Source: Methanoculleus taiwanensis
GTDB lineage: Archaea; Halobacteriota; Methanomicrobia; Methanomicrobiales; Methanoculleaceae
Reading direction: 5' to 3'
Length of the DNA: 64,000 nucleotides
Assembly (NCBI RefSeq): GCF_004102725.1
Contig: NZ_LHQS01000001.1
Span: 725,327-789,326, forward strand
The notes beneath the pieces were generated by a model. It saw only the letters and a list, made by a program, of their open reading frames with translations, was not told the origin of the DNA and did no database searches. Positions 1 through 64,000 of the stretch are shown here, piece after piece. Both the position numbers and the translations under genes were made by a program. Within the stretch, counting starts at the first letter, position 1. Every line of letters starts with the position of its first letter.

Positions 1-357
1 GGGTTCGGCCTCACCGTCTCGGAGGGTTTCTGGAAAGGCAAGCCCGTCGTCGGCGGCAACGTCGGCGGAATCCCGCTCCAGGTGAGGGACGGGTGGAACG
101 GATACCTTGTCTCGACCGTGCAGGAGACCGCAGATCGGCTCGTTCATCTCCTGAAAAATCCGGATCTTGCCGGGCGGATGGGGGCTCGCGGAAAGGAGTT
201 CGTGCGGGAGAACTTCCTCCTCCCGCGGGGTGTCCACGACCATCTCACCGTCGCCGACCAGCTTGTCAACGGTAAGATAACCGCCCGGGAGAGTGTGATC
301 TGTTACCATCCCCGCGTGCTGAGCCCCGAGCCCGTGAACAACTCAATGCACCTCTGA
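1..357 (+). CDS. treT: Trehalose synthase-type glycosyltransferase, C-terminal part (truncated by window edge)
   Basis: Open from base 1 to the TGA at 355-357, so only the last 118 residues are present. The visible part is the C-terminal Rossmann half of a GT-B (GT4) glycosyltransferase. It contains a GFGLTVSE segment (the acidic nucleotide-sugar binding motif), followed by KPVVGGNVGGIPLQV and a DGWNGYLV segment. This combination resembles archaeal TreT-type enzymes, which join NDP-glucose and glucose to make trehalose, a compatible solute. The N-terminal acceptor domain is outside the window, so the exact substrate is inferred. The last 40 or so residues, after the conserved helix, are not diagnostic. 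Confidence 0.7.
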   Translation, partial: GFGLTVSEGFWKGKPVVGGNVGGIPLQVRDGWNGYLVSTVQETADRLVHLLKNPDLAGRMGARGKEFVRENFLLPRGVHDHLTVADQLVNGKITARESVICYHPRVLSPEPVNNSMHL

Positions 358-409
358 TACCGTTCCCCGATGCACATACACACCAGAGCCGGGTGAGACG
401 CATGCTCTC

Positions 410-660
410 ATGAGAATCGCTGTTGCATGTACGGGACGCGGGGGGCTCGACGACACGATAGCCCCGTCTTTACGCTGGTCGATGCCGACGTTCAGACTAT
501 CACAGGGGAGAATACCGTTTCCCGAAGCCGGCATGCGAACTGCCCGTATCCTCATTGAGCGGGGAGTGGATGCTGTGATCGCCGGAGAGTTCGAGCCGGA
601 GGTTCTGGATGTATTCGTGCCCGCGGGAATACCGACGTACCCGTCGATTAGGCCACCCGG
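410..660 (+). pseudogene. NifX/NifB-type dinitrogenase cofactor-binding domain protein, frame-disrupted
   Basis: Translation begins like a small NifX/NafY-family protein (MRIAVACTGRGGLDDTIAPS) and resumes the family pattern at RTARILIERGVDAVIAGEF through GIPTYPS. Between them the reading frame is wrong: the expected middle strand (PVFTLVDADVQTITGENTV) is encoded in a different frame at about 469-520. Two compensating indels therefore seem to have scrambled roughly 25 codons. The first could be a deletion between two CCGTCTTT copies that removed an FGRC-like stretch. The frame then runs on into unrelated sequence to 988, with no family-like C-terminus. Family members bind Fe-S or FeMo-cofactor precursors. 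I call this a decaying gene; a sequencing error is the alternative. Confidence 0.5.
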
Positions 661-783
661 ACGAGCGGTGGCGACATCACGCTCGGGGCGAAGCGGCGGG
701 ACTTCGGGCGGAAGCCGCCACGGCAGCGATAACGCTCGGGCGACTTTTCCTCCTGGAGTTCGAGCGGCGTACTCTTGCGGGTC

Positions 784-1932
784 TCAAGCCGCTTTCCCAC
801 TGCCGACGGTCGAGAGGTCGTTCTTCCGAAGGAACTCGCGGATCTTCCGCGACTCGACCCATCCCCTGTCGAGCTCTTTGATGATCGCGTTGATCCGTTG
901 CACCTGTTCCGCAATGCTCCGCGACGTATCCTCATCCTCAAGCAGGTCGGCCCGTGCCTGGATCACCTGCAGGGGATGGCGGATATGATCGCCGAGGATC
1001 GCAAACTGTTCGATATTCCGCTCGATCTGATCGTACGCCTGCTGTTTGATCTCCCGGATTGTAATCTGCCCGGTGATGTCCTGGATATGGATGAGGTATC
1101 CCTTGACGGAGCCTTTCTCCGGTGACCGGATCGGGCGTACCCATACGTCGAGGTACAATGTTCCCTGTGTGAGGGTACCCCGGGAAGAGCGTCCCCGGCC
1201 GCTCTCCCACCGGACGACCTCGTGGAGCGTCTCTCCGGAGAGGAGTCTCTCCCGCCCGGTCAGAAGATCCGGAAATATGGTGAAGATACTGAGATCCCCG
1301 GGGGTGCACCGGCTCACGGCACCGAAGAGCGCCGTGAACGCCGGGTTGACGTCAAGCAGTCGGCCACTGATCCCGCAGTAGGCTATCCCGATCGGCGACG
1401 TCTCGAAGATGGTCTTAAAGCGCCGTTCACTCGCGAGCACCCGTTCTTCCGTCTCGATCCGATCTGTGATAGTATATGATGCGCCGATCACCGCTCCGAC
1501 GTCTCCGTCTCCGTTATAGGGTGGGTGTGTGGCATGCCGTATCTCGCCTGAGACCGGGCACCCGGAGAGGGCAGCCTCTCGTGCCCTCGCCGCCGGAGCC
1601 TCGATCAGCCCTGCAGAACCCTCGTCACTCGCGGCTGCCAGCCGGTTGCTGCAGGTGCAGCGCCCGCTCCGGTCGAAGATGGATACCTCCCCGGGCGGTG
1701 CAGCGAGGATAGCGTTGATCTTCGGGATGGGGAGGTTCGATCCCGGGCCCTCATTGTGCGCGTTCCGATCTCCAGACTCGCACTCGAGGGCATCGAGGTC
1801 GTTTGAGAGCAGCCGCACTGCATCACATATCCGGGATACCCTTCCGGCGCCCTCGTCTTCTGCAGAAGCGGCGATGGTGGTCAGGGCAGAGCGCATTGCA
1901 GCAATGCGCCGCTTGAGAGTTGTTTCATTCAT
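784..1932 (-). CDS. PAS-domain sensor protein lacking a kinase ATPase domain
   Basis: 382 residues, soluble. A degenerate PAS-like segment occupies about residues 75-160 (ending in the GAVIGASYTITDRIETE linker). A clear PAS domain follows at about 165-290 (FKTIFETSPIGIAYCG; closing IHIQDITG). A helical segment then contains ILGDHIRHPLQVIQ, resembling a histidine-kinase dimerisation helix with a candidate phospho-acceptor His. No HATPase_c N, G1 or G2 box follows; the protein ends about 70 residues later. It may be a signalling adaptor, or a substrate of another kinase. It is transcribed away from the large kinase at 2476. ATG start at 1932; a weak AGGA lies about 9 nt upstream. Confidence 0.8.
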   Translation of the reverse strand: MNETTLKRRIAAMRSALTTIAASAEDEGAGRVSRICDAVRLLSNDLDALECESGDRNAHNEGPGSNLPIPKINAILAAPPGEVSIFDRSGRCTCSNRLAAASDEGSAGLIEAPAARAREAALSGCPVSGEIRHATHPPYNGDGDVGAVIGASYTITDRIETEERVLASERRFKTIFETSPIGIAYCGISGRLLDVNPAFTALFGAVSRCTPGDLSIFTIFPDLLTGRERLLSGETLHEVVRWESGRGRSSRGTLTQGTLYLDVWVRPIRSPEKGSVKGYLIHIQDITGQITIREIKQQAYDQIERNIEQFAILGDHIRHPLQVIQARADLLEDEDTSRSIAEQVQRINAIIKELDRGWVESRKIREFLRKNDLSTVGSGKAA

Positions 1933-2475
1933 GCCATCGTTCCTGTTCTGTGTCTATCGATCTCTCCGTCTCCGCTCCCGGCGGGGAGCGGGTGCGATGC
2001 CACGACCCTTATACATCTCTTAATGCCCGGTTCGCAGAGTTACGGGGTATTTTCGCAAAATTCAGCAGTGAAAACGTCTCCGTTCCGATCCTTTCGGTCC
2101 GGCCGGATGCCGGGAATCCTTCCGGTCTGCCGGGCATGTCACTGAACCGGTAGTAGAGTACACTGGAGGCATTAATATATTTTTGATATTATATTGTGCA
2201 GGTTTTTTGCTAAAAGAATGGTTTTATACCAGGCATCCTGATTTTCAGCGAAGTGTGGGTCTTTCCTTCCCGCACCGGTACAAACCGGGTACCCGGCCGA
2301 CCGCTGCCGGTACACGCCTGGAATACTGCATCTCTTTCGGATACTGTCCGCCCTTTTCTGATTTTACCGGACTCAAATGCTTTAAAGCACTATTTCGAGT
2401 GTTGCTGCCCGGCCTGAATATAAAAACGTTTAACTACTGTATTGTGCAACAACTCTGAAGGGCGGTGTTCGCCGG
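1933..2475. other. Intergenic region between two divergent PAS-protein genes
   Basis: 543 bases with no credible gene. The stretch from about 2160 is much more AT-rich than its surroundings. It contains a perfect 12-bp palindrome TGCTTTAAAGCA (2378-2389) and two copies of TATTGTGCA (near 2190 and 2441). A TATA-like GAATATAAAA lies at 2415-2424, about 55 nt before the kinase start. A reading frame at 2183-2458 has unlikely composition and no ribosome binding site. The region probably holds the promoters of both divergent genes and perhaps an operator. Confidence 0.5.
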
Positions 2476-5115
2476 GTGATGCAGTACCGAAAGGATGATC
2501 TTGTTCTTTACAGTATCCTGGGATTTGTTATCTTCACCCTGCTTATCGCAGAACTTGGCCTGTTTCTCCTCTCAGGCGGCGTATACATCCTTATCACCCA
2601 TCTCTTCTACTTTCCGGTAGTATTTGCAGCGTTCTACTATCCGCGAAAGGGTATTCTGCTCGCTACGCTCTGTGCTGCGGCATATCTCACGGCCATCTAT
2701 AGTATCGCCTCTCCGGGCACCGGTGTCCTTGCGGCAGCCACGATGCAGTTCTACGTCTTCGTCAGCCTCGGCGTTGCCATCTCGGTCGTATCGGGAGACC
2801 TGAAAGTGAACGAGATGATGTACCGGAACATCTTCGATCACGCCGGCAGTGCAATCTGCCTCATCGACGCCCGTTCCGGGACTATCCTCGAGACGAACCG
2901 GCGGTGTACCTGGATGGCCGGAGTGGAGAGGCCGGAAGGGTTCCTGGCATCCCTCGATCAGCTCCTGCCCTCCCGGGTCGAGCGTGAGGAGTTTCTCCGG
3001 CGACTGCATTCCGGCGAGGCGATATCGAATTACGAGACCGTTCTTATACTCCCGGACGGAACCGGTAGAGACCTCCTTGTCTCGGCAGGTCTCCTCCCGA
3101 ACGAGGTGATCATCATGACGCTTGAGGATATTACCGGGCGGAAACGTGATGAGGCGACCCTTCGCGAGAGCGAGCGGCGTTTCCGGGAACTCGCAGAGCT
3201 GCTGCCCCAACCGGTCTTCGAGTTCGGCCGGGATGGCCTCTTCATGTTTGCCAACCGGAGCGCGTTTGCGGTGTTCGGATACACTCCCGACGGCCTGCAG
3301 CAGGGCGTGCACGTCCTGCAGACGGTCGTTCCCGAAGATCGTGAACGGGCGGCGGCGGGAATCCGGCGTATCATGGAGGGAGGAGAGCGCTCGCACTCTG
3401 CCGAGTACACCGCTCTCCGAACGGACGGAAGCACGTTCCCCGTCATCATCTCATCAGGCTCCATCGACGAAGACGGGCGGGTGACGGGGGTGCGCGGCGT
3501 CATCGTCGATATCTCGGAGCGGAAAAGGATCGAGGCGCTCGACCGCGAGCATATGCGGAATCTTGAGTTCCTCTCGAGGACGGCGACGGAGCTCTCGGAG
3601 ATGACGGGTGATGGTGATACCTACGCATACATCAGCGATCGCCTGCTTGAGATCTTCCCCGGTTCATCGAACGTCGTCAGTTCCATTGACGATGCCGTCC
3701 GGAGGGCGCAGGTACGGGTTGTCGGCGGGTCCGACGAGTTTCGGAACGCAATGGATGAGGTCCGGGAGAGCAGGCCTGAAGGGTTGCAGTTTGAGATCCC
3801 TCCGGCAGGTATGGCGAGCATGCTCGCGGGCGGGGTTGCCGAGATCACCGGCGGCGTCGACGAGAGTTCCTTTGGGCAGCTCTCGCCCTACCTCTGCAGC
3901 AGAATCGGCGATGCCCTCGGGGGAGGACGAATATACGGCATCGGCTTTACGTGGGGCGGACGGCTCTTCGCCGCTGCGCTTGTGTGTCTTCCCTCCGGAT
4001 GTGATCTCCATGATCGCGGCGTACTGGCGGTTTTTACGCATCAGGCGTCCATAGCACTGCAGCGACGGGTTGCCGAAGACGAGCTCCGTGACCGTGAGGC
4101 GCAGTACCGCACCCTCTTTGAGAACTCGTCGGACGGCATCCTCCTGATGACGGAGGTATTCATCGACTGCAACGAACGCGCCCTGGAGATGCTCGGCTAC
4201 TCACGGGATGAGGTGGTGGGTAGAAGGCCGGAGGAGATCTCCCCGGCAGTCCAGCCGGACGGCACGAGTTCCGCCGATCGTGCCCGGGAGAAGACCTGTG
4301 CCGCACTTGCCGGGACGCCGCAGCAGTTCTCATGGCAGCACCGGAGGAAGGACGGCACCCTCGTCGATACCGAAGTCTCCTTAAAAGCCCTGTCGCTGCA
4401 CGGCGAGATCGTCCTGCAGGCCTCGCTCCGCGACGTTACCGAGCGGATCAGGGCCGAAGAGGCGATCCGGCAGATCAACCGGAAACTCCACCTCCTCTCA
4501 AGTATCACCCGGCACGATATCTTAAACCAGATCACGGGGATCGTCGGCTACCTTGAGATCCTGAATGACTCAACGCCCCCTGACCCGGAAGTGCAGGAGT
4601 ACTTCCAGAGGATTGCCGATCTGACGAAGACTATCCAGCGGCAGATCACCTTCACCCGCGACTACGAGGATCTGGGGCTCAAAGCGCCTCTGTGGCAGCG
4701 CCTCGATGACGTCGTGCACGCCGCCGCAGCGAGCCTCGACCCGGGGGCAGGTATCACCGTCCGGATTGACGTCGGGAATGCCGAGATATTTGCCGATTCC
4801 ATGTTTGAGAAGGTCTTCTTCAATCTCCTTGAAAACTCTCTCCGGCACGGGGAGACGGTCTCCGGGATCCGGGTCGCGTTCACCGTCCGGAACGGCAGGG
4901 GTGTGATATCCGTTAGCGACGACGGATCCGGCGTTCCGGAGGCGATGAAGGAGCGGATCTTCCAGAGAGGGGTCGGGAAGAATACCGGATATGGGCTCTT
5001 CCTCGTCCGCGAAGTCCTCTCCATCACCGGGATGAGCATACGGGAGATTGGTGAGGAGGGGAGCGGCGCCTGCTTTGAGATTCTGATTCCTGATGGAGTT
5101 TACCGGTGCGATTGA
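2476..5115 (+). CDS. Membrane PAS/PAS/GAF/PAS sensor histidine kinase
   Basis: 879 residues. Three to four hydrophobic helices (about 10-110) anchor it in the membrane. They are followed by PAS (about 115-225), PAS (about 230-350), a GAF-like region (about 360-535), PAS (about 545-670) and a kinase core. The presumed phospho-acceptor lies in SSITRHDILNQITG. The ATPase has an N box (FFNLLENSLRHG), G1 (VSDDGSGVP) and G2 (NTGYGLFLVREV). No response regulator is adjacent, so the partner is unknown. GTG at 2476 has GGCGGTG 8 nt upstream; the ATG at 2479 is equally possible. It shares its kinase core style with the gene at 37.4 kb. Confidence 0.9.
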   Translation: MMQYRKDDLVLYSILGFVIFTLLIAELGLFLLSGGVYILITHLFYFPVVFAAFYYPRKGILLATLCAAAYLTAIYSIASPGTGVLAAATMQFYVFVSLGVAISVVSGDLKVNEMMYRNIFDHAGSAICLIDARSGTILETNRRCTWMAGVERPEGFLASLDQLLPSRVEREEFLRRLHSGEAISNYETVLILPDGTGRDLLVSAGLLPNEVIIMTLEDITGRKRDEATLRESERRFRELAELLPQPVFEFGRDGLFMFANRSAFAVFGYTPDGLQQGVHVLQTVVPEDRERAAAGIRRIMEGGERSHSAEYTALRTDGSTFPVIISSGSIDEDGRVTGVRGVIVDISERKRIEALDREHMRNLEFLSRTATELSEMTGDGDTYAYISDRLLEIFPGSSNVVSSIDDAVRRAQVRVVGGSDEFRNAMDEVRESRPEGLQFEIPPAGMASMLAGGVAEITGGVDESSFGQLSPYLCSRIGDALGGGRIYGIGFTWGGRLFAAALVCLPSGCDLHDRGVLAVFTHQASIALQRRVAEDELRDREAQYRTLFENSSDGILLMTEVFIDCNERALEMLGYSRDEVVGRRPEEISPAVQPDGTSSADRAREKTCAALAGTPQQFSWQHRRKDGTLVDTEVSLKALSLHGEIVLQASLRDVTERIRAEEAIRQINRKLHLLSSITRHDILNQITGIVGYLEILNDSTPPDPEVQEYFQRIADLTKTIQRQITFTRDYEDLGLKAPLWQRLDDVVHAAAASLDPGAGITVRIDVGNAEIFADSMFEKVFFNLLENSLRHGETVSGIRVAFTVRNGRGVISVSDDGSGVPEAMKERIFQRGVGKNTGYGLFLVREVLSITGMSIREIGEEGSGACFEILIPDGVYRCD

Positions 5116-5188
5116 ACGGACGTGACTCCGGCCTCCGCCCCGGGTCTTTTCACAATATTGAAGAGGCAGGCGGCAGTCATACTGGTAC

Positions 5189-5659
5189 ATGAAGAACGTT
5201 GCCGTCGTTGATGTACTCGATCAGAAGGTCGCAGGCCTCCGCCGAAACGGACGCTACGAAGAGATCGGTTCGGTGCTCATGGAACTTTACCGGTTCGTCT
5301 CGGAGAAGGGTCTTCTGATCACCGGCCCGCCAGCGTTCATCTGTCACGAGCAGACGCACGAGGAGGTCAGAGAGGCCGACAGCGCCGGAACCGCCGATAT
5401 CGAGGTGGTCTTCCCGGTAGAAGGAGACGCGGCAGGCGAGAGCGGGATTGGAGTCTACGAACTTGCCGGCGGAACGATGGCCAGGATCATCCATATGGGT
5501 GCGTACCGGGACTGTGGAGAGGCTTACGAGGAGCTCTTTGCCTGGATAGCGGCAAATCACAAAACCATCGCCGGTCCCCTCCGTGAGGTCTACGTCAACA
5601 ACCCCGCCGAGACGCCGGAGGACGACCTCGTCACCTGGATCTACGCGCCGATTGCGTGA
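5189..5659 (+). CDS. GyrI-like/AraC effector-binding domain protein
   Basis: 156 residues forming a stand-alone GyrI-like (SOUL/AraC effector-binding) small-molecule binding domain. Diagnostic segments are the N-terminal QKVAGLRRNGRYEEIG strand-helix, DIEVVFPVE, the GGTMARIIHMGAY strand pair and the final ...EDDLVTWIYAPIA. Such proteins bind hydrophobic or cationic ligands, and some act as hydrolases or multidrug sensors. No DNA-binding domain is fused, so it is not itself a regulator. ATG at 5189. It sits alone, 73 nt after the kinase on the same strand. Confidence 0.85.
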   Translation: MKNVAVVDVLDQKVAGLRRNGRYEEIGSVLMELYRFVSEKGLLITGPPAFICHEQTHEEVREADSAGTADIEVVFPVEGDAAGESGIGVYELAGGTMARIIHMGAYRDCGEAYEELFAWIAANHKTIAGPLREVYVNNPAETPEDDLVTWIYAPIA

Positions 5660-5793
5660 TTGAACAGATCTCCCCTCTTTTCAATACATACTGTGCCGCG
5701 ACCACCGGCGTTCATCCCTTCTCGCACAACGCTTAAGTGCCTTGACCGGCAGTGCTGTCGTGGGTTCTGTCAGCCCCGGGGACGGGGATTGTT

Positions 5794-7122
5794 ATGATTC
5801 TGGATGACATGCTGTACGATATTGCTTCGATTGGCCTGTACAACCTCTGGAAGGCCACGCACCAGGTGCGTAAAACGGTGAGGAGTACGGGCATGGCCGT
5901 CGAGGAGATCACCGGCGGTATCGGGGATCGGGCGGCTGATGCTGAAACGGCGTTTTCGAGCGCCGTTCATAACCTCCTGTCGTTCATCAGCGAGCTTGAG
6001 GATCTCGTGGCGGTCAGGGACGGGAGCTTCCGCGGTGAGGACGAGCTCCTGGATGTGGATGTGCGGCGGCTCTCCGCACTGCGGGTAAAGGAGAGGGAGC
6101 TCTTAGAAGAGCTCGCCCGGTACGGAGAGGGCGAACCGCCGGCGCCGGAGGAGAAGGCTCTGGCCGAGAGCAAACTCGCGATAGTGCGAAATGCCATACA
6201 CGGGATACTCGACGCTGCAGAACCGGGCGTCATCCCTACCGGTCTGTATGACGCGAGAGCCGTCCTTGAACGGTTCAACACGCTTGAGCAGCCGGAGATC
6301 GAGGAGATCTTCGCGGCGACGCTCGGGAACCTCGCGGGCTTTGAATCTGTTCTTGGCGAGGTCGAGAAGCTCTTCGTTGTCAGGAGGGATACGGTGGTAG
6401 ACCCCGCGGGGCTGTCGAAGGAGAAACAGGACGAGCTTGCACGGCTGCAGTCCTCGCTCATCCTCTACGACCGGCTGATCGAGAAGACGACACGGGCGAC
6501 GATCCGGCTCCAGGAAGAGCTTCTCCGCGCGTATCCCGAAGAGGCCGTGGTGAGAACTCCCGTCCCGCCGGGCACCCGTGAGCGGGGAGCGTCCGCTGTC
6601 CGGGCCGGTTCGGAAACTCCGCATCCTGTTCTGCCGGGAGAGCAGCATCCCGCCCCCGGACTCCGGCCGCCGAAGAGCGTCCGCATCGCCCGGGTGATGG
6701 GACGCACCGATATTACTGCCGTGCTTGCAAACCTTGCTGCAATGCAGGGTATCAACCGGTACTACGAGCGGGAGCGGCTCAAGGTGGAGAGGAAGATCGC
6801 CCGGCTGCTGTCGGCACCGGTGGACGAACCGGGAGTTCTGCCCCGCTCGCTCGATGAGATGCGCCTTACGATCGAGCGGTTCCGGGTCAGCGGGCAGCCC
6901 CGGCTCGAGATGCTGGTCGATACCCTGACCGAGGTGATCACCGAATCGAGAACGGCGGCGGCGAATACAAACCGGACTTTCGAGGTTGCGTGCCGGTTCG
7001 CGGACGGCCTGTCCAGAAACCGCCTCCTGCTCGTGATCGGGTTCGGGGTCTTCGCGGCGCTGTTGCTCGCGAGCCTGGTGGTTCTCCTGATCATTCTGGT
7101 CGAGATCGCGCTTATCCTCTAG
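5794..7122 (+). CDS. Unrecognised tail-anchored helical protein with an internal repeat
   Basis: 442 residues from ATG 5794 (GGGGAT just upstream); an in-frame GTG at 5752 would add 14 residues. I do not recognise a family. The protein is mostly charged helix, with a proline/glycine-rich linker at about 250-295 and one strong C-terminal membrane helix (about 409-442). That makes it a likely tail-anchored protein with a cytoplasmic bulk. Two segments look duplicated. EPGVIPTGL...LERF...QPEIEEI...TL at about 143-177 matches EPGVLPRSL...IERF...QPRLEML...TL at about 345-378. Both follow a charged helix ending in a similar LLSA/ILDA turn. A scaffold or membrane-remodelling role is only a guess. 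Confidence 0.75.
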   Translation: MILDDMLYDIASIGLYNLWKATHQVRKTVRSTGMAVEEITGGIGDRAADAETAFSSAVHNLLSFISELEDLVAVRDGSFRGEDELLDVDVRRLSALRVKERELLEELARYGEGEPPAPEEKALAESKLAIVRNAIHGILDAAEPGVIPTGLYDARAVLERFNTLEQPEIEEIFAATLGNLAGFESVLGEVEKLFVVRRDTVVDPAGLSKEKQDELARLQSSLILYDRLIEKTTRATIRLQEELLRAYPEEAVVRTPVPPGTRERGASAVRAGSETPHPVLPGEQHPAPGLRPPKSVRIARVMGRTDITAVLANLAAMQGINRYYERERLKVERKIARLLSAPVDEPGVLPRSLDEMRLTIERFRVSGQPRLEMLVDTLTEVITESRTAAANTNRTFEVACRFADGLSRNRLLLVIGFGVFAALLLASLVVLLIILVEIALIL

Positions 7123-7191
7123 TAGGGCTGGCGCATGCGGCTCCGGGGCAGGCATCGCCGGACCGGCTCTCCGGTCGTTTCCGCTGCGCGA

Positions 7192-8160
7192 TCAGGACCT
7201 GGTGTCCGCATGCTCTCCCGACTCTTTTCTGAATACGTCGTATGCTGCGGGATACTTCTCCCGGGCGGCAGCGCGTATCTTCTCAAGCCTCTCTTCGAGA
7301 GTGACGTACGCTTCCCCGTGAGCGACTGTATCGATGCGTTTCTGCAGTAACTCCTTCATCTGCAGATTTTTCTCGAACCCGAAGTAGTGGCGCCAGATGC
7401 TTTTGGCGACGACGGCAGTGGTTCCCATGCCCATGAACGGATCGAAGACCAGGTCGCCTGGCCGGGAACTGAACTCGATACATCGCTTCACGACCTCTAC
7501 GGGCAGCGTCGTGGCATTCTTTGCTTCTCCGACGGTGTACTTGCGTTTGATATCCCAGACGTCCTCGGGATACGGCTCCATCTTATTGAAGTAGTATTGG
7601 TAGGGGTCTTTGACGAGCAGGATGACGTGGTAGTGGCTGGTGACGTATTTTCTTCTCGTAAAGACGCCGAACTGGTATCGCCAGATGATGTGGTTGATGG
7701 TGGTTAGATCGCTCTCTCTGGCGCCACGCAGAACGTCCTCGAGGTGGTTCCACCCGCTGAAGACATACGCGGAGGCGTGGGGTTTCATGATCCGCTGCAC
7801 CTCGCCCATCCACGCTTCAGTGAATGCAGCGTAGTCCTGATCGACCTCGTGGTAAGCATCCACTACATGGTCGCTGTTTCTATTATATGCAGACGCTTTG
7901 CCGGAGAACTCGATTCCGAACGGGGGATCGGCAACAACGAGATCGACGGAAGAGGACGGCATCCGCTCCATGCCCCTGATGCAGTCCTCGAAGAGAATGG
8001 TGTCATGATCGACCGGATGGCACGACGCCTCTTCGTAGCGTCTCCGTGCCTCATCCGGTGTCCAGTAATCGTCCGGTGAAAATCTTATCGATGCAAGACC
8101 GGGGATGTATCTCTTCTTTCCGCTCCCCTTTCTGTTGCCCCCGCTCGTTACACCTGCCAC
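7192..8160 (-). CDS. Solitary DNA methyltransferase (N4-cytosine/N6-adenine, beta class)
   Basis: 322 residues. The catalytic motif IV is DPPFGIEFSG (about residues 80-90). The SAM-binding motif I, FDPFMGMGTTAVVAK, comes later (about 236-250). Motif IV before motif I is the beta-class order. The target-recognition region lies between them. It modifies an exocyclic amino group in a specific DNA site. No restriction endonuclease gene is adjacent, so it looks like an orphan methyltransferase with a regulatory or protective role. The N-terminus is basic (GGNRKGSGKKR). Start is GTG at 8160; a TATA-like AAATTATTTA at about 8186-8195 suggests a nearly leaderless mRNA. Confidence 0.88.
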   Translation of the reverse strand: MAGVTSGGNRKGSGKKRYIPGLASIRFSPDDYWTPDEARRRYEEASCHPVDHDTILFEDCIRGMERMPSSSVDLVVADPPFGIEFSGKASAYNRNSDHVVDAYHEVDQDYAAFTEAWMGEVQRIMKPHASAYVFSGWNHLEDVLRGARESDLTTINHIIWRYQFGVFTRRKYVTSHYHVILLVKDPYQYYFNKMEPYPEDVWDIKRKYTVGEAKNATTLPVEVVKRCIEFSSRPGDLVFDPFMGMGTTAVVAKSIWRHYFGFEKNLQMKELLQKRIDTVAHGEAYVTLEERLEKIRAAAREKYPAAYDVFRKESGEHADTRS

Positions 8161-8472
8161 AGTCCCTATTTCATTCCGGTCAGCTAAATAATTTGTGATT
8201 TCAAAGATTGTTTTCTCTGACCTGCATCGCTACGCCGGAAGAGTATCAGGACGGCCCCGACGCCCGAATACTGCTCACGGATTACATCCCGGGAGGGCAC
8301 TGTTCTGCGAGCATCTCCTCAAACCGGACTAATCAGGCCTCACCGCTCATTTTCATGGTTGCAGTCGGCTCTTTTGCAGGTTTGAGCGCATTTCGGGTTT
8401 GCACGAGAATAGTGACACATTTCACTACTTTTATGCATCCGGGGGTGTACGTGCTATGAGGAGAAGATTATT
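8161..8472. other. Divergent promoter region between methyltransferase and rsgA
   Basis: 312 bases without a convincing gene; the frame at 8208-8459 has no ribosome binding site or family resemblance. It holds TATA-like AAATTATTTA (minus strand, 8186-8195) for the methyltransferase. On the plus strand ACTTTTATG (8426-8434) and a GAGGAGA ribosome binding site (8458-8464) serve rsgA. Confidence 0.5.
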
Positions 8473-9567
8473 ATGACTCCCGATGCCGCACAATTCAGTT
8501 CATCGCGCGAGTTCACGCTCGAGACCCTGGGGTGGGATGAGTCGCTTGCTTCTGCGTTTGAACGCTATCGGGATTCGTATACCCCGGGAAGGGTCTCAAG
8601 CCGGCATCGCACCACCTTTGCTATTATAACCGAGTCCGGATCCATGCAGGCCGGTATTTCCGGAGCACTCCGCCGTGTCGGCCGGATACCGGCAGTCGGG
8701 GATTTTGTCGTCCTGCACAGGCAGCCCGATACCGGAACCTCTATGATCGTGGATATTCTCCCGCGAAAGACGCTTTTTACCCGCGGTGTCCCCGGTAGAG
8801 ACGGGGATGACCAGGTGGTGGCTGCAAACATCGACACTGTCTTTATCGTGACCGCGGCCGGCGCCGACCTGAACCGCCACAGGCTCGAACGGTACCTGAC
8901 CCTCGTCCATGCATCGGGTGCAGAACCAGTGATCCTCATCAACAAGGCGGATCTTGCCATAGATCCCTCGACGCTCACGTCGGAGATTGCGCCCGTCGCC
9001 ACCGGAGTGCCGGTTATCACGCTCAGTGCCGTAACCGGATATGGCCTCTCGGCGCTCGATCCGTTTCTCCTGCCCGGCAGAACGGTTGCTCTTATCGGGT
9101 CGTCCGGGGTCGGGAAATCCACGTTGATCAATACTCTGCTGCAACGGACTGTGCAGGATACCGGCCGGGTGCGGGAGTCCGATGGGAAAGGTCGTCACAC
9201 AACCTCTGTTCGCCAGATGTTCATTCTCGAGAACGGCGCGCTGGTCATCGATAATCCGGGACTGCGCGAGGTCGGGATCGGCACCGCCGGTTCCGGCATG
9301 AACGACACGTTCCCGGAGATTCGGGAGCTGGCAGCCGGATGCCGGTTTTCGGACTGCCGGCACGAACATGAGCCGGGTTGTGCGGTCCGCGAAGCGGTCG
9401 CGGAGGGCCTTCTCTCACAGGATCGTCTTGAGAGTTATCTCATGCTCGCAAAAGAGCTCGAGTTTCAACAGGAAAAAGCCGAGATCGGGCTCGCCCGATC
9501 GGAGCGGAAACGGTGGAAAGAGATCAGCAAGGTGGCACGGGATATTCGCGGTACGAAAGAGCGATAG
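8473..9567 (+). CDS. rsgA: Ribosome small-subunit-dependent GTPase RsgA
   Basis: 364 residues with the circularly permuted G-motif order typical of RsgA/YjeQ. G4 is NKAD (157-160), then G1 GSSGVGKST (209-217), the switch-I-like GKGRHTT (238-244) and G3 DNPG (260-263). An N-terminal OB-fold region (about 40-105) precedes the GTPase. The C-terminal zinc site is Cys290, Cys295, His297 and Cys303. In bacteria RsgA checks late 30S maturation. A bacterial-type 30S GTPase in an archaeon suggests ancient transfer. ATG at 8473 with GAGGAGA 8 nt upstream. Transcribed alone. Confidence 0.92.
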   Translation: MTPDAAQFSSSREFTLETLGWDESLASAFERYRDSYTPGRVSSRHRTTFAIITESGSMQAGISGALRRVGRIPAVGDFVVLHRQPDTGTSMIVDILPRKTLFTRGVPGRDGDDQVVAANIDTVFIVTAAGADLNRHRLERYLTLVHASGAEPVILINKADLAIDPSTLTSEIAPVATGVPVITLSAVTGYGLSALDPFLLPGRTVALIGSSGVGKSTLINTLLQRTVQDTGRVRESDGKGRHTTSVRQMFILENGALVIDNPGLREVGIGTAGSGMNDTFPEIRELAAGCRFSDCRHEHEPGCAVREAVAEGLLSQDRLESYLMLAKELEFQQEKAEIGLARSERKRWKEISKVARDIRGTKER

Positions 9568-9781
9568 TACCTTTCCGGCCTCCTCAACCTTCCCTCGTAA
9601 GCGGCTCTTCGAAAAGAACGCCTTTCACTCTCTCCTGCACCGACGTTTCCGCTTTCGCGCTATCGGGAAAAGAGCAGCACCGATGGTATGGGACGAGCGA
9701 TCTCTCTGGAGAACCGGCACTGCCAACCCCGGACCTGAGAGTTACCGGAAACCGAATGAAACTCCGTTACGGGAATTGAAC

Positions 9782-9794
9782 CGAAAAACAGAAG
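9782..9794 (-). terminator. Oligo-T terminator after tRNA-Phe
   Basis: On the minus strand, directly beyond the 3' end of tRNA-Phe, the sequence reads TTCTGTTTTTCGG. The T5 run resembles an archaeal oligo-T termination signal; no hairpin is needed in archaea. Confidence 0.5.
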
Positions 9795-9868
9795 TGCCTC
9801 AGCCCGGATTTGAACCGGGGACAACCAGATCTTCAGTCTGGCGCTCTCCCGGACTGAGCTACTGAGGC
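9795..9868 (-). tRNA. tRNA-Phe (GAA)
   Basis: The reverse strand folds into a full cloverleaf. The acceptor stem GCCTCAG pairs with CTGAGGC and has discriminator A. The D arm is AGCTC...GAGCG. The anticodon stem CCAGA/TCTGG closes the loop CTGAAGA, giving anticodon GAA. The T arm is CCGGGTTCAAATCCGGG-like with the GTTCAAATC loop. No CCA is encoded and no intron is seen. It lies between rsgA and the DHH gene, on the opposite strand to both. Confidence 0.96.
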
Positions 9869-9896
9869 GTTGGATACTAATGTTGTCTGTCGTGCC

Positions 9897-9906
9897 TAAT
9901 AAATTC
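9897..9906 (-). promoter_or_regulatory. TATA box for tRNA-Phe
   Basis: The minus strand reads AATTTATTAG, centred about 33 nt before the 5' end of the tRNA. This fits an archaeal box A with a short 5' leader removed by RNase P. Confidence 0.55.
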
Positions 9907-9964
9907 TGTGATTCGTCACTCCTGCGTCACCCCGCATCATCCCGGAACCGACCGTGAAGACGTG

Positions 9965-9974
9965 CCTTTTTATC
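9965..9974 (+). promoter_or_regulatory. TATA box for the DHH phosphoesterase gene
   Basis: CTTTTTATCA is centred about 30 nt before ATG 10000. That predicts a leaderless or near-leaderless transcript and argues against the upstream ATG at 9982. Confidence 0.45.
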
Positions 9975-9999
9975 ACCTTGCATGCCGAAACTGGTACCA

Positions 10000-10974
10000 A
10001 TGGATAGGAGCGGCCGTGAACGGGATGGGAAAGAATCGAACCTGATGAAGGCACTCTCCGAACGGAGTCAGCATGTCGTTCATCTCACCCACAACGACCT
10101 TGACGCCGCCGGTGCCGATGCCATCCACCGGATACACTACGGCGATGTCTTCACGGTCTTCGCATCGGTGGGAAAGTTCCCCGGCCTCTTCGACGCGGTC
10201 GCGGGTGCCCCGGGCCGCGGCGACCTGATCAGCATATCCGATCTCGGTTACTTCAAGGATGTGGAGAAACGGATCAAGAAAGCCCGTTCGAACGGCTGGC
10301 GGATCGAGTGGCGGGATCATCACCGCTGGCGGGAGGAGGAAATCCGGTCGGTTGAGGGTATGGTTGACCTGCTCCGGGTCGATACCTCCGTCTGCGCCAC
10401 CGGCCTTGTCGCCCGCGACCTCGCGCCGGAGAACCCGACGGCGACGGAGATCGCGCGGGTGGTCTGCGACTACGACCTCTGGAAACACGAAGACCCGCGG
10501 TCGAAGGTGCTCGGGCAGGTGGTGATGCGCGGCCGGAGAAACCGGGATTACGTCCGCGACCGTCTTGCCGCCGGGGTCTTCTCCGACCCCCAGATCGAGC
10601 AGGAGTACGCCGCTATCGTCCGCGAGATGGAAGAGAACATCGAGAGCAGCCTCAAGCACGCGACGGTCTATACCGAGCCGTACCGGATCGTCTTTGCGCC
10701 CCTCTATGGCTATCCGAGCGAGACCGCCCATACGATCCGGGACACTCTCGACACCGAGATCGAGGTGATCGTCTCCCAAAACGGCCGGTTCTCCATCCGC
10801 TCCGTCCCGCCGATCAGTCACCTGATCGCCCGTGAGTTCGGCGGTGGTGGCCACCCGCACGCAGCAGGAGGCAGTTTCGAGTTCACCCTCCTCGACCGGA
10901 TCTCGTTCTGGCTCTTCAAGAAGAACAAGCACTACCGTTCGCTCGTCGAGGTCTCGGGCACTATCTCAGAATAA
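10000..10974 (+). CDS. DHH/DHHA1-family phosphoesterase
   Basis: 324 residues. The N-terminal DHH-type domain shows [14 protein letters not shown] (about 26-39; His/Asp metal ligands), SISDLGYF (about 76-83) and WRDHHRW (about 101-107, the DHH signature). The C-terminal DHHA1 domain ends in [13 protein letters not shown] (about 281-293), the substrate-phosphate binding glycine motif. Relatives hydrolyse oligonucleotides, pAp or cyclic dinucleotides, or act as single-strand exonucleases; which of these applies is unclear. ATG 10000 is preferred to 9982 because of the TATA spacing. The 3' end overlaps the convergent gene by 14 nt. Confidence 0.87.
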
Positions 10975-11749
10975 ACGCCTCTTGCCCGAGGCTCTCCCAG
11001 TACATGGTGCAGTCCGCCGCGCAGTAGCCTCCCGCAAGGAGCGTATCCGGATCGAAGTATCCGGCCGCGTTCGTCAGATCGGTGCTCGTCGGATTGATCA
11101 GCACCAGACGGCGGATGGAGTACTCCTCGGCACGTTCGACCGCGAACGGGAGCTGCTCCGGGAGGATCGGAAGTTCGTTCTGGTATTCGAGCAGCAGTTC
11201 GAGATCGAACCGTTCAGGGTCTTTTGGGAAGAAGATGCACTTCTTCCCGGCGAGGCGTTCGAGCTCCGTCTCGTCCGCCGTATCGGTTATCATCACGTGC
11301 CCCTGCACGCCGCGGTCGCGCATCTCACGCATGAGGCGTGCCGTGAGGTCGGCAAGAAGCTCTTTAAAATCTTCAGGGTCCTCGATATAGCCGTCGGTGA
11401 CGCCGAGGAGGTGCGGGGCGGGTATTGCGACCCTGATGCCTTTCTTCCGTGCTACGAGTGCCGCTGCGTCCGCCGTAACCTCACGCGGGTCGATGCCGGG
11501 TTCATCGACCAGCACTCCTTCTTCGACCCCGATCAGGGCGCCGCGGAAACGCTCGCCGTAGAAGAGTCCACCGACGGTAGGAACCTCGATCGGCTGCTGG
11601 GCTGCAAGCGACGTCTCGAGTTTGTAGGTGAGAAGATCGCCCCCGCTCTTCCCCCGCCTCGCCGCTATCCATGCGGCAAGCTCTTCAATCGTGGGGGTGC
11701 CTACCTCGGAACCGTAGGATCGTACCGGGATATTCAGACGTTTCGCCAT
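10961..11749 (-). CDS. Conserved hypothetical protein (archaeal, unrecognised)
   Basis: 262 residues, soluble and acidic, with good coding character and an ATG start, but I cannot name the family. Notable segments are [42 protein letters not shown] and [19 protein letters not shown], plus a C-terminal Cys pair ([13 protein letters not shown]). The pattern of short strands ending in hydrophobic-AxP turns suggests an alpha/beta barrel or Rossmann-like enzyme. It is divergent from metG with only 42 nt between starts, so the two probably share a promoter region. Confidence 0.8.
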
Positions 11750-11758
11750 GCGCTAGTA

Positions 11759-11768
11759 TCTTTATTAG
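11759..11768 (+). promoter_or_regulatory. TATA box for metG
   Basis: TCTTTATTAG is centred 29 nt before ATG 11792, consistent with a leaderless metG mRNA. CTTATACG on the opposite strand (about 11780-11787) could serve the divergent gene. Confidence 0.5.
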
Positions 11769-11791
11769 CATCGCCACCAGAACGTATAAGG

Positions 11792-13789
11792 ATGAGTGGT
11801 AAGCCGTTGCTGGTGACGTGCGGGCTCCCGTATACGAACGGACCCTGCCATATCGGGCATCTGCGGACGTACGTGCCTGCTGACTTTTATGTGCGGTATA
11901 TGCGTCGCGCCGGGGAAGATGTCGTCTTTATCTGCGGATCTGATAATCACGGGACACCTATCGTGATCAGTGCGGAGCAGGAGGGTTCGACGCCGCGCGA
12001 GCTCTCGGAGCGATACCACGACCACTTCGACTCGACGTTCAAGCGGATGCTGGTCGAGTTCGACCGGTTTGGCATGACGGACGATCCTGTCAACCATGAA
12101 ACGACGAAAGACCTGGTGCAGCGGCTCATCGACAGGGGCTACGTCTACCCGAAGACGATCAGCCAGAGTTACTGCCCCGACTGCAGCAGGTTCCTCCCCG
12201 ACCGCTACGTCGAAGGGATCTGCCCGCACTGCGGCGCCATCGCACGAGGCGACGAGTGTGATCAGGGGTGCGGCCAGCACCTCGAGCCGGGCGAGATCAG
12301 GGACGCCCTCTGCAAGGTCTGCGGGGCGAAGGCCGAGTTCCGCGACCAGGAGCACTACTTCTTCAAACTCTCCGAGTTTAAGGATTTCCTCCTCGAGTAC
12401 CTCCCCGACCTCCGGGGATCGTCGAACGCCCGGAACTACGCACTCGGGTGGGTCAAAGAAGCCCTCCACGACTGGTGCATCACCCGGACGCTCGAGTGGG
12501 GCGTCAAGTTCCCGGGAAGGGACGATCTCGTCGTCTACGTCTGGGTCGACGCACCGATCGGGTATATCTCGTTCACGAAGGAGTGGGCGGACCGCGTCGG
12601 TGCGGACTGGAAGGACTACTGGTGCGGTGACGATACCCGGGTCACGCACTTCATCGGTGGCGACATCATCTACCACCACTGCGTCTTCTGGCCTGCACTC
12701 CTGGAAGGCGCCGGCATGGATCTGCCGCACGCCGTCGTCGCAAGCGGGATGGTCACGATCGAGGGGAAGAAGTTCTCGAAGTCACGCGGCTATGTCGTCT
12801 GGACGAACGACGACTACCTGGAGCAGGGTCTCCCCGCAGACTACCTCCGCTACTATCTCCTTGCCTACACGAACCACACCAAGGAGCTCGACTTCTCCTG
12901 GAAGGTCTACCAGCAGCGGGTAAATAGCGAGCTCGTCGGGACACTCGGCAACTTCATCTACCGCACCATGCACTTCGCCGCGAAAGAGTTCGGCGGCGTC
13001 CCGGCGGTTCCGGCAGAGCCTGCCATCCTCGAGGAGATCGATCGCTCCTTCGCCGCCGTCGACCGGGCGATGCGGGAGTACGAGTTCAAGAATGTTGTCG
13101 ATGCGATGATGACGCTGGCGTCGTTCGGGAACGGTTACATCCAGAACAACGCGCCCTGGAAACTGATCAAGGAAGACCGGGCTGCGGCGGAGCAGGTGAT
13201 CGCAAACTGTCTCCAGCTCGTCAAAGCTCTCATCCTCGTCTTCGAGCCCCTCCTCCCCGAGACGGCGCAGCGGGCGTGGGAGATGCTCGGTTACGGCGAC
13301 GCCGCACAGGTTCACACGTTCGCGGAGGCGACGGAGCCTATCGGTGCGCGAACGCTTGAAAAGCCGGCGCCGCTCTTTGTCAAGATCGAGGACGACCGGA
13401 TAAGCGACCTCGAGACGCTCCTCGGCCAGCGTGTCGATGCGGCGAAGAAAGCCGCGGAGAAGAAGCAGGTAAAGACGGTTCCGATCGAGCTTTTCGGCGA
13501 GCTCGAGATCCGGGTCGCCCGCGTCATCACAGCAGAACCGATCAAGGGATCGAAGAAACTCTATAAACTGACGGTCGACCTCGGCGACGAACGCCGGCAG
13601 GTCGTGAGCGGGATCGCGCAGTTCTACTCGCCGGAAGAACTCATCGGGCAGGACGTCGCGATGATCGCAAACCTCGCACCGGCGAAGATCTTCGGTGTCG
13701 AGAGCCAGGGGATGATCCTCGCCGCCGGAGATGCGGCATCACTCCTCGTACCGCTCCGTCCGGTCAGCCCGGGGACACCGGTCCGTTGA
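11792..13789 (+). CDS. metG: Methionyl-tRNA synthetase
   Basis: 665 residues. The class I signature CHIGH is at 19-23 and KFSKS at about 327-331. A zinc-binding knuckle insertion with several CxxC pairs (SYCPDC, GICPHC, DECDQGC, CKVC) lies at about 130-185. The anticodon-binding helical domain follows. From about residue 562 there is a fused EMAP/OB-fold tRNA-binding domain (ELEIRVARV ... [11 protein letters not shown] ... NLAPAKIFG). It charges tRNA-Met for initiation and elongation. The open frame continues 320 codons upstream, but only the ATG at 11792 gives the canonical N-terminus. The 3' end overlaps the convergent secreted-protein gene by 26 nt. Confidence 0.97.
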
Positions 13790-14285
13790 TCAGGAACACC
13801 TGATCTATCCTGTTTTTCAGCGAACTCTGGTCGTAAACGACGATCCGCCACCGTCCGGCAGGCGAGAACGGGTGGGCGGCGGGAAGATAGGCGGCCGTAA
13901 AGACCATCTCCTGCTCGTCGGTGATCCAGTAGCCGGACACAGCTTCGTCATCTACGGGAAAACGGAAGATGTACGCGGTCTCCCCCGCGCCGAGCGTCGT
14001 GTTCCGGAGGATCGCGGTATGCACATCACGGAGCGTTCCTTCGGGGTCGATGAGGTAGATCCGGCAGTTCGTGAGGTTGATCGCGTTCTCTGTGCCGGAT
14101 ATGCGTACTACCGGTGTCCCGGCATATCCGGCGACGGTCTCAACCGGGAGGGGCAGTGCCGGGTCTGCGGCTGCAGTCTCCCCTCCCGGCACCAGGAGAC
14201 CTGCGGCTACGACGGTCATCAGCACTGCAGCTATGGTTATGGCAGAGATCGTCGCCGTCCCGGTGGAGATGGAGCCCCGTTTCAC
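13764..14285 (-). CDS. Secreted pilin-like or membrane-anchored protein
   Basis: 173 residues. A short basic start (MKRG) is followed by an uncharged 25-30 residue hydrophobic stretch (about 5-33). That fits an archaeal type IV pilin/class III signal peptide with cleavage after the Gly, or a simple membrane anchor. The rest is a beta-rich, extracellular-looking domain with N-glycosylation-type sequons (NLT near 71, NTT near 95). The family is uncertain. The prepilin peptidase and pilus ATPase genes at 21-27 kb could process and assemble it, but this is inference from signal shape only. ATG at 14285. Confidence 0.65.
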
Positions 14286-14349
14286 GAGCAGCCTGTGGGC
14301 GTCTTCTTATATTTGAAACTATGGGTGCAGCGGCGCAAAAGAGATGAAG

Positions 14350-14424
14350 CGGGCCTGGAGGGATTCGAACCCCCGACGTCCGGGTTAGAAGCCCGGCGCT
14401 ATGTCCTGGCTAAGCCACAGACCC
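14350..14424 (-). tRNA. tRNA-Arg (TCT)
   Basis: The reverse strand forms a cloverleaf. The acceptor GGGTCTG pairs with CAGGCCC (one T-G wobble) and has discriminator G. The D arm begins GGCTTAGCC. The anticodon stem CCGGG/CCCGG encloses CTTCTAA, giving anticodon TCT. The T arm is GGGGGTTCGAATCCCTC. No intron, and no CCA is encoded. Confidence 0.96.
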
Positions 14425-14436
14425 TTGCCTTGTTCC

Positions 14437-14466
14437 CATATAGATTAGGCCTCTGTGGTAATTAAT
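14437..14466 (-). promoter_or_regulatory. AT-rich promoter of tRNA-Arg
   Basis: Two TATA-like stretches precede the tRNA on the minus strand: CTATATGG (about 14437-14444) and GATTAATTAC (about 14457-14466). The farther one has the more usual spacing to the mature 5' end (about 37 nt including a leader). Confidence 0.4.
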
Positions 14467-14493
14467 CCTTTGAGTCCTGGCAAAAGGGGGGCG

Positions 14494-14886
14494 TCATCCT
14501 GCCCGGTAGCAGGACGACCTGACGATATCGACTTTTGTCGGTTTCCCCCAGTCCTGGCCCTCCACGCCGCGGGCGAGGGTCGATCCGGCGTATCTGACCT
14601 TGATCCGCGCCGACATACGTTCGCGCTCCTCAAAGTAGGCCGGATTGACGAACTCGACGAGCCGTTTCATGCTGATACTGAGTGCGAGGAGATCGACAAG
14701 GATCCCGGGATCGCCTTCGGAGAAGTCGTCCTGGTCGACCGAGGTCATGAAGACACATTCCCCCGTCGACGCCTCTGTCAGGGAGATGATGTTGTGGGCG
14801 CTCGATAACTCGATCGTGCGGGCCTTTCCGTTCTTGAGCTCTGCAATGACTGATGGTGAGATCCCGGTTAATGCTGTGCACATCAT
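14494..14886 (-). CDS. DUF473 family protein
   Basis: 130 residues from ATG 14886. The sequence fits the archaeal DUF473 family: ALTGISPSVIAELKNG, HNIISL, VFMTSVDQDD, YFEERERMSARIKVRY and GKPTKVDIV. The function is not established. It follows the PAC2 gene directly. A GTG at 14895 would overlap the PAC2 stop codon, but GGGTGA lies at a better distance from ATG 14886. The pair looks translationally coupled. Confidence 0.85.
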   Translation of the reverse strand: MMCTALTGISPSVIAELKNGKARTIELSSAHNIISLTEASTGECVFMTSVDQDDFSEGDPGILVDLLALSISMKRLVEFVNPAYFEERERMSARIKVRYAGSTLARGVEGQDWGKPTKVDIVRSSCYRAG

Positions 14887-14891
14887 GAGAA

Positions 14892-15611
14892 TCACCCGTA
14901 CATCGGCAGCTGCTGTTCCCGCCTCCCGGGCGCTGCTTCGGTCTTCTGTACCTGTTCGGCAATCTGTGCCATGGCCGCCTCGATCTCGACCGCCTGCTCG
15001 ACGAGCGGCTGCACGTCGAGGCCGAGGTTGTAGATCTTATTGAGCACCTCGATCGTCGAGGCCGATGCCCGCGGGTCGGGTGTGTTCACCGTCTCTCCGA
15101 GGAGCCCCATCGCCGGGATGCTACGGGTCTTGCACTCGGTGAGGACACTCGCCGCAATCCCCGAGATGCTGCCCATGGGCAGAATGATCGTATCGTCTGC
15201 AATCTTCTGCAGGGCGATCTCTGTCGTCGCCACCCCGAAGACACGCTTCTCGGGCTCGTTGGTGATGATGCCGGCGATAGTGACGATCTCCCGCAGGTTG
15301 TACTGGCCGAGCCAGTTCATGATCCCGTTTGCCACCTCGTAGCAGATCATCGGGTGGATCGGGACGTCCGAGACGATCGCGGCAAGATTGTTTTTTTCGT
15401 AAAGCCGTACCGGGGCGCTTATCACGCCCTTCGCCATGAGGGCGACCGGCGGAAAGTACTTGCTCGTAATCGATCCGATCTGCTCGAACTCCATCTGTTC
15501 GACCAGGTACTGCAGTGCGATACTGCCCACGAGACCACTGCCGGGAAAACCGATCAGCACCGTTTTTTCAGCGCTGCCGAGGTCCCTGGCGGTTACCTTT
15601 ATATCGTCCAT
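14892..15611 (-). CDS. PAC2-family protein (proteasome assembly chaperone-like)
   Basis: 239 residues. Family hallmarks are VLIGFPGSGLVGSIAL near residue 18, KYFPPVAL, SDVPIHP, GIITNEPE and PMGSISGIAASVL. PAC2 proteins are related to eukaryotic proteasome assembly chaperones. In archaea they are presumed to assist 20S proteasome assembly, though direct evidence is thin. The C-terminal tail (about 200-239) is a charged helix. ATG start at 15611. It is the first gene of a two-gene unit with DUF473. Confidence 0.9.
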   Translation of the reverse strand: MDDIKVTARDLGSAEKTVLIGFPGSGLVGSIALQYLVEQMEFEQIGSITSKYFPPVALMAKGVISAPVRLYEKNNLAAIVSDVPIHPMICYEVANGIMNWLGQYNLREIVTIAGIITNEPEKRVFGVATTEIALQKIADDTIILPMGSISGIAASVLTECKTRSIPAMGLLGETVNTPDPRASASTIEVLNKIYNLGLDVQPLVEQAVEIEAAMAQIAEQVQKTEAAPGRREQQLPMYG

Positions 15612-15637
15612 ACGCTCACATCCCTCCCCGTCGGATT

Positions 15638-15647
15638 AGTTTAACAT
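15638..15647 (+). promoter_or_regulatory. TATA box for the DUF5611 gene
   Basis: AGTTTAACAT is centred 30 nt before ATG 15672 and 12 nt before the alternative ATG 15654, which favours the downstream start. Confidence 0.4.
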
Positions 15648-15671
15648 AGCTGGATGTCCCTTAAAAATATT

Positions 15672-15989
15672 ATGCAAGAGTACTCGATAAAGCGAGGATA
15701 CGGTAAAAATCTCGAAGAAAACATGATCCAGAGTCTCCGGGATCAGTTCGGGGTGGAGCCCGAAGAGTCCGGCGGCCACTATACCATCGCCTTCGGTGCC
15801 CTGCAGCGTCTCGAGGTCTGGACCGGGGAGAAGGGCAAGACACTGATCGTCGATACGGAGTCGAATGCGGATGTGGACGATGAGACGATCATCGAGACGA
15901 ACCGCCGGTTCCGGAAGTATCTCGAGCAGGTAACCGGATACAACTCGAAAGAGCGTGCAAAAAAGGCAAAGAAGGCTATTGAGGACTGA
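15672..15989 (+). CDS. DUF5611 family small protein
   Basis: 105 residues from ATG 15672 (MQEYSIKRGYGKN). An upstream in-frame ATG at 15654 would add six residues, but the TATA-like element at 15638-15647 would then sit too close. Conserved parts are the MQEY-KRG start, HYTIAFGALQRLEVW and IIETNRRFRKYLEQVTGY. The C-terminal lysine-rich helix (KERAKKAKKAIED) is typical of the family. Its function is unknown. It is divergent from PAC2 and is not in an operon. Confidence 0.82.
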   Translation: MQEYSIKRGYGKNLEENMIQSLRDQFGVEPEESGGHYTIAFGALQRLEVWTGEKGKTLIVDTESNADVDDETIIETNRRFRKYLEQVTGYNSKERAKKAKKAIED

Positions 15990-16078
15990 TAGCCGCAAGA
16001 ACATCTCTTTCCTTCGTTTCTTTCATCGATCCTGGCGGCCATCGCTTCTCTCACCTGCCGTGAGGGATGCACCGCGAG

Positions 16079-16085
16079 AAAAAAA
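16079..16085 (-). terminator. Oligo-T terminator of the leuS operon
   Basis: The minus strand shows T7 about 10 nt after the leuS stop codon, a typical archaeal U-tract terminator for the peptidase-hisI-PIN ATPase-leuS operon. Confidence 0.55.
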
Positions 16086-16095
16086 GAATTGTTCC

Positions 16096-18873
16096 TTATT
16101 CGATAACGATCGCGGGCTTGAAGGGGAGCGCTCCCGATGCTTTTGGGTGATCGCTCTCATCTGCGCTCCGGATCTGCACCGGAACACCAAACTCCTTCTC
16201 GAGGAACGTACGTGCCCCCTCGAGGACGGCACGCTCGTCGATCGTGGTGCTCAGGAGCTGCTCCACGAGTTTCGGCGGGAACTTGAGCACGAGTTTCGTG
16301 ACCTGCTTTGCGGTCTCCGTCGCCTCTTTGCCGCGTTTCCGCATCTGTTCGTCCTTCATGACCTCCTTAACAACCTGCGTCTTGTCGGTGCTCGCGGCGA
16401 CCGTCCGGAAGACGTCGTGCTTCCATGCCGGAGCAACGAAGAGGCTGATCGACTCCGGTGTCATGGGGATGAGTTTTTTGATCGACTCGATATCCTCGAC
16501 CGTCCGTGCGAGGAGTTCCTCGGAAAGCTCGATCTCCGGATTGACGAGTGCCTCGTCGACCTCCGGCCAGGCTGCGAACGAGATCATCCCGGACTCCCCG
16601 AGGTCGTTCCAGAGCGCCTCACAGGTGAAGGGGATGAACGGGGCGAGGAGCCGTACCCAGACCCTGCAGAGGTCATCGAGGACCGCTCCACCGGTCGTCC
16701 CCTCCGGGAGGCGGCGGCGGTACCACTTGAGGTCGGACTCGATCCCGAAGAACGCCTCCTGGAGTGCCTGCCGGGTCTGGAACGACTCGAACGCTGTGGT
16801 CGCGGCGGCGATACGCTGCTGGAGCCTGCTCTGCAGCCACGGATCGATCGCAGAAACACCTTCGGCGCCGCGTGCCTCCTGCACGGTATTCCAGAACCGC
16901 TCGATCTGCCGCCGGGTTGAGGAGACAAGTTCGTTACGCCAGTCGAAGTCCTGCCAGGGCTCTGCACTCCCGACGAGGAACATCCTGACGGTATCGGCAC
17001 CGAACTCTTCGAGGGCATCCTCGAGCAGGAAGACGTTCCCCTTGCTCGAGGACATCTTCGCCCCGTTTAAAAGACCCATGCCGAAGACGACCATCCCCTT
17101 CGGCTGCAGCTCCTCCGGGAAGATCGCCTTGTGGTGGAAGAGCTGGAAGGTGAGGTGGTTCGAGATGAGGTCTTTGGCACTGAACCGGTACTCGTACGGG
17201 TACCAGTAGAGGAATTCGGTCCTGAGTCTCTCCAGCGTCCCGGCATCGACGGTCTCGGGAGCCCCTTCGCCGAGGAAGATATAGTCGAAGACCTCAGGGG
17301 TGAGTTTTTCGGGTGCAATCTCCCTGAGGTGGTGGGCGATGGTGTAGTAGGCCATGTAGATCGTCGAGTCGGAGAGCGGCTCGATGATCCAGGCAGGATC
17401 CCAGGGAAGTTTCGTCCCGAGGCCGACCCGCCGGGTGCATGCCCAGTCCTTCAGCCAGTCGACCGTCCGGTCGAACTCAGCCCGGACCTCGGCGGGAACA
17501 AGCGACATATCGGCGAGCTGATCGTGGATCTCCGCCTTCCATGCCGGGTCGCTGTACTCGAGGAACCACTGGTCGTGCAGAATCCGGACGAAGACCCGGC
17601 CGCCGCACCGGCAGACGACCTGGCGGATATCGAACTCGTACATGACGACCGAACCGTGCTCTTCGAGCATCGTCGCGGCGACGGCGTCTCTCGCTTCACG
17701 GACGGATCCGCCGCCGTACTTCTCGTGGAGCCGGCCGCGGGAGAATTCGGCGCTGTAGACCTCCTGGGTGAGCGCCTCCATCCCGGGATCGTTCTGGTCG
17801 GTGATCCCTGCACGCTCGACGGCATCCTGTGCCGGGAACTCCCCGTAGCCGTCGACGCTGATGAGGGAGACCGGTCTGATGCCGGTATACTTCCCCTGCT
17901 GCTGCAGGTCGCGGAGGGCGATATAGTCGAACGGAGCGTGAGCGGGCACGCTCATGACGATCCCGCTGCCCATATCGGGGTCGACGAAGCAGGCGGGGAG
18001 GATCGGAACCTCGCCGGACAGGGGGTGGGAGACGGTCTTATCGATGAGATCGGTGCCGGGAACGGTGCCGAGCACGAAGACCTCGTGATCCTGGAGGCTG
18101 AGTTTCTCGGCCGCTTCGGGGCTGACGATCCACTCCTGACCGTCGACCTTCGCCCGGACGTAAGTGGTGCCGGGGTTGACCCAGAGATTCGTCACGCCGT
18201 AGGTCGTCTCGGGCCTGAGCGTGGCGCAGGGTATCAGGGCGTCGCCGAGCCGGAACATCACCAGCGTGAACTTGATGATCTCCGCCTTGTCGCCCTCGAG
18301 GAGGTCGTGGTCGCCGACCGGGTTCTCGCACTGGGGGCAGTACTTGACGGGGTGAGCGCCTCGAACGACATGCTCCTCTTCGTGCAGGTGCTTGTACTGC
18401 CACTCGATGAACTTGCTGTACTGGGGATCGACGGTAATGAACCGCCGGCGCCAGTCGATCGAGAGGCCGCAGCGCTGCATCACCCGCTTGTACTCCTCGC
18501 TGAAGTACCGGACGATCTCCATCGGATCGACGAACCGGTCGAGGATGTCCTGGGGAACCCTGTAGAGGTCACGGTACAGCCCGACGGTCTTCTTATCGCC
18601 GTTCGCGATCCTCTTTGAGATTCCGATGACGGGTGTCCCCGTGACATGGAAGGCCATCGGGAAGAGCACCTGCTTTCCGGTCATCCTCCTGAACCGTGCG
18701 AGCACGTCGGGCACGATGTAGGTGCGCCCGTGCCCGACGTGCATGGCACCGCTCGGGTACGGATAGGCTACCGTGAGGTAAAACTTCTCTTTCTCTGCGG
18801 GATCGGCTTCAAAGGCATGATCCCATCGCTGAATCAGCTCTTTTTCAGTGTATCGCATATCAAGTCCGCTCAA
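16096..18873 (-). CDS. leuS: Leucyl-tRNA synthetase (archaeal type)
   Basis: 925 residues. The class I motif is MHVGHG (H45-VGH48) after VAYPYPSGA, and KMSSSKGN lies near 604. The large editing (CP1) domain contains [17 protein letters not shown], the threonine-rich editing site, and [10 protein letters not shown]. The C-terminal anticodon-binding helices and small domain complete the archaeal/eukaryal form. The start appears to be TTG at 18873, because GGAGGAG lies 6 nt upstream; the ATG at 18858 would be 21 nt from it. It is the last gene of a minus-strand operon, 43 nt after the PIN-ATPase gene. Confidence 0.96.
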
Positions 18874-18916
18874 ATAGAACTCCTCCGAAATTCGGTCAAC
18901 CCGTACCTTCCCGATC

Positions 18917-20788
18917 TTACACGGGTCGCAGTCGGATCGTCTCCCCTTCGTTGTACCGCTTGATCATCTCCTGCGCAATGGTGCTGTTCTTGGCGAGCAG
19001 GATATCGCCCTCGTCGTTGACCGTTGCCGTGAAGAGGTACTCTTTCCCGGCGAAGACGTCGACGATCCTCCCTTTGTGTTCGGGCGATACGATCGTCAGC
19101 TGTTTTTTGTCGATACGAATCCTGATGCCGCCGTTTATCTGCATCTCTTCTTCGGCCGGTTTCTTCGTCTCAAGCTCGCTTCTCGGCCTGATATCGATCC
19201 CGATCCCGAGTTTGTTCACGATAGCGGCGATATTTTTCCCGCCCTTACCTATGGCGGCAGGAACGTCCTTATCCTCGATGTAGACGATCGCCTTGTTGTC
19301 GCTTACGATCCGGACATCGATCGCACCGTCCGTATACCGCCCGATCTCCCGCTGTATATCCTTCTCGGCGAGCCTCCAGGAGACGTTCTCCTCGGGCTCC
19401 GCCGCCGCCGCCGGAGCCGGTGCCTCCGGCTCCTCGGCAGTACGCTTGATCGGCATGACGAACGTCTCCCCTTCGTAGCGGAAGACCTCGATCTCCACCT
19501 CGCGCTTGCTGTACTCCCGGACGGTGATGACCGGACGCATGTGCAGATCGCCGCTCATGCCCTCTGGCACCTTGATGGTCAGTTCGAGGTCGTAGATCGA
19601 GGTGATCTCGCCTTTCGCGACGAATATGATGGTATTGATGATCTGCGGCAGGACACTGTAGTCGACGCGGTCGCAGAACCGCTGCAGGGCATCGTGCACG
19701 CCCATGGCGTGGACGACGCCGACCATACCCATACCCGCAAGCCGCATATCGGAGTAGACGCTGAAGTCCTCGCTCTTGCGGAGTTCGTCGAAGATGACGT
19801 AGTCGGGGCGGACGAGGAGGAGAACCTCGGCTGTGTTCATCATGCTCCCGTCAAGCGCCGTGTACTGCGTTATGTGGTCGGGCACCTGCAGATCCCGCGG
19901 AGCCTCCATCGTCTTGATGATGAAGTCGTGGTCGGCGAGGAACGTGGCGAGGCTCTGGGCGAGGGTCGTCTTCCCGGCTCCCGGAGGGCCGGCGATCAGT
20001 ACGCCTCTGCGGTTTCCGAGGATCCGCCGCTTGATCTCGGGAGCCATGTTGTAGTTGTCGAGGGAGACGTCCACGAGCGGGCGGACCGCCGTGATCTCCA
20101 TCCCGTCGGCGAACGGTCTCCTCGCTATCGCGATCCGGAGGGAACCGATCTGCACCACCGTTACGCCGCGCTTCTCGACCTCGATGAAACCGTCGGGATC
20201 GCGTTTGGCACGCTCGAGGATCTCCTGAGCCATGTAGCGAAGCTCGTGCTCGGAGAGCGGGTTGTCCCGGAGCGTCACGAGTCTCATATCTTTGAGTTGC
20301 CCCTTCTTTGCGATGGGGGGAACACGCTCCTTAAGAATGACGGCGATCGTCTCCTCGTCGAAGAACTGGTCGATCGAGAGCGGAGAGAAATCTCCTATCT
20401 GCGGGCGGAGGTAGAGAACGTCAAGCCCTTTCGCCTTTGCAACCTCCGCCTGGACGAGGTCGCTCGTGATGAACTTCGCATCGTGCTGGAGGGCGACGTT
20501 CCGGATCAGTGCGTCGATCTCACCGCCGCTTGAGAGTTTCACCTGCTCGAGACTCGGGCGGTCGCCGGCGAACTTCAGCTCGATGATCTTCTCACCCATC
20601 ATTCTATAGAGTTGCTGAAGTTCGTTTAAGCCTGAAAAGCCGATCTCACGTCCCTGGTTGGCCTGCGCCTCGAGCTCCGCGACGACTGCCTCGGGTATGA
20701 TTATTGTTGCGCCTGTATATTCACCGGTTTTTATCATTGAGGTGATGCGCCCGTCTATTACGACGCTTGTATCGGGTACAATTATCAT
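18917..20788 (-). CDS. PIN domain-ATPase-KH domain protein (archaeal PINc/VapC ATPase)
   Basis: 623 residues. The N-terminal PIN nuclease-like domain (about 1-130) has conserved acidic residues ([26 protein letters not shown]). A PilT/VirB11-like ATPase follows, with Walker [13 protein letters not shown] near 264-275 and Walker B-like [11 protein letters not shown]. The C-terminal part has a KH RNA-binding domain ([13 protein letters not shown] near 505). The architecture is archaeal and conserved; its role is thought to be in RNA metabolism or ribosome biology but is unproven. ATG at 20788, 24 nt after hisI. Confidence 0.92.
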
Positions 20789-20812
20789 AAAAATATCACC
20801 ATATAGTTGAGG

Positions 20813-21178
20813 TCATTCACCCTTATTAGCATATACCTTCTCTGGATCAAAGACTCTGCCGGAGATCTCCTCTCCGTCAATGGTTCGATAGAAGCAGCTC
20901 ATATGGCCGGTATGGCAGGCCGCGCCCTGCTGTTCCACCTGGTAGAGAATGGTGTCCTCGTCGCAGTCGGTGAGGATGCGGACGACTCGCTGCACGTGGC
21001 CGCTCTCTTCACCTTTTTTCCAGATCTTCTGCCTGCTCCGGCTATAGTAATGGGCGTACCCCGTCTCTCTTGTCCGTTCGAGTGCCGCATCATTGGCATA
21101 GGCGAGCATCAGCACCTCGCGGGTGGTTGCGTCCTGTACGATGACCGGCACCAGGCCTCCGTCAAAGTTGATCGTCAT
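20813..21178 (-). CDS. hisI: Phosphoribosyl-AMP cyclohydrolase
   Basis: 121 residues, single-domain HisI without a fused HisE. It opens the adenine ring of phosphoribosyl-AMP in the third step of histidine biosynthesis. The motifs [38 protein letters not shown] and [18 protein letters not shown] are intact, including the metal-binding Asp triad region (DCDEDT) and cysteines. It is embedded between the prepilin peptidase gene (6 nt) and the PIN-ATPase gene, away from other his genes. Confidence 0.96.
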
Positions 21179-21184
21179 ATCGTA

Positions 21185-21970
21185 TCACATTCCTGCAAGT
21201 GTCTGCATGATCCAGTAGAGGATATCCCCTATGAAGAGTGCCGTTATGAACCCTGCCGTGATCGGGATGATGAACGGTATGCCGTACGAGATCCACACTT
21301 TCCCGGCTTTCCGGTACAGTGCAAGTTCCTCCTGGTAACGTTCGGGGTAGAGGCGCAGATCCTTTGTGTAGCGGCGCCGGTTTCCCGCCGCCATGCGCCG
21401 GAGCGTCTCGCCGAACCCGACGAAGTGCCGTTCCACGGCCCCGTCCCGCTCCTCGATATCTTCCATCACAAAGCCGAACTCATTCTGGATAGTTTTCCCG
21501 TCTACCGGAAAACCGAGAAACAGGTAGGGGAACGGGGCTTTGTTCCTTTCTGATAGATTCTTCAGGAGTATCAGAACGGGTGCGACAATGTTTAAGATGA
21601 CGGCGTTTCCGAGTACGGTGAACGGAAAGAATCCGTGGGGCGGAATGCCGAGGAGCGGTTCAGCGGGGAAGAACGGCATGGCGGCAGTGATGATGATGAG
21701 CGCGTAGGCATCGGCGCCTCCGAACATGTTGAGAGCGGCGAATGCGTAAAAAAATCCGCAGAACAGGGCGACTATAATGAGGTAGGCCGCAGCCGTCCGC
21801 CAGTCTGCAAGGAATGCCGTGCCGTACACCAGAAGTGCCGCCGGTGCGGCGATGAGCAGTGCCGGGCGCCAGGTCTTGTGCGGCACCCGGCGTTCGCGGA
21901 GGTCCCGGTACGATGCATAGAGCAGGGTAGCGCCTATGGCGACTGCAGTGATTGTGAGCGGCAGAATCAT
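21185..21970 (-). CDS. Prepilin/preflagellin peptidase (A24 family)
   Basis: 261 residues from ATG 21970; longer in-frame starts add only a non-hydrophobic leader. Several membrane helices fill the first 150 residues, and a further one ends the protein. The two catalytic aspartates fit YRDLRERRVP (near residue 23) and GGADAYAL (near residue 85). Aspartyl prepilin peptidases cleave class III signal peptides of archaellins and pilins at the membrane. It is the first gene of a four-gene minus operon and divergent from the pilus ATPase operon, which supports a shared role. Confidence 0.88.
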   Translation of the reverse strand: MILPLTITAVAIGATLLYASYRDLRERRVPHKTWRPALLIAAPAALLVYGTAFLADWRTAAAYLIIVALFCGFFYAFAALNMFGGADAYALIIITAAMPFFPAEPLLGIPPHGFFPFTVLGNAVILNIVAPVLILLKNLSERNKAPFPYLFLGFPVDGKTIQNEFGFVMEDIEERDGAVERHFVGFGETLRRMAAGNRRRYTKDLRLYPERYQEELALYRKAGKVWISYGIPFIIPITAGFITALFIGDILYWIMQTLAGM

Positions 21971-22287
21971 GGGACGGGTAGAGATATGGGCACGATGCCT
22001 CATATGTCTGGCGATTTTGCTGCATCCGCCGGTGCATCTCAGGATGCAGGGCATGCCGGGCATGAGCACCCTGCGGCGCGGAGGCTCCGGGGCACCCGGA
22101 CGGTATCAAAGAAATGTTCGACGCGGGATGGCCCGGAGATGGAACGGTTCTGTCGATTTTCGCCCGGTATCCGACGATTTGTTGCCTCCGGGAGTACACA
22201 AACTATTAATAATAGTCTGGTCATCTGGTATTGTGTGAGCGGCCGATCCCCGCGGGGACCGGCCGGTACACGTAACTGTCGGTTTCA
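21971..22287. other. Intergenic region between prepilin peptidase and pilus operon, with palindrome
   Basis: 317 bases. In-frame extensions of the peptidase enter it but do not look coding. A perfect 15-base palindrome ACTATTAATAATAGT lies at 22202-22216 in an otherwise GC-rich area. It could be a regulator-binding site or contain the AT-rich promoter core of either divergent operon. Confidence 0.5.
22202..22216. promoter_or_regulatory. Perfect palindrome, candidate operator
   Basis: ACTATTA-A-TAATAGT is a 7-bp inverted repeat around one central base. It sits 72 bases before the pilus operon start and 232 bases before the divergent peptidase start. Operator function is inferred from symmetry and position. 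Confidence 0.35.
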
Positions 22288-22929
22288 ATGGATGTACGCG
22301 GTCTTATAGACGAAATAATCGGACGGTCGACGTACCTTGGGAATTTTTCCCTCGATGAGCTGGTGCGCCGCTCGGAGGAGCAGGTCGTTACCGGTCTCGG
22401 CGTAGCAGGGAACGGCAGCGCCATGTTCGTGCTGGCAATGGTCGACGGTGAGCCGAACGGTGCTCTTTTTGCCGATGAGAAAGGTTCGCTCTTCGGCGAC
22501 AAGGCAGTGTTTCAGATCGACGGTTCGGAGGATTTCCGCCTCTATCAGGTTGCACTGCCGATAATCGAAGCACTGGTGGCACGATGCCGGGTGTACGACC
22601 GGAGCCATCTGAAGAAGAGCACTCTTGCCGATATCCCGACCCTCGAGCGTGGCATGCAACAGCGAATAGGGGTACTCTGCCTGACCGTCGTGAACCGCGG
22701 AACACCGGTCGGCGGGGTGCATGTCTCGATCAGAAAGGGCAAACTCGTGCTTGCCACCGATACGACCACTGCCGACGGATCTGTCTGTTTTAAGCTCCTG
22801 AGTGGGCGATATACGTGTGTAGTATCCGATAGAACCGGTGATCTGACCCGGTTTGTCATCGACTTCGCAGAAGCGAGGCATGAATCGATTGTAGATATTG
22901 GGGGCACATTTGATGAGGACACAGGATGA
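22288..22929 (+). CDS. Unrecognised protein heading the pilus/secretion operon
   Basis: 213 residues, no signal peptide or membrane helix, and no family that I recognise. The N-terminal half (about 1-110) is mixed alpha/beta (SAMFVLAMVDGEPNGALFADE is typical). The C-terminal part, from about residue 127, resembles a carboxypeptidase-regulatory/Ig-like beta domain (LTVVNRGTPVGGVHVSI, TTADGSVCFKLLSGRYTCVV). The 3' end overlaps the ATPase gene by 17 nt, so the two are probably translationally coupled. That suggests a cytoplasmic accessory or regulator of the secretion machine. ATG at 22288. Confidence 0.8.
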   Translation: MDVRGLIDEIIGRSTYLGNFSLDELVRRSEEQVVTGLGVAGNGSAMFVLAMVDGEPNGALFADEKGSLFGDKAVFQIDGSEDFRLYQVALPIIEALVARCRVYDRSHLKKSTLADIPTLERGMQQRIGVLCLTVVNRGTPVGGVHVSIRKGKLVLATDTTTADGSVCFKLLSGRYTCVVSDRTGDLTRFVIDFAEARHESIVDIGGTFDEDTG

Positions 22930-25138
22930 TTCGGAAGACGAGTTAATTGCAGCAGTAAAAAACGTTCTCGCACAGGACAATACGCCGGGCGGGGCGGGTG
23001 AGCATACCGGAACCTCGCAGTCGGAGGATCCGCCCCGGGTTTCGGATCTCCCTCCGGGAGGGGTGGACTCTCCGGACACCCCGCCTCCCGCCGCGAAAGC
23101 AGAGGTGAAGAGGAACTTCCGATCCATCGTCGATGCGGTTCTCGCGCAGTCTGGAGGGACGGCAGGGGGCAGCAGCCCCGGCACCCCGGTGAAGGAACAA
23201 AAGCGTGTCGTCCCGCCGGAGGCGCGTGAAGGGCTTCTCGGCATGGCGAAGAGCCTCACATGGGTGCCGCCCACGCGGGAGAGCGTGACCGAGGAGGATG
23301 TCGGCGTGATCTCGGTCGGAGAACTCGGGCACCTTGCTGATCTGATCCTCCCGAAAAGTGCGACGTTCGACGTCGACGAACTGCACATTGCCAGGAATGT
23401 GCACCACTTCGACTTCGCGGACGACGACCGGGTAGCGTCGGAGTTCGACGACATCTTCTCCGAGGCCTTCTCCGCTGCTGCGATCAGCGACGCGGCAGTT
23501 GAGGTATCTGCTCCCCGCGAAGACGATGATCGCTCGCCCCTCGGGATGATCCGGAAGATGCGCCTGCCGAAAGTCCGCAGCGTCGTCGAGGAGTATAATC
23601 CGAAGGCGCACGGCCCGCTTGTCGACCTCTCCTTCCGGGCAGCCCCGGGGGTCGAGGAGATCGAAACCTACCCCGTGAACGAGCCGTATGCGTATATCCG
23701 GGTGACGTATGACGCTACGACCCATGAGTACACGTATCACGTCATCGAGCCCGAGCTGAACGCCGCGGAGAAGGAACTCCTCGGGGAGATCAAAGAAAGG
23801 CTCTTTGAAACGCTCGATATCACCGCCCGTGACATGACCCGCGAGGCGGCACGCCAGGCTCTCCGGGATGCATCCAATACGATAATCGCCGATTACGGTA
23901 TCAACCTGCAGCCTGCGGAGCGTGAGAAGGTCCTCTACAACGTGGAGACGGAGTTTCTCGGCGACGGGCTCATCGACTCGATCATGCACGATAAGTACAT
24001 CGAGGATATCTCGTGCGACGGCGTGAAGAGCACGATCTTCGTCTACCATACGACGTACGAGTCGATGAAGACCAACCTGATGTACAGGGACGCCCAGAAC
24101 CTCGACTCGTTCGTCACGAAACTTGCGCAGCGGGCAGGGAAGTACATCTCCATCGCCGAACCGATGCTCGACGCCACCATGAGCGACGGATCGCGTATCC
24201 AGATGACGCTCGGTTCGGAGGTCACCGCCCACGGTTCGACCTTCACGATCCGAAAGTTCCGGGAAGAACCGATCACCCCGACCGATCTCATCGAGTGGCA
24301 CACCTTCTCGCCGCTCGGGATTGCGTTCCTCTGGCTTGCGGTCGAGAGCGGAAAATCCTGCATCTTTGCCGGCGGAACGGCTTCCGGGAAGACCACGACC
24401 CTGAATGCGATCTCGCTCTTCATCCCGCCGGTGGCCAAGATCGTCACGCTTGAAGACACCCGTGAGCTGAAACTGCCGCATCCGAACTGGATCCCGAGCA
24501 TCACCAGAGACTCGTTCTCAAGTGACGGGCGGGGGGAAATCGACATGTACGAACTCCTCCGTGCGGCACTCCGGCAGCGCCCCGAGTATATCCTGGTCGG
24601 TGAGGTCAGGGGCAAGGAGGCACTGACGCTCTTCCAGGCGATGAGCACCGGCCACGTCACCTACGCGACGATGCACGCCGACTCGGTGGCGAGCGCCGTC
24701 CACCGTCTTGAAAATCCCCCGATCAGTGTTCCGCGTAATATGCTCTCTGCTTTAAACCTCATCTCCATCCAGGTGCAGGGAAGGGTCGGCGGCCAGCGGA
24801 TCCGGCGGAACAAGCAGCTCATCGAGGTTCTCGATATCGATCCCCGGACGAACGAATTGATCACGAACGAGGTCTTCCGGTGGCATCCGGCGACCGATGA
24901 GATCCGTTACTCCGGCAAATCCTACATCCTTGAGCAGATCATGGAGGATCGCGGCTGGAGCGAAGAGCGGATGCGCGAAGAGCTCAAGCGCCGGCAGGAA
25001 GTGCTCGAGTGGATGCGGCTCAAGAAGATCCGCCACTACAAGGACGTCGCGAAGATTCTCATCTCCTACTTCCGCGACCCCGAGACGGTCATCCAGCGTG
25101 TCAGGGCCGAGATCTATGGTGAGGGTGGTGCGGCATGA
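22913..25138 (+). CDS. Type II/IV secretion system (pilus) ATPase, GspE/TadA-like
   Basis: 741 residues from ATG 22913. The first 200 or so residues are a poorly conserved, Pro/Gly-rich and acidic extension. The N-terminal domain and RecA-like ATPase follow. They show Walker A GGTASGKTTTLN (near 487-498), the Asp box LEDTRELKLPH (near 512), Walker B EYILVGEVRG (near 557) and the His box YATMHAD. The hexameric ATPase powers assembly of archaeal type IV pili or related filaments. It overlaps both neighbours (17 nt and 4 nt), so the operon is tightly coupled. Confidence 0.93.
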   Translation: MRTQDDSEDELIAAVKNVLAQDNTPGGAGEHTGTSQSEDPPRVSDLPPGGVDSPDTPPPAAKAEVKRNFRSIVDAVLAQSGGTAGGSSPGTPVKEQKRVVPPEAREGLLGMAKSLTWVPPTRESVTEEDVGVISVGELGHLADLILPKSATFDVDELHIARNVHHFDFADDDRVASEFDDIFSEAFSAAAISDAAVEVSAPREDDDRSPLGMIRKMRLPKVRSVVEEYNPKAHGPLVDLSFRAAPGVEEIETYPVNEPYAYIRVTYDATTHEYTYHVIEPELNAAEKELLGEIKERLFETLDITARDMTREAARQALRDASNTIIADYGINLQPAEREKVLYNVETEFLGDGLIDSIMHDKYIEDISCDGVKSTIFVYHTTYESMKTNLMYRDAQNLDSFVTKLAQRAGKYISIAEPMLDATMSDGSRIQMTLGSEVTAHGSTFTIRKFREEPITPTDLIEWHTFSPLGIAFLWLAVESGKSCIFAGGTASGKTTTLNAISLFIPPVAKIVTLEDTRELKLPHPNWIPSITRDSFSSDGRGEIDMYELLRAALRQRPEYILVGEVRGKEALTLFQAMSTGHVTYATMHADSVASAVHRLENPPISVPRNMLSALNLISIQVQGRVGGQRIRRNKQLIEVLDIDPRTNELITNEVFRWHPATDEIRYSGKSYILEQIMEDRGWSEERMREELKRRQEVLEWMRLKKIRHYKDVAKILISYFRDPETVIQRVRAEIYGEGGAA

Positions 25139-26058
25139 ACGGCTTTGAGCGGTTCTGCTTCAACCTCTTAGGGCCGAGGATGAAGGCCAAACGGGCGGAT
25201 TTCCTTAAGATCAGGAACGACATGATGAGCGCCCGGATGAGTACGCCCTTTGAGGCCTACATGGCGACGGCGTACGTCAGCTCGGTCGCGGTCGGTCTTG
25301 CCGCCGCCCTGCTTATCGGGTGCGTGACGTTCCTCTTACGGATCCCTGAGATGATCACCTACCGGGGTGCGGTGCCCGAGTTCCTGTACGCCCTCTCGGA
25401 CTACCGTCTCTTTCTCGGGACGATCATCATCACCGCCTTCTCCCTCGCGGTATTCGGCGGGATCACCTACCTGATCTTTCTCATCTATCCGGGGATCGCC
25501 GCCGGTGAGCGGCGGCGGAATATCGATGCCACCCTGCCTTACGCCATCAACTACGTCACGGCCATGTCGACGGCGGGCATTACCCCCGACGAGGTCTTCC
25601 GCCTCCTCGGTGAGAGCAAGATCTACGGCGAGAGTGCGGTCGAAGCGAGGTACATCGCACGCGAGGTCGATTTCTTCGGAAAGGATCTCCTCGACGCTCT
25701 CCGTACCGTCTCCATGGTGACGCCGAGCGAGCGGATGAAGGAGTTTCTGCAGGGTGCGGTTGCCAGTATCTCCAGCGGAAGCAATCTTACCGAGTACTTC
25801 CGCACCAAAGCCCGGCAGTATTCGCTTGAGAACAACCAGCAGCAGAAGGCGTTTCTCGAGACGCTTGGGCTGATCGCCGAGTCGTACGTCACGGCCATGG
25901 TGGCGGGGATGCTGTTTTTGATCATTCTCCAGTCGATCATGACGATCCTTTCCGGTGACAGCGACCCGTTCTTCCTGTATGTGATCATCTACCTGATCAT
26001 CCCATTCGGGAGTGTCATGTTCGTCATCCTGATCAGCTCGATGACGCCGGAGGTGTGA
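25135..26058 (+). CDS. Type II secretion system F-domain membrane protein 1 (TadC-like)
   Basis: 307 residues with membrane helices near 40-65, 95-125 and two at the C-terminus (about 245-300). The cytoplasmic T2SSF helical bundle (about 125-240) includes LPYAINYVTAMSTAGITPDEVFRLL, split here into its core NYVTAMSTAGITP. It forms part of the inner-membrane platform above the ATPase. Start ATGA overlaps the ATPase stop codon. Archaeal systems often use two such half-platform proteins; the partner is the next gene. Confidence 0.9.
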   Translation: MNGFERFCFNLLGPRMKAKRADFLKIRNDMMSARMSTPFEAYMATAYVSSVAVGLAAALLIGCVTFLLRIPEMITYRGAVPEFLYALSDYRLFLGTIIITAFSLAVFGGITYLIFLIYPGIAAGERRRNIDATLPYAINYVTAMSTAGITPDEVFRLLGESKIYGESAVEARYIAREVDFFGKDLLDALRTVSMVTPSERMKEFLQGAVASISSGSNLTEYFRTKARQYSLENNQQQKAFLETLGLIAESYVTAMVAGMLFLIILQSIMTILSGDSDPFFLYVIIYLIIPFGSVMFVILISSMTPEV

Positions 26059-26061
26059 GAG

Positions 26062-27099
26062 ATGGGATTTAAAGACGTCGTAGACAATTTCCTGAACCGG
26101 GACACCGTCCGGAGCCGTGATCTCGCCGCAGGCGAGCTCGACGCCTTCGAGCGCCAGCAGCAGGATATCCTCGATAAGATCGAGCATAACCGCAAAACCC
26201 GGGTGGGGTTCGGCAAGTTCGTTAAAAATCCGGTGAAGTACCTCTCCGAGAACCCGGTAAATATCCTCTACATCTCCGTGCCGGTTGCGCTCATCGTTCT
26301 TGTCGGAGGATTCTTCAGCCTCATTGCCACCTACGGGGTTTCGGTGCTCTTCTCGACGACGATGGTCGATGACGTGGCCGTCTTTGCCCTCCTCGCCGCC
26401 ATTATCCCGCTTGCCCTCCTGGACTTCAAAGAGTCGAGACGGGTGAACAGCATCGAGGAGTCGCTCCCGAACTTCTTCCGGGACGTCGCGGGGATGAACG
26501 ACTCGGGCATGACGCTGCCGCATGCCGTCCGGATCGTATCGGAGGGCGAGTACGGTACGCTGACGCCCCATATCCGGGAGCTTGAGAAGGAGATGTCGTG
26601 GAGCGTCCCGTTTGTGGAGGCGATACGCCGGTTCGGCATCCGGGTGAACACGCCCCTCGCCGCACGGAGCGTCGACCTTATCGCTCATGCGAGCGCCGCC
26701 GGAGGAGACGTCTCCGAAGTGCTGCGGGCGGCCGCAAACGATGCCTACGAGTTCTTCAACTTAAAGAGCGAGCGGCAGAACAACATGATGATCTATATGA
26801 TCATCGTTCTGATGTCGTTCTTCGTCTTCCTCTTCGTCATCGCCGTCCTCTCGAGCACGTTCCTCGCTACGATGGCCGAGGCGGGAAAAGCAGTCGCCGC
26901 GTCCGGGGCATCGGGCCAGTTCATGGGGTCGGTCAACCTCTTCCTCTACAACAGGCTCTTCTGCCACGCCGCACTGATCCAGGGATTCTTCTCAGGACTT
27001 GCCGCCGGCGTCATGGGTGAAGGACGGGCGATCGGCGGTCTGAAGTACTCGGCCATGATGGTTATCATAGCCTGGATTGCGTTCCGCTTCTTCATCTGA
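26062..27099 (+). CDS. Type II secretion system F-domain membrane protein 2 (TadC-like)
   Basis: 345 residues. A charged N-terminal helix (about 1-55) precedes two membrane helices (about 70-130). The T2SSF bundle follows (LPNFFRDVAGMNDSGMTL; VRIVSEGEYGTL), then C-terminal helices (about 235-260, 295-345). It is the second platform protein, 3 nt after its paralogue. No pilin gene follows: the operon ends here with a strong hairpin. Confidence 0.9.
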   Translation: MGFKDVVDNFLNRDTVRSRDLAAGELDAFERQQQDILDKIEHNRKTRVGFGKFVKNPVKYLSENPVNILYISVPVALIVLVGGFFSLIATYGVSVLFSTTMVDDVAVFALLAAIIPLALLDFKESRRVNSIEESLPNFFRDVAGMNDSGMTLPHAVRIVSEGEYGTLTPHIRELEKEMSWSVPFVEAIRRFGIRVNTPLAARSVDLIAHASAAGGDVSEVLRAAANDAYEFFNLKSERQNNMMIYMIIVLMSFFVFLFVIAVLSSTFLATMAEAGKAVAASGASGQFMGSVNLFLYNRLFCHAALIQGFFSGLAAGVMGEGRAIGGLKYSAMMVIIAWIAFRFFI

Positions 27100-27553
27100 A
27101 CCGCTGCTCCGCCCCGGGTGCCGGTTCCCGGGGCGGGTTTCTCCCCTTCCCGGTCTCCCTCTTCTCTCTCCCGGGGCTCTCCTCCGGCAGGTCATCCCGG
27201 AATTCCATTTTCAGGCGGGGTTTTGCCTCTTTCCGCATTCTCTCCCGTCGATGCGGCAGCCCGGGTGATGTGAAAGCTGCCTTGCGATCCTGATCGGCCG
27301 CCGTTTCCGGGCATTCCGGGATCTGCTCCTGAGCCGCTCACTCTCAGGCGGCCTTCGTCACGAACGCACGATGAACGGTGGCCGTGTCTTGCATACCCGC
27401 CGGGCTTTGAAGGCCGACGTATGCCGGCCACGCCGGTGGATTCTGCAAGGAGAGTCACCAGAGCGTGGCGGGCGATAGACAGAAGAAACTATATCGGTAG
27501 TATAGAAGAAAAAGAAAGGGTATACCCGGGTTTCCGGGCGTTCCCTGAACGGT
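27100..27553. other. Intergenic region after pilus operon
   Basis: 454 bases between the convergent pilus operon and aIF1 gene. It begins with the terminator hairpin and continues as a pyrimidine-rich stretch to about 27260. The rest has no credible gene; small frames lack ribosome binding sites and family resemblance. TATA-like AACTATATCGG near 27486 has no obvious gene downstream. Confidence 0.45.
27109..27140 (+). terminator. Hairpin terminator of the pilus operon
   Basis: CCGCCCCGGG (27109-27118) and CCCGGGGCGG (27127-27136) form a perfect 10-bp stem with an 8-nt loop. A G and TTT follow. It starts 10 nt after the last pilus gene. Confidence 0.6.
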
Positions 27554-27859
27554 TTACGAGATATTATCCAAGCTGTATCCCTTCTGGGCAAGCAGTGCCT
27601 TGACCCGCTCCCGATGGTTGCCCTGCAGCTCGATGCTACTGTTCTTCACGGTACCGCCGCAGGCCAGTTTTGCCTTTAAAAATTTCGTGAGATCTTCAAG
27701 GTCAATATCGTAGGGATCGAGGCCTTCTATGACCGTCACCTCTTTCCCATACCGGCGCCTGTTTATCTTTACGCTGATTCTCTGTTGTTCTTTTGCAACT
27801 TCTTCGCAGATACACAGTTCTTTTGGCAGTCCGCATTTCGGACATATCCCACCATTCAT
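27554..27859 (-). CDS. Translation initiation factor aIF1 (SUI1 family)
   Basis: 101 residues. An N-terminal zinc-ribbon-like knuckle ([13 protein letters not shown]) precedes the SUI1 fold, which shows [25 protein letters not shown] and the final [20 protein letters not shown]. aIF1 binds the 30S subunit near the P site and monitors start-codon pairing. ATG 27859; the minus-strand TATA AAATATATAACG (27882-27893) lies 28 nt upstream, predicting a leaderless mRNA. Confidence 0.95.
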
Positions 27860-27881
27860 TGCATTGTACCTTTCAGCTCTC

Positions 27882-27893
27882 GTTATATATTTC
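27882..27893 (-). promoter_or_regulatory. TATA box for aIF1
   Basis: The minus strand AAATATATAACG is centred 28 nt before the aIF1 start codon, ideal for a leaderless transcript. Confidence 0.6.
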
Positions 27894-27902
27894 TTGGCAT
27901 GC

Positions 27903-29546
27903 TCATGTGTCCATACTGCACACGGAGCACCCGGATGCGAGAACCTGATCCCGGCGGCTGTTATACCGGTAGATCGTGATGCCCTTGCACCGGAGCCTCC
28001 GTGCGAGATCGAATATCCTGCTTACGTCGTCGACCGTCGACGTCTCCGGCAGATTCACCGTCTTTGAGACGGCGTTGTCCACATGCTTCTGGAAAGCGGC
28101 CTGGATCCGCACGTGCTGCTCCGGAGGTATCTCCATTGCCGTCCGGAAGAGCTCGAGGAGTTCTGTATCGAGGGGAAGATCCCGGATGCTGCCGGTTCTC
28201 CTGATATGTGCCGCAACATCCCGTCCCGCCGCCTGCTGTGGCAGAAGTTCGACCGCGAGCGGGCTTACGACCTCCACTGTCTTCCCGCCGATACGCCTCG
28301 TATGGGCGAGGGAGAAGATCGGTTCGATCCCGCTTGTGGTGTCTGCAATGATGTGGAGCGACCCTGTCGGTGCTATGGTGGTGACGGTTGCATTCCGTAT
28401 CGGCCCGGCAAAGATGCTTCCGTCGATAGCCGGAAAGGATCCGTGCCGTTCTCCGAGTTCGACCGAGGCCGCTCTCGCTTCGGCCGCGATGAACGCCATC
28501 AACCGCTCCGCGACGGCGACAGCCTCCCGTGATGCGTACGGTATGCCGAGCCTGATCAGCGCTTCGGCAAATCCCATCACTCCGAGGCCGATCTTCCTCG
28601 TCAGAAGCGACTTCTCCCGGATCTCCGGGAGCGGGAAACGGGTCGCGTCGATCACCGCATCGAGAAATGCCACCGACCGGTGGACGAGGACTCTGAGCAG
28701 TTCCTCGTCGAGCTCGCCTCTCCTGACAATGCGGGCAAGATTGATGCTTCCGAGGTTGCAGCTCTCATACGGGTAGAGCGGTTGCTCTCCGCAGGGGTTT
28801 GTAGCCTCGATGAGACCGAGTCCCGGTGTCGTGTTCCTTCTGTTGATCTCATCGAGGAAGAGCATCCCGGGGTCGCCCGTCGCCCACGCCGCTCCGGCCA
28901 CCCGCTCCCAGAGTTCGTCCGGGGCAACGGTTCTCCATACGCTCCCGTCACGGGGGTTTACAAGGTCGTACTCCCTGCCGGTTTCCCGGCAGCGGAAGAA
29001 CCGGGCGTCGAAACCCACCGAGATGTTGAAGTTCCGAAGCCCGCCGTCACGTTTGCAGTCGATGAATTGCTCGATGTCCGGATGGGAGCTTCCGAGTACC
29101 CCCATGTTCGCACCCATCCGCCGCCCTCCCTGCTTCACCGTCTCGGTCGCCGTATCGAAGACGTGCATGAACGAGACCGGGCCGCTCGCGATACCCGTCG
29201 CACCGCCGACGGTATCGCCCTTCGGCCTGATGTGGCTGAACGAAAAACCGGTGCCTCCTCCGGACTTGTGAATCAGCGCCATGCGGGTCAGCGAGGTGAA
29301 GATACCTTCGAGGGTGTCCTCGATAGGCAGCACGAAACAGGCTGAGAGCTGTCCTGAAGGCGTGCCGGCGTTCATCAGCGTCGGTGAGTTCGGGAGAAAG
29401 AGCAACCGGCTCATGATTGCCGCGTACTCCTGCGCCTTCGCCCCGCCGACGGCGCCGGCGACACGCCGGAAGAGATCGGCGACCGTCTCACCGGGCAGGA
29501 GGTACCGGCTTGTGAGGAGGCCGAGCGCCGTCGCGGAGATCTGCAT
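27903..29546 (-). CDS. nrdJ: Adenosylcobalamin-dependent ribonucleotide reductase (class II, short form)
   Basis: 547 residues, a compact class II NrdJ. The catalytic barrel shows [18 protein letters not shown] (first active-site Cys), [34 protein letters not shown] (thiyl Cys and Glu) and [13 protein letters not shown]. The C-terminal redox pair is CSVC, 6 residues from the end. It makes deoxynucleotides using coenzyme B12 without oxygen. ATG at 29546. Divergent with 57 nt from cobyric acid synthase, a B12 gene. There is no room for a cobalamin riboswitch. Confidence 0.94.
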
Positions 29547-29603
29547 ACGATTGTTACAGGAACGCTGCCCTTAATAAAGCGTCGTGCCAAGCTAAAAGGT
29601 GAA

Positions 29604-31118
29604 ATGTCGTTGATCGTGCTCGGCACCGCATCGCATGTAGGCAAGAGCATCACTGTGGCGGCGCTCTGCCGCGCCCTGAAGAATCGCGGTATCTCCGTGG
29701 CGCCGTTCAAATCGCAAAATATGAGTCTGAACTCCTTCGTGACGGCGGACGGGAGCGAAATCGGCATTGCGCAGGCAATGCAGGCGGCGGCGGCCGGCCT
29801 CGACCCGACGGCGGATATGAACCCGATTCTCTTAAAGCCGAAAGGCGATCAGATCTCGCAGATCGTCCTCCTTGGCAGGCCCTATAAGGACGTGCAGATC
29901 AAAGACTACTATGCGGAGACCGACCGGCTGCTGGATACCGCCGTGGCGGCTTTCTACCGCCTGCAGGCCCTTCACGGACACGTGGTGGTCGAGGGCGCCG
30001 GGGGCGCTGCGGAGGTGAATCTCTACGACCGGGATATCGCCAATATCCGTCTCGCCCGCTCGCTGCAGCTCCCCATCATCCTCGTCGCCGATATCGAGCG
30101 CGGGGGTGTTTTTGCACAAGTTTACGGCACACTCTCCCTCCTTCCCGAGGATATCCGCCCGCTCGTCGCCGGCATCGTCGTCAACAAGTTCCGGGGCGAC
30201 CCGACGCTCTTCGCGACGGGGGTCACGCGGCTTGAGGAGCTCTCGGGCATCCCGGTGCTCGGTGTCGTCCCGTATGCCGTGATGGATCTCCCAAGCGAAG
30301 ACTCGCTCTCTCTTGGAGATAAGCAGAGGCGGAGCGACTGCACCGTCAGGATCGCCGTCGTCAGGCTGCCGAGGATAGCGAACTTCACCGACTTCGAACT
30401 TCTCGAGCAGCATGCGGCGGTCGACTACGTCACGCCGGGAGGGTCGCTCTCCGGCTACGACTGCATCATCCTGCCGGGAACGAAGAACACCGTCGAGGAT
30501 CTCGCTGCCCTGAAACGGAGCGGCACCGCCGCCGACCTCGTCCGACTGCGGGATGCCGGAGTGCCGATAATCGGTATCTGCGGCGGATACCAGATGCTCG
30601 GCACCCGGCTGGAGGATGCCGGAACTGAGTCGGGGACTCCCGGGACGCATGAGGGTCTCGGGCTCCTTGAGATCGTGACCGGATTTGCCGGGTATCGCAA
30701 GACCACCGTCCAGGTCCGCCGGCGGGCGCGTCCCCTCGGCCCTATCCTCTCGGCAATGGGAGAGGTGAAGGGGTATGAGATCCATATGGGAGAGACGGAG
30801 CGGGGGTGCGTGGACGAGGCCTTCGAAGGCGACGGGGCGGCAAGTCCGGATGGGCTCGTCTTCGGCACCTATATGCACGGGCTCTTCCAGAACCCTTCGG
30901 CAGTGAACGCCCTCCTCGGGTACCTGCACGCCCGGCGGGGGGAGACGTTCGACCCTATCGGCGGATCCGTTTCGGATACGGGTACGCCCTGCGTCCGCGG
31001 TGCGTACGACGATCTCGCCCGACACTTCGAACGGCACGTGAATCTGGACTACATCGTCTCTCTCTTCGGCGACCCGCAGGTTCGGGCGGCCGGAGACGAA
31101 ACTACCCTTGAGGAATGA
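29604..31118 (+). CDS. cobQ: Cobyric acid synthase
   Basis: 504 residues. The N-terminal ATP-dependent amidotransferase synthetase domain has the P-loop-like [19 protein letters not shown] (residues 7-25) and [13 protein letters not shown]. The C-terminal class I glutaminase-like domain has [10 protein letters not shown] (nucleophile Cys) and a closing catalytic His in YMHGLF. It amidates four carboxylates of adenosylcobyrinate diamide in the cobamide pathway. ATG 29604 with AAAGGTG just upstream. It is divergent from nrdJ and followed 3 nt later by an RHH protein. Confidence 0.95.
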
Positions 31119-31121
31119 GAT

Positions 31122-31457
31122 ATGGTAATGAGATGCTCGTTTGCGCTGGATCCCGATCTGATGGAACAGATCGATCAGTTTGCGAAGGACCGATCCCTGG
31201 AACGGAATGAAGCAATCCTTGACCTCATTGAGGCGGGGCTGGCGCATTTCCAGAACGGCGAGGCCGTGACGGTGAAGCAGCAGCGTTCGTTTGAGGAGAT
31301 AAACGCACTCAAAAAAGATATGGAAGGCGTAAAAAGCATCCTCGACGAGCTCCGGAAAGAAGTGAGGCTGGTTCACCATACCATCGAGACCGACTGGAAC
31401 AACCAGGCGAAAGGTGTGCCGTTCCAGACGAAACACCCGTGGGAGTTCTGGAGATAA
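31122..31457 (+). CDS. Ribbon-helix-helix (CopG-type) protein
   Basis: 111 residues. The first 45 form an RHH DNA-binding unit (MRCSFALDPDLMEQIDQFAKDR, here cited only as MRCSFALDPDLM; then LERNEAILDLIEAGL). An amphipathic coiled-coil helix follows (about 55-90), ending in HPWEFWR. It probably dimerises and binds DNA. Directly after cobQ (3 nt), so co-transcribed; it might control the local cobQ/nrdJ genes, but that is inference. ATG 31122; ATG 31128 is an alternative. Confidence 0.82.
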   Translation: MVMRCSFALDPDLMEQIDQFAKDRSLERNEAILDLIEAGLAHFQNGEAVTVKQQRSFEEINALKKDMEGVKSILDELRKEVRLVHHTIETDWNNQAKGVPFQTKHPWEFWR

Positions 31458-31471
31458 AGGGGGCTGTCCCG

Positions 31472-31744
31472 TCAGCTGATGATATTCATGATGCTCCGGT
31501 ATCCTTCGCCGGAGCGATCGTCGCAGACGACCGCCTCGACCGCACGAAGGTCGATCTCTTCTCCTCCCCGCCGCTGCCTCGAGCAGTATGCCCGTGCAGG
31601 AGACGGCACCATGCTGCCCTGCACCTGAAACTGTGTCGAATGGACGCAGAACCTGCACCGGTCGAGCGTCACGGTCTGCCCCGATGGGCATGCCACCTGG
31701 CCCCGGACGACCGGGATGATTGCGCCGGTATGCTTTTCACTCAT
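31472..31744 (-). CDS. Small Cys-containing hypothetical protein
   Basis: 90 residues from ATG 31744 (MSEKHTGAIIPVVRG). Cysteines occur at positions 19, 30, 33, 54 and 74 (VACPSG, DRCRFC, AYCSRQ, VVCDDR), suggesting a metal or Fe-S site. I do not recognise the family. The start overlaps the end of the YkgJ-like gene by 8 nt, so the two are co-translated. The open frame extends upstream to 32065, but only the part after this ATG has a plausible composition. Confidence 0.7.
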   Translation of the reverse strand: MSEKHTGAIIPVVRGQVACPSGQTVTLDRCRFCVHSTQFQVQGSMVPSPARAYCSRQRRGGEEIDLRAVEAVVCDDRSGEGYRSIMNIIS

Positions 31745-32240
31745 AGATCTCCACCCGGTAGCCGTGCTCGCGTAAGGCCGCCCGCACCTGTTCTTTCCAG
31801 GTTTTCTCCTCGTCCGTGACGATGGACGAAATATGGTTCTCCCAGCAGTCCTTAAGTGCGGCATCGGCGGTCGAGAGGCTCCGCCGCCCTTTGACGCTCC
31901 CGACCGCCCGGCCGTCCGATCCGTAGATCCGGATGGTGCAGCAGGTGAATCCGCGGCAGATCTGCGGCCGGGAGGTATGGACCGTGCAGATGTACTCGTC
32001 CGTTCCGGCAACCGGGCGGAGGAAAGGGCACCATCGTGACGAAGGCGGCCGAAATGCCGGATCATTGAAGAGAGGCAGGTGTTCCTCCTCGATGCTGGCG
32101 ATGAACCGCTCGCCGGTGATCTTCATGCGGCAGGCGAAGTTTCTTCCGGAGAGGCGCTTTTCTATCTCGAGAAACTCCGTGGCGTTCATGCAGCACTTCC
32201 CGCAGCGGGTGCACTCGAACGGGGTCATGGAGAGTAGCAT
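31737..32240 (-). CDS. YkgJ-family cysteine-cluster protein
   Basis: 167 residues from ATG 32240 (ATG 32228 is also possible). The N-terminal motif FECTRCGKCCMN and later SSRWCPFL, YICTVHTSRPQICRGFTC form the eight-cysteine cluster of the YkgJ/CxxCxxCC family, thought to bind zinc or an Fe-S cluster. The C-terminal helix (SIVTDEEKTWKEQVRAALR) is charged. The biochemical role is unproven. It is the upstream partner of the small Cys-containing gene and divergent from the sugar-nucleotide gene. Confidence 0.85.
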   Translation of the reverse strand: MLLSMTPFECTRCGKCCMNATEFLEIEKRLSGRNFACRMKITGERFIASIEEEHLPLFNDPAFRPPSSRWCPFLRPVAGTDEYICTVHTSRPQICRGFTCCTIRIYGSDGRAVGSVKGRRSLSTADAALKDCWENHISSIVTDEEKTWKEQVRAALREHGYRVEIYE

Positions 32241-32327
32241 AGGTTCTCGGGGTATGTGAACCATTCGGGAACGCTCTCCGAAAATCCCGTCAATAGGGTT
32301 AAATCCGTCTGCTGCCAATGGAGTGGC

Positions 32328-33506
32328 ATGAAGGTATGCATTATGTGCGGAGGCGAAGGCACCCGTCTTCGCCCTCTCACGTTCGGGCGTCCGAAGCCCT
32401 GCGTTCCGATCGTCAACCAGCCTTCGATTCAGCATCTCGTATCCCACCTTGCGAATCTTGGGTTCAACGACGTGATCATCACGCTCGGGTATATGAGCAC
32501 GGCGATCGAAGAGTCGCTCGGAGACGGTTCGCTCTTTGGCGCGAACATTACCTACGTCCCCGAGAGAACCAAGCTCGGGACGGCCGGCAGCGTCAAGAAC
32601 GCACAGGAGCATCTGGACGGACAACCGTTCCTCGTCGTCGGTGGGGATCACGTCATCAACCTGAACCTGCTCGAATTTTATCGGGAGCACCTCAATAACA
32701 ACTCGATAACGACTATCGGGCTTATCAGCATCGATGATCCCACCGAGTACGGGATTGCGGAGATCGATGCCGACTATACCATAAAGCGGTTCAAGGAAAA
32801 GCCCGGACCCGGCGAGATCTTCTCAAACCTTGCCAGCACCGGTATGTACGTCTGCGACCCGGAAGTCTTCGATTTCATCCCTGCCGGGGAGAAGTATGAC
32901 TTTGCACGGCATCTCTTCCCCGCGCTGATGGAGAAGGGGTATACGCTGAAAGCCTGGCTTGCACGCGGCAACTGGTCGGACGTCGGCAACCCCCGCTCGC
33001 TGCGGCAGGCGGAGCGGTGGAAACTGCAGGAGATCGCGTATACGAATATCAGCGGCGATCTGGTCGTCAAGGGCGCCAAGATTGCCGGACCCGTGCAGAT
33101 GGGCGGTTCGGTCTCGCTCTCCACGAACTCCCGGGTCATAGGGCCGGTCTCCATCGGAGCCGGGACGATCGTCGAGGAGAATGTCATCATCGGCCCGTAC
33201 ACGAGTATCGGGGAAGGGTGTATCATCAAGAGCAACGCGAAGATATTCTCGTCCTCGATCTACAACCGGGTCGTCGTCGGCCGGAACACCACCATCAGCG
33301 GCAGCATCCTCGACAACGGCACCTACATCGGTGACGGCTGCAATATCGAGAACGACACCGTCATCGGGCCGAAGGTCGTCCTCAAGGACAATGTGGTCGT
33401 TCACTCCGGAACAAGGCTCTGGCCGGAGGTCACCATCCCGGAGGGCACCGTCGTGAAAGAACACGTTCTGAACGATGCGTTCGATACCAGAATCGAAGGA
33501 TCCTAA
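32328..33506 (+). CDS. NDP-sugar pyrophosphorylase (sugar-1-phosphate nucleotidylyltransferase)
   Basis: 392 residues. The N-terminal Rossmann nucleotidyltransferase has the signature CGGEGTRLRPLT (residues 6-17), KPCVPI and VVGGDHV. The C-terminal third, from about residue 240, is a left-handed beta-helix of hexapeptide repeats (VIGPVSIGAGTIVE ...). It activates a sugar phosphate (glucose, mannose or GlcNAc class) for glycan, S-layer or lipid synthesis; the specificity cannot be read. ATG 32328 with GGAGTGG close upstream. The 3' end overlaps the convergent CBS gene by 4 nt. Confidence 0.92.
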   Translation: MKVCIMCGGEGTRLRPLTFGRPKPCVPIVNQPSIQHLVSHLANLGFNDVIITLGYMSTAIEESLGDGSLFGANITYVPERTKLGTAGSVKNAQEHLDGQPFLVVGGDHVINLNLLEFYREHLNNNSITTIGLISIDDPTEYGIAEIDADYTIKRFKEKPGPGEIFSNLASTGMYVCDPEVFDFIPAGEKYDFARHLFPALMEKGYTLKAWLARGNWSDVGNPRSLRQAERWKLQEIAYTNISGDLVVKGAKIAGPVQMGGSVSLSTNSRVIGPVSIGAGTIVEENVIIGPYTSIGEGCIIKSNAKIFSSSIYNRVVVGRNTTISGSILDNGTYIGDGCNIENDTVIGPKVVLKDNVVVHSGTRLWPEVTIPEGTVVKEHVLNDAFDTRIEGS

Positions 33507-34291
33507 CCGTGCCGGACGAGCCGGTGCGTGAGTGCGACGAGCGGGTGGCGGGCGTAATCCATGACCTTGATGTCGTCGAGCGTCTTTAAGTTCAGGGTTC
33601 GTGCTGTCCGCTCCATGCCGAGCTCGATATCGGCGGCAATCTCGATTATATAGGCATCGAGGCTCTTGATCCCGAGCCTCTTTGCTGCAATAGCCCGGTG
33701 GTGGCCGTCGACCAGGATCAGGCGGCCTGGGCGCCTGACGACGATGACCGGTTCGGCAAGACCCTTTTTAATCTCGTACATCCTCCCCTCGAGTTCGTCT
33801 TCGTAGATCTTCGACTGCGTGGGGAGGAGTGCGTTCGTCGGAACCTGACCGCGTTTCAGTGTCGGTTCGATGTCATAGAGTTTCTTTAATGTCTCGATGA
33901 ACTTGAAGACCTTCTCGGGGGATACGTGCTCTATCTGGGATCTGATGACGTCCGCATTCGAGATGATCCCGATCAGTTTGTTCTCCTCGTTGACGACAGG
34001 GAGTTTCTGAATACCCGACCGGAAGATAACCCGGGCTGCATCGTTGACACTCATATCGGGGTCGGCGACGATGAGATGACGGGACATAACCTGCTCGACG
34101 GGGGTGGACGGATGCGCAAAAAGGAGATCGCGGGCTGCTATATATCCGACTACTTCTTTGTTCCAGATGACCGGAAAACCATCGTGGTGTGTCTTCTTTA
34201 TAGTCTCGATGACGTCTTTCACCGTCCCGTGGACGTCGACGGTGACGACATCATAGGTCATGTAATCTTTGACCTTCTTTTTGTCCATCAT
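33503..34291 (-). CDS. CBS-pair protein fused to a ParB/Srx-like domain
   Basis: 262 residues. Two CBS domains (about 5-60 and 65-125) carry MTYDVVTVDVHGTV, FPVIWNKEVVGYIAARDLL and LPVVNEENKLIGIISNADVI. They form a Bateman module that would bind adenine nucleotides. The C-terminal ParB-like domain has AEPVIVVRRPGRLILVDGHH and RAIAAKRLGI, the ParB/Srx nucleotide-binding box. This combination is known in euryarchaea but the function is not settled. ATG 34291; ATG 34288 also fits. Confidence 0.88.
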   Translation of the reverse strand: MMDKKKVKDYMTYDVVTVDVHGTVKDVIETIKKTHHDGFPVIWNKEVVGYIAARDLLFAHPSTPVEQVMSRHLIVADPDMSVNDAARVIFRSGIQKLPVVNEENKLIGIISNADVIRSQIEHVSPEKVFKFIETLKKLYDIEPTLKRGQVPTNALLPTQSKIYEDELEGRMYEIKKGLAEPVIVVRRPGRLILVDGHHRAIAAKRLGIKSLDAYIIEIAADIELGMERTARTLNLKTLDDIKVMDYARHPLVALTHRLVRHG

Positions 34292-34349
34292 GAATATGTC
34301 ACATTGCCGAAAGATGAATTGTTCGGTCGGAAATCGATGAAGAATCGTG

Positions 34350-34356
34350 AAAAAAA
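34350..34356 (-). terminator. Oligo-T terminator of hsp20
   Basis: T7 on the minus strand, 2 nt after the hsp20 stop codon. Confidence 0.55.
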
Positions 34357-34358
34357 GG

Positions 34359-34832
34359 TTACTCTATTGGAATTGATGTCCCTACTTCGGTCGGTGCCTT
34401 CCTCATGCGGACTTCGAGGACGCCGTTCTTGAAGCTCGCCGCGGAGTTCTGATCGGTCACCTCGACAGGCAGCACGACCATGCGGCTCATCGTGCCGTAG
34501 GTGCGTTCTCTGACATAGAAGTCTTCAACGTGCTCTTCGGCCGCACCGCTGCGCACGCTCGAGATCTCGAGGTGGTGGGGGTCGAGAAGGCGGACGTTGA
34601 CACTCTCTTTCTCGACACCCGGGAGATCTGCGACTACGATGACCTCGTCCTCATGGTCCCGGACGTCGACCCGGAAATCGGCGCGGATCGAGGGCATCAT
34701 CCGGCCGCGAACCTCCTCTCCCCGTGAGCTGATGCCGCCGAGCATTGACTGGAACCTGCTCTCCATCTCTGCCATGAGGTCATCAAAATCCTGCCATACC
34801 GAGCGATATGGTCGCTTTTCAGTTCCTGCCAT
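34359..34832 (-). CDS. Small heat-shock protein (Hsp20/alpha-crystallin)
   Basis: 157 residues from ATG 34832 (GTG 34841 is an alternative). The alpha-crystallin domain runs from FRVDVRDHEDEVIVVADLPG to the C-terminal strand VLEVRMRK. It includes the conserved AxxxNGVL-like motif ASFKNGVLEV. The tail ends SIPIE, containing an IxI-type oligomerisation motif (IPI). It binds unfolding proteins without ATP. A strong TATATATA box lies about 80 nt upstream, and T7 follows the stop. Monocistronic. Confidence 0.94.
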   Translation of the reverse strand: MAGTEKRPYRSVWQDFDDLMAEMESRFQSMLGGISSRGEEVRGRMMPSIRADFRVDVRDHEDEVIVVADLPGVEKESVNVRLLDPHHLEISSVRSGAAEEHVEDFYVRERTYGTMSRMVVLPVEVTDQNSAASFKNGVLEVRMRKAPTEVGTSIPIE

Positions 34833-34908
34833 TGGTTCCACTTCCTTTTACCGTTCGATTGCCTGAAATGGCTTTTGGATCAGGCCTCACTTTAAGGTAG
34901 TATCAAAT

Positions 34909-34919
34909 CTATATATATC
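34909..34919 (-). promoter_or_regulatory. TATA box of hsp20
   Basis: GATATATATAG on the minus strand, about 80 nt before the hsp20 start, predicts a 5' leader near 50 nt. This differs from the leaderless pattern of many neighbours. The leader could hold heat-response control. Confidence 0.5.
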
Positions 34920-34953
34920 TTATTGCTGCCCGGCTGCCCCCTGCAAGAACGAT

Positions 34954-34967
34954 ACTATTTTATTTTA
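34954..34967 (+). promoter_or_regulatory. TATA element of FKBP-like gene
   Basis: CTATTTTATTTTAC is centred about 30 nt before ATG 34990 and overlaps the leader expected for ATG 34972, favouring the downstream start. Confidence 0.4.
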
Positions 34968-34989
34968 CCGCATGCCGATTGTACTCGCA

Positions 34990-35685
34990 ATGAAAAATAC
35001 GCAGAAGAACGGCTCCAAGAAAGACGAGAAGAACTGGTACAAACTGGTCTTCGTCGGTGTCGCCGTCATGTTCGCAGCCGCGATGGTGCTGACGTACCTG
35101 ACGCCGATCTTCACTGCGCCCCGCACGGTGCAGCCCGGGGATACTGCCGTGATCGCCTATACGATACGTGATGCGGCGGGGCAGCCCGTCCTCACCACCG
35201 ATCAGCAGCTTGTGCAGAGTGAGTACGAAAAGGGGAACATCGTCGTTCTGACGGGCGGGATGGAGATCCCGGCAGGCATTGCAGTCTCCGGCGAGAACGT
35301 CGCACCGGTTCCGATCTACTATCCGCAGATGTCTGAGTTTGCCGGATTCGGGCTCCTCGGGTTCGAGACGAATGCAATCTCGGCCGGGCTCGTCGGTATG
35401 CGCCCCGGCGAGGTGAAGTCCGTCCGGTTCGACTACGGTGGAAACGATCTGCGGATGAACTTCAGTATCGAGGCGGCAGAAGGGTTTGGACTTGACTTTA
35501 AGAACGCGACGGTGGGCGATAAGTTCACGATAGGGCTGACCGCGACCCCGGAGTTCTCCCTCGAGGAGAACTCGACCGTGACGGCTGCACTTCGCATCGG
35601 CGAGATCGTCGAGAAGACCCCGGACCAGCTGGTCATTCAATACCGCTACGGTAGTGCGGATATCCTCCTCCAGCAGATCGCCTGA
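34990..35685 (+). CDS. Membrane-anchored FKBP-type peptidyl-prolyl isomerase-like protein
   Basis: 231 residues from ATG 34990 (an upstream ATG at 34972 is less likely given the TATA position). One N-terminal membrane helix (about 18-42) follows a lysine-rich cytoplasmic tail. The outside part starts like an SlyD/FKBP-type domain (VQPGDTAVIAYTIRDAAGQPV) and contains LVGMRPGEVKSVRF, the FKBP proline-isomerase loop. Later insert regions are less typical. It would assist folding of exported proteins. Opposite in direction to hsp20. Confidence 0.82.
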   Translation: MKNTQKNGSKKDEKNWYKLVFVGVAVMFAAAMVLTYLTPIFTAPRTVQPGDTAVIAYTIRDAAGQPVLTTDQQLVQSEYEKGNIVVLTGGMEIPAGIAVSGENVAPVPIYYPQMSEFAGFGLLGFETNAISAGLVGMRPGEVKSVRFDYGGNDLRMNFSIEAAEGFGLDFKNATVGDKFTIGLTATPEFSLEENSTVTAALRIGEIVEKTPDQLVIQYRYGSADILLQQIA

Positions 35686-35711
35686 GGGACCGGATCCCCA
35701 ACCGGAATTTT

Positions 35712-35719
35712 TTTATAAT
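35712..35719 (+). promoter_or_regulatory. TATA box of thioredoxin-like gene
   Basis: TTTATAAT centred about 25 nt before ATG 35741, predicting a leaderless mRNA. Confidence 0.55.
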
Positions 35720-35740
35720 CGTCCCTTCTGTTTTCTTTCT

Positions 35741-36007
35741 ATGGCAGTGAAAGTACTCAGTTTTTTCCAGGACGGGTGCATGGCATGCGGTGAGCAGGAA
35801 CCGATCCTGCAGGAGGTCAAAGCCGATCTCGGTATCGGGATCGAGGAGATCAATGCCGCCAAAGAGCCGCAGTACATCAAGGAGTACAGTCTCCGGGTGA
35901 CGCCGACGACCCTCGTTCTCGTGGACGGAGATGTGCAGGAGCGGATGGAAGGGCTCGTCCACCGCGAAGACCTGGAGGCGGCGATTAAAAAGCATCTTCG
36001 GGAGTGA
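35741..36007 (+). CDS. Thioredoxin-family protein
   Basis: 88 residues, a small thioredoxin fold. The active site is CMAC (QDGCMACGEQEP, residues 11-22), an unusual CxxC dipeptide. A cis-proline occurs in RVTPTTLVLVDGD. It is smaller than classic thioredoxins, as in many archaeal redoxins, and would carry out thiol-disulfide exchange in the cytoplasm. ATG 35741 gives the canonical start; upstream in-frame codons back to 35654 are not needed. Confidence 0.88.
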   Translation: MAVKVLSFFQDGCMACGEQEPILQEVKADLGIGIEEINAAKEPQYIKEYSLRVTPTTLVLVDGDVQERMEGLVHREDLEAAIKKHLRE

Positions 36008-36096
36008 CGGATCCGGGAGATGGTATGCCCGGCGGGAGCCTTGTAAAAGAGCCGGATCCCGGGAACTGCGTGTAGTTCCCTCCCGGCACGGAGTGG

Positions 36097-36669
36097 TTAT
36101 ACCCGGTAGCCGTATATTCTTTTAATCCTGCGGGCAGCTGCTTTCCAGCCCTCTTTTCGCATAACCTGGCCTTCACGGAGCTTTATGTGGGAGATCCGGA
36201 ACCTGCTTCCGCCCATGGTGTAGACCTCGCCCACCACGAACATCTCCTCCCCTTCGACGGGTTTGTAGACCGGTTTTGTCGTCCGACCGCTGTGAATCGA
36301 GACCTTCAGCACCACCGTCTCGATAGCCCGTGTCCAGAGTGTGGTGACGTCGGAAGCTACTGCACGCTCGACCCGGCGGTCGCCGCTCTCGATACTGGTG
36401 ATCTCGACCCCGAGCGCCTCGTCGCCGCACTCCGCGACGATCATGTCGCCTACGTTGCAGTAATCGTCGCTCGTCATCTCGACGATGCAGACCGTCGATT
36501 CGGTCTCGCGGCTCACGATCGTCCGAATGGAGAGGAGCTTTTGGGCGGGCGGTCTCTGGGCATGGTGTACGTGCCCGCATTCGGTGCACTGAACGAGCAG
36601 ATCGGTGGATTCCTTGAGAATCCTGTGTGTGCACTCCTCATCGCAGGTCGGGCAATGGATACTGATCAT
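36097..36669 (-). CDS. HVO_0476-family zinc finger protein
   Basis: 190 residues. The N-terminal zinc ribbon HCPTCDEECTH ... VQCTECGHVHH (residues 5-37) is followed by an OB-like beta domain (VIVSRETES, DMIVAECGDEALGVEITSIE). A basic tail (KAAARRIKRIYGYRV) ends it. The family is named from haloarchaea and is of unknown function, probably nucleic-acid binding. ATG 36669. Divergent from the DUF371 gene by 33 nt. Confidence 0.88.
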   Translation of the reverse strand: MISIHCPTCDEECTHRILKESTDLLVQCTECGHVHHAQRPPAQKLLSIRTIVSRETESTVCIVEMTSDDYCNVGDMIVAECGDEALGVEITSIESGDRRVERAVASDVTTLWTRAIETVVLKVSIHSGRTTKPVYKPVEGEEMFVVGEVYTMGGSRFRISHIKLREGQVMRKEGWKAAARRIKRIYGYRV

Positions 36670-36702
36670 TGATTAGCAATGGACACCCTCTCCTTATAAA
36701 TC

Positions 36703-37149
36703 ATGAAGGCCAGAGATGTCGTACGGTCCCGCGGACACCCGCTCGTGCAGGGGCTGCACAAAACGACCTTCGAGGTGACCCGCGAATGCGAGCTGACCCT
36801 TTCCGGGGACTGCATCATCGGCGTCTGCGCCGATAAGGGCGCCGCCGATCTCTCCGCTCCGTTCAAGCGCCTGCTCTCCGACGATCAGGCGGTTCTTCTC
36901 ACCCGGCTATGCGCCGGTAGCGAATCGGTTGAAGTCCGTTCACGGGGAAGCTCGCAGTTTACACTGGATCACCCGACCGATCTCGTCTGGAGGCGAAGCG
37001 GATTCGTCTGCGGAAGAACGGTCGGCATCTATTCCGACTGCGTTGCCCGCACGCTGCCCCGTTCATTCATCGACCGGCTCCGGCAGGGTGACGACCTGAT
37101 CGTAGAACTGATCGTGGAGGTTCCCGCGACGCCTGACGAATCCTGCTGA
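36703..37149 (+). CDS. DUF371 family protein
   Basis: 148 residues. DUF371 hallmarks are VRSRGHPLVQGLHKTTFEVT, CIIGVCADKGAADL and DLVWRRSGFV. It is a conserved archaeal family without a known function. ATG 36703. The gene shares a 33-nt divergent intergenic region with the zinc-finger gene, which is a recurrent hint of joint control but no more than that. Confidence 0.9.
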   Translation: MKARDVVRSRGHPLVQGLHKTTFEVTRECELTLSGDCIIGVCADKGAADLSAPFKRLLSDDQAVLLTRLCAGSESVEVRSRGSSQFTLDHPTDLVWRRSGFVCGRTVGIYSDCVARTLPRSFIDRLRQGDDLIVELIVEVPATPDESC

Positions 37150-37351
37150 ATGGTACTGTCCGGATGCCGAATCCGCCCCTCCCATAGATACATTTATCAT
37201 TCAAAACATCTCCTTCAGCGCGTGAAAAAACGTCTGCCACGGTACTTTGAGTCGAATCAGGGCGCGGAGCGGTGTGCAAAACCAAAGCCGTAACGCGGCG
37301 GATGAGGCCGGGTGCCCCTGCACCGTACTGCCGGGTACCCGGAATGGGAGA

Positions 37352-38593
37352 ATGGGCTTTTGCAAGGGATGTGAGCGAGGGATGAGACCTCCGGAGCGGG
37401 AGACCGGAGAGGCACGGCGGCACCTGCAGGCGGGCGGCGATGACGAGCGTATGGGTGCTCTCGAGACGATGCAGGCCGGGGTTGGTGTCATGCAGGCGCG
37501 CTGCGAGGAGATAGCGGCGGCACTGGCCGTGACCGAGGTGCGGTGCAGGCACTATCGTGCTCTCTTCGATGCCGCGCCCGAAGCCTGTATCGTAATCGAT
37601 CTTGAGTGTGTCATCCGTGAGGCAAACCGGAGAGCAGCCGCACTCTTCGGTGCCGATAGCGACGTCCTGATCGCCACCTCCCTCTTCCGGTTCATCGCGG
37701 AGGAGGATCACGAGGGTCTTGCGGCATGGCTCCGCCTCTCCGAGGAGGAGAGGAGCGAATCCGGATGGGAGACCTGCCTGCTCGCCTGCAACCGCGAACC
37801 GATCCCGGTCGCTCTCTCCGTCTCGCACGTGCATGACGAACGGGGTGCACACGCCGGATATCTGCTGGGGTTTCAGGACATCGCCAGACAGAAGGGTGGT
37901 GAGATCACCGCCCTGAAACATACGGAGAAGGTGCTCGGGCTCTCAAACCGGAAACTGCACCTCCTTACCAGTGTAACACGGCACGATATCCTCAACCGGT
38001 TAAACGTCCTCCTCGGGTACCTCGAACTTGCGCAGGGACAGACGAGCGATCCTATCCTGCAGGAGTACGTGCGGCGGGCGAAAGATGCTGCCTTCGGGAT
38101 ACGCAGTTACATCGCCTTCACACGGGCATACCAGGAGGTCGGCGTCCGTTCACCGCAGTGGCAGACGGTGCGCAGGGTGATCAGGAAGGCGCTTGCGTCC
38201 CAGACCGGCGGCTCGATCAGGGTCGATATCGACATTCCGCCGATTGAGATGTACGCGGATCCGATGATCGAGAAGGCCTTTGCAAACCTTCTCGACAACT
38301 CGCTCCGGCACGGCGGGTCGGTCACGCGGATACGCTTCTCCTGTTCGGAATCAAAAGCGGGGCTTGCCGTCGTCTATGAAGACGACGGTATCGGAGTTGC
38401 ATACCGGGATAAGAACCGGATCTTCGATCGCGGTTACGGGAAACAGACCGGCCTCGGCCTCTTCCTGGTCCGCGAGATCCTTGCGATCACCGATCTCACC
38501 ATCCGGGAGACCGGGATTCCGGGCGAAGGCGCGAGGTTTGAGATCCGAATCCCTCAGGGACTGTACCGGCCTGTCGGAGTGTGCGGCAGTTGA
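37352..38593 (+). CDS. Cytoplasmic PAS sensor histidine kinase
   Basis: 413 residues from ATG 37352; the frame is open back to 37247 and ATG 37382 is also possible, so the start is uncertain. No membrane helix. A PAS domain (about 60-180 from this start; LFDAAPEACIVIDL, YLLGFQDIARQ) leads to the phospho-acceptor helix HLLTSVTRHDILNRLNVLLG. The ATPase shows an N box (FANLLDNSLRHGG), G1 (EDDGIGV) and G2 (QTGLGLFLVREI). The core is closely similar to the kinase at 2476-5115, which points to a shared lineage-specific expansion. No response regulator nearby. Confidence 0.87.
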   Translation: MGFCKGCERGMRPPERETGEARRHLQAGGDDERMGALETMQAGVGVMQARCEEIAAALAVTEVRCRHYRALFDAAPEACIVIDLECVIREANRRAAALFGADSDVLIATSLFRFIAEEDHEGLAAWLRLSEEERSESGWETCLLACNREPIPVALSVSHVHDERGAHAGYLLGFQDIARQKGGEITALKHTEKVLGLSNRKLHLLTSVTRHDILNRLNVLLGYLELAQGQTSDPILQEYVRRAKDAAFGIRSYIAFTRAYQEVGVRSPQWQTVRRVIRKALASQTGGSIRVDIDIPPIEMYADPMIEKAFANLLDNSLRHGGSVTRIRFSCSESKAGLAVVYEDDGIGVAYRDKNRIFDRGYGKQTGLGLFLVREILAITDLTIRETGIPGEGARFEIRIPQGLYRPVGVCGS

Positions 38594-38607
38594 TATGCCC
38601 CGGAGGG

Positions 38608-38790
38608 TCAGTCCCGCCCGAGCTCGGTGAGTTTCAGCTCTGCAGTCGTGAGCAGGTCTTCGCACTGTTTCACGAGCAGCGAACCGCGTTCATAGAGAGC
38701 GATACTCTCGTCAAGACCGGTATCTCCGTCTTCGATCTTCCGTACAATCTCCCGCAGTTCTGCGAGCATCTCTTCATATCTACTCATCAT
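38608..38790 (-). CDS. xseB: Exodeoxyribonuclease VII small subunit
   Basis: 60 residues from ATG 38790 (MMSRYEEMLAELREIVRKIE is the start; here cited in part). The acidic helical pattern ELREIV..IEDGDTGLDESIALYERG and KQCEDLL is diagnostic for XseB. It binds XseA to form exonuclease VII. The start overlaps the xseA stop by 11 nt, so the subunits are coupled. Confidence 0.92.
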   Translation of the reverse strand: MMSRYEEMLAELREIVRKIEDGDTGLDESIALYERGSLLVKQCEDLLTTAELKLTELGRD

Positions 38791-40024
38791 AGTCAAGATC
38801 CTCCACGATAACTCTGCTCCGTCCATCCTGCATGCAGAGAGTGATCCGGTCTTCCGGGGCAAGCTCGCGGACGGACCGGACGACCCGGCCGTCCTTTGCG
38901 GCGATGCAGTACCCCTGCCGCAGGATGGCTACATGGCTCCTGCTCTCGATCCGGGCGCGAAGCTCCGCCAGGTGCAGCCGGTTGCGTTCCATCCTGACGG
39001 TGACCGCCCGGCGGAGGTGCTCCTCCTGCTCGGTGAGACGCTGCATTCGCTCGTTGATCCGGCGGCCGAGTCTCGCGGGGTGCATCCGTGCCCGCAGGTC
39101 TTCGACCTCCCGTCTCTTCTCCGCGAGCCTTCTGAGCAGGTGCGACTGCATCCGCCCGGCAAGCCCTTCCGCCTCCTTCAGGAGCTCCTGCCGGTCGGGA
39201 ACCGCGCGCTCCGCCGCACCCGACGGCGTGGGCGCCCGCACGTCGGCGGCGAAGTCGCAGAGCGCCGTGTCGACCTCGTGCCCGACGGCGCTGATAACCG
39301 GTGTCGTGCACCCTGCAACGGCACGGACGACATCGGGATGATTAAAGGGGAAGAGGTCTTCGAAACTCCCTCCGCCGCGCCCGACGATGAGGACGTCGAC
39401 GAGCCCGTCTATTCTCCGGATTGCCTGTGCGATCTCGCGATGCGCCGCTTCCCCCTGCACCGTCGCCGGTGAGAGGACGATCTCGACCGGGAAACGGCGC
39501 GAGATGATGGTGACGATATCCTGTAGCGCTGCGCCGGTCGGGGAGGTGACGACGCCTACCCGGGACGGAAACCGGGGCAGGGGGCGTTTCTTCTCCTCCG
39601 CGAAGAGCCCTTCCCGTGCGAGCTCGGTCTTCCACTCCTCGATGAGAAGGTGCTTTTCCCCCCGGCCGGCCGGCAGGATATCCCGGACGATAAGCTGGTA
39701 CTTTCCGTGCGGCTCGTATACCTCGACCGATCCCAACACCAGAACGTCCATGCCGTTTTGCGGCTCAAAATCGAGACGGCGTGCGTTCGTTCGCCACATG
39801 GCGCAGTTAATGACGGCGTTTCCCCTGCCGTTCTGCTCTCCGAGCGAGAAGTAGCGGTGGCCCGAACCGTGGTTTTTGTAGTTGGTCACCTCGCCCCGCA
39901 CCCAGATATGCTGCAGCCGTGAGTCTTCAAGGAGGGTGCATATCATCCCCGAGACCTCGGAGACGCGGAGAATCGGCGTTCCGTGCAGGTCGGGATGGCC
40001 TACGTTGCCGGAGCAGTCCATCAC
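38780..40024 (-). CDS. xseA: Exodeoxyribonuclease VII large subunit
   Basis: 414 residues. An N-terminal OB-fold (about 15-110; IWVRGEVTNYKNHGSGHRYF) leads to the catalytic domain with RVGVVTSPTGAALQDI, VLIVGRGGGSFEDLFPFN and PVISAVGHEVDTALCDFAADVRAPTPS (cited in part). A long coiled-coil (about 270-360) and the C-terminal RQGYCIAAKDGRVV segment complete it. It degrades single-stranded DNA to oligonucleotides. Exonuclease VII is a bacterial enzyme, patchy in archaea, so ancient transfer is likely. ATG 40024. Confidence 0.95.
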   Translation of the reverse strand: MMDCSGNVGHPDLHGTPILRVSEVSGMICTLLEDSRLQHIWVRGEVTNYKNHGSGHRYFSLGEQNGRGNAVINCAMWRTNARRLDFEPQNGMDVLVLGSVEVYEPHGKYQLIVRDILPAGRGEKHLLIEEWKTELAREGLFAEEKKRPLPRFPSRVGVVTSPTGAALQDIVTIISRRFPVEIVLSPATVQGEAAHREIAQAIRRIDGLVDVLIVGRGGGSFEDLFPFNHPDVVRAVAGCTTPVISAVGHEVDTALCDFAADVRAPTPSGAAERAVPDRQELLKEAEGLAGRMQSHLLRRLAEKRREVEDLRARMHPARLGRRINERMQRLTEQEEHLRRAVTVRMERNRLHLAELRARIESRSHVAILRQGYCIAAKDGRVVRSVRELAPEDRITLCMQDGRSRVIVEDLDYDE

Positions 40025-40060
40025 AATCTATTAGACCGATAATTTATATCAAGTAGTGAC

Positions 40061-40882
40061 ATGGGTCGCTTCGCCGTTTCGAGCATGCTCTTCCACGAGT
40101 ATCCTAGCGAGTACATCTTCGACTACGTTGCCGAGTCCGGCCTTGACGGCATCGAGTTCTGGGTCGAGACCCCGCACTTCTGGCTCCGCGGGAGGCCCGA
40201 GGATGAACTTCTGCGCTGCATCGACAACCACCCTGAGTTTGCTCCGATCACGCTCCACGCGCCGACGCTCGATTTAAATCCGACCTCCATCAACCCGCGG
40301 GTCGCCGCTGCCTCGATAGAGTACACCGTCGAGGCGATCGCGCTCGCGGAGCGGATAGGTGCAGGGGTGGTGACGATACATCCCGGCAAGAGGACGGCCC
40401 GGCGCGTCCCGAGTGCGTACGACTACGAGCGTTTCGAGCGTTACATCGGCCGCATCAGAGATGCGGCGGAAGGAAAGCAGGTGCGCGTCGCGATCGAGAA
40501 TATGGAGCCGAAAGTGAATTCGCTCCTTTACACGCCCGAAAGTGCCGCAGAGCTCCTCGAGCGGGAGCCGTGGCTGTACTTCACGCTCGATATGGGGCAT
40601 GCCCTGATGACCTCGGTCGGGGAGGCGATCCGGTATATCGATCTTGCCGGGGAACGGCTCGTGAACGTCCACGTCAGTGCAACGAAGAACGGCCGGCCGC
40701 ACTACCCTATCCATCCCGACGAGAACGCGAAGCTGATCCTGGAAGCGCTTGCCGAACGCGGATACGCCGGTTACCTCACACTTGAGCTCCAGGATCTCCA
40801 TTTCAGCCATGAACTTACATCCGAAGAGAAGATCCTGCTGTTGATGAAAGAGCAGGCAGTCCTCCGCGATATCATGGCCTGA
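40061..40882 (+). CDS. Sugar phosphate isomerase/epimerase-like TIM-barrel protein (AP endonuclease 2 superfamily)
   Basis: 273 residues in the xylose-isomerase-like TIM barrel superfamily. Metal-site segments are THIPGK-like VVTIHPGKR, RVAIENMEPK, FTLDMGHALM, VNVHVSATKNG and LTLELQD, providing the usual His/Glu/Asp ligands. The superfamily includes endonuclease IV and sugar isomerases. The short form without typical Nfo motifs favours an isomerase/epimerase. The substrate is unknown. ATG 40061, divergent from xseA. Confidence 0.87.
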   Translation: MGRFAVSSMLFHEYPSEYIFDYVAESGLDGIEFWVETPHFWLRGRPEDELLRCIDNHPEFAPITLHAPTLDLNPTSINPRVAAASIEYTVEAIALAERIGAGVVTIHPGKRTARRVPSAYDYERFERYIGRIRDAAEGKQVRVAIENMEPKVNSLLYTPESAAELLEREPWLYFTLDMGHALMTSVGEAIRYIDLAGERLVNVHVSATKNGRPHYPIHPDENAKLILEALAERGYAGYLTLELQDLHFSHELTSEEKILLLMKEQAVLRDIMA

Positions 40883-40976
40883 TGCGCTGGCTTTATTAGA
40901 TCCGACTGCGACATTATTCTCGTTACAGACGCGTATGAACACCACTGTGATACGGCCGTTTTGCGGCGTGGAGTAA

Positions 40977-42254
40977 ATGGTAGTCGTAGATATTTTAACT
41001 GTAGAAATTATCCTGTTTCTCGTTTGTTTGCTTCTGTCCGGATTTTTCTCAAGTTCCGAGGTTGCACTGATATCGATAACGCGTGCAAAGGTGCGTGCGC
41101 TCGTCAGTCAGAATCGGAGCGGAGCGGCAGCTCTGGACACGCTAAAGCGTTCACCTGATCACATCCTGATAACCATCCTGATCGGGAACAATATCGTCAA
41201 TGTTGCTGCGGCATCGCTCGCAACCGCGATAGCGATCGGCTTTTACGGGGATGCGGGTATCGGTATCGCGACCGGTGTCGTCGTGCTGCTGATGCTGATC
41301 TTCGGCGAGATCGGGCCGAAGATGTACGCCGCCCGCAACACCGAGAGCCTCGCGCTCCGGGTCTCAAAGCCGATCCTCCTCCTCTCGCGGGTTCTCTACC
41401 CCCTGCTCTGGGGATTCGACCGTGCGAAGCGCCGTTTTGCGTTCGGCCCGGGGCTGACCGAACCCGTCGTTACGGAGGCGGAGATCAAGGAGTGGATCGA
41501 CGTCGGCGAGGAGGAGGGAACCATCGAGCAGGAAGAGCGGGAGATGCTCTACTCGGTGCTCCGGTTCGGCGACACGACCGTCCGCGAGGTGATGACGCCG
41601 AGGTTCGACGTCGTGCTGATCGACGACGCGAGCACGGTCGAGAGTGCCGTCACCATCTTCAATGAGACAGGTTTTTCACGAATACCGGTCTATCACGATC
41701 ACATCGACAACGTTGTCGGGCTGCTGAACGTCAAAGATGTCTTTGCCTCGGTCTTCCGCCAGCGGTCGAACGCGACGATCAAAGACCTGAAGCACGATCC
41801 GTACTTCGTCCCGGAGAGCAAGAAGATCGACGAGCTCCTCAAGGAACTCCAGGTCCGGAAAGTCCATATGGCCGTCGTCCTCGATGAGTACGGATCGTTC
41901 ACCGGTATCATCACGGTCGAGGATATGCTTGAAGAACTCGTCGGTGAGATTATGGACGAGTTCGACGAGGAGGAGCCCGAGGTGCAGGAGCTCGAGGAGG
42001 GGGTATATATCGTCGATGCCCGCACCTGGGTCGAGCGGCTCAATGAGGATCTCCGGATCGACCTCCCTGAGGATGAGTCGTACGAGAGCATCGGCGGCCT
42101 TGTGCTCGATCGTCTCGGGCATATCCCGCGACGGGGCGAAGTGGTCAAGATCGAGGAGAGCAATACGACGCTCGTCGTAATGCAGATGCGCGGGCGGAGG
42201 ATTACGAAGGTGAAGATTATCCTCCCGCCGCCGCCCGCGGCGGAGCTGCACTGA
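40977..42254 (+). CDS. CNNM/CorB-type magnesium/cation transporter (hemolysin-C-like)
   Basis: 425 residues. The DUF21 membrane domain (about 1-150, four helices) starts with LLLSGFFSSSEVALISITRAK and has LIGNNIVNVAAAS and FGEIGPKMYAARN. Two CBS domains follow (about 200-320; REVMTPRFDV, VVLDEYGSFTGIITVEDMLEEL). A C-terminal CorC_HlyC domain ends it (DLPEDESYESIGGLVLDRLG). Relatives export Mg2+ with ATP-dependent CBS control. ATG 40977. Confidence 0.92.
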   Translation: MVVVDILTVEIILFLVCLLLSGFFSSSEVALISITRAKVRALVSQNRSGAAALDTLKRSPDHILITILIGNNIVNVAAASLATAIAIGFYGDAGIGIATGVVVLLMLIFGEIGPKMYAARNTESLALRVSKPILLLSRVLYPLLWGFDRAKRRFAFGPGLTEPVVTEAEIKEWIDVGEEEGTIEQEEREMLYSVLRFGDTTVREVMTPRFDVVLIDDASTVESAVTIFNETGFSRIPVYHDHIDNVVGLLNVKDVFASVFRQRSNATIKDLKHDPYFVPESKKIDELLKELQVRKVHMAVVLDEYGSFTGIITVEDMLEELVGEIMDEFDEEEPEVQELEEGVYIVDARTWVERLNEDLRIDLPEDESYESIGGLVLDRLGHIPRRGEVVKIEESNTTLVVMQMRGRRITKVKIILPPPPAAELH

Positions 42255-42287
42255 AGGCGGCACTATCGCCGAGGAGTATTCGTTACT

Positions 42288-42914
42288 ATGTGTCCAGAGA
42301 GAGCTATTCCGAAGAAACGGATCGCCGTCCTTGCTTCGGGGAGGGGTTCCAACTTTCAGGCCGTTATCGACGGTATCGCATCGGGCTTTATCCCGGCGGT
42401 CTGCGTCGGGCTGATCACCGACAATCCGTCCGCGTATGCAATCGAGCGTGCGAAACGGGCCGGTGTTCCGGTCACGGTCGTCGACTTCAGAGAATTCCGG
42501 AGCAAGCAGGAGTACGAAGGCGCGCTCCTCGATGCCATGAAGGGGTGCGAGGCCGACCTCTTTGTCCTTGCAGGGTATATGCGGATCCTCGGGCAGCAGA
42601 TCGTGCACGTCTTCTCCGGGCGTATGATGAACATCCATCCCGCTCTGCTTCCTGCCTTTTCAGGCCTGCATGCACAGCGCCAGGCGTTGGAGTACGGCGT
42701 CCGGGTCTCCGGGTGCACCGTTCACCTGGTCGATGAAGGCATGGATACGGGCCCTATCGTCCTGCAGCGGTGTGTGCCGGTGCTCGACGGCGACGATGTG
42801 GAGACGCTCTCCGAGCGAATCCTCGCAGAAGAACACCGGGCACTCCCGGAAGCGGTCAGGCTCTTCTGCGAGAACCGGCTATCGGTTGAGGGGCGGCGTA
42901 TCCGGATCCGGTGA
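42288..42914 (+). CDS. purN: Phosphoribosylglycinamide formyltransferase
   Basis: 208 residues. Motifs: IAVLASGRGSNFQAVIDGI (ribonucleotide binding), LAGYMRIL, NIHPALLPAFSG (catalytic Asn/His) and VHLVDEGMDTGPIV (catalytic Asp). It transfers formyl from a folate-type carrier to GAR in purine biosynthesis; in methanogens the carrier chemistry may differ. ATG 42288 with GAGGAG about 11 nt upstream. 33 nt after the transporter gene. Confidence 0.94.
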   Translation: MCPERAIPKKRIAVLASGRGSNFQAVIDGIASGFIPAVCVGLITDNPSAYAIERAKRAGVPVTVVDFREFRSKQEYEGALLDAMKGCEADLFVLAGYMRILGQQIVHVFSGRMMNIHPALLPAFSGLHAQRQALEYGVRVSGCTVHLVDEGMDTGPIVLQRCVPVLDGDDVETLSERILAEEHRALPEAVRLFCENRLSVEGRRIRIR

Positions 42915-42930
42915 TCCGGCATCTCCCTAC

Positions 42931-42942
42931 TCTTATATATTC
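42931..42942 (+). promoter_or_regulatory. TATA box before rnp4
   Basis: TCTTATATATTC, the first strong TATA element after purN, probably drives rnp4-yhbY; ATG 42989 lies about 53 nt downstream with an AAGGGGGC ribosome binding site. Confidence 0.5.
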
Positions 42943-42988
42943 TCTCCCGGCCAAGTTTTAGGGACCCAGACGATAAGGGGGCAATGTG

Positions 42989-43309
42989 ATGGCAGGGAAG
43001 GCACGCAAGATCAATCACAGGAAGATTGCCCGTGAACGGATCGAGGTGCTCTTCCGACAGGCAGCAGCATTCCACCCGGAGAATCCGGCGTGGAGCAACC
43101 GCTGTGTGGAACTCGCACGTAAGATCGGAATGCGCCACCGGGTGCGGATCGACCGTCGGTTCAAACGGCAGTTCTGTCGCCGTTGCAATGCATTTCTTGT
43201 GCCGGGAGAAAATATGAGAGTGCGGATACATCGGGGGCGGGTGATCGTCACCTGCCTTCTCTGTGGACATAGGGCACGATATCCGGTAGTGAGGTCACAG
43301 CATGGATAA
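42989..43309 (+). CDS. rnp4: Ribonuclease P protein component 4 (Rpr2/Rpp21)
   Basis: 106 residues from ATG 42989 (GTG 42986 also in frame). N-terminal helices (KARKINHRKIARERIEVLF) precede a zinc ribbon with FCRRCNAFLVPG and TCLLCGHRARY. The four cysteines are intact. With other Rnp proteins and the RNA it trims tRNA 5' leaders. It overlaps the following CRM-domain gene by 8 nt. AAGGGGGC provides the ribosome binding site. Confidence 0.95.
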   Translation: MAGKARKINHRKIARERIEVLFRQAAAFHPENPAWSNRCVELARKIGMRHRVRIDRRFKRQFCRRCNAFLVPGENMRVRIHRGRVIVTCLLCGHRARYPVVRSQHG

Positions 43310-43544
43310 AGAGATGATCCATCATCTGAAGGCCACGATCTGGATCGGGAAACGGGGCTGCACTGATGTTATGATCGATGAGATCAAACGGCAGATCAAG
43401 GATCGGAAAGTGATTAAGGTCAAATGGCTCCGGAACACGGAGATCGATCCGGAAGCGATAGCAGCTGCCGCCGGCGCCGACCTCATCAACGTGCGAGGCC
43501 GCACGATGGTGCTTGCAGAGCGGACCTCCCGGCGCTCCAGATGA
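43302..43544 (+). CDS. YhbY/CRM-domain RNA-binding protein
   Basis: 80 residues, a minimal CRM domain with LKATIWIGKRGCT (the GxxG-type RNA loop), KVIKVKWLRN and ADLINVRGRTMVLAER. Bacterial YhbY associates with pre-50S subunits. The archaeal gene is next to RNase P component 4 and ribosomal genes, supporting a role in ribosome or RNA processing. Overlaps rnp4 by 8 nt. Confidence 0.92.
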   Translation: MDKEMIHHLKATIWIGKRGCTDVMIDEIKRQIKDRKVIKVKWLRNTEIDPEAIAAAAGADLINVRGRTMVLAERTSRRSR

Positions 43545-43553
43545 GATTCTCGA

Positions 43554-43563
43554 AATATATAAA
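43554..43563 (+). promoter_or_regulatory. TATA box of the ribosomal protein operon
   Basis: AATATATAAA is centred about 55 nt before the S19e start. A GGTGAGG ribosome binding site follows near 43600. It is the strongest promoter in front of the rps19e-to-hemK2 block. Confidence 0.6.
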
Positions 43564-43613
43564 ACGTCGTTGGACGAATATGTAAAGACTGTTAGCGATG
43601 GTGAGGATTATCA

Positions 43614-44063
43614 ATGACAACCGTATATGACATTCCTGCTGATATGTTCATTCGGCAGGTAGCAGAAGAACTGAAGAAAACTCCCGAGGTTCAGCCCCCC
43701 GACTGGGCGGCGTTCAGTAAGACGGGAGTACACAGAGAGATGCCCCCCGAAAACCCCGACTGGTGGTACATTCGTTCCGCATCGATACTGCGGCGCGTCT
43801 ATGTCGACGGACCTGTCGGCATCCAGCGGATGCGCAGTTTCTACGGCGGAAAGCGCGACCGGGGCTCGAACCCCTACCGGTTCAGGAGAGGCAGCGGGTC
43901 GATCCTGCGCAAAGCCCTCCAGCAGCTCGAAGCTGCCGGATACGTCTCACAGAATAAGGATGGACGCATCGTCACCGCGGCCGGCAGGTCTTTCATGGAC
44001 AACATCGCGAACAGCATGAAAGCCCAGGCCGTCGAGATTGCGCCCGGTCTTTCAAAATATTAA
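43614..44063 (+). CDS. rps19e: Ribosomal protein S19e
   Basis: 149 residues. Characteristic S19e segments are VYDIPADMFIRQVAEELK, PPDWAAFSKTGVHREMPP, DWWYIRSASILRRVYVDGPV and GSGSILRKALQQLE. A winged-helix 30S protein required for late small-subunit maturation. ATG 43614 with GGTGAGG upstream. First gene of the long translation operon. Confidence 0.97.
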   Translation: MTTVYDIPADMFIRQVAEELKKTPEVQPPDWAAFSKTGVHREMPPENPDWWYIRSASILRRVYVDGPVGIQRMRSFYGGKRDRGSNPYRFRRGSGSILRKALQQLEAAGYVSQNKDGRIVTAAGRSFMDNIANSMKAQAVEIAPGLSKY

Positions 44064-44078
44064 CCGGAGGAATGCCTG

Positions 44079-44417
44079 ATGGGAGACGACGAACTCGCTG
44101 ATCTTCGTCGCCGGAGAATGGAGCAGCTGCAGCGGCAGGCGGCGGATCAACAGTCGATGGAGGACGAGCTCGAGCGGCAGAAGCAGATGGAATCCCAGAT
44201 TCACATGGTGCTGATGCAGATACTCGAACCGGAAGCGAGAGAGCGGCTCAATACCATCAAGCTGACGAAGCCGGACTTTGCAAAGGCTGTCGAGCAGCAG
44301 CTCGTCATGCTTGCGCAGAGCGGCCGGATCCGGCAGCGGATCACGGACGACCAGCTGAAAGAGCTGCTCAAGCAGCTTGTCCCCTCGAAGAGAGACTACA
44401 AGATAACGCGAAAGTGA
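44079..44417 (+). CDS. PDCD5-related DNA/nucleic-acid-binding protein
   Basis: 112 residues. The N-terminal charged helix (DELADLRRRRMEQLQRQAAD) and the triple-helix core (QILEPEARERLNTIKLTKP; VEQQLVMLAQSGRI) match archaeal PDCD5/TFAR19 homologues. Its cellular role in archaea is unclear, but the gene habitually sits beside S19e and L39e. The TGA stop overlaps the next ATG. Confidence 0.94.
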   Translation: MGDDELADLRRRRMEQLQRQAADQQSMEDELERQKQMESQIHMVLMQILEPEARERLNTIKLTKPDFAKAVEQQLVMLAQSGRIRQRITDDQLKELLKQLVPSKRDYKITRK

Positions 44418-45019
44418 TGAAAGCCGGTGTTCTCTTTTCCGGAGGGAAAGACAGCGCGCTTGCGGCGATCATGCTTGCACGCGATTACGACGTGGAACTG
44501 AACACCTTCGTGTTCGACCCGGAGCGGGAGATGCCTGGCGTCGAGGCTGCAGCAGCCGCACTCGGCCTCCCACTCAGGAAACGCATCTTCGGGAACGACG
44601 TCCTCGATGAGGCCGTGGCCATGGTGCTGCGGTGCCGCTACCCGAACGATGCCATAAATATGGTGCACCGGCGGGCGATCGAAGACCTCTGCCGCGACTA
44701 TACCGTGGTGGGGGACGGCACCCGCTGGAACGACCGGGTTCCCATGCTGGCACGGCCGGAGGTGCAGCGCATAGAAGCACTCTATCGCTGCTCGTATATC
44801 CGACCGCTGCTCGGCTACGGCAAACCCGAGGTTGAGCGCCTCGCCGGGAGATTCCTGGTGGTTACATACGGTGAGACGGGAACAATCGAGAACGGGGACT
44901 ACGAACAGGAACTCCGTTCAAAGGTTCGTTCCTGCGGGATAGATCCGGCGACACTCTTTCCCGAGCACCACCGGCAGTCGCTGGTGATCGGTATCACCGA
45001 CAGATACAAATCGACGTGA
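44417..45019 (+). CDS. PP-loop ATPase of the N-type superfamily
   Basis: 200 residues. The PP-loop SGGKDSALAAIML (residues 8-20) marks ATP-pyrophosphatases that adenylate a substrate before amidation or sulfur transfer. Later segments are DAINMVHRRAIEDLC, VVGDGTRWNDRVP and IRPLLGYGKPEVERLAGRF. No thiolation Cys pair or PUA domain is seen, so TtuA or ThiI are unlikely. Substrate unknown. It lies inside a translation operon, suggesting RNA or translation-factor modification. ATG overlaps the PDCD5 stop. Confidence 0.85.
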   Translation: MKAGVLFSGGKDSALAAIMLARDYDVELNTFVFDPEREMPGVEAAAAALGLPLRKRIFGNDVLDEAVAMVLRCRYPNDAINMVHRRAIEDLCRDYTVVGDGTRWNDRVPMLARPEVQRIEALYRCSYIRPLLGYGKPEVERLAGRFLVVTYGETGTIENGDYEQELRSKVRSCGIDPATLFPEHHRQSLVIGITDRYKST

Positions 45020-45025
45020 TGAACT

Positions 45026-45178
45026 ATGAGCAAAGTAACGAAAGGCCGGAAGGTCCGGCTGGCAAAGGCGTGCGAGCAGAACCGCCGCGTGCCTGCATGG
45101 GTGATGATAAGAACAAACCGGAGCGTCGTTTCGCACCCGTACCGGCGCAACTGGAGAAAGAGTACGCTGAAGGTGTAA
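45026..45178 (+). CDS. rpl39e: Ribosomal protein L39e
   Basis: 50 residues: [15 protein letters not shown] at the start, [10 protein letters not shown] in the middle, and [14 protein letters not shown] at the end. This is the full short basic L39e, which lines the peptide exit tunnel of the 50S subunit. It lies between the PP-loop gene (6 nt) and L31e (4 nt). Confidence 0.97.
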
Positions 45179-45182
45179 GATC

Positions 45183-45446
45183 ATGGCCGAGATACTCAAA
45201 GAACATATCTATGTCGTCCCCCTGCGCGATGTGAAGCGCTCTCCCCGGTGGAAGAGATGCAACACCGCCATCAAGGATATCAGGTCGTTCCTCGTGCAGC
45301 ACATGAAGAGCGAGGATATCAAGCTCGACAGCACCATCAACGAGAAGGTCTGGGAACACGGCAGTGGGAAGCCGCCGAGAAAGATCCGCATCCGTGCGAT
45401 GAAGTTCGAGGACGGCCAGGTTCAGGCCGAACTCGCAGAGGAGTGA
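45183..45446 (+). CDS. rpl31e: Ribosomal protein L31e
   Basis: 87 residues: [32 protein letters not shown] and the [19 protein letters not shown] segment (cited in part) identify L31e, which sits beside the exit-tunnel rim. 1 nt before the aIF6 gene. Confidence 0.97.
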
Positions 45447-45447
45447 A

Positions 45448-46110
45448 ATGAGCAGTACAACCGATCTTGCCGGTGACCCGAATATCGGTGTGTACGCCCG
45501 TGTATTTGAGGACGTCGCAGTCGTATACCCGACGACGCCGGAGAGTTTTCGCTCCGTGCTCCGGGAGGAACTGGACGTCGACCTGCTCGTCACGCCCATC
45601 CAGGGAAGCGAGATCATCGGATCGCTGCTCGCCGGCAACAGCCGGGGATTCGTGGTAAGCGGTCTTGTCTCCGATGAAGAGCGGGCAGCGCTCGGGGAGT
45701 ACCGTGATGTGTACCTCCTCGAGGGCTCCATGAACGCCGCCGGAAACGTCATCCTTGCAAACGACTACTTCGCTGCCGTCCACCCCGACATGGAGGTCGA
45801 CGTAGCGGAGGAGATAGGAGCGTTCCTCGGTGTTCCGGTCGTCCGCGTCTCTCTCGGCGGAGTCAAGACCGTCGGTATGGCGGGATTCGCCACCAACAAA
45901 GGTGTTCTGGTTCACTCCCGTGCGGGAGAGGCCGAGATCGCGGCGCTCGAACGGGTGACCGACCTTCCCATCGGCCGCGGATCGATCAACATGGGGAGCG
46001 GCCTTGTGGGAACGGGTCTCCTTGCCAACACGAAGGGGTATGTTGCAGGTACGTATACGAGCGGTTTCGAGCTCGGTAGAGTTGAAGAAGTATTTGGGTT
46101 TTTGGAGTGA
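45448..46110 (+). CDS. eif6: Translation initiation factor 6 (aIF6)
   Basis: 220 residues forming the five-fold pentein-like repeat typical of eIF6: [64 protein letters not shown] and [12 protein letters not shown]. It binds the 50S subunit at L14/L24e and blocks premature joining. ATG 45448 follows the L31e stop, with GAGGAG inside the L31e end. Confidence 0.97.
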
Positions 46111-46117
46111 TGATTCA

Positions 46118-46309
46118 ATGGCAAATCAGAAGTATGAGGTAGTCGGTGCGGTGAGGATCAACAACACGTGGAAGCCCTACACCACCGTTGTTGAAGCTCC
46201 GAGCGAGGGTCTCGCTGTTGAGCGCATGTTCTGCACCATCGGAAGCAAACACCGCCTTAAGAGAAATTATATCAGCGTCAAGGCAGTTAACGTAGTAGCT
46301 GGTGAATGA
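46118..46309 (+). CDS. rpl18a: Ribosomal protein L18Ae (LX)
   Basis: 63 residues from ATG 46118 (MANQKYEVVGAVRI): EVVGAVRINNTWKPY, VERMFCTIGSKHRLKRNYI and VKAVNVV. This is the short archaeal LX/L18a form. The start follows aIF6 by 7 nt; the end overlaps the prefoldin start by 4 nt. Confidence 0.95.
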   Translation: MANQKYEVVGAVRINNTWKPYTTVVEAPSEGLAVERMFCTIGSKHRLKRNYISVKAVNVVAGE

Positions 46310-46761
46310 TTGTGGACTCTGTAGATCCCCGCGAGGTTCAGACGCTCCAGATGTACCTGAACGAGTACGGTCAGCAGATGGAGGTTCTCGCGCAGCAGCT
46401 CAATCTGATCGAGCAGCAGCGGCTTGAGTCGCTCGCTGCCGTCGAGTCGATCCAGGCACTCGGGCAGAGCGACGACGGGGCAGTACTCCTCCCTATCGGC
46501 GGCGGTGCGGTCGTGCGTGCGAAGGTTCTCGATCCCGAGCACGTGATGGTTAACATCGGCTCCGATGTGGTCGTCGAGCGTACCCATGCCGACGCGGTAG
46601 AGTATCTGCAGGATCGCATCACTGAACTTGAAGCGCTTGGCAAGAAGGTGGCCGGCTCTCTGGAACAGCTCCGAGGGCAGGTGAACGAGATCTCCCGCAG
46701 GCTCGAAGCCGTATACCGGCAGCGAGGTCAGCCACCTCAGCCTGGCCAGGGTGGTCGCTAG
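46306..46761 (+). CDS. pfdA: Prefoldin alpha subunit
   Basis: 151 residues. Two long coiled-coil helices (about 8-50 and 100-140) flank a beta-hairpin pair (AVLLPIGGGAVVRAKVLD, HVMVNIGSDVVVERT). Prefoldin is a hexamer that passes unfolded proteins to the thermosome. ATG overlaps the L18Ae stop. Confidence 0.95.
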   Translation: MIVDSVDPREVQTLQMYLNEYGQQMEVLAQQLNLIEQQRLESLAAVESIQALGQSDDGAVLLPIGGGAVVRAKVLDPEHVMVNIGSDVVVERTHADAVEYLQDRITELEALGKKVAGSLEQLRGQVNEISRRLEAVYRQRGQPPQPGQGGR

Positions 46762-46764
46762 GTT

Positions 46765-47910
46765 ATGTTCGATTCTCTCAAAGCGAAGCTGAAAGGTATT
46801 CGGAATAAGTTCGGCTCCAGCATCGAGGAGGCCGCGGGATCGGTTCCTCCGGAGCCGGCGGTAGAGCAGCAGGCGGCTGCCGTACCCGCCATCCCGGCAC
46901 CGGCAGAGAGCGAATCCGTGCAAAAGCCCCTTTCGACGGAGAAGCCGGCACCATCCCCGTTACCGGCTGCGAAAGAGGCGAAGATCGCACCGGCACCGCC
47001 GAGAGAGGAACGCGACAAACCCTCGTTTTTCAATAAGTTCAAGGTGTTGGTCACCGAGCGCGAGCTCCTTCTGAAGGAGAAGGATATCGCAGAACCGCTC
47101 TTTGAACTTGAGATGGTGCTGCTCGAGAACGACGTGGCACTGCCGGTAACGGACGAGATTATCTCGAGGATGAAGGAGGAACTCGTCGGGAAGCACCGGA
47201 AGATCGGCTCGTCGGTCGACGATCTCGTCCTTGCGACGCTTCGGAGCGCCCTCTGCGGCGTGCTCGGCGAGGGGCTCGACCTTTGTGACTACATCCGGCA
47301 GCACGATCGCCCGGTGAAGATCCTCTTTACCGGGGTGAACGGTACCGGGAAGACTACGACGGTGGCGAAAGTCGGCCACTATCTCACGAAGAACGGCTTT
47401 TCGGTTGTTATCGGTGCCGGTGACACCTATCGTGCGGGAGCGATCGAGCAGATCAGGACGCACGCCGACCGGCTCGGCATCAAGGTCATCCAGCACCAGC
47501 AGGGCGCCGACCCGTCCGCCGTCCTCTTCGATGCGGTGCAGTACGCAAAAGCGCACGATATCGACGTCGTCCTTGCGGATACCGCGGGACGGTTCCACAA
47601 CCGTGCGAACCTTATGAACCAGCTCGAGAAGATCCGCCGGGTCATGAAGCCCGATCTCGTCATCTACGTCGACGAGGCGGTCGCCGGAAACGACGCGGTC
47701 ATCAGGGCGGATGAGTTCAACAAGACGGTCGGCACCGATGCGGTCGTCCTGACGAAGGCCGATATGGATCCGAAGGGAGGCGCTGCCATCTCTGTAGCCC
47801 ACACCGTCGGTAAGCCCATCGTCTTCCTCGGCACCGGGCAGGGCTACGACGATATCATGCCGTTCGCCCCGCGCGAAGTCGTGGAAGTCCTCCTCGGAGG
47901 TGAAGCCTGA
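46765..47910 (+). CDS. ftsY: Signal recognition particle receptor FtsY
   Basis: 381 residues. A variable Pro/Ala/Glu-rich N-terminal region (about 20-85) precedes the N domain ([18 protein letters not shown]). The G domain then shows [57 protein letters not shown] and [10 protein letters not shown]. It docks SRP-ribosome complexes at the membrane. 3 nt after prefoldin; its stop overlaps the SRP54 ATG by one base. Confidence 0.97.
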
Positions 47911-49235
47911 TGCTCGATAAACTCGGCACCTCGCTCAAAGACGCGGTGAAGAAGCTCGCCGGAAAGACGGTGATCGACCGGGCGGCGGTCGACGAGCTCG
48001 TGCGCGATCTGCAGCGGGCACTCCTCCAGTCCGATGTCAACGTCAAACTGGTGATGCAGCTCTCCCAGTCGATCAAACAGCGCTCGCTCGAAGAAGAGCC
48101 GGCGAAGGGGATGGGCGTGCGCGAGCATGTCCTGCGGATCGTCTACCAGGAACTCGTTCGGCTGATGGGGAGCACGACCGAGGTCACTCTCGGGCCGCAG
48201 AAGATCCTGATGGCCGGCCTCCAGGGGAGCGGCAAGACCACGACGACCGCGAAGCTCGCCCGCTACTTCCAGCGCAAAGGGCTTCGCGTCGGCGTTATTT
48301 GTGCCGATACCTTCCGTCCGGGTGCGTATGACCAGGTGAAGACCCTCTGCGACCGGATCAACGTCCCCTGCTTCGGCAACCCGAAGGAGACGGATGCCGA
48401 GAAGATCACGCGGGAAGGGCTTGCCGCCTATAAGCAGCTCGAAGTGGTCATCATCGACACCCAGGGCCGCCACGCGCTCGAAGATCACCTCATCGAAGAG
48501 ATCATCAACCTCAATACGCTCTCGAAGGCCGACCACCGCTGGCTCGTGATCGATGCGGCGCTCGGGCAGCAGGCGAGCGAGCAGGCGCGCCGGTTCCATG
48601 AGGCGATCGGGATCGACGGCGTCATCGTCACCAAGATGGACGGCACGGCAAAGGGCGGCGGTGCGCTCTCGGCGGTATCCGAGACGAAGAGCGGGATCGT
48701 CTTCATCGGAAGCGGGGAGACGATCGAAGACCTCGAGCGGTTCGACCCGGACGGGTTTATCTCCCGGCTCCTCGGGATGGGCGACCTTCGGGCGCTCGTC
48801 GAACGTGCCGAAGAGGCGGTCTCGGGTGAAGATCTCGACGTCAATGCCATGCTCAAGGGCAAGTTCACGCTCCGGGACATGTACAAGCAGCTCGAGGCCT
48901 TAAACCGCATGGGGCCCTTAAAGCAGATCATGGGAATGCTGCCGCTCGGCAATATGCAGATCCCGGACGATGCCTACGATATCACGAGCTCCAAGATGGA
49001 TCGCTATAAGGTGATTATGGACTCCATGACGCCGGCCGAGCTCGACGACCCGTCGGTCATCAGCAGCTCCCGTATTCACCGGATTGCCAGGGGTGCTGGT
49101 GTCTCGCCGGACGATGTCCGGGAGCTTATTAAATACTACAAGACGATGCAGCGCGCCCTGAAGGGTATGCGGGGCATGGGCGGCGGCAAATTCAACATGC
49201 AGCGCATGATGAAGAAGTTCGGGCGGACGCAGTGA
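47910..49235 (+). CDS. srp54: Signal recognition particle 54 kDa protein (SRP54)
   Basis: 441 residues. N domain ([15 protein letters not shown]), G domain ([55 protein letters not shown]) and a methionine-rich M domain (from about residue 330; [28 protein letters not shown]). It recognises signal sequences and pairs with FtsY, encoded directly upstream. Confidence 0.97.
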
Positions 49236-49236
49236 G

Positions 49237-49815
49237 ATGAAGCGATTTGCAATCGTCGGCCATCTCGCCGCTACTGCCGGCACCTTCAGCTTAAACGACC
49301 TTCCCGGCAGCGCCGGAAGGATGGATGTGCTCTGCCGCTGCGTGAACGCGGCACTTTTTCTCTCGCATGATCTTCGCGCAGACGTCGAGTGCTACCTGGT
49401 TCTCTGCGGCGAGCCGGGACCCGAAAAGACCGTACTCTTTGTAGGCGGCGAGGTTCGCTATCTCAGCCCGGACGAACGAAGTAGCGCATCGCTCATCAAA
49501 AAGGCGCTCGCTCTCCCCTGCGGCGATGCCTTCCGGGAATCGACGCCCGGCGTCTATGTCCGGCGGGGCGGGCTTGCACGGCTGCTCGACGAGCACCCGT
49601 TTGCCGTGCTCGCCGAAGACGGCGGCGATATCAGGCACGAAGAGGCGCTGCCCGAGGCGTACCTGCTGAGCGATCACCGGAACTTTTCGGACGAGGAATG
49701 TGAACTGATAGCCGGGCGTTCCCGGCATTCTGTCGGACCAAAGTCGCTCCACGCGGATCATGCAATCACTATCCTCCAGAACGAACTTGACCGGAGGGAA
49801 CACGGATGGAGATGA
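49237..49815 (+). CDS. trmY: tRNA (pseudouridine-54 N1)-methyltransferase
   Basis: 192 residues. A SPOUT methyltransferase with the TrmY pattern: RFAIVGHLAATAGTFSLNDLPG, RMDVLCRCVNAALFLSHDLR and a C-terminal knot region (YLLSDHRNFSDEEC, VGPKSLHADHAITIL). It methylates N1 of pseudouridine 54 in the tRNA T-loop, giving m1-psi, an archaeal stand-in for T54. The next gene, pus10, overlaps it by 10 nt and makes the substrate pseudouridine. Confidence 0.94.
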   Translation: MKRFAIVGHLAATAGTFSLNDLPGSAGRMDVLCRCVNAALFLSHDLRADVECYLVLCGEPGPEKTVLFVGGEVRYLSPDERSSASLIKKALALPCGDAFRESTPGVYVRRGGLARLLDEHPFAVLAEDGGDIRHEEALPEAYLLSDHRNFSDEECELIAGRSRHSVGPKSLHADHAITILQNELDRREHGWR

Positions 49816-51041
49816 CGGAGAAAGTACAGTCGATTCTCGACTATGGAGAGATCTGCGATCACTGCCTCGGCAGGTTCTTCGGCAAGCGGTCGCACGGTCT
49901 TACAAATGCAGAGCGCGGCAGAGCACTCAGAATCACCCACGAACTCGCCGGGAATACTCCTCACGCCGAGCCGGTTTCTGAAGCCTGCTGGATCTGCGCA
50001 GGCGAATTCGAGATGGTCGATCTCTGGGCGGAGAAGGTTGTCGAAGCGCTTGCCGGGCTTGAGTTCGAGACCTTCCTGATCGGCACGAAGGTTCCGCCGC
50101 TTATGGCGGAGAGCGAAGAGATGGTCTGGAGCGATCTTGCGCTCCGCGACCCGGAGCCGCTGAAAGCGGAGATGAACCGGGAGGTGGGGAAAGCGGTCTC
50201 TGCCCGGATAGAGAAACCTGCTGACGTTTCAAAGCCGGATGTCGTGGCCATCCTCGATCTCGGAGCAGGAACGGTCGAGATCCAGATAAACCCGATCTTT
50301 ATCGCAGGCAGGTATATGAAGTACGAGCGGGGCATTCCCCAGACGCACTGGGACTGCCGCCTCTGCCGCGGGAAGGGCTGCGAGACGTGCAATTACACCG
50401 GCAAGCAGTATCCCGACTCGGTGGAGGAACTGATCGGCCGGCCGCTCATCGCTGCGTTCGATGCCGAGAACGCCGTCCTGCACGGTTCCGGACGTGAGGA
50501 TATCGATGCCCGGATGCTCGGCACCGGCCGGCCGTTCGTCATGGAGGTCGTCACGCCGCGCCGCCGCCAGGTCGACCTCGCCGAGCTTGAGGGGATCGTG
50601 AATGCGAGCGCTGAAAACAGGGTCGGCGTAACCTTCTCCGGATGGGCGGATCGTAAGACGGTGCAAAGCCTTAAATCGGACAAAGCGCATAAAAAATACA
50701 GGATCTTGGTCGAGATCGACGGTTCCGTATCGCCAGAAGAGCTCGGAACGGCTCTCGATCAACTCAAAGGTGTGACAATACAGCAGCGCACACCAAAGCG
50801 GGTGTCGCACAGACGGGCGGATAAGGTTCGGGAACGACGGGTCATCGATATCGAATACGGAGGCGTGCAGGACGATGCGTTTTTCATCGACGTTGTCGGC
50901 GAAGCAGGCCTCTATATCAAAGAACTGATATCAGGTGACAACGGCCGGACCCGGCCGAGCCTCTCGGAGATCCTCGGAAGAGACGCACGCGTTACCAGCC
51001 TTGATGTGATGCTGGTTGAAACAGGTTATGATGGTGAGTAG
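49806..51041 (+). CDS. pus10: tRNA pseudouridine(54/55) synthase Pus10
   Basis: 411 residues. The THUMP-containing N-terminal half has zinc-type pairs ([19 protein letters not shown]). The catalytic domain includes [22 protein letters not shown] (cited in part; [10 protein letters not shown]), a [20 protein letters not shown] segment with the catalytic Asp, and the closing [18 protein letters not shown] (cited in part). Pus10 makes pseudouridine 54 and 55 in archaeal tRNAs. Coupled with trmY. Confidence 0.96.
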
Positions 51042-51043
51042 GA

Positions 51044-51337
51044 ATGGCACTTCACAACGGACCCAGGAAGAAGACGAGATATAAATTCAAGAAGGATCTG
51101 AGAAAACGCGGGCTTCCGCCTGTCACCTCCGTGATACAGAACTTCGATGTCGGTCAGAAAGTCCACATCGTTATCGAGCCTTCTGTTCAGAAGGGTATGC
51201 CCCACCGCCGGTTCCACGGCAGGACGGGGACGGTCGTCGGTCAGCGTGGCCGGGCGTGGGTTCTTGAGATCCGCGACGGAAATTCCACCAAAGTGGTAAT
51301 CGCGCGACCGCAACATCTAAAAGCACAAACCGTATAA
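51044..51337 (+). CDS. rpl21e: Ribosomal protein L21e
   Basis: 97 residues: [37 protein letters not shown] and [17 protein letters not shown] are the L21e signatures. SH3-like 50S protein near the central protuberance. 2 nt after pus10. Confidence 0.97.
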
Positions 51338-51356
51338 TCTCCATCAAGTGATTGGC

Positions 51357-51707
51357 ATGAAGGTAAAAAGAGTTGTGAGCGAAGAGCGAATCCTGCTTTC
51401 CGAAGTACGTGAGATTCTGCTTGAAGTGGAAACCGGACGACTTGCTGCAGGAGAGGAGATGTCCTATGAACTTCGCAAGAGCATCGAGCATGCCAATCAT
51501 CTCTCAAAGACCCCGGCCGATAAGGCAAAGGCGCTGCTTGACGAGCTCCTGAAACTTGAGAAGATGAAGGAGGAGATTGCGTTCCGCATCGTCAACCTCA
51601 TGCCGCGGACGCGGGACGAACTGCGTGCCATCTACGCAAAAGAGCGTTTCACCCTGACACCGGAAGAACTCGACGAAATTATCGATCTGGTAATGACCCA
51701 CTTCTAG
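51357..51707 (+). CDS. rpoF: RNA polymerase subunit Rpo4 (RpoF)
   Basis: 116 residues from ATG 51357 (GTG 51348 is in frame but lacks better support). Helical protein with ILLSEVREILLEVE, LRKSIEHANHLSK and the C-terminal HRDC-like region (VNLMPRTRDELRAIYAKER; LDEIIDLVM). It pairs with Rpo7 in the polymerase stalk. Genes order L21e-rpoF-DUF655-rsmA is typical of euryarchaea. Confidence 0.95.
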   Translation: MKVKRVVSEERILLSEVREILLEVETGRLAAGEEMSYELRKSIEHANHLSKTPADKAKALLDELLKLEKMKEEIAFRIVNLMPRTRDELRAIYAKERFTLTPEELDEIIDLVMTHF

Positions 51708-51719
51708 GAGAGGGCGCCT

Positions 51720-52283
51720 GTGAAATCCGATAAGAAAGAGGTCAACGCGTTAGTGATTGACATCCTTCCGAAAGGCTACGTGAACGATCCCCGTCCGGTC
51801 TACAAGCGTGAGCCGGTTGTCCTGGCCGTCGGTTCGGATCAGTTCAAGCTGCTCGAGCTCGTGCCGAAGGCGGGTGTCGATATTCAGATCCACGATCAGG
51901 TGTATATCGGCGACTCCGAGCGTGAGAAGATCGAGCGCGTCAAGAGGCGTGTTGGATACGAGGAGCTGACCCATGCGGCGAAACTCGAGTTGCCGTATGC
52001 CGTCGAGACGATCGTCCGGGAGCAGGAGGGGCGGTTCGTCGAGTTCTTCAACAAGTCCATCTCCATCACGCCGAAGCTCCATATGCTTCACCTCCTCCCC
52101 GGTATCGGCAAGAAGCTGATGTGGGAAGTGATCGAACAGCGGAACAGAAAGCCGTTCGAGAGCTATGCCGACATCAGCCAGCGGATCAAGTCGATGCCTC
52201 ATCCCGATAAGATGGTCGTCAACCGGATCCTGCACGAGATCGAGGATCCCGAAGAAAAGTATCACCTCTTCACGTCGAAATGA
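51720..52283 (+). CDS. DUF655 family protein
   Basis: 187 residues from GTG 51720 (GGAGAGGG upstream). Features: an N-terminal beta-rich part (VIDILPKGYVNDPRP, VYIGDSEREKIERVKRR) and helix-hairpin-helix-like LHLLPGIGKKLMWEVIEQR, which suggests nucleic-acid binding. DUF655 is commonly co-encoded with rsmA and rpoF; its function is not proven. Overlaps rsmA by 4 nt. Confidence 0.93.
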   Translation: MKSDKKEVNALVIDILPKGYVNDPRPVYKREPVVLAVGSDQFKLLELVPKAGVDIQIHDQVYIGDSEREKIERVKRRVGYEELTHAAKLELPYAVETIVREQEGRFVEFFNKSISITPKLHMLHLLPGIGKKLMWEVIEQRNRKPFESYADISQRIKSMPHPDKMVVNRILHEIEDPEEKYHLFTSK

Positions 52284-53044
52284 GCGCTCCGAAAGACCAG
52301 CACTTTCTCGTCGATACCCGTGCGATCGAGAGGATTGCAGGGTTCGTCGACGTCTCCGGCCGCCGGGTGCTTGAGGTTGGCCCCGGAGAAGGGCCGCTTA
52401 CCCGTGCACTCCTCGAACGGGGTGCCGAGGTCATTGCGGTCGAGCTCGACCCTCCCCTCTGTGAGGAACTGGAATTCTCTTTTGCCGATGAGATTGAGGA
52501 GGGAAGGCTCCACCTCATCCGGGGCGATGCGACGCGCGTCGACCTTCCGGCCTTTGATATCGTGGTCGCGAACCTCCCCTACTCCGCCTCCTCGAAGATA
52601 ACCTTCCGTCTGCTCGAGATCGGTTTTGAGGTGGCCGTGCTGATGTACCAGAAAGAGTTCGCCCAGCGGATGATCGCACGGCCCGGGACGCCCGCGGTCG
52701 GTCGTCTCTCGGTGATGGTGCAGACGTATGCGACGGTAAAACCGCTCCTCGAGCTTCCGCCGAGCGCGTTTCGGCCGAAACCCCTGGTGCGGTCGTGGGT
52801 GGTGAAGATAACGCCGCATGAGCCGCCGTATCCCATCAACGATCGGAAGGCCTACGCCGATCTTCTCCGGGTGCTCTTCTCGCACCGCCGTAAGACGATC
52901 CGGAAAGGCCTTCGGAGCGGGAAGGATTTCTTTGATAAGGAGACGATCGAACGGGTGATCGCAGGCCTGCCGGAGGATCTCCTCGGTCGCCGCCCCGAGG
53001 AACTCTCGCTTGAGGAGTTCGCGATGATAGCGAACCTGATCTGA
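52280..53044 (+). CDS. rsmA: 16S rRNA dimethyladenosine transferase
   Basis: 254 residues. SAM-binding VLEVGPGEGPLTRALLERG, the acidic VIAVELDPPLCEEL, DVVVANLPYSASSKI-like IVVANLPYSASSKI (catalytic NLPY) and the C-terminal helical domain (LFSHRRKTIRKGL). It dimethylates two adenosines in helix 45 of 16S rRNA, a late 30S maturation step. ATGA overlap with DUF655. Confidence 0.96.
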   Translation: MSAPKDQHFLVDTRAIERIAGFVDVSGRRVLEVGPGEGPLTRALLERGAEVIAVELDPPLCEELEFSFADEIEEGRLHLIRGDATRVDLPAFDIVVANLPYSASSKITFRLLEIGFEVAVLMYQKEFAQRMIARPGTPAVGRLSVMVQTYATVKPLLELPPSAFRPKPLVRSWVVKITPHEPPYPINDRKAYADLLRVLFSHRRKTIRKGLRSGKDFFDKETIERVIAGLPEDLLGRRPEELSLEEFAMIANLI

Positions 53045-53057
53045 AGGGATGCCGGAT

Positions 53058-53627
53058 ATGGACGATCAGGTTTACCAGCCCGAAGCCGATACCTTCCTGC
53101 TGCTCAGGGCGGCAGAGAGGGAGGTCCGGCCGCACGACCGGGTGCTCGAGGTCGGCACCGGCAGCGGACGGGTCGCTGCCGGGCTTACGAAGGCTGCGGA
53201 CAGCGTCGTTGCAACCGATATCAACCCCTACGCCGTGCTCGCCGCCCGTTCGTGCGGTGTCGAGACGGTGCGGTGCGATCTTGCCGCCGGTCTTGCCGGA
53301 CCGTTCGATCTCATCGTCTTCAACCCGCCCTACCTGCCGACGTCGCCGGAGGAGCGGATCGACGACTGGCTTGAGTATGCCCTCGACGGAGGACCTGACG
53401 GGAGATGGGTCATCGAGCGGTTCATCCGCGATCTCGGCCGCATCTTATCGCCGTACGGCCGGGTTCTGCTGCTTGTCTCAACGCTGACGGGTCTGGATGC
53501 GGTGCGCGAGATCTTCGCCGCCCACGGGTTCGTATCGTTCATCGTCGACGAGGAACCCCTTGAGGGGGAGAGGCTATACGTGCTCCGGGCAACGCGGGAC
53601 TTCTGCCGGATCAACGCAACCGGTTGA
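53058..53627 (+). CDS. HemK2/Mtq2-type protein methyltransferase
   Basis: 189 residues from ATG 53058 (ATG 53049 would add three residues; GAAGGG lies 10 nt before 53058). Motifs: YQPEADTFLLL (family start), VLEVGTGSGRVAAGL, ATDINPYAV and the catalytic LIVFNPPYLPT. Relatives methylate the Gln of the GGQ motif in release factor aRF1/eRF1, consistent with its place at the end of a translation operon. The 3' end overlaps the convergent gene by 17 nt. Confidence 0.92.
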   Translation: MDDQVYQPEADTFLLLRAAEREVRPHDRVLEVGTGSGRVAAGLTKAADSVVATDINPYAVLAARSCGVETVRCDLAAGLAGPFDLIVFNPPYLPTSPEERIDDWLEYALDGGPDGRWVIERFIRDLGRILSPYGRVLLLVSTLTGLDAVREIFAAHGFVSFIVDEEPLEGERLYVLRATRDFCRINATG

Positions 53628-54252
53628 TCAGGCTCAGGACGGCGATGAGCGTCGGCGTGCTCTTCTGTACCGAGCTACGAATTTTCATCCATTCATCCCG
53701 GTTCTCCGCCGTCATGCATTCGTAAAAGACGCAGTAGGCAAAGAATCCGTGGATCTTGTATGCCGGGAGCGGGTCGCTTCCGGGTTTGGTCATCTCTCTT
53801 TCGAAGGTATGCCCGGGCTCGCATACTATTCTGTCCCAGTCTGCAATTATGCCGGCGATATCCGGGTGTTTCAGGGAGAGTTCAAAGAAGAGGGGAGACT
53901 GGCGCAGCAGATCGGAGACCTCGCTCCGGAGTTCGTCGCCGGTGACGAAAAGGCGCTTTTGGGCGATGGTATCGACCACCCGCGGCGCCTTTATGAGCTC
54001 TGTTCTGAGATTCGGATACGCGAGCCATAACCGGGAGAAGATCCCGGGATCGGACGGTATCCGATATATGCAGGGATCGGGAGCCTCTGCGGTATCAAAG
54101 GCAAGGGCTCCCTGGCGTACGAGGGCGGTGAGTCTCTCTCCGATCCGCTCATCGTCGGTGGAACCGGTTCGGCAGGCTGCAATCAGTTCCGCCTCCGGGA
54201 GTTCGTCGCTCCGTAGCAGGTGCCGAAAAATGTTCTCCGTGATCTCTGCCAT
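53611..54252 (-). CDS. Hypothetical protein (Methanomicrobiales-type), unrecognised
   Basis: 213 residues, soluble. The first 60 or so residues (NIFRHLLRSDELPEAELIAA ... LTALVRQGALAF) could form a winged-helix-like unit. The rest is mainly helical (LWLAYPNLRTELIKAPRVVD; FFELSLKHPDIAGIIADW). No catalytic pattern is apparent. Start ATG 54252 has a GAGGAGC ribosome binding site and a minus-strand TATA-like CATATACG (about 54276-54283). Monocistronic. Confidence 0.78.
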   Translation of the reverse strand: MAEITENIFRHLLRSDELPEAELIAACRTGSTDDERIGERLTALVRQGALAFDTAEAPDPCIYRIPSDPGIFSRLWLAYPNLRTELIKAPRVVDTIAQKRLFVTGDELRSEVSDLLRQSPLFFELSLKHPDIAGIIADWDRIVCEPGHTFEREMTKPGSDPLPAYKIHGFFAYCVFYECMTAENRDEWMKIRSSVQKSTPTLIAVLSLINRLR

Positions 54253-54654
54253 CTTTGCTCCTCAACGATGCATATCCGTATATGCCTTTGATGCTTCCCT
54301 GCGATATCTCTTCTGGAATGATTATTTCTGAAATTACCGTTCCGGGTAAAATATTATTACGATTCATCGTGTTATAAGAAATATTGTTCGCCCATGCCCT
54401 CATTGCGGTGTGTTATTTCTCCTGGCCGGGTCGCCACGCGCCATAGTGGTCGAAGGTATCCGGACGCCTCGCCGCTGCGATAAGCCGGGGCGAGGCCGGC
54501 CCGCCCGTGGGGTCCGGCACGGAGCAGTTCCCTCTTACGACGCGGATCGAAAGACGGGCGGGAGACCGATCTGCGATAAGGTTTAAGGTGCCTGCCGGTA
54601 GTAAGGGGGGATACGCCGGGGCTGGCCGGAACGCCCCGCACGGAGGCAACAGGA
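54253..54654. other. Divergent intergenic region before the Mo-desulfurase fusion gene
   Basis: 402 bases, no gene seen. The left part (about 54300-54395) is AT-rich. The right part is GC-rich with GGTTTAAGG (about 54580-54588) as a weak TATA candidate. GGAGG at 54642-54646 is the ribosome binding site of the fusion gene. Confidence 0.45.
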
Positions 54655-57600
54655 GTGAGTGAATCGAGAATGCGGGAACGCCGCGCACTCTGCGGCATCT
54701 GCTCTGCAGGCTGCGGCGTCATCGTTACCTACGACGACGAAGGAAAGATAGCCGGTGTCCGGGCGGATGAAGACTCGGAGATCGGGATCATCTGCAAACT
54801 GGGCGAGCGTACGCCGGAGATCGTCTACTCGAAAGACCGGGTAATCCATCCACTGAAGCGGGTGGGTCCGAAGGGAACCTACGCGTTCGAACGGATCTCC
54901 TGGGACGAGGCATACGCGATCATTGTGGAAAACCTCACCCGGATCAAGGATGAGCACGGGCCTGAGGCAGCGGCGATCTACACAGGCTCAGGCAGTTTCG
55001 AACTCTCGCACTGCGATGTCTTCCAGCCGAAAGACGTAGCGGTCTCCTCTGCATCGAGCGTCCTCTTCCCGTATGGCTCCCCGAACACCATGGGGGTCGG
55101 TGCCCTCTGCTATGTTGCATTTGCCATGATAGCGCCCCACGTCACCATGGGACGGCTCCACATCAACACCTACTCCGATTTCGAGAACGCCGATCTCATC
55201 GTGGTCTGGGGCACGAATCCCGCCACCGATTTCCCGCCGCTGAACCTCCGGAAGATCCTGGCCGCGAAAAGCCGGGGTGCCGAGGTCGTCGTCATCGATC
55301 CCCGGCGGACGAAGACGGTCGATCTCGCCGGTGCCGAGTGGGTTCCCATTCGTCCGGGCACCGACGGTGCTCTCGCTCTCGGGCTCTGCAATGTCTTGAT
55401 CGCGGAGGAACTCTACGACGAGGAGTTCGTCAAAAACTGGACGCATGGTTTTGCGGAGTTTTCCACGTACGTCCAGCATTTCCGGCCGGAGGTCGTGGAA
55501 GAGATAACCGGCATCCCTGCAGAGACCGTTCTCTCGCTCGCCCGGCGGATAGCTGCGGCGGACGGCGCGACGTGGGCGATGTACACCGGGCTTGAGTACA
55601 GCGACTCCGGTGTGCAGGCGATCCGGGCGGCCATCGTCCTCTGGGCGCTCGCCGGTCAGATGGATGTTCCCGGCGGCCGCTGCTTCTCGATGCTCGAGAA
55701 TACTTTCCCTATCAACCGCTCGGAGTACCTGGAAAATCCGGATCTGAACCGGGCGATAGGGGTCGATCGGTTCCCGGTCTATACGGCGTACCGGCAGGAG
55801 GCTCACCCGATCGCCCTCCCCGAGTCCGTCCTGCACGGGAGACCCTACAAGGTACGAGCCCTGATCATCCAGGCCGGGCATCTCCTGATCTCCTGGCCAC
55901 AGACGCCGCTCTGGCGCGAGACACTCGAGAACCTCGAGTTCCTCGTCTGCGTCGACCGCACCCTCACCGCCGATGCGGCGTACGCCGATATCGTGCTCCC
56001 GGCAACGACGATGTACGAACGTGAGTCGTACATGACCTACGGCCCTCTCTTCCGGATCCGAGAAAAGGTCATCGAGCCCCTCGGCGAGGCGCGGCACGAC
56101 GTCTTCATCATGGCGGAACTCGCGAAGCATCTCGGGTACGGCCATCTCTATCCGCAGGACGAGGAGGCGATGCTCCGGCACGTTCTGAAGGGTTCGGGGT
56201 TCAGCCTCGAGGCTGTCAGGGCTGCCGGGGGGACGGTGCAGTCGCCGACGGTGATGATGCAGTACAAAAAGTGGGAGAAAGGACTTCTTCGCCCCGACGG
56301 AAAGCCCGGGTTCGATACCCCGACGGGCAAGTTCGAGATATGGTCGACGATCCTCGAGGAATCCGGGTACGATCCGCTTCCGGTCTATACGGAACCGCAG
56401 GAGAGCCCGGTCTCAAGGCCAGATGTTGCGGAGACGTATCCGCTAATCTTCAACTCCGGCGCCCGGGTGACGACCGACTTTCATGCACAGCACCACGGGG
56501 TCGAAAGCCTGATCCGGGAGCGTCCCGAGCCGACAGTGACCATTCATTCCCGTGACGCGGAGGAGCGCGGGATCAGGAACGGCGATCGGGTCACCGTCCG
56601 AACGCTGCGGGGGCAGATCCCGCTCCGGGCGATCGTCACCGACGATATCGTCCGGGGTGCTATAGAGGCGAATATGGGTGGCGGGTGCCACATCGGGCCG
56701 AAGGCCTGGCAGGAGGGGAACGTCAACGAACTGACCGATATGCAGCGCTACGATCCTATATCCGGTTTTCCGGTCTATAAAGTCCTCCTCTGCGATGTAA
56801 CGCGGGCGGATACCTCCGGCGGGGAGACGGTCGCCATCGGTTCGGGCGAGCTTGGGGCTCCTCGGGATCTGCCGGCGGCGGCCGCCACTTCCGAAACCGC
56901 CCGGATCTACCTTGACAACAATGCCACGACCCCGATCGATCCCGCGGTCTGGGAGACGATGGTCGCTTTTGGCGAGGCGAACTACGGGAATCCGTCGAGC
57001 ATCTACCGGGAGGGCAAGGCGGCAAAGAGGGCCGTCGAGGATGCCCGGCGCGTGCTCGCCCGGCTCCTCGGATGCACGGCAAAGCGGATCGTCTTTACCG
57101 GGTGCTGCACCGAGGCGAACAACTTCCTCATCAAGGGGCTGGCGTTCGCCTCCCGGGACGGTGAGAATAAGCATCTCATCACCTCGTCGGTCGAGCATTC
57201 GTCGGTGCTCGAGCCGATCCGGTGGCTCAGGAAGTTCGGGTTTACCGTGACCGAGCTTTCCGTCGACGCGACCGGTCGTGTCAGTCCCGCCGATCTCGCG
57301 GAGGCGATCACGGCGGAGACGCTGCTCGTCAGCATCATGACCGCGAACAACGAGACCGGTTCGATCCAGCCGATCCGGGAGCTCGCCCGGGTAGCGCACG
57401 CAAGCGGGGCGCTCTTCCACACGGACGCGACGCAGGCGATAGGAAAGATCCCGGTCAATGTCGCCGACCTGGACGTCGACTTCCTCAGTCTCTCCGCCCA
57501 CAAGATCTACGGGCCGAAGGGGGTCGGCGCCCTGTACATCCGCAAGGGGATCGAGCTCGATCCCCTCCTGCACGGGGGCGAACAGGAGCGAGGCCTGCGT

Positions 57601-58059
57601 GCCGGTACGGAGAACGTGCTCGGTATCGTCGGGCTCGGGCGGGCGGCGGAGCTTGCAGAGCAGCACCTTGCCGGGATGGAGGCGGTCAGGCTCCTCCGTG
57701 ACCGTCTTGAAGACGGGATCCGGGCGCTCGTTCCTGAAGCACGATTGAACGGGCATCCGACGGAGCGCCTCCCGAATACGGTCAATATGACGCTTCCCGG
57801 GTATCGGGGGGAGTCGGTGGTGCTCGCCCTCGATCAGCAGGGGATCTCAATCTCCTCCGGTTCGGCATGCCACTCGGGATCGCCGGCACCGTCGCACGTG
57901 CTGCGTGCGATGGGTCTCTCAGACGAGGAGGTTCACTGCTCGATCAGGATCTCTCTTGGTGCCGGAACGACCGAAGAGGAGGTTGAGAGGACGCTTGCGG
58001 TTCTGGACGATACGCTCCATAACCGGAAGGCGACCGTCCGGTTCGTAACCTGCCGTTAG
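54655..58059 (+). CDS. Putative metallopterin-dependent ergothioneine synthase: molybdopterin oxidoreductase-cysteine desulfurase fusion
   Basis: 1134 residues in one uninterrupted frame. Residues 1 to about 725 are a DMSO-reductase-superfamily Mo/W-bisMGD enzyme. The [4Fe-4S] cysteines are C13, C16, C20 and C47. The cofactor-ligand region is YGSPNTMGVGALC, with C152 as likely metal ligand, as in the polysulfide/thiosulfate reductase branch. WGTNPATDFPP and MGGGCHIGPK mark the pterin-binding domains. After a short Ala-rich linker, about 745-1134 is a complete class V PLP cysteine desulfurase: YLDNNATTP, HTDATQAIGK, SAHKIYGPKG (PLP lysine K950) and SSGSACHSG (persulfide C1072). There is no Tat signal or membrane anchor, so it is cytoplasmic. 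The next gene is an EgtD homologue. The likely job is to move sulfur from cysteine to C2 of hercynine's imidazole without oxygen. An alternative is self-sulfuration of the metal cofactor. GTG start; GGAGG 8 nt upstream. Confidence 0.85.
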   Translation: MSESRMRERRALCGICSAGCGVIVTYDDEGKIAGVRADEDSEIGIICKLGERTPEIVYSKDRVIHPLKRVGPKGTYAFERISWDEAYAIIVENLTRIKDEHGPEAAAIYTGSGSFELSHCDVFQPKDVAVSSASSVLFPYGSPNTMGVGALCYVAFAMIAPHVTMGRLHINTYSDFENADLIVVWGTNPATDFPPLNLRKILAAKSRGAEVVVIDPRRTKTVDLAGAEWVPIRPGTDGALALGLCNVLIAEELYDEEFVKNWTHGFAEFSTYVQHFRPEVVEEITGIPAETVLSLARRIAAADGATWAMYTGLEYSDSGVQAIRAAIVLWALAGQMDVPGGRCFSMLENTFPINRSEYLENPDLNRAIGVDRFPVYTAYRQEAHPIALPESVLHGRPYKVRALIIQAGHLLISWPQTPLWRETLENLEFLVCVDRTLTADAAYADIVLPATTMYERESYMTYGPLFRIREKVIEPLGEARHDVFIMAELAKHLGYGHLYPQDEEAMLRHVLKGSGFSLEAVRAAGGTVQSPTVMMQYKKWEKGLLRPDGKPGFDTPTGKFEIWSTILEESGYDPLPVYTEPQESPVSRPDVAETYPLIFNSGARVTTDFHAQHHGVESLIRERPEPTVTIHSRDAEERGIRNGDRVTVRTLRGQIPLRAIVTDDIVRGAIEANMGGGCHIGPKAWQEGNVNELTDMQRYDPISGFPVYKVLLCDVTRADTSGGETVAIGSGELGAPRDLPAAAATSETARIYLDNNATTPIDPAVWETMVAFGEANYGNPSSIYREGKAAKRAVEDARRVLARLLGCTAKRIVFTGCCTEANNFLIKGLAFASRDGENKHLITSSVEHSSVLEPIRWLRKFGFTVTELSVDATGRVSPADLAEAITAETLLVSIMTANNETGSIQPIRELARVAHASGALFHTDATQAIGKIPVNVADLDVDFLSLSAHKIYGPKGVGALYIRKGIELDPLLHGGEQERGLRAGTENVLGIVGLGRAAELAEQHLAGMEAVRLLRDRLEDGIRALVPEARLNGHPTERLPNTVNMTLPGYRGESVVLALDQQGISISSGSACHSGSPAPSHVLRAMGLSDEEVHCSIRISLGAGTTEEEVERTLAVLDDTLHNRKATVRFVTCR

Positions 58060-58184
58060 GGAGAGTTCTCTCCCTCCTCTCCGGTCATCCCGGCCTTTCG
58101 TAGGGTCCTCTCTGCCCGGCAGCCGGAAGCGATTACAGAGTTCTATCTCTCCAAAAAGCGGCGTATCCTTCGATTTCCCACAAT

Positions 58185-58194
58185 GTATTTATAG
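58185..58194 (+). promoter_or_regulatory. TATA box before egtD
   Basis: GTATTTATAG is centred 29 nt before ATG 58219. Either translation starts at 58219 on a leaderless mRNA, or the transcript carries an approximately 210-nt leader before ATG 58429. Confidence 0.5.
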
Positions 58195-58338
58195 CATCGG
58201 GGGCATCAAGTCGGTTCCATGACGTATTCTGACTGGGCACGTGAAGATCTGCAGGTGGAGAGAACGGCGGATTGTTCGTCCGGGTCACCATCATACGGGC
58301 GGCGCAGTCGCCTGAACCCCGCAGCCGGTTTGCTCTGT

Positions 58339-58417
58339 TCGCAGGTATCGCAGTTCCTCCCTGTAGCTCCGAACGGTCGGAACGATCCGGCTCACTCCGA
58401 CAGCGGGGAACCTGCGA
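58339..58417 (+). repeat. Inverted repeat in the egtD leader
   Basis: TCGCAGGT (58339-58346) and ACCTGCGA (58410-58417) are perfectly complementary and lie 11 bases before ATG 58429. Between them TCCGA-ACGG-TCGGA forms a smaller hairpin. The leader could fold; chance pairing in GC-rich DNA is possible. Confidence 0.3.
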
Positions 58418-58428
58418 CATATCCGGAG

Positions 58429-59421
58429 ATGCAGACCGGCGGTGGGGAGTCGAGGCTTGAGATCCGGAACTATCTTACGAGTTCGTATGCCGAGGAGATA
58501 GCCCGTGACGTCCGTCTTGGCCTATCCGGGGGTCAAAAAAGGATCCCGAGCAAGTATTTCTACGACGAGCGGGGTTCGCGGCTCTTTGAAGAGATCTGTA
58601 TGCTCCCCGAGTACTATCCCACCCGGACCGAGATGGCCATCCTGCAGGAGTATGCCGGGGCGATCATGGAGCCGTTTGCCGGCGGCGATCTCGTGGAGAT
58701 GGGGTCGGGAGCGAACTGGAAGATCTGCCGCCTGCTCGATGCGGCATGGCAGGCGGACAGTCGCGTCATACGCTACGTACCGGTCGATGTGAGCGAGGCC
58801 GCTCTTCGAACGGCCGCTGTGGATCTGCTCCGGCGGTATGACGGGCTCTCCGTCCTCGGGATCGTCGCGGACTTCACCCGCGACCTCGGTAGTATACCGG
58901 ATAATACCTCAAAGATCGTCAGCCTCTTCGGCGGTACGCTCGGGAATTTCACCGGGCCGGAGGCCGAGTCCCTGCTTGGAATGGTCGCCGGGCTCATGCA
59001 CCCGGGTGACCGGTTCCTTCTCGGCCTCGATATGCTGAAGGAGAGAGCGGTTCTCGAGGCGGCATACAACGACTCCCGGGGAGTCACCGCCGCGTTTAAC
59101 CGCAACATCTTACACGTTGTCAACCGGGAACTCAACGCCGGCTTCGATCCTTTGCTCTTCGATCACGTCGCGTTCTTTAACGAAGATGCGGAGCAGATCG
59201 AGATGCACCTCGCTGCAAAGCAGGCGATGACCGTCGATATCGGGCTCCTCGATATGGCGGTGGAGTTCCGGGAGGGTGAGACGATTCATACCGAGATATC
59301 CCGCAAGTTTTCCCGGGAGAGTGCAATGAGGCTCTTCGAACGGGCAGGCCTTGCGGCCGAACGCTGGTTCACCGACGATGCCGGGTGGTTCTCGCTCGTT
59401 GAGCTCGCCCGGAACGACTGA
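58429..59421 (+). CDS. egtD: L-histidine N-alpha-methyltransferase (EgtD family)
   Basis: 330 residues from ATG 58429, matching the usual family length of about 320. The frame is open to ATG 58219 (400 residues), but the extra part has lower third-position GC and no family pattern. Family hallmarks: YDERGSRLFEEICMLPEYYP, the SAM site VEMGSGANWK, SLFGGTLGNF, AAYNDSRGVTAAFNRNIL and TEISRKFS. By comparison with mycobacterial EgtD, the TEIS Glu and Ser (59293-59301) and the AAYND Tyr correspond to histidine-binding residues. It would trimethylate histidine to hercynine. It follows the Mo-desulfurase fusion by 159 nt (369 nt to this start) on the same strand. Confidence 0.85.
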   Translation: MQTGGGESRLEIRNYLTSSYAEEIARDVRLGLSGGQKRIPSKYFYDERGSRLFEEICMLPEYYPTRTEMAILQEYAGAIMEPFAGGDLVEMGSGANWKICRLLDAAWQADSRVIRYVPVDVSEAALRTAAVDLLRRYDGLSVLGIVADFTRDLGSIPDNTSKIVSLFGGTLGNFTGPEAESLLGMVAGLMHPGDRFLLGLDMLKERAVLEAAYNDSRGVTAAFNRNILHVVNRELNAGFDPLLFDHVAFFNEDAEQIEMHLAAKQAMTVDIGLLDMAVEFREGETIHTEISRKFSRESAMRLFERAGLAAERWFTDDAGWFSLVELARND

Positions 59422-59462
59422 TTTTCCCTCCGTGGAGGTCGTCCGGCCGGGTGGCGGGACAC

Positions 59463-59472
59463 CATTTTATAC
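59463..59472 (+). promoter_or_regulatory. TATA box before flavodoxin gene
   Basis: CATTTTATAC centred 34 nt before ATG 59502, so the flavodoxin gene has its own promoter although it follows egtD closely. Confidence 0.45.
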
Positions 59473-59501
59473 TCCGGTTCCCTTCACGGTTTCGGGGGAC
59501 T

Positions 59502-59969
59502 ATGAGGACGCTCATCATCTACACCTCGGTGCACCATGGGAATACGGGGAAGGTTGCCCAGGCGATGGCGGGGGCGCTCGGTGCCGATATGGTCGATGCG
59601 GCTGGAGCCGAGCCCGGGCTGATCGACCACTACGACCTGATCGGTTTTGGTTCGGGCATCTACCACGGCCGCCACCACCAGACTCTCTTTCGTTTCGTCG
59701 AGATGCTTCCTGCCGTCGACGGAACGCTTGCGTTTGTCTTCTCGACGAGCGGGCGGGGTGTGGCGCAGGATCATACTGCCCTGAAGCAGGTTCTCGAAGC
59801 GAAGGGGTTTTGGATCGTGGGTGACTTTGTCTGCAAGGGCTGGGATACCTATACCGTGCTCGGGCTCGTCGGGGGAATCAACAAGGGAAGACCCGATGCC
59901 CGGGATCTTGCGCATGCTGCGGCGTTTGCAGATGATCTTGCGAGACATTGGGGGGATGCCGGCCGGTAA
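59502..59969 (+). CDS. Flavodoxin-family protein
   Basis: 155 residues from ATG 59502. The FMN phosphate loop is TSVHHGNTGKVA (residues 8-19). Later FMN-binding loops are GFGSGIYHGRHH and FSTSGRG. It resembles short flavodoxins or flavodoxin-domain reductases and would carry low-potential electrons in the cytoplasm. It comes 80 nt after egtD with its own TATA box. An electron-transfer link to the metallopterin fusion is possible but only inferred from position. Confidence 0.87.
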   Translation: MRTLIIYTSVHHGNTGKVAQAMAGALGADMVDAAGAEPGLIDHYDLIGFGSGIYHGRHHQTLFRFVEMLPAVDGTLAFVFSTSGRGVAQDHTALKQVLEAKGFWIVGDFVCKGWDTYTVLGLVGGINKGRPDARDLAHAAAFADDLARHWGDAGR

Positions 59970-60016
59970 AACCCGGGATCGGCATCCTGCAGCTCCTGCA
60001 TCCGCCTGCCCCAAAC

Positions 60017-60026
60017 CATTATATCC
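60017..60026 (+). promoter_or_regulatory. TATA box before first Lon-type protease
   Basis: CATTATATCC, centred about 36 nt before ATG 60057. Confidence 0.4.
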
Positions 60027-60056
60027 GGGTATAGAGTATATCCCGCCTGATCCCCG

Positions 60057-60941
60057 ATGCGATCCCGCTTACTGGTCATAGTACTGGTTGTTTTACTGAT
60101 TGCAAATGTATACTCCGCGGTCATCGTTCCCGCCGCGGTCGATGGGGATCTCCGTGACCTCAATAGCCGGATTGCCGTCCTTGAAGAAGAGAATGCCGAT
60201 CTGCTGGCCAGGGTTTCCGAGTATGCCTCCCAGGCGGTGGCTCCTGCCGCTGAGCCGACCCCGTATCTCCCGCCGGCAGCGGAATCCCTCACCGGGGCAG
60301 CGACGCTTCAGGCGCCGGTGGTCGTCGAGAAGGTCGAGTCCGTCAGGAACTATCCGCTCGTGCGGCAGCGGGTAACGGAGAAGGGATCGCTCGTGGACGT
60401 CTCGGTCGAGGTCGTCCCCGGACGCGGACGGGTGCTCGTCCAGACCACGCCGCTGATGGGGGTGGTTTTCCAGGATGCCGGCAACACAGCTGTCTCCGTC
60501 GCCTGTGAAGAGGCCGGAGTGAATCTCTCCGGGAGCGACGTGATCTTCTCGGTTATGGCGGAGAGCGAGGTCTCGGCGATCGACGGGCCGAGTGCCGGCG
60601 CACTGATGACGGCGCTCCTCCTCTCGGTGCTCGAGAAACGGCCCGTGAACGACTCCGTCACCCTGACCGGCACCATCGATCCGTTCGGGAACGTCGGTGA
60701 GATAAGCGGCGTCGCCGAGAAGGCGCAGGCAGCGCATGATGCCGGCAAAGATCTCATCCTTCTTCCCCGGAAGAACAACCGGGTCGTGTCCTACGGCGAC
60801 GTGACGAGGAGCATCGGCGGGGTGGAGTTCACGCTGCAACACCCGGAGGATATCGACGCCCGGCAGTATATCGAGAATGAGATCGGCATCCGGGTCGAGT
60901 ACGTGGACTCCATCCGGGATGTCATGCGGTATATTGCCTGA
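60057..60941 (+). CDS. Membrane-anchored Lon-type (S16) serine protease, copy 1
   Basis: 294 residues. One N-terminal membrane helix (about 4-27), a short coiled-coil with DLNSRIAVLEEENADLLARV (about 32-51) and a Pro/Ala-rich linker lead to the Lon proteolytic domain (about 110-294). The Ser nucleophile is in DGPSAGALM and the paired Lys in GEISGVAEKAQAA. There is no AAA+ ATPase domain, so it is not a classical LonB. The active site is probably outside the membrane. Paralogue of the next gene; see the near-identical blocks. Confidence 0.88.
   Translation: MRSRLLVIVLVVLLIANVYSAVIVPAAVDGDLRDLNSRIAVLEEENADLLARVSEYASQAVAPAAEPTPYLPPAAESLTGAATLQAPVVVEKVESVRNYPLVRQRVTEKGSLVDVSVEVVPGRGRVLVQTTPLMGVVFQDAGNTAVSVACEEAGVNLSGSDVIFSVMAESEVSAIDGPSAGALMTALLLSVLEKRPVNDSVTLTGTIDPFGNVGEISGVAEKAQAAHDAGKDLILLPRKNNRVVSYGDVTRSIGGVEFTLQHPEDIDARQYIENEIGIRVEYVDSIRDVMRYIA
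60385..60725 (+). repeat. Near-identical block shared with 61275-61620 (copy 1)
   Basis: The DNA coding the protease core repeats about 890 bp downstream with only scattered differences, including long exactly matching runs through GTGAACGACTCCGTCACCCT. The flanking N-terminal and C-terminal coding parts are much less alike. Confidence 0.8.
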
Positions 60942-60967
60942 TCGATCTGTCTGCCCCGGTGCCGCAT

Positions 60968-60979
60968 GCTTAAATATCC
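60968..60979 (+). promoter_or_regulatory. TATA box before second Lon-type protease
   Basis: GCTTAAATATCC, centred about 33 nt before ATG 61007. Confidence 0.4.
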
Positions 60980-61006
60980 GGGGTGCCCCTCCCTGTCGGA
61001 AGATCC

Positions 61007-61834
61007 ATGAAGGCTGTGTCGATCCTTGCCGCGCTCCTCCTCCTGTCGCTTCTTGCCAATGCTTACCTCGTGGCGGTCATCGTCTCACCGTCGCTGTTCC
61101 CGGCAGAGACTCCTGTGGCACCCGCTCCATCCAATCCTGCATCAGCCCCGGTTCCGGCCTCTCCTGTCCCGGGAGAGGGTCTCCCGGGAGCAGCGACGCT
61201 CCAGGCACCGGTGATTATGCAGATCGTAGAGCTCACCCGGGAAGGACCTTTTACCCGGGAGCAGGTGACGGAAGAGGGTTCGCTCGTGGACGTCTCGGTC
61301 GAGGTCGCCCCCGGACGCGGACGGGTGCTCGTCCAGACCACGCCGCTGATGGGGCTCGTCTTCCAGGATGCCGCCAATATGGCTGTCCTTGCTGCCCAGA
61401 ACCGCTCGGATGTAAACCTCTCCGGGAGCGACGTGATCTTCTCGGTTATGGCGGAGAGCGAGGTCTCGGCGATCGACGGCTCGAGTGCCGGTGCACTGAT
61501 GACGGCGCTCCTCCTCTCGGTGCTCGAAGACCGGCCCGTGAACGACTCCGTCACCCTGACCGGCACCATCGATCCGTTCGGGAACGTCGGCGAGATAAGC
61601 GGCGTCGTCGAGAAGGCACGGGCGGTACGCGAGGCCGGGAAAGATCTCTTCCTTCTCCCCCGGGAGAACAGCAGGCTCGTCCGGTATCGGAGTGTCTCGC
61701 GGAACGTCGGCGGTTTTGTGGTCACGGAGCAGCGGCCGGAGATTGTGGATGCGGAAAGGTTCATCGAGGACGAGATCGGTATCCCGGTGGAGTACGTGGA
61801 TACGATCGACGACGTTACCGCCTTCCTTTGGTAA
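61007..61834 (+). CDS. Membrane-anchored Lon-type (S16) serine protease, copy 2
   Basis: 275 residues from ATG 61007. It has the same layout as copy 1: membrane helix (about 4-28), Pro/Ala/Ser linker, then S16 domain with DGSSAGALM (Ser) and GEISGVVEKARAV (Lys). The coiled-coil segment of copy 1 is missing and the linker differs. The core is almost the same DNA, whereas both ends diverged. Own TATA box upstream. Confidence 0.88.
   Translation: MKAVSILAALLLLSLLANAYLVAVIVSPSLFPAETPVAPAPSNPASAPVPASPVPGEGLPGAATLQAPVIMQIVELTREGPFTREQVTEEGSLVDVSVEVAPGRGRVLVQTTPLMGLVFQDAANMAVLAAQNRSDVNLSGSDVIFSVMAESEVSAIDGSSAGALMTALLLSVLEDRPVNDSVTLTGTIDPFGNVGEISGVVEKARAVREAGKDLFLLPRENSRLVRYRSVSRNVGGFVVTEQRPEIVDAERFIEDEIGIPVEYVDTIDDVTAFLW
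61275..61620 (+). repeat. Near-identical block shared with 60385-60725 (copy 2)
   Basis: Second copy of the protease-core DNA. Strong similarity including silent positions implies recent duplication or gene conversion. Confidence 0.8.
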
Positions 61835-61878
61835 TCGGGGGCCACGGCGCCCCCCCGATGCCGAAGAGATTCTTCGGA

Positions 61879-61889
61879 GTTTATATTTG
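61879..61889 (+). promoter_or_regulatory. TATA box of lipoprotein gene
   Basis: GTTTATATTTG, centred 27 nt before ATG 61911, predicting a leaderless mRNA. Confidence 0.6.
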
Positions 61890-61910
61890 CCTACTGCCAA
61901 TAGAACTGGC

Positions 61911-62648
61911 ATGAAAACAGCCGTAACCCTTATTGTGCTTATTACCGTTGCCCTGCTCGCGTGCGGGTGCACGAATACCGCATCCGTCGGCGAAACGACA
62001 CCGATGCCGACCGCGACCCCTGCCGCCGAACCGGCAGCACCGGGAGTTCAAACCTCCGAGCCATCCGTTTCTGGGCAGGTCATGCCGGTTCTGGATATAT
62101 CCGGAGAGGGCGGCGCGTCGCAGGTTGTCGATCTGAAGACGGGAACGTACGTCGTCACCACCACCCGTGAGGGCACCGGTTACTTTACGATCGAACTCGA
62201 GAAGGAGAACTGCCATATCGGTCTTCGCGGAACCGATAAAGCATATTCCGGAGTGGATGCGTTCGGCATTACGATGCCCGGCCGCTACTACCTGAACGTG
62301 ACGGATGAGGGGGACAGCCTCTGGACGATCCGGGTCGACCGTGCGGCAGGCGTCGTTGACCAGAGTATGCCCTACCGCTTCGAGGGGACGGGCGACATGG
62401 TTACCGGCTACTTTAACCTGCCCGCAGGGGCTCTCCCGCTTACGGTATGGCACAGCGGAGAGGACGACCTGTATGTCTGGCTCTTCGATGAGGGAGGGAA
62501 CGATGTCTACGCATACCCCGGGTGGACGCTCACGCTCCCCGGTGAGGGGCAGTCTCAGGAGACCGTGACCGTCGAGATCCCCGAGAGCAGAGCCTACCTG
62601 CTTGCGGTGCAGTGTGCCGGGGACTGGACGCTGGCTATCGGGGAATAG
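61911..62648 (+). CDS. Secreted lipoprotein-like protein
   Basis: 245 residues from ATG 61911. The signal peptide ends in a lipobox-like LLACGC (Cys near 18-20), followed by a Thr/Pro/Ala-rich spacer (about 25-52). The mature part is beta-rich with two similar modules. TGTYVVTTTREGTGYFTIELE opens the first (cited in part; GTGYFTIEL), and GYFNLPAGALPLTVWHSGED opens the second. This resembles prepeptidase-type or pilin-associated beta-sandwich domains. Function unknown. It follows the protease pair but has its own promoter; a T7 terminator follows. Confidence 0.82.
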   Translation: MKTAVTLIVLITVALLACGCTNTASVGETTPMPTATPAAEPAAPGVQTSEPSVSGQVMPVLDISGEGGASQVVDLKTGTYVVTTTREGTGYFTIELEKENCHIGLRGTDKAYSGVDAFGITMPGRYYLNVTDEGDSLWTIRVDRAAGVVDQSMPYRFEGTGDMVTGYFNLPAGALPLTVWHSGEDDLYVWLFDEGGNDVYAYPGWTLTLPGEGQSQETVTVEIPESRAYLLAVQCAGDWTLAIGE

Positions 62649-62656
62649 CGCTTCTC

Positions 62657-62663
62657 TTTTTTT
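62657..62663 (+). terminator. Oligo-T terminator of lipoprotein gene
   Basis: T7, 8 nt after the lipoprotein stop, overlapping the stop codon of the convergent nuclease-like gene. Confidence 0.55.
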
Positions 62664-63150
62664 ATTTCCCGTTCTGGCGGATGACCTCGTAGGTCACCCG
62701 CTGCTGCAGGATGCAGTCGCGGACTGCCCGCTCACGTTCAGAGAGGTTCGATCGGCCGCTCTTCACCTCGACGAAGGCGACGCTCGTCACCTCCCCGTCC
62801 GAGAGGCCGTTGAAGATGACGAAGTCGACCGGGGTGCCGAGAAAGCGGGCATCCTTCGGGTTGTAGGTGAAGTCCGGGAAGTAGGGGATGAGATGTTCGG
62901 TTACCTTCCCCCGGATCACCGCCTCGCTCCGCGTGACGGCGTCGCGGCGGATGCTCTTCTCCTCGGTGATCTTCCACTCCCGGAAGAGCAGCTCCGCCTT
63001 CTCGTCGACGAGCCGCTGCATCTCGGTCGAGCGCCATTCGTCGAAGAGCGATCGCGCCCGCCGCTCGACCTCTCCCGCTACGCGGGCGTAGCGCCAGGCG
63101 ATGTAGATCAACAGGAGCAGGAGGGCGGCGATGAAGATCCACTCTATCAT
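62662..63150 (-). CDS. Membrane-anchored Holliday-junction-resolvase-like nuclease
   Basis: 162 residues. An N-terminal membrane helix (about 3-20) and a charged helical stalk (about 22-85) lead to a PD-(D/E)xK-type core: TPVDFVIFNG (Asp) and SVAFVEVKSG (ExK). It corresponds to archaeal predicted endonucleases distantly related to Holliday junction resolvases. DNA cleavage is inferred from the motif. ATG 63150; convergent with the lipoprotein gene. Confidence 0.85.
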   Translation of the reverse strand: MIEWIFIAALLLLLIYIAWRYARVAGEVERRARSLFDEWRSTEMQRLVDEKAELLFREWKITEEKSIRRDAVTRSEAVIRGKVTEHLIPYFPDFTYNPKDARFLGTPVDFVIFNGLSDGEVTSVAFVEVKSGRSNLSERERAVRDCILQQRVTYEVIRQNGK

Positions 63151-63294
63151 ACAGTACGACTCGGTGGCCGGGGATAAAGGGGTTTGGAATTGCCGTCCGA
63201 TCGCCCGACGGAGAGGTGCTCTTGAGTCGATCCCCGGTCGGCATCATCTCTGTGGAAAGGTGTCCTTTCATCCCGGGGGATCCATCCTCCTCAA

Positions 63295-63305
63295 GCCTTT
63301 TATGG
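63295..63305 (+). promoter_or_regulatory. TATA box of PsbP-like gene
   Basis: GCCTTTTATGG, centred 34 nt before ATG 63334. Confidence 0.45.
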
Positions 63306-63333
63306 ACTCCCCGCCCTGTACCCGGGAAGTACT

Positions 63334-63870
63334 ATGAATCGACGATTGCTCCTGCTGCTCGCTGCCCTTGTGGTCACGGCCGCCGCCGCTCTCGGTGCGG
63401 CGCTCCTGCTGTCGGGCACCGATCCTTCCGCCCCGACCTATACGAATACGACCTACGGTTATGCGGTCACCTATCCGGACGGGTGGCAATACGCCGAGAC
63501 TGCCGGAGGTGTCGCGTTCTCCTCCCCGGACGGCCACGAGGAGATGCGGATCACTGCCGATCCCCTCGCCGGCGATTTCCCGATCGAGTCCGTCCTCCGC
63601 TCGCTGAACACCACCTATGCAGCGGATTTTGCGCGGGATATCCCCGGCACTGAGTGGGTCTCGATGAGCGAAACCGTGCTTGACGGCGCTCCTGCGTATG
63701 AGAGCGTCTTTTCGATCCCGATACAGGGGGAGGAGCGGTATCAATTCGTCGCCCGGTATGCAGTGCACGAGGGTGTCGTCTACTCGGTGATGTATACGGA
63801 GTTCCCCGCCGCATACGATCCGTATACCGGCCATGGAAAGGAGATGCTTGAGTCGTTCCGGTTCATCTGA
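63334..63870 (+). CDS. Secreted PsbP-like domain protein
   Basis: 178 residues. The first 27 are a signal peptide or membrane anchor (MNRRLLLLLAALVVTAAAAL). The exported part matches the PsbP/Mog1-like lipoprotein pattern: YTNTTYGYAVTYPDGWQY, a variable strand (GGVAFSSPDG) and a C-terminal MLESFRF. Such domains occur often in methanogen surface proteins without known roles. ATG 63334. Confidence 0.83.
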   Translation: MNRRLLLLLAALVVTAAAALGAALLLSGTDPSAPTYTNTTYGYAVTYPDGWQYAETAGGVAFSSPDGHEEMRITADPLAGDFPIESVLRSLNTTYAADFARDIPGTEWVSMSETVLDGAPAYESVFSIPIQGEERYQFVARYAVHEGVVYSVMYTEFPAAYDPYTGHGKEMLESFRFI

Positions 63871-63955
63871 TCTCTCTGCCGTCTTTCTCCCGTTCGGGCT
63901 CTTCTCCGTCGGGGGAAACCGGGGTCTTTTTCCTGCTCGCCGCCGTACCTCTTCT

Positions 63956-64000
63956 ATGAGATCGTATTTCCTGATCCCGCTCCTCCTCTGCACCGCTCTC
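63956..64000 (+). CDS. Start of an exported-protein gene (cut by window end)
   Basis: Only 15 codons are visible: MRSYFLIPLLLCTAL, a probable signal peptide. It runs on beyond the window. No clear ribosome binding site is seen, so the call is tentative. Confidence 0.4.
   Translation, partial: MRSYFLIPLLLCTAL

Follow-up and report, generated by a model that had tools for sequence, protein, structure and literature searches.

A metallopterin-dependent ergothioneine synthase (MES) of Caldithrix abyssi, CaMES, was described by Beliaeva and Seebeck (JACS Au 2022; PMC9516567). The residues named in CaMES are C14, C17, C21 and C48 for the Fe-S cluster, C153 for the metal and K952 for PLP. C1074 and C1135 are both essential for sulfur transport, C1097 has a two-fold effect, and the transfer of sulfur takes place within one chain. 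The desulfurase activity of the C-terminal module was shown in vitro. In cells, CaMES needs K952, C1074, C1135 and C153, and an exchange of sulfur between ergothioneine and hercynine (TMH) was shown, while the attack on a metal-sulfido is a proposal of the authors that is unproven in that work. MES was reported beside EgtD in 55 genomes. In addition, E. coli supplied with Mo or W and expressing an archaeal enzyme, EaMES from Euryarchaeota archaeon ADurb.Bin009, produced 10-27 uM ergothioneine, and the authors suggest that reactions of this sort could be more widespread than is recognised. The MES fusion, its chemistry, and its presence and activity in archaea have thus been published since 2022, and none of them is new here.

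We analysed a stretch of 64,000 nucleotides of the Methanoculleus taiwanensis genome (contig NZ_LHQS01000001.1), hereafter the window. It carries a gene whose product we assign with high confidence, as a new methanogen member, to the known MES family. The features of the locus are listed below; fractions refer to a conservation set of 46 full-length homologues, window protein included.

54655..58059, + strand: mes gene, predicted metallopterin-dependent ergothioneine synthase, 1134 aa, GTG start (published family, PMC9516567)
54655..56808, + strand: N-terminal bis-MGD (Mo/W) module, residues ~1-718 (Pfam; nearest solved structure 2e7z)
54691..54795, + strand: [4Fe-4S] cysteines C13, C16, C20 and C47 (CaMES C14/C17/C21/C48), invariant, 46/46
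55108..55110, + strand: C152, equivalent of CaMES C153, predicted as the only protein ligand of Mo/W, 46/46
56791..56793, + strand: C713, end of the Mo module, candidate extra thiol, invariant in 46/46 MES
56902..58056, + strand: PLP cysteine desulfurase module at the C-terminus, residues 750-1134 (Pfam, NCBIfam)
57502..57504, + strand: K950, PLP Schiff-base lysine (CaMES K952), invariant, 46/46
57868..57870, + strand: C1072, persulfide cysteine of the desulfurase (essential in CaMES as C1074), invariant, 46/46
57937..57939, + strand: C1095 (CaMES C1097, two-fold mutational cost), 44/46
58051..58053, + strand: C1133, last residue but one, counterpart of the essential CaMES relay cysteine C1135, 46/46
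58429..59421, + strand: egtD, histidine N-alpha-methyltransferase, 330 aa if started at the ATG at 58429 (TIGR03438; frame open back to an ATG at 58219, an alternative start)

The mes frame runs from GTG to TAG over 1134 residues with no internal stop (ORF translation). Pfam detects Molybdopterin (residues 62-491, 1.2e-44), Molydop_binding (residues 601-710, 2e-21) and Aminotran_5 (residues 751-1112, 4.5e-82), confirming that one intact protein joins a bis-MGD module to a PLP desulfurase, as the first-pass annotation had claimed. The Fe4S4 domain at residues 7-59 is weak (19.9 bits vs. a cut-off of 22.7 in Pfam). With NCBIfam, the C-terminal part matches NifS/IscS and is a NifS-type desulfurase (488 bits), and the N-terminal part scores distantly to named Mo enzymes, its best match being Fdh-alpha (TIGR01591) with 300.6 bits vs. 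a cut-off of 666. Among solved structures, acetylene hydratase (2e7z) comes closest to the Mo module, in sequence (1.2e-74) as well as in a fold comparison with the predicted model (rank 1, E 1.2e-46). The AlphaFold model shows both modules recognisably, with a pLDDT below 50 at residues 111-161, around C152. The fusion is no assembly accident, as 45 further full-length homologues, spread over archaea and many bacterial phyla, are built in the same way.

We then compared the functional residues with those of CaMES, on the basis of the published CaMES numbering rather than of a direct alignment. All nine functional residues of CaMES are matched in the window protein, with an offset of -1 in the Mo module and of -2 in the desulfurase. 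The homologues used for conservation come from archaea, anammox and other planctomycetes, Nitrospirota, Thermodesulfobacteriota, Chloroflexota, Gemmatimonadota, Actinomycetota, Magnetococcales and others. They were collected with query peptides, which favours residues inside these peptides (e.g. C120); the named functional residues fall outside them. C13/C16/C20/C47, C152, K950 and C1072 had been placed correctly from the letters of the DNA, and all are invariant; the essential relay cysteine C1133 was missing from that first list. C1097 is called strictly conserved in the CaMES paper, whereas our wider set gives 44 of 46 at the equivalent C1095, which fits the small effect of its mutation. 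Moreover, C152 is followed by an invariant tyrosine (Y153), so that all 46 MES display Cys-Tyr vs. Cys-His in the host's own formate dehydrogenases.

The next gene after mes encodes an EgtD homologue, which had been noticed as a neighbour and passes the TIGR03438 cut-off (346 bits vs. 290.9, NCBIfam). It aligns end to end with the structure entries of M. smegmatis EgtD and retains the equivalents of Y39, Y56, N166, Y206, E282 and S284 of that protein. Crystal structures show histidine bound by Y56, N166, Y206 and S284 and touched by Y39 (PMC8593015); the histidine-binding residues of the neighbour are thus intact. In 36 of the 53 MES loci, an EgtD gene is located no more than about 6 kb away from MES, and a genome-wide search of the other 17 brings the number of MES genomes with EgtD to 47 out of 53, one fragment counted. 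In the remaining six, all MAGs (L011, L012, L038, L047, L051 and L052), this genome-wide search found no EgtD. The substrate may therefore not always be self-made TMH: these six may be incomplete MAGs, take up TMH, or use another substrate.

The host genome (2.75 Mb, nearly complete) contains methyl-coenzyme M reductase, which identifies the host as a methanogen, and its nearest named relative in the homologue search is Methanoculleus sp. FWC-SCC1. The presence of MoeA and of two formate dehydrogenases implies a working supply of Mo/W-pterin. A profile search of the whole host genome gave no match to the FGE-sulfatase (EgtB/OvoA) family, and the lack of an EgtB-like gene first remarked for the window thus holds genome-wide. 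Rhodaneses do occur in this genome, and EanB was considered as an alternative TMH-sulfurising enzyme and rejected. The three rhodaneses examined are ordinary tandem rhodanese or MBL-rhodanese and not EanB-like (plain rhodanese 1uar with 99 bits vs. about 53 for chains of the EanB type, with 460 residues; MBL-rhodanese 3tp9), and the remaining one is a 180-aa frame, too short for the 460-aa EanB. Our literature search found no measurement of ergothioneine in methanogens and no relevant paper joining ergothioneine with Methanoculleus.

It is very likely that the gene encodes an MES that acts with the neighbouring EgtD in an O2-free, two-gene route to ergothioneine. We infer each mechanistic step for the window protein from conservation. 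EgtD would trimethylate histidine to hercynine (TMH), as its homology and its residues suggest. The C-terminal PLP desulfurase would then convert cysteine to alanine and keep the sulfur as a persulfide on C1072, a step shown for CaMES. From there, C1133 in the C-terminal tail would receive the sulfur and hand it on to the Mo/W centre of the same chain, a relay shown by mutation to be essential in CaMES. This centre would be bound by two pterins and C152, and the arrival of sulfur would give a metal-sulfido. Finally, as the CaMES authors propose, the imidazole of TMH would attack the metal-sulfido, the C-S bond would form and ergothioneine would leave. Overall, cysteine and TMH would yield alanine and ergothioneine, a net reaction that is redox-neutral by our own bookkeeping. 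Such a reaction would do without O2 and without any external electron acceptor, which fits a methanogen, and would explain an MES without an electron-transfer subunit.

Another thiol may deserve attention. The position of C713 holds no Cys in four other bis-MGD proteins, namely two distant single-module relatives (L062 and L063) and the two formate dehydrogenases of the host, and this residue goes unmentioned in the available portion of the CaMES paper. Its membership in the sulfur route is speculation; we consider it rather unlikely that C713 would take the persulfide from C1133 before the metal as a further thiol of this route.

We built quick trees of both modules. In the Mo-module tree, all MES fall on one side and the four other bis-MGD proteins, a small outgroup, on the opposite side (support 100). 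In the desulfurase-module tree, 53 MES, window included, stand apart from 15 stand-alone archaeal desulfurases (support 99). The first-pass annotation had named, as sequence-based evidence against itself, a grouping of the Mo module with formate dehydrogenases and of the desulfurase with IscS; both modules lie apart instead. These trees weigh against a formate dehydrogenase-like enzyme whose fused desulfurase would sulfurate its own cofactor once, in maturation, as FdhD/IscS do for formate dehydrogenase. Such an enzyme would be consistent with the shared superfamily of the Mo module and with Fdh-alpha as its best NCBIfam match, a match that nevertheless remains, at 300 bits, far below 666. We hold this explanation to be extremely improbable, given the Cys-His of the host's formate dehydrogenases at the metal site, the full support separating them from MES, the linkage with EgtD that it leaves unexplained, and the ergothioneine shown to be produced by an identical architecture (PMC9516567). 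A polysulfide/thiosulfate reductase-like enzyme, fed with cysteine-derived persulfide and releasing sulfide, has practically no chance of being correct either. Polysulfide reductase 2vpw ranks second among solved relatives in sequence and is one of the best fold matches, but acetylene hydratase matches closer. Moreover, no gene for a PsrB/PsrC-like electron-transfer or membrane subunit lies beside mes, whose neighbours encode a HemK-like methyltransferase, a short opposite-strand ORF, EgtD and a flavodoxin, and the co-occurrence with EgtD also argues against such an enzyme. We reject both identities on the basis of the residue pair at the metal site, the place in the tree, the scores and the neighbouring genes.

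The protein might also be a true MES-type enzyme that forms a C-S bond on another heterocycle (e.g. another histidine betaine or imidazole). The six MES genomes in which EgtD went undetected speak for this, as does the opinion of the CaMES authors on how common such chemistry may be (PMC9516567). Here, however, egtD is the very next gene, archaeal MES form one clade and archaeal EgtD likewise, and TMH is accepted by an archaeal MES according to the same paper. We therefore consider a different substrate very unlikely and retain an MES acting on TMH made by the neighbouring EgtD.

Then, we investigated the distribution of the locus. In a survey of 40 genomes of the family, MES was detected in 7 and EgtD in 7, with both genes in 6 (Fisher P = 1.2e-5, uncorrected for kinship). 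Another species of the genus, Methanoculleus sp. FWC-SCC1 (L009), has an MES that is 84% identical to the window protein, and the gene order is shared (RpoF-like, KsgA, HemK-like, MES, EgtD, flavodoxin). In four genomes from three genera of the family (the window genome, FWC-SCC1, UBA206 and G028), the MES/EgtD locus occupies the same place, directly behind the genes for KsgA and the HemK-like protein. Archaeal MES form one clade (support 100), as do archaeal EgtD (support 97). With these unrooted trees, the distribution is most simply explained if this lineage acquired the locus long ago and then lost it repeatedly; repeated gain of MES/EgtD is an alternative history that may also hold. A recent foreign origin is rejected on composition, the GC and GC3 of MES and EgtD being in line with those of their neighbours. 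The flavodoxin was likewise dismissed as a redox partner: it adjoins the locus in FWC-SCC1 and UBA206 and is absent from the MES-bearing genomes G028, G025, G022 and G015. This adjacent gene is probably outside the MES/EgtD system.

Several other observations concern this locus and its relatives. One genome of the family, G009 (99% complete), has an EgtD 60% identical at the same place (L104, G009:C1:122000-139000, 5424-9078) and no MES genome-wide; it may make hercynine only. Between its HemK and EgtD genes lie a MATE-type (efflux) transporter and another methyltransferase, named from reading of the sequence. In the Methanomicrobiaceae archaeon UBA206, residues ~6-198 and 187-1067 of MES are in different frames (L031, 5914-9622; the same as L074), which reflects either a sequencing error in the MAG or a decaying gene. 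The anammox planctomycetes Jettenia, Kuenenia and Scalindua (L011, L014, L015 and L057) carry MES, with EgtD adjacent in three of the four; no paper linking ergothioneine and anammox was found in our literature search. In the window itself, a 213-aa ORF on the - strand (53611-54252) has no Pfam or NCBIfam match and is 42% conserved at the same place in FWC-SCC1. Further downstream (60057-61834), two similar ORFs in tandem both match one FWC-SCC1 protein (~60% identical); judged by eye, they resemble serine protease domains of the Lon type preceded by a signal-like N-terminus.

These results place a complete O2-free EgtD + MES route, as predicted, in a methanogen lineage, to which the usual view of ergothioneine as an O2-related antioxidant is not readily applicable. 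A natural comparison for the role of ergothioneine in anaerobes is offered by close relatives, which may carry the locus, lack it, or have only EgtD at that chromosomal place.

Finally, we compared the window protein with known systems. The EanB and EgtB routes lead to the same product from the same TMH precursor but employ a rhodanese or an O2-dependent iron enzyme. Acetylene hydratase 2e7z, which the Mo module matches best in both sequence and fold, also has a single Cys as metal ligand; it differs in lacking a desulfurase module, in hydrating acetylene and in its identity of only ~26%. The first-pass annotation had proposed a candidate anaerobic ergothioneine synthase in an archaeon: the MES identity is well supported, but no new class is added for archaea, as EaMES, likewise an archaeal MES, is already active. 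The Caldithrix abyssi enzyme that it cited does exist (PMC9516567), and its residue map, architecture and EgtD linkage match the window protein. The likeness to CaMES extends to domain order, Fe-S cysteines, metal cysteine, PLP lysine, relay cysteines and a co-encoded EgtD. An acetylene hydratase-like Mo module is reported for CaMES, as we find here, and the CaMES desulfurase construct ends at residue 1136, for a nearly equal length of 1134 aa in the window protein. The difference lies in the host: CaMES is bacterial, whereas the protein described here, known from its sequence, comes from a methanogenic archaeon.
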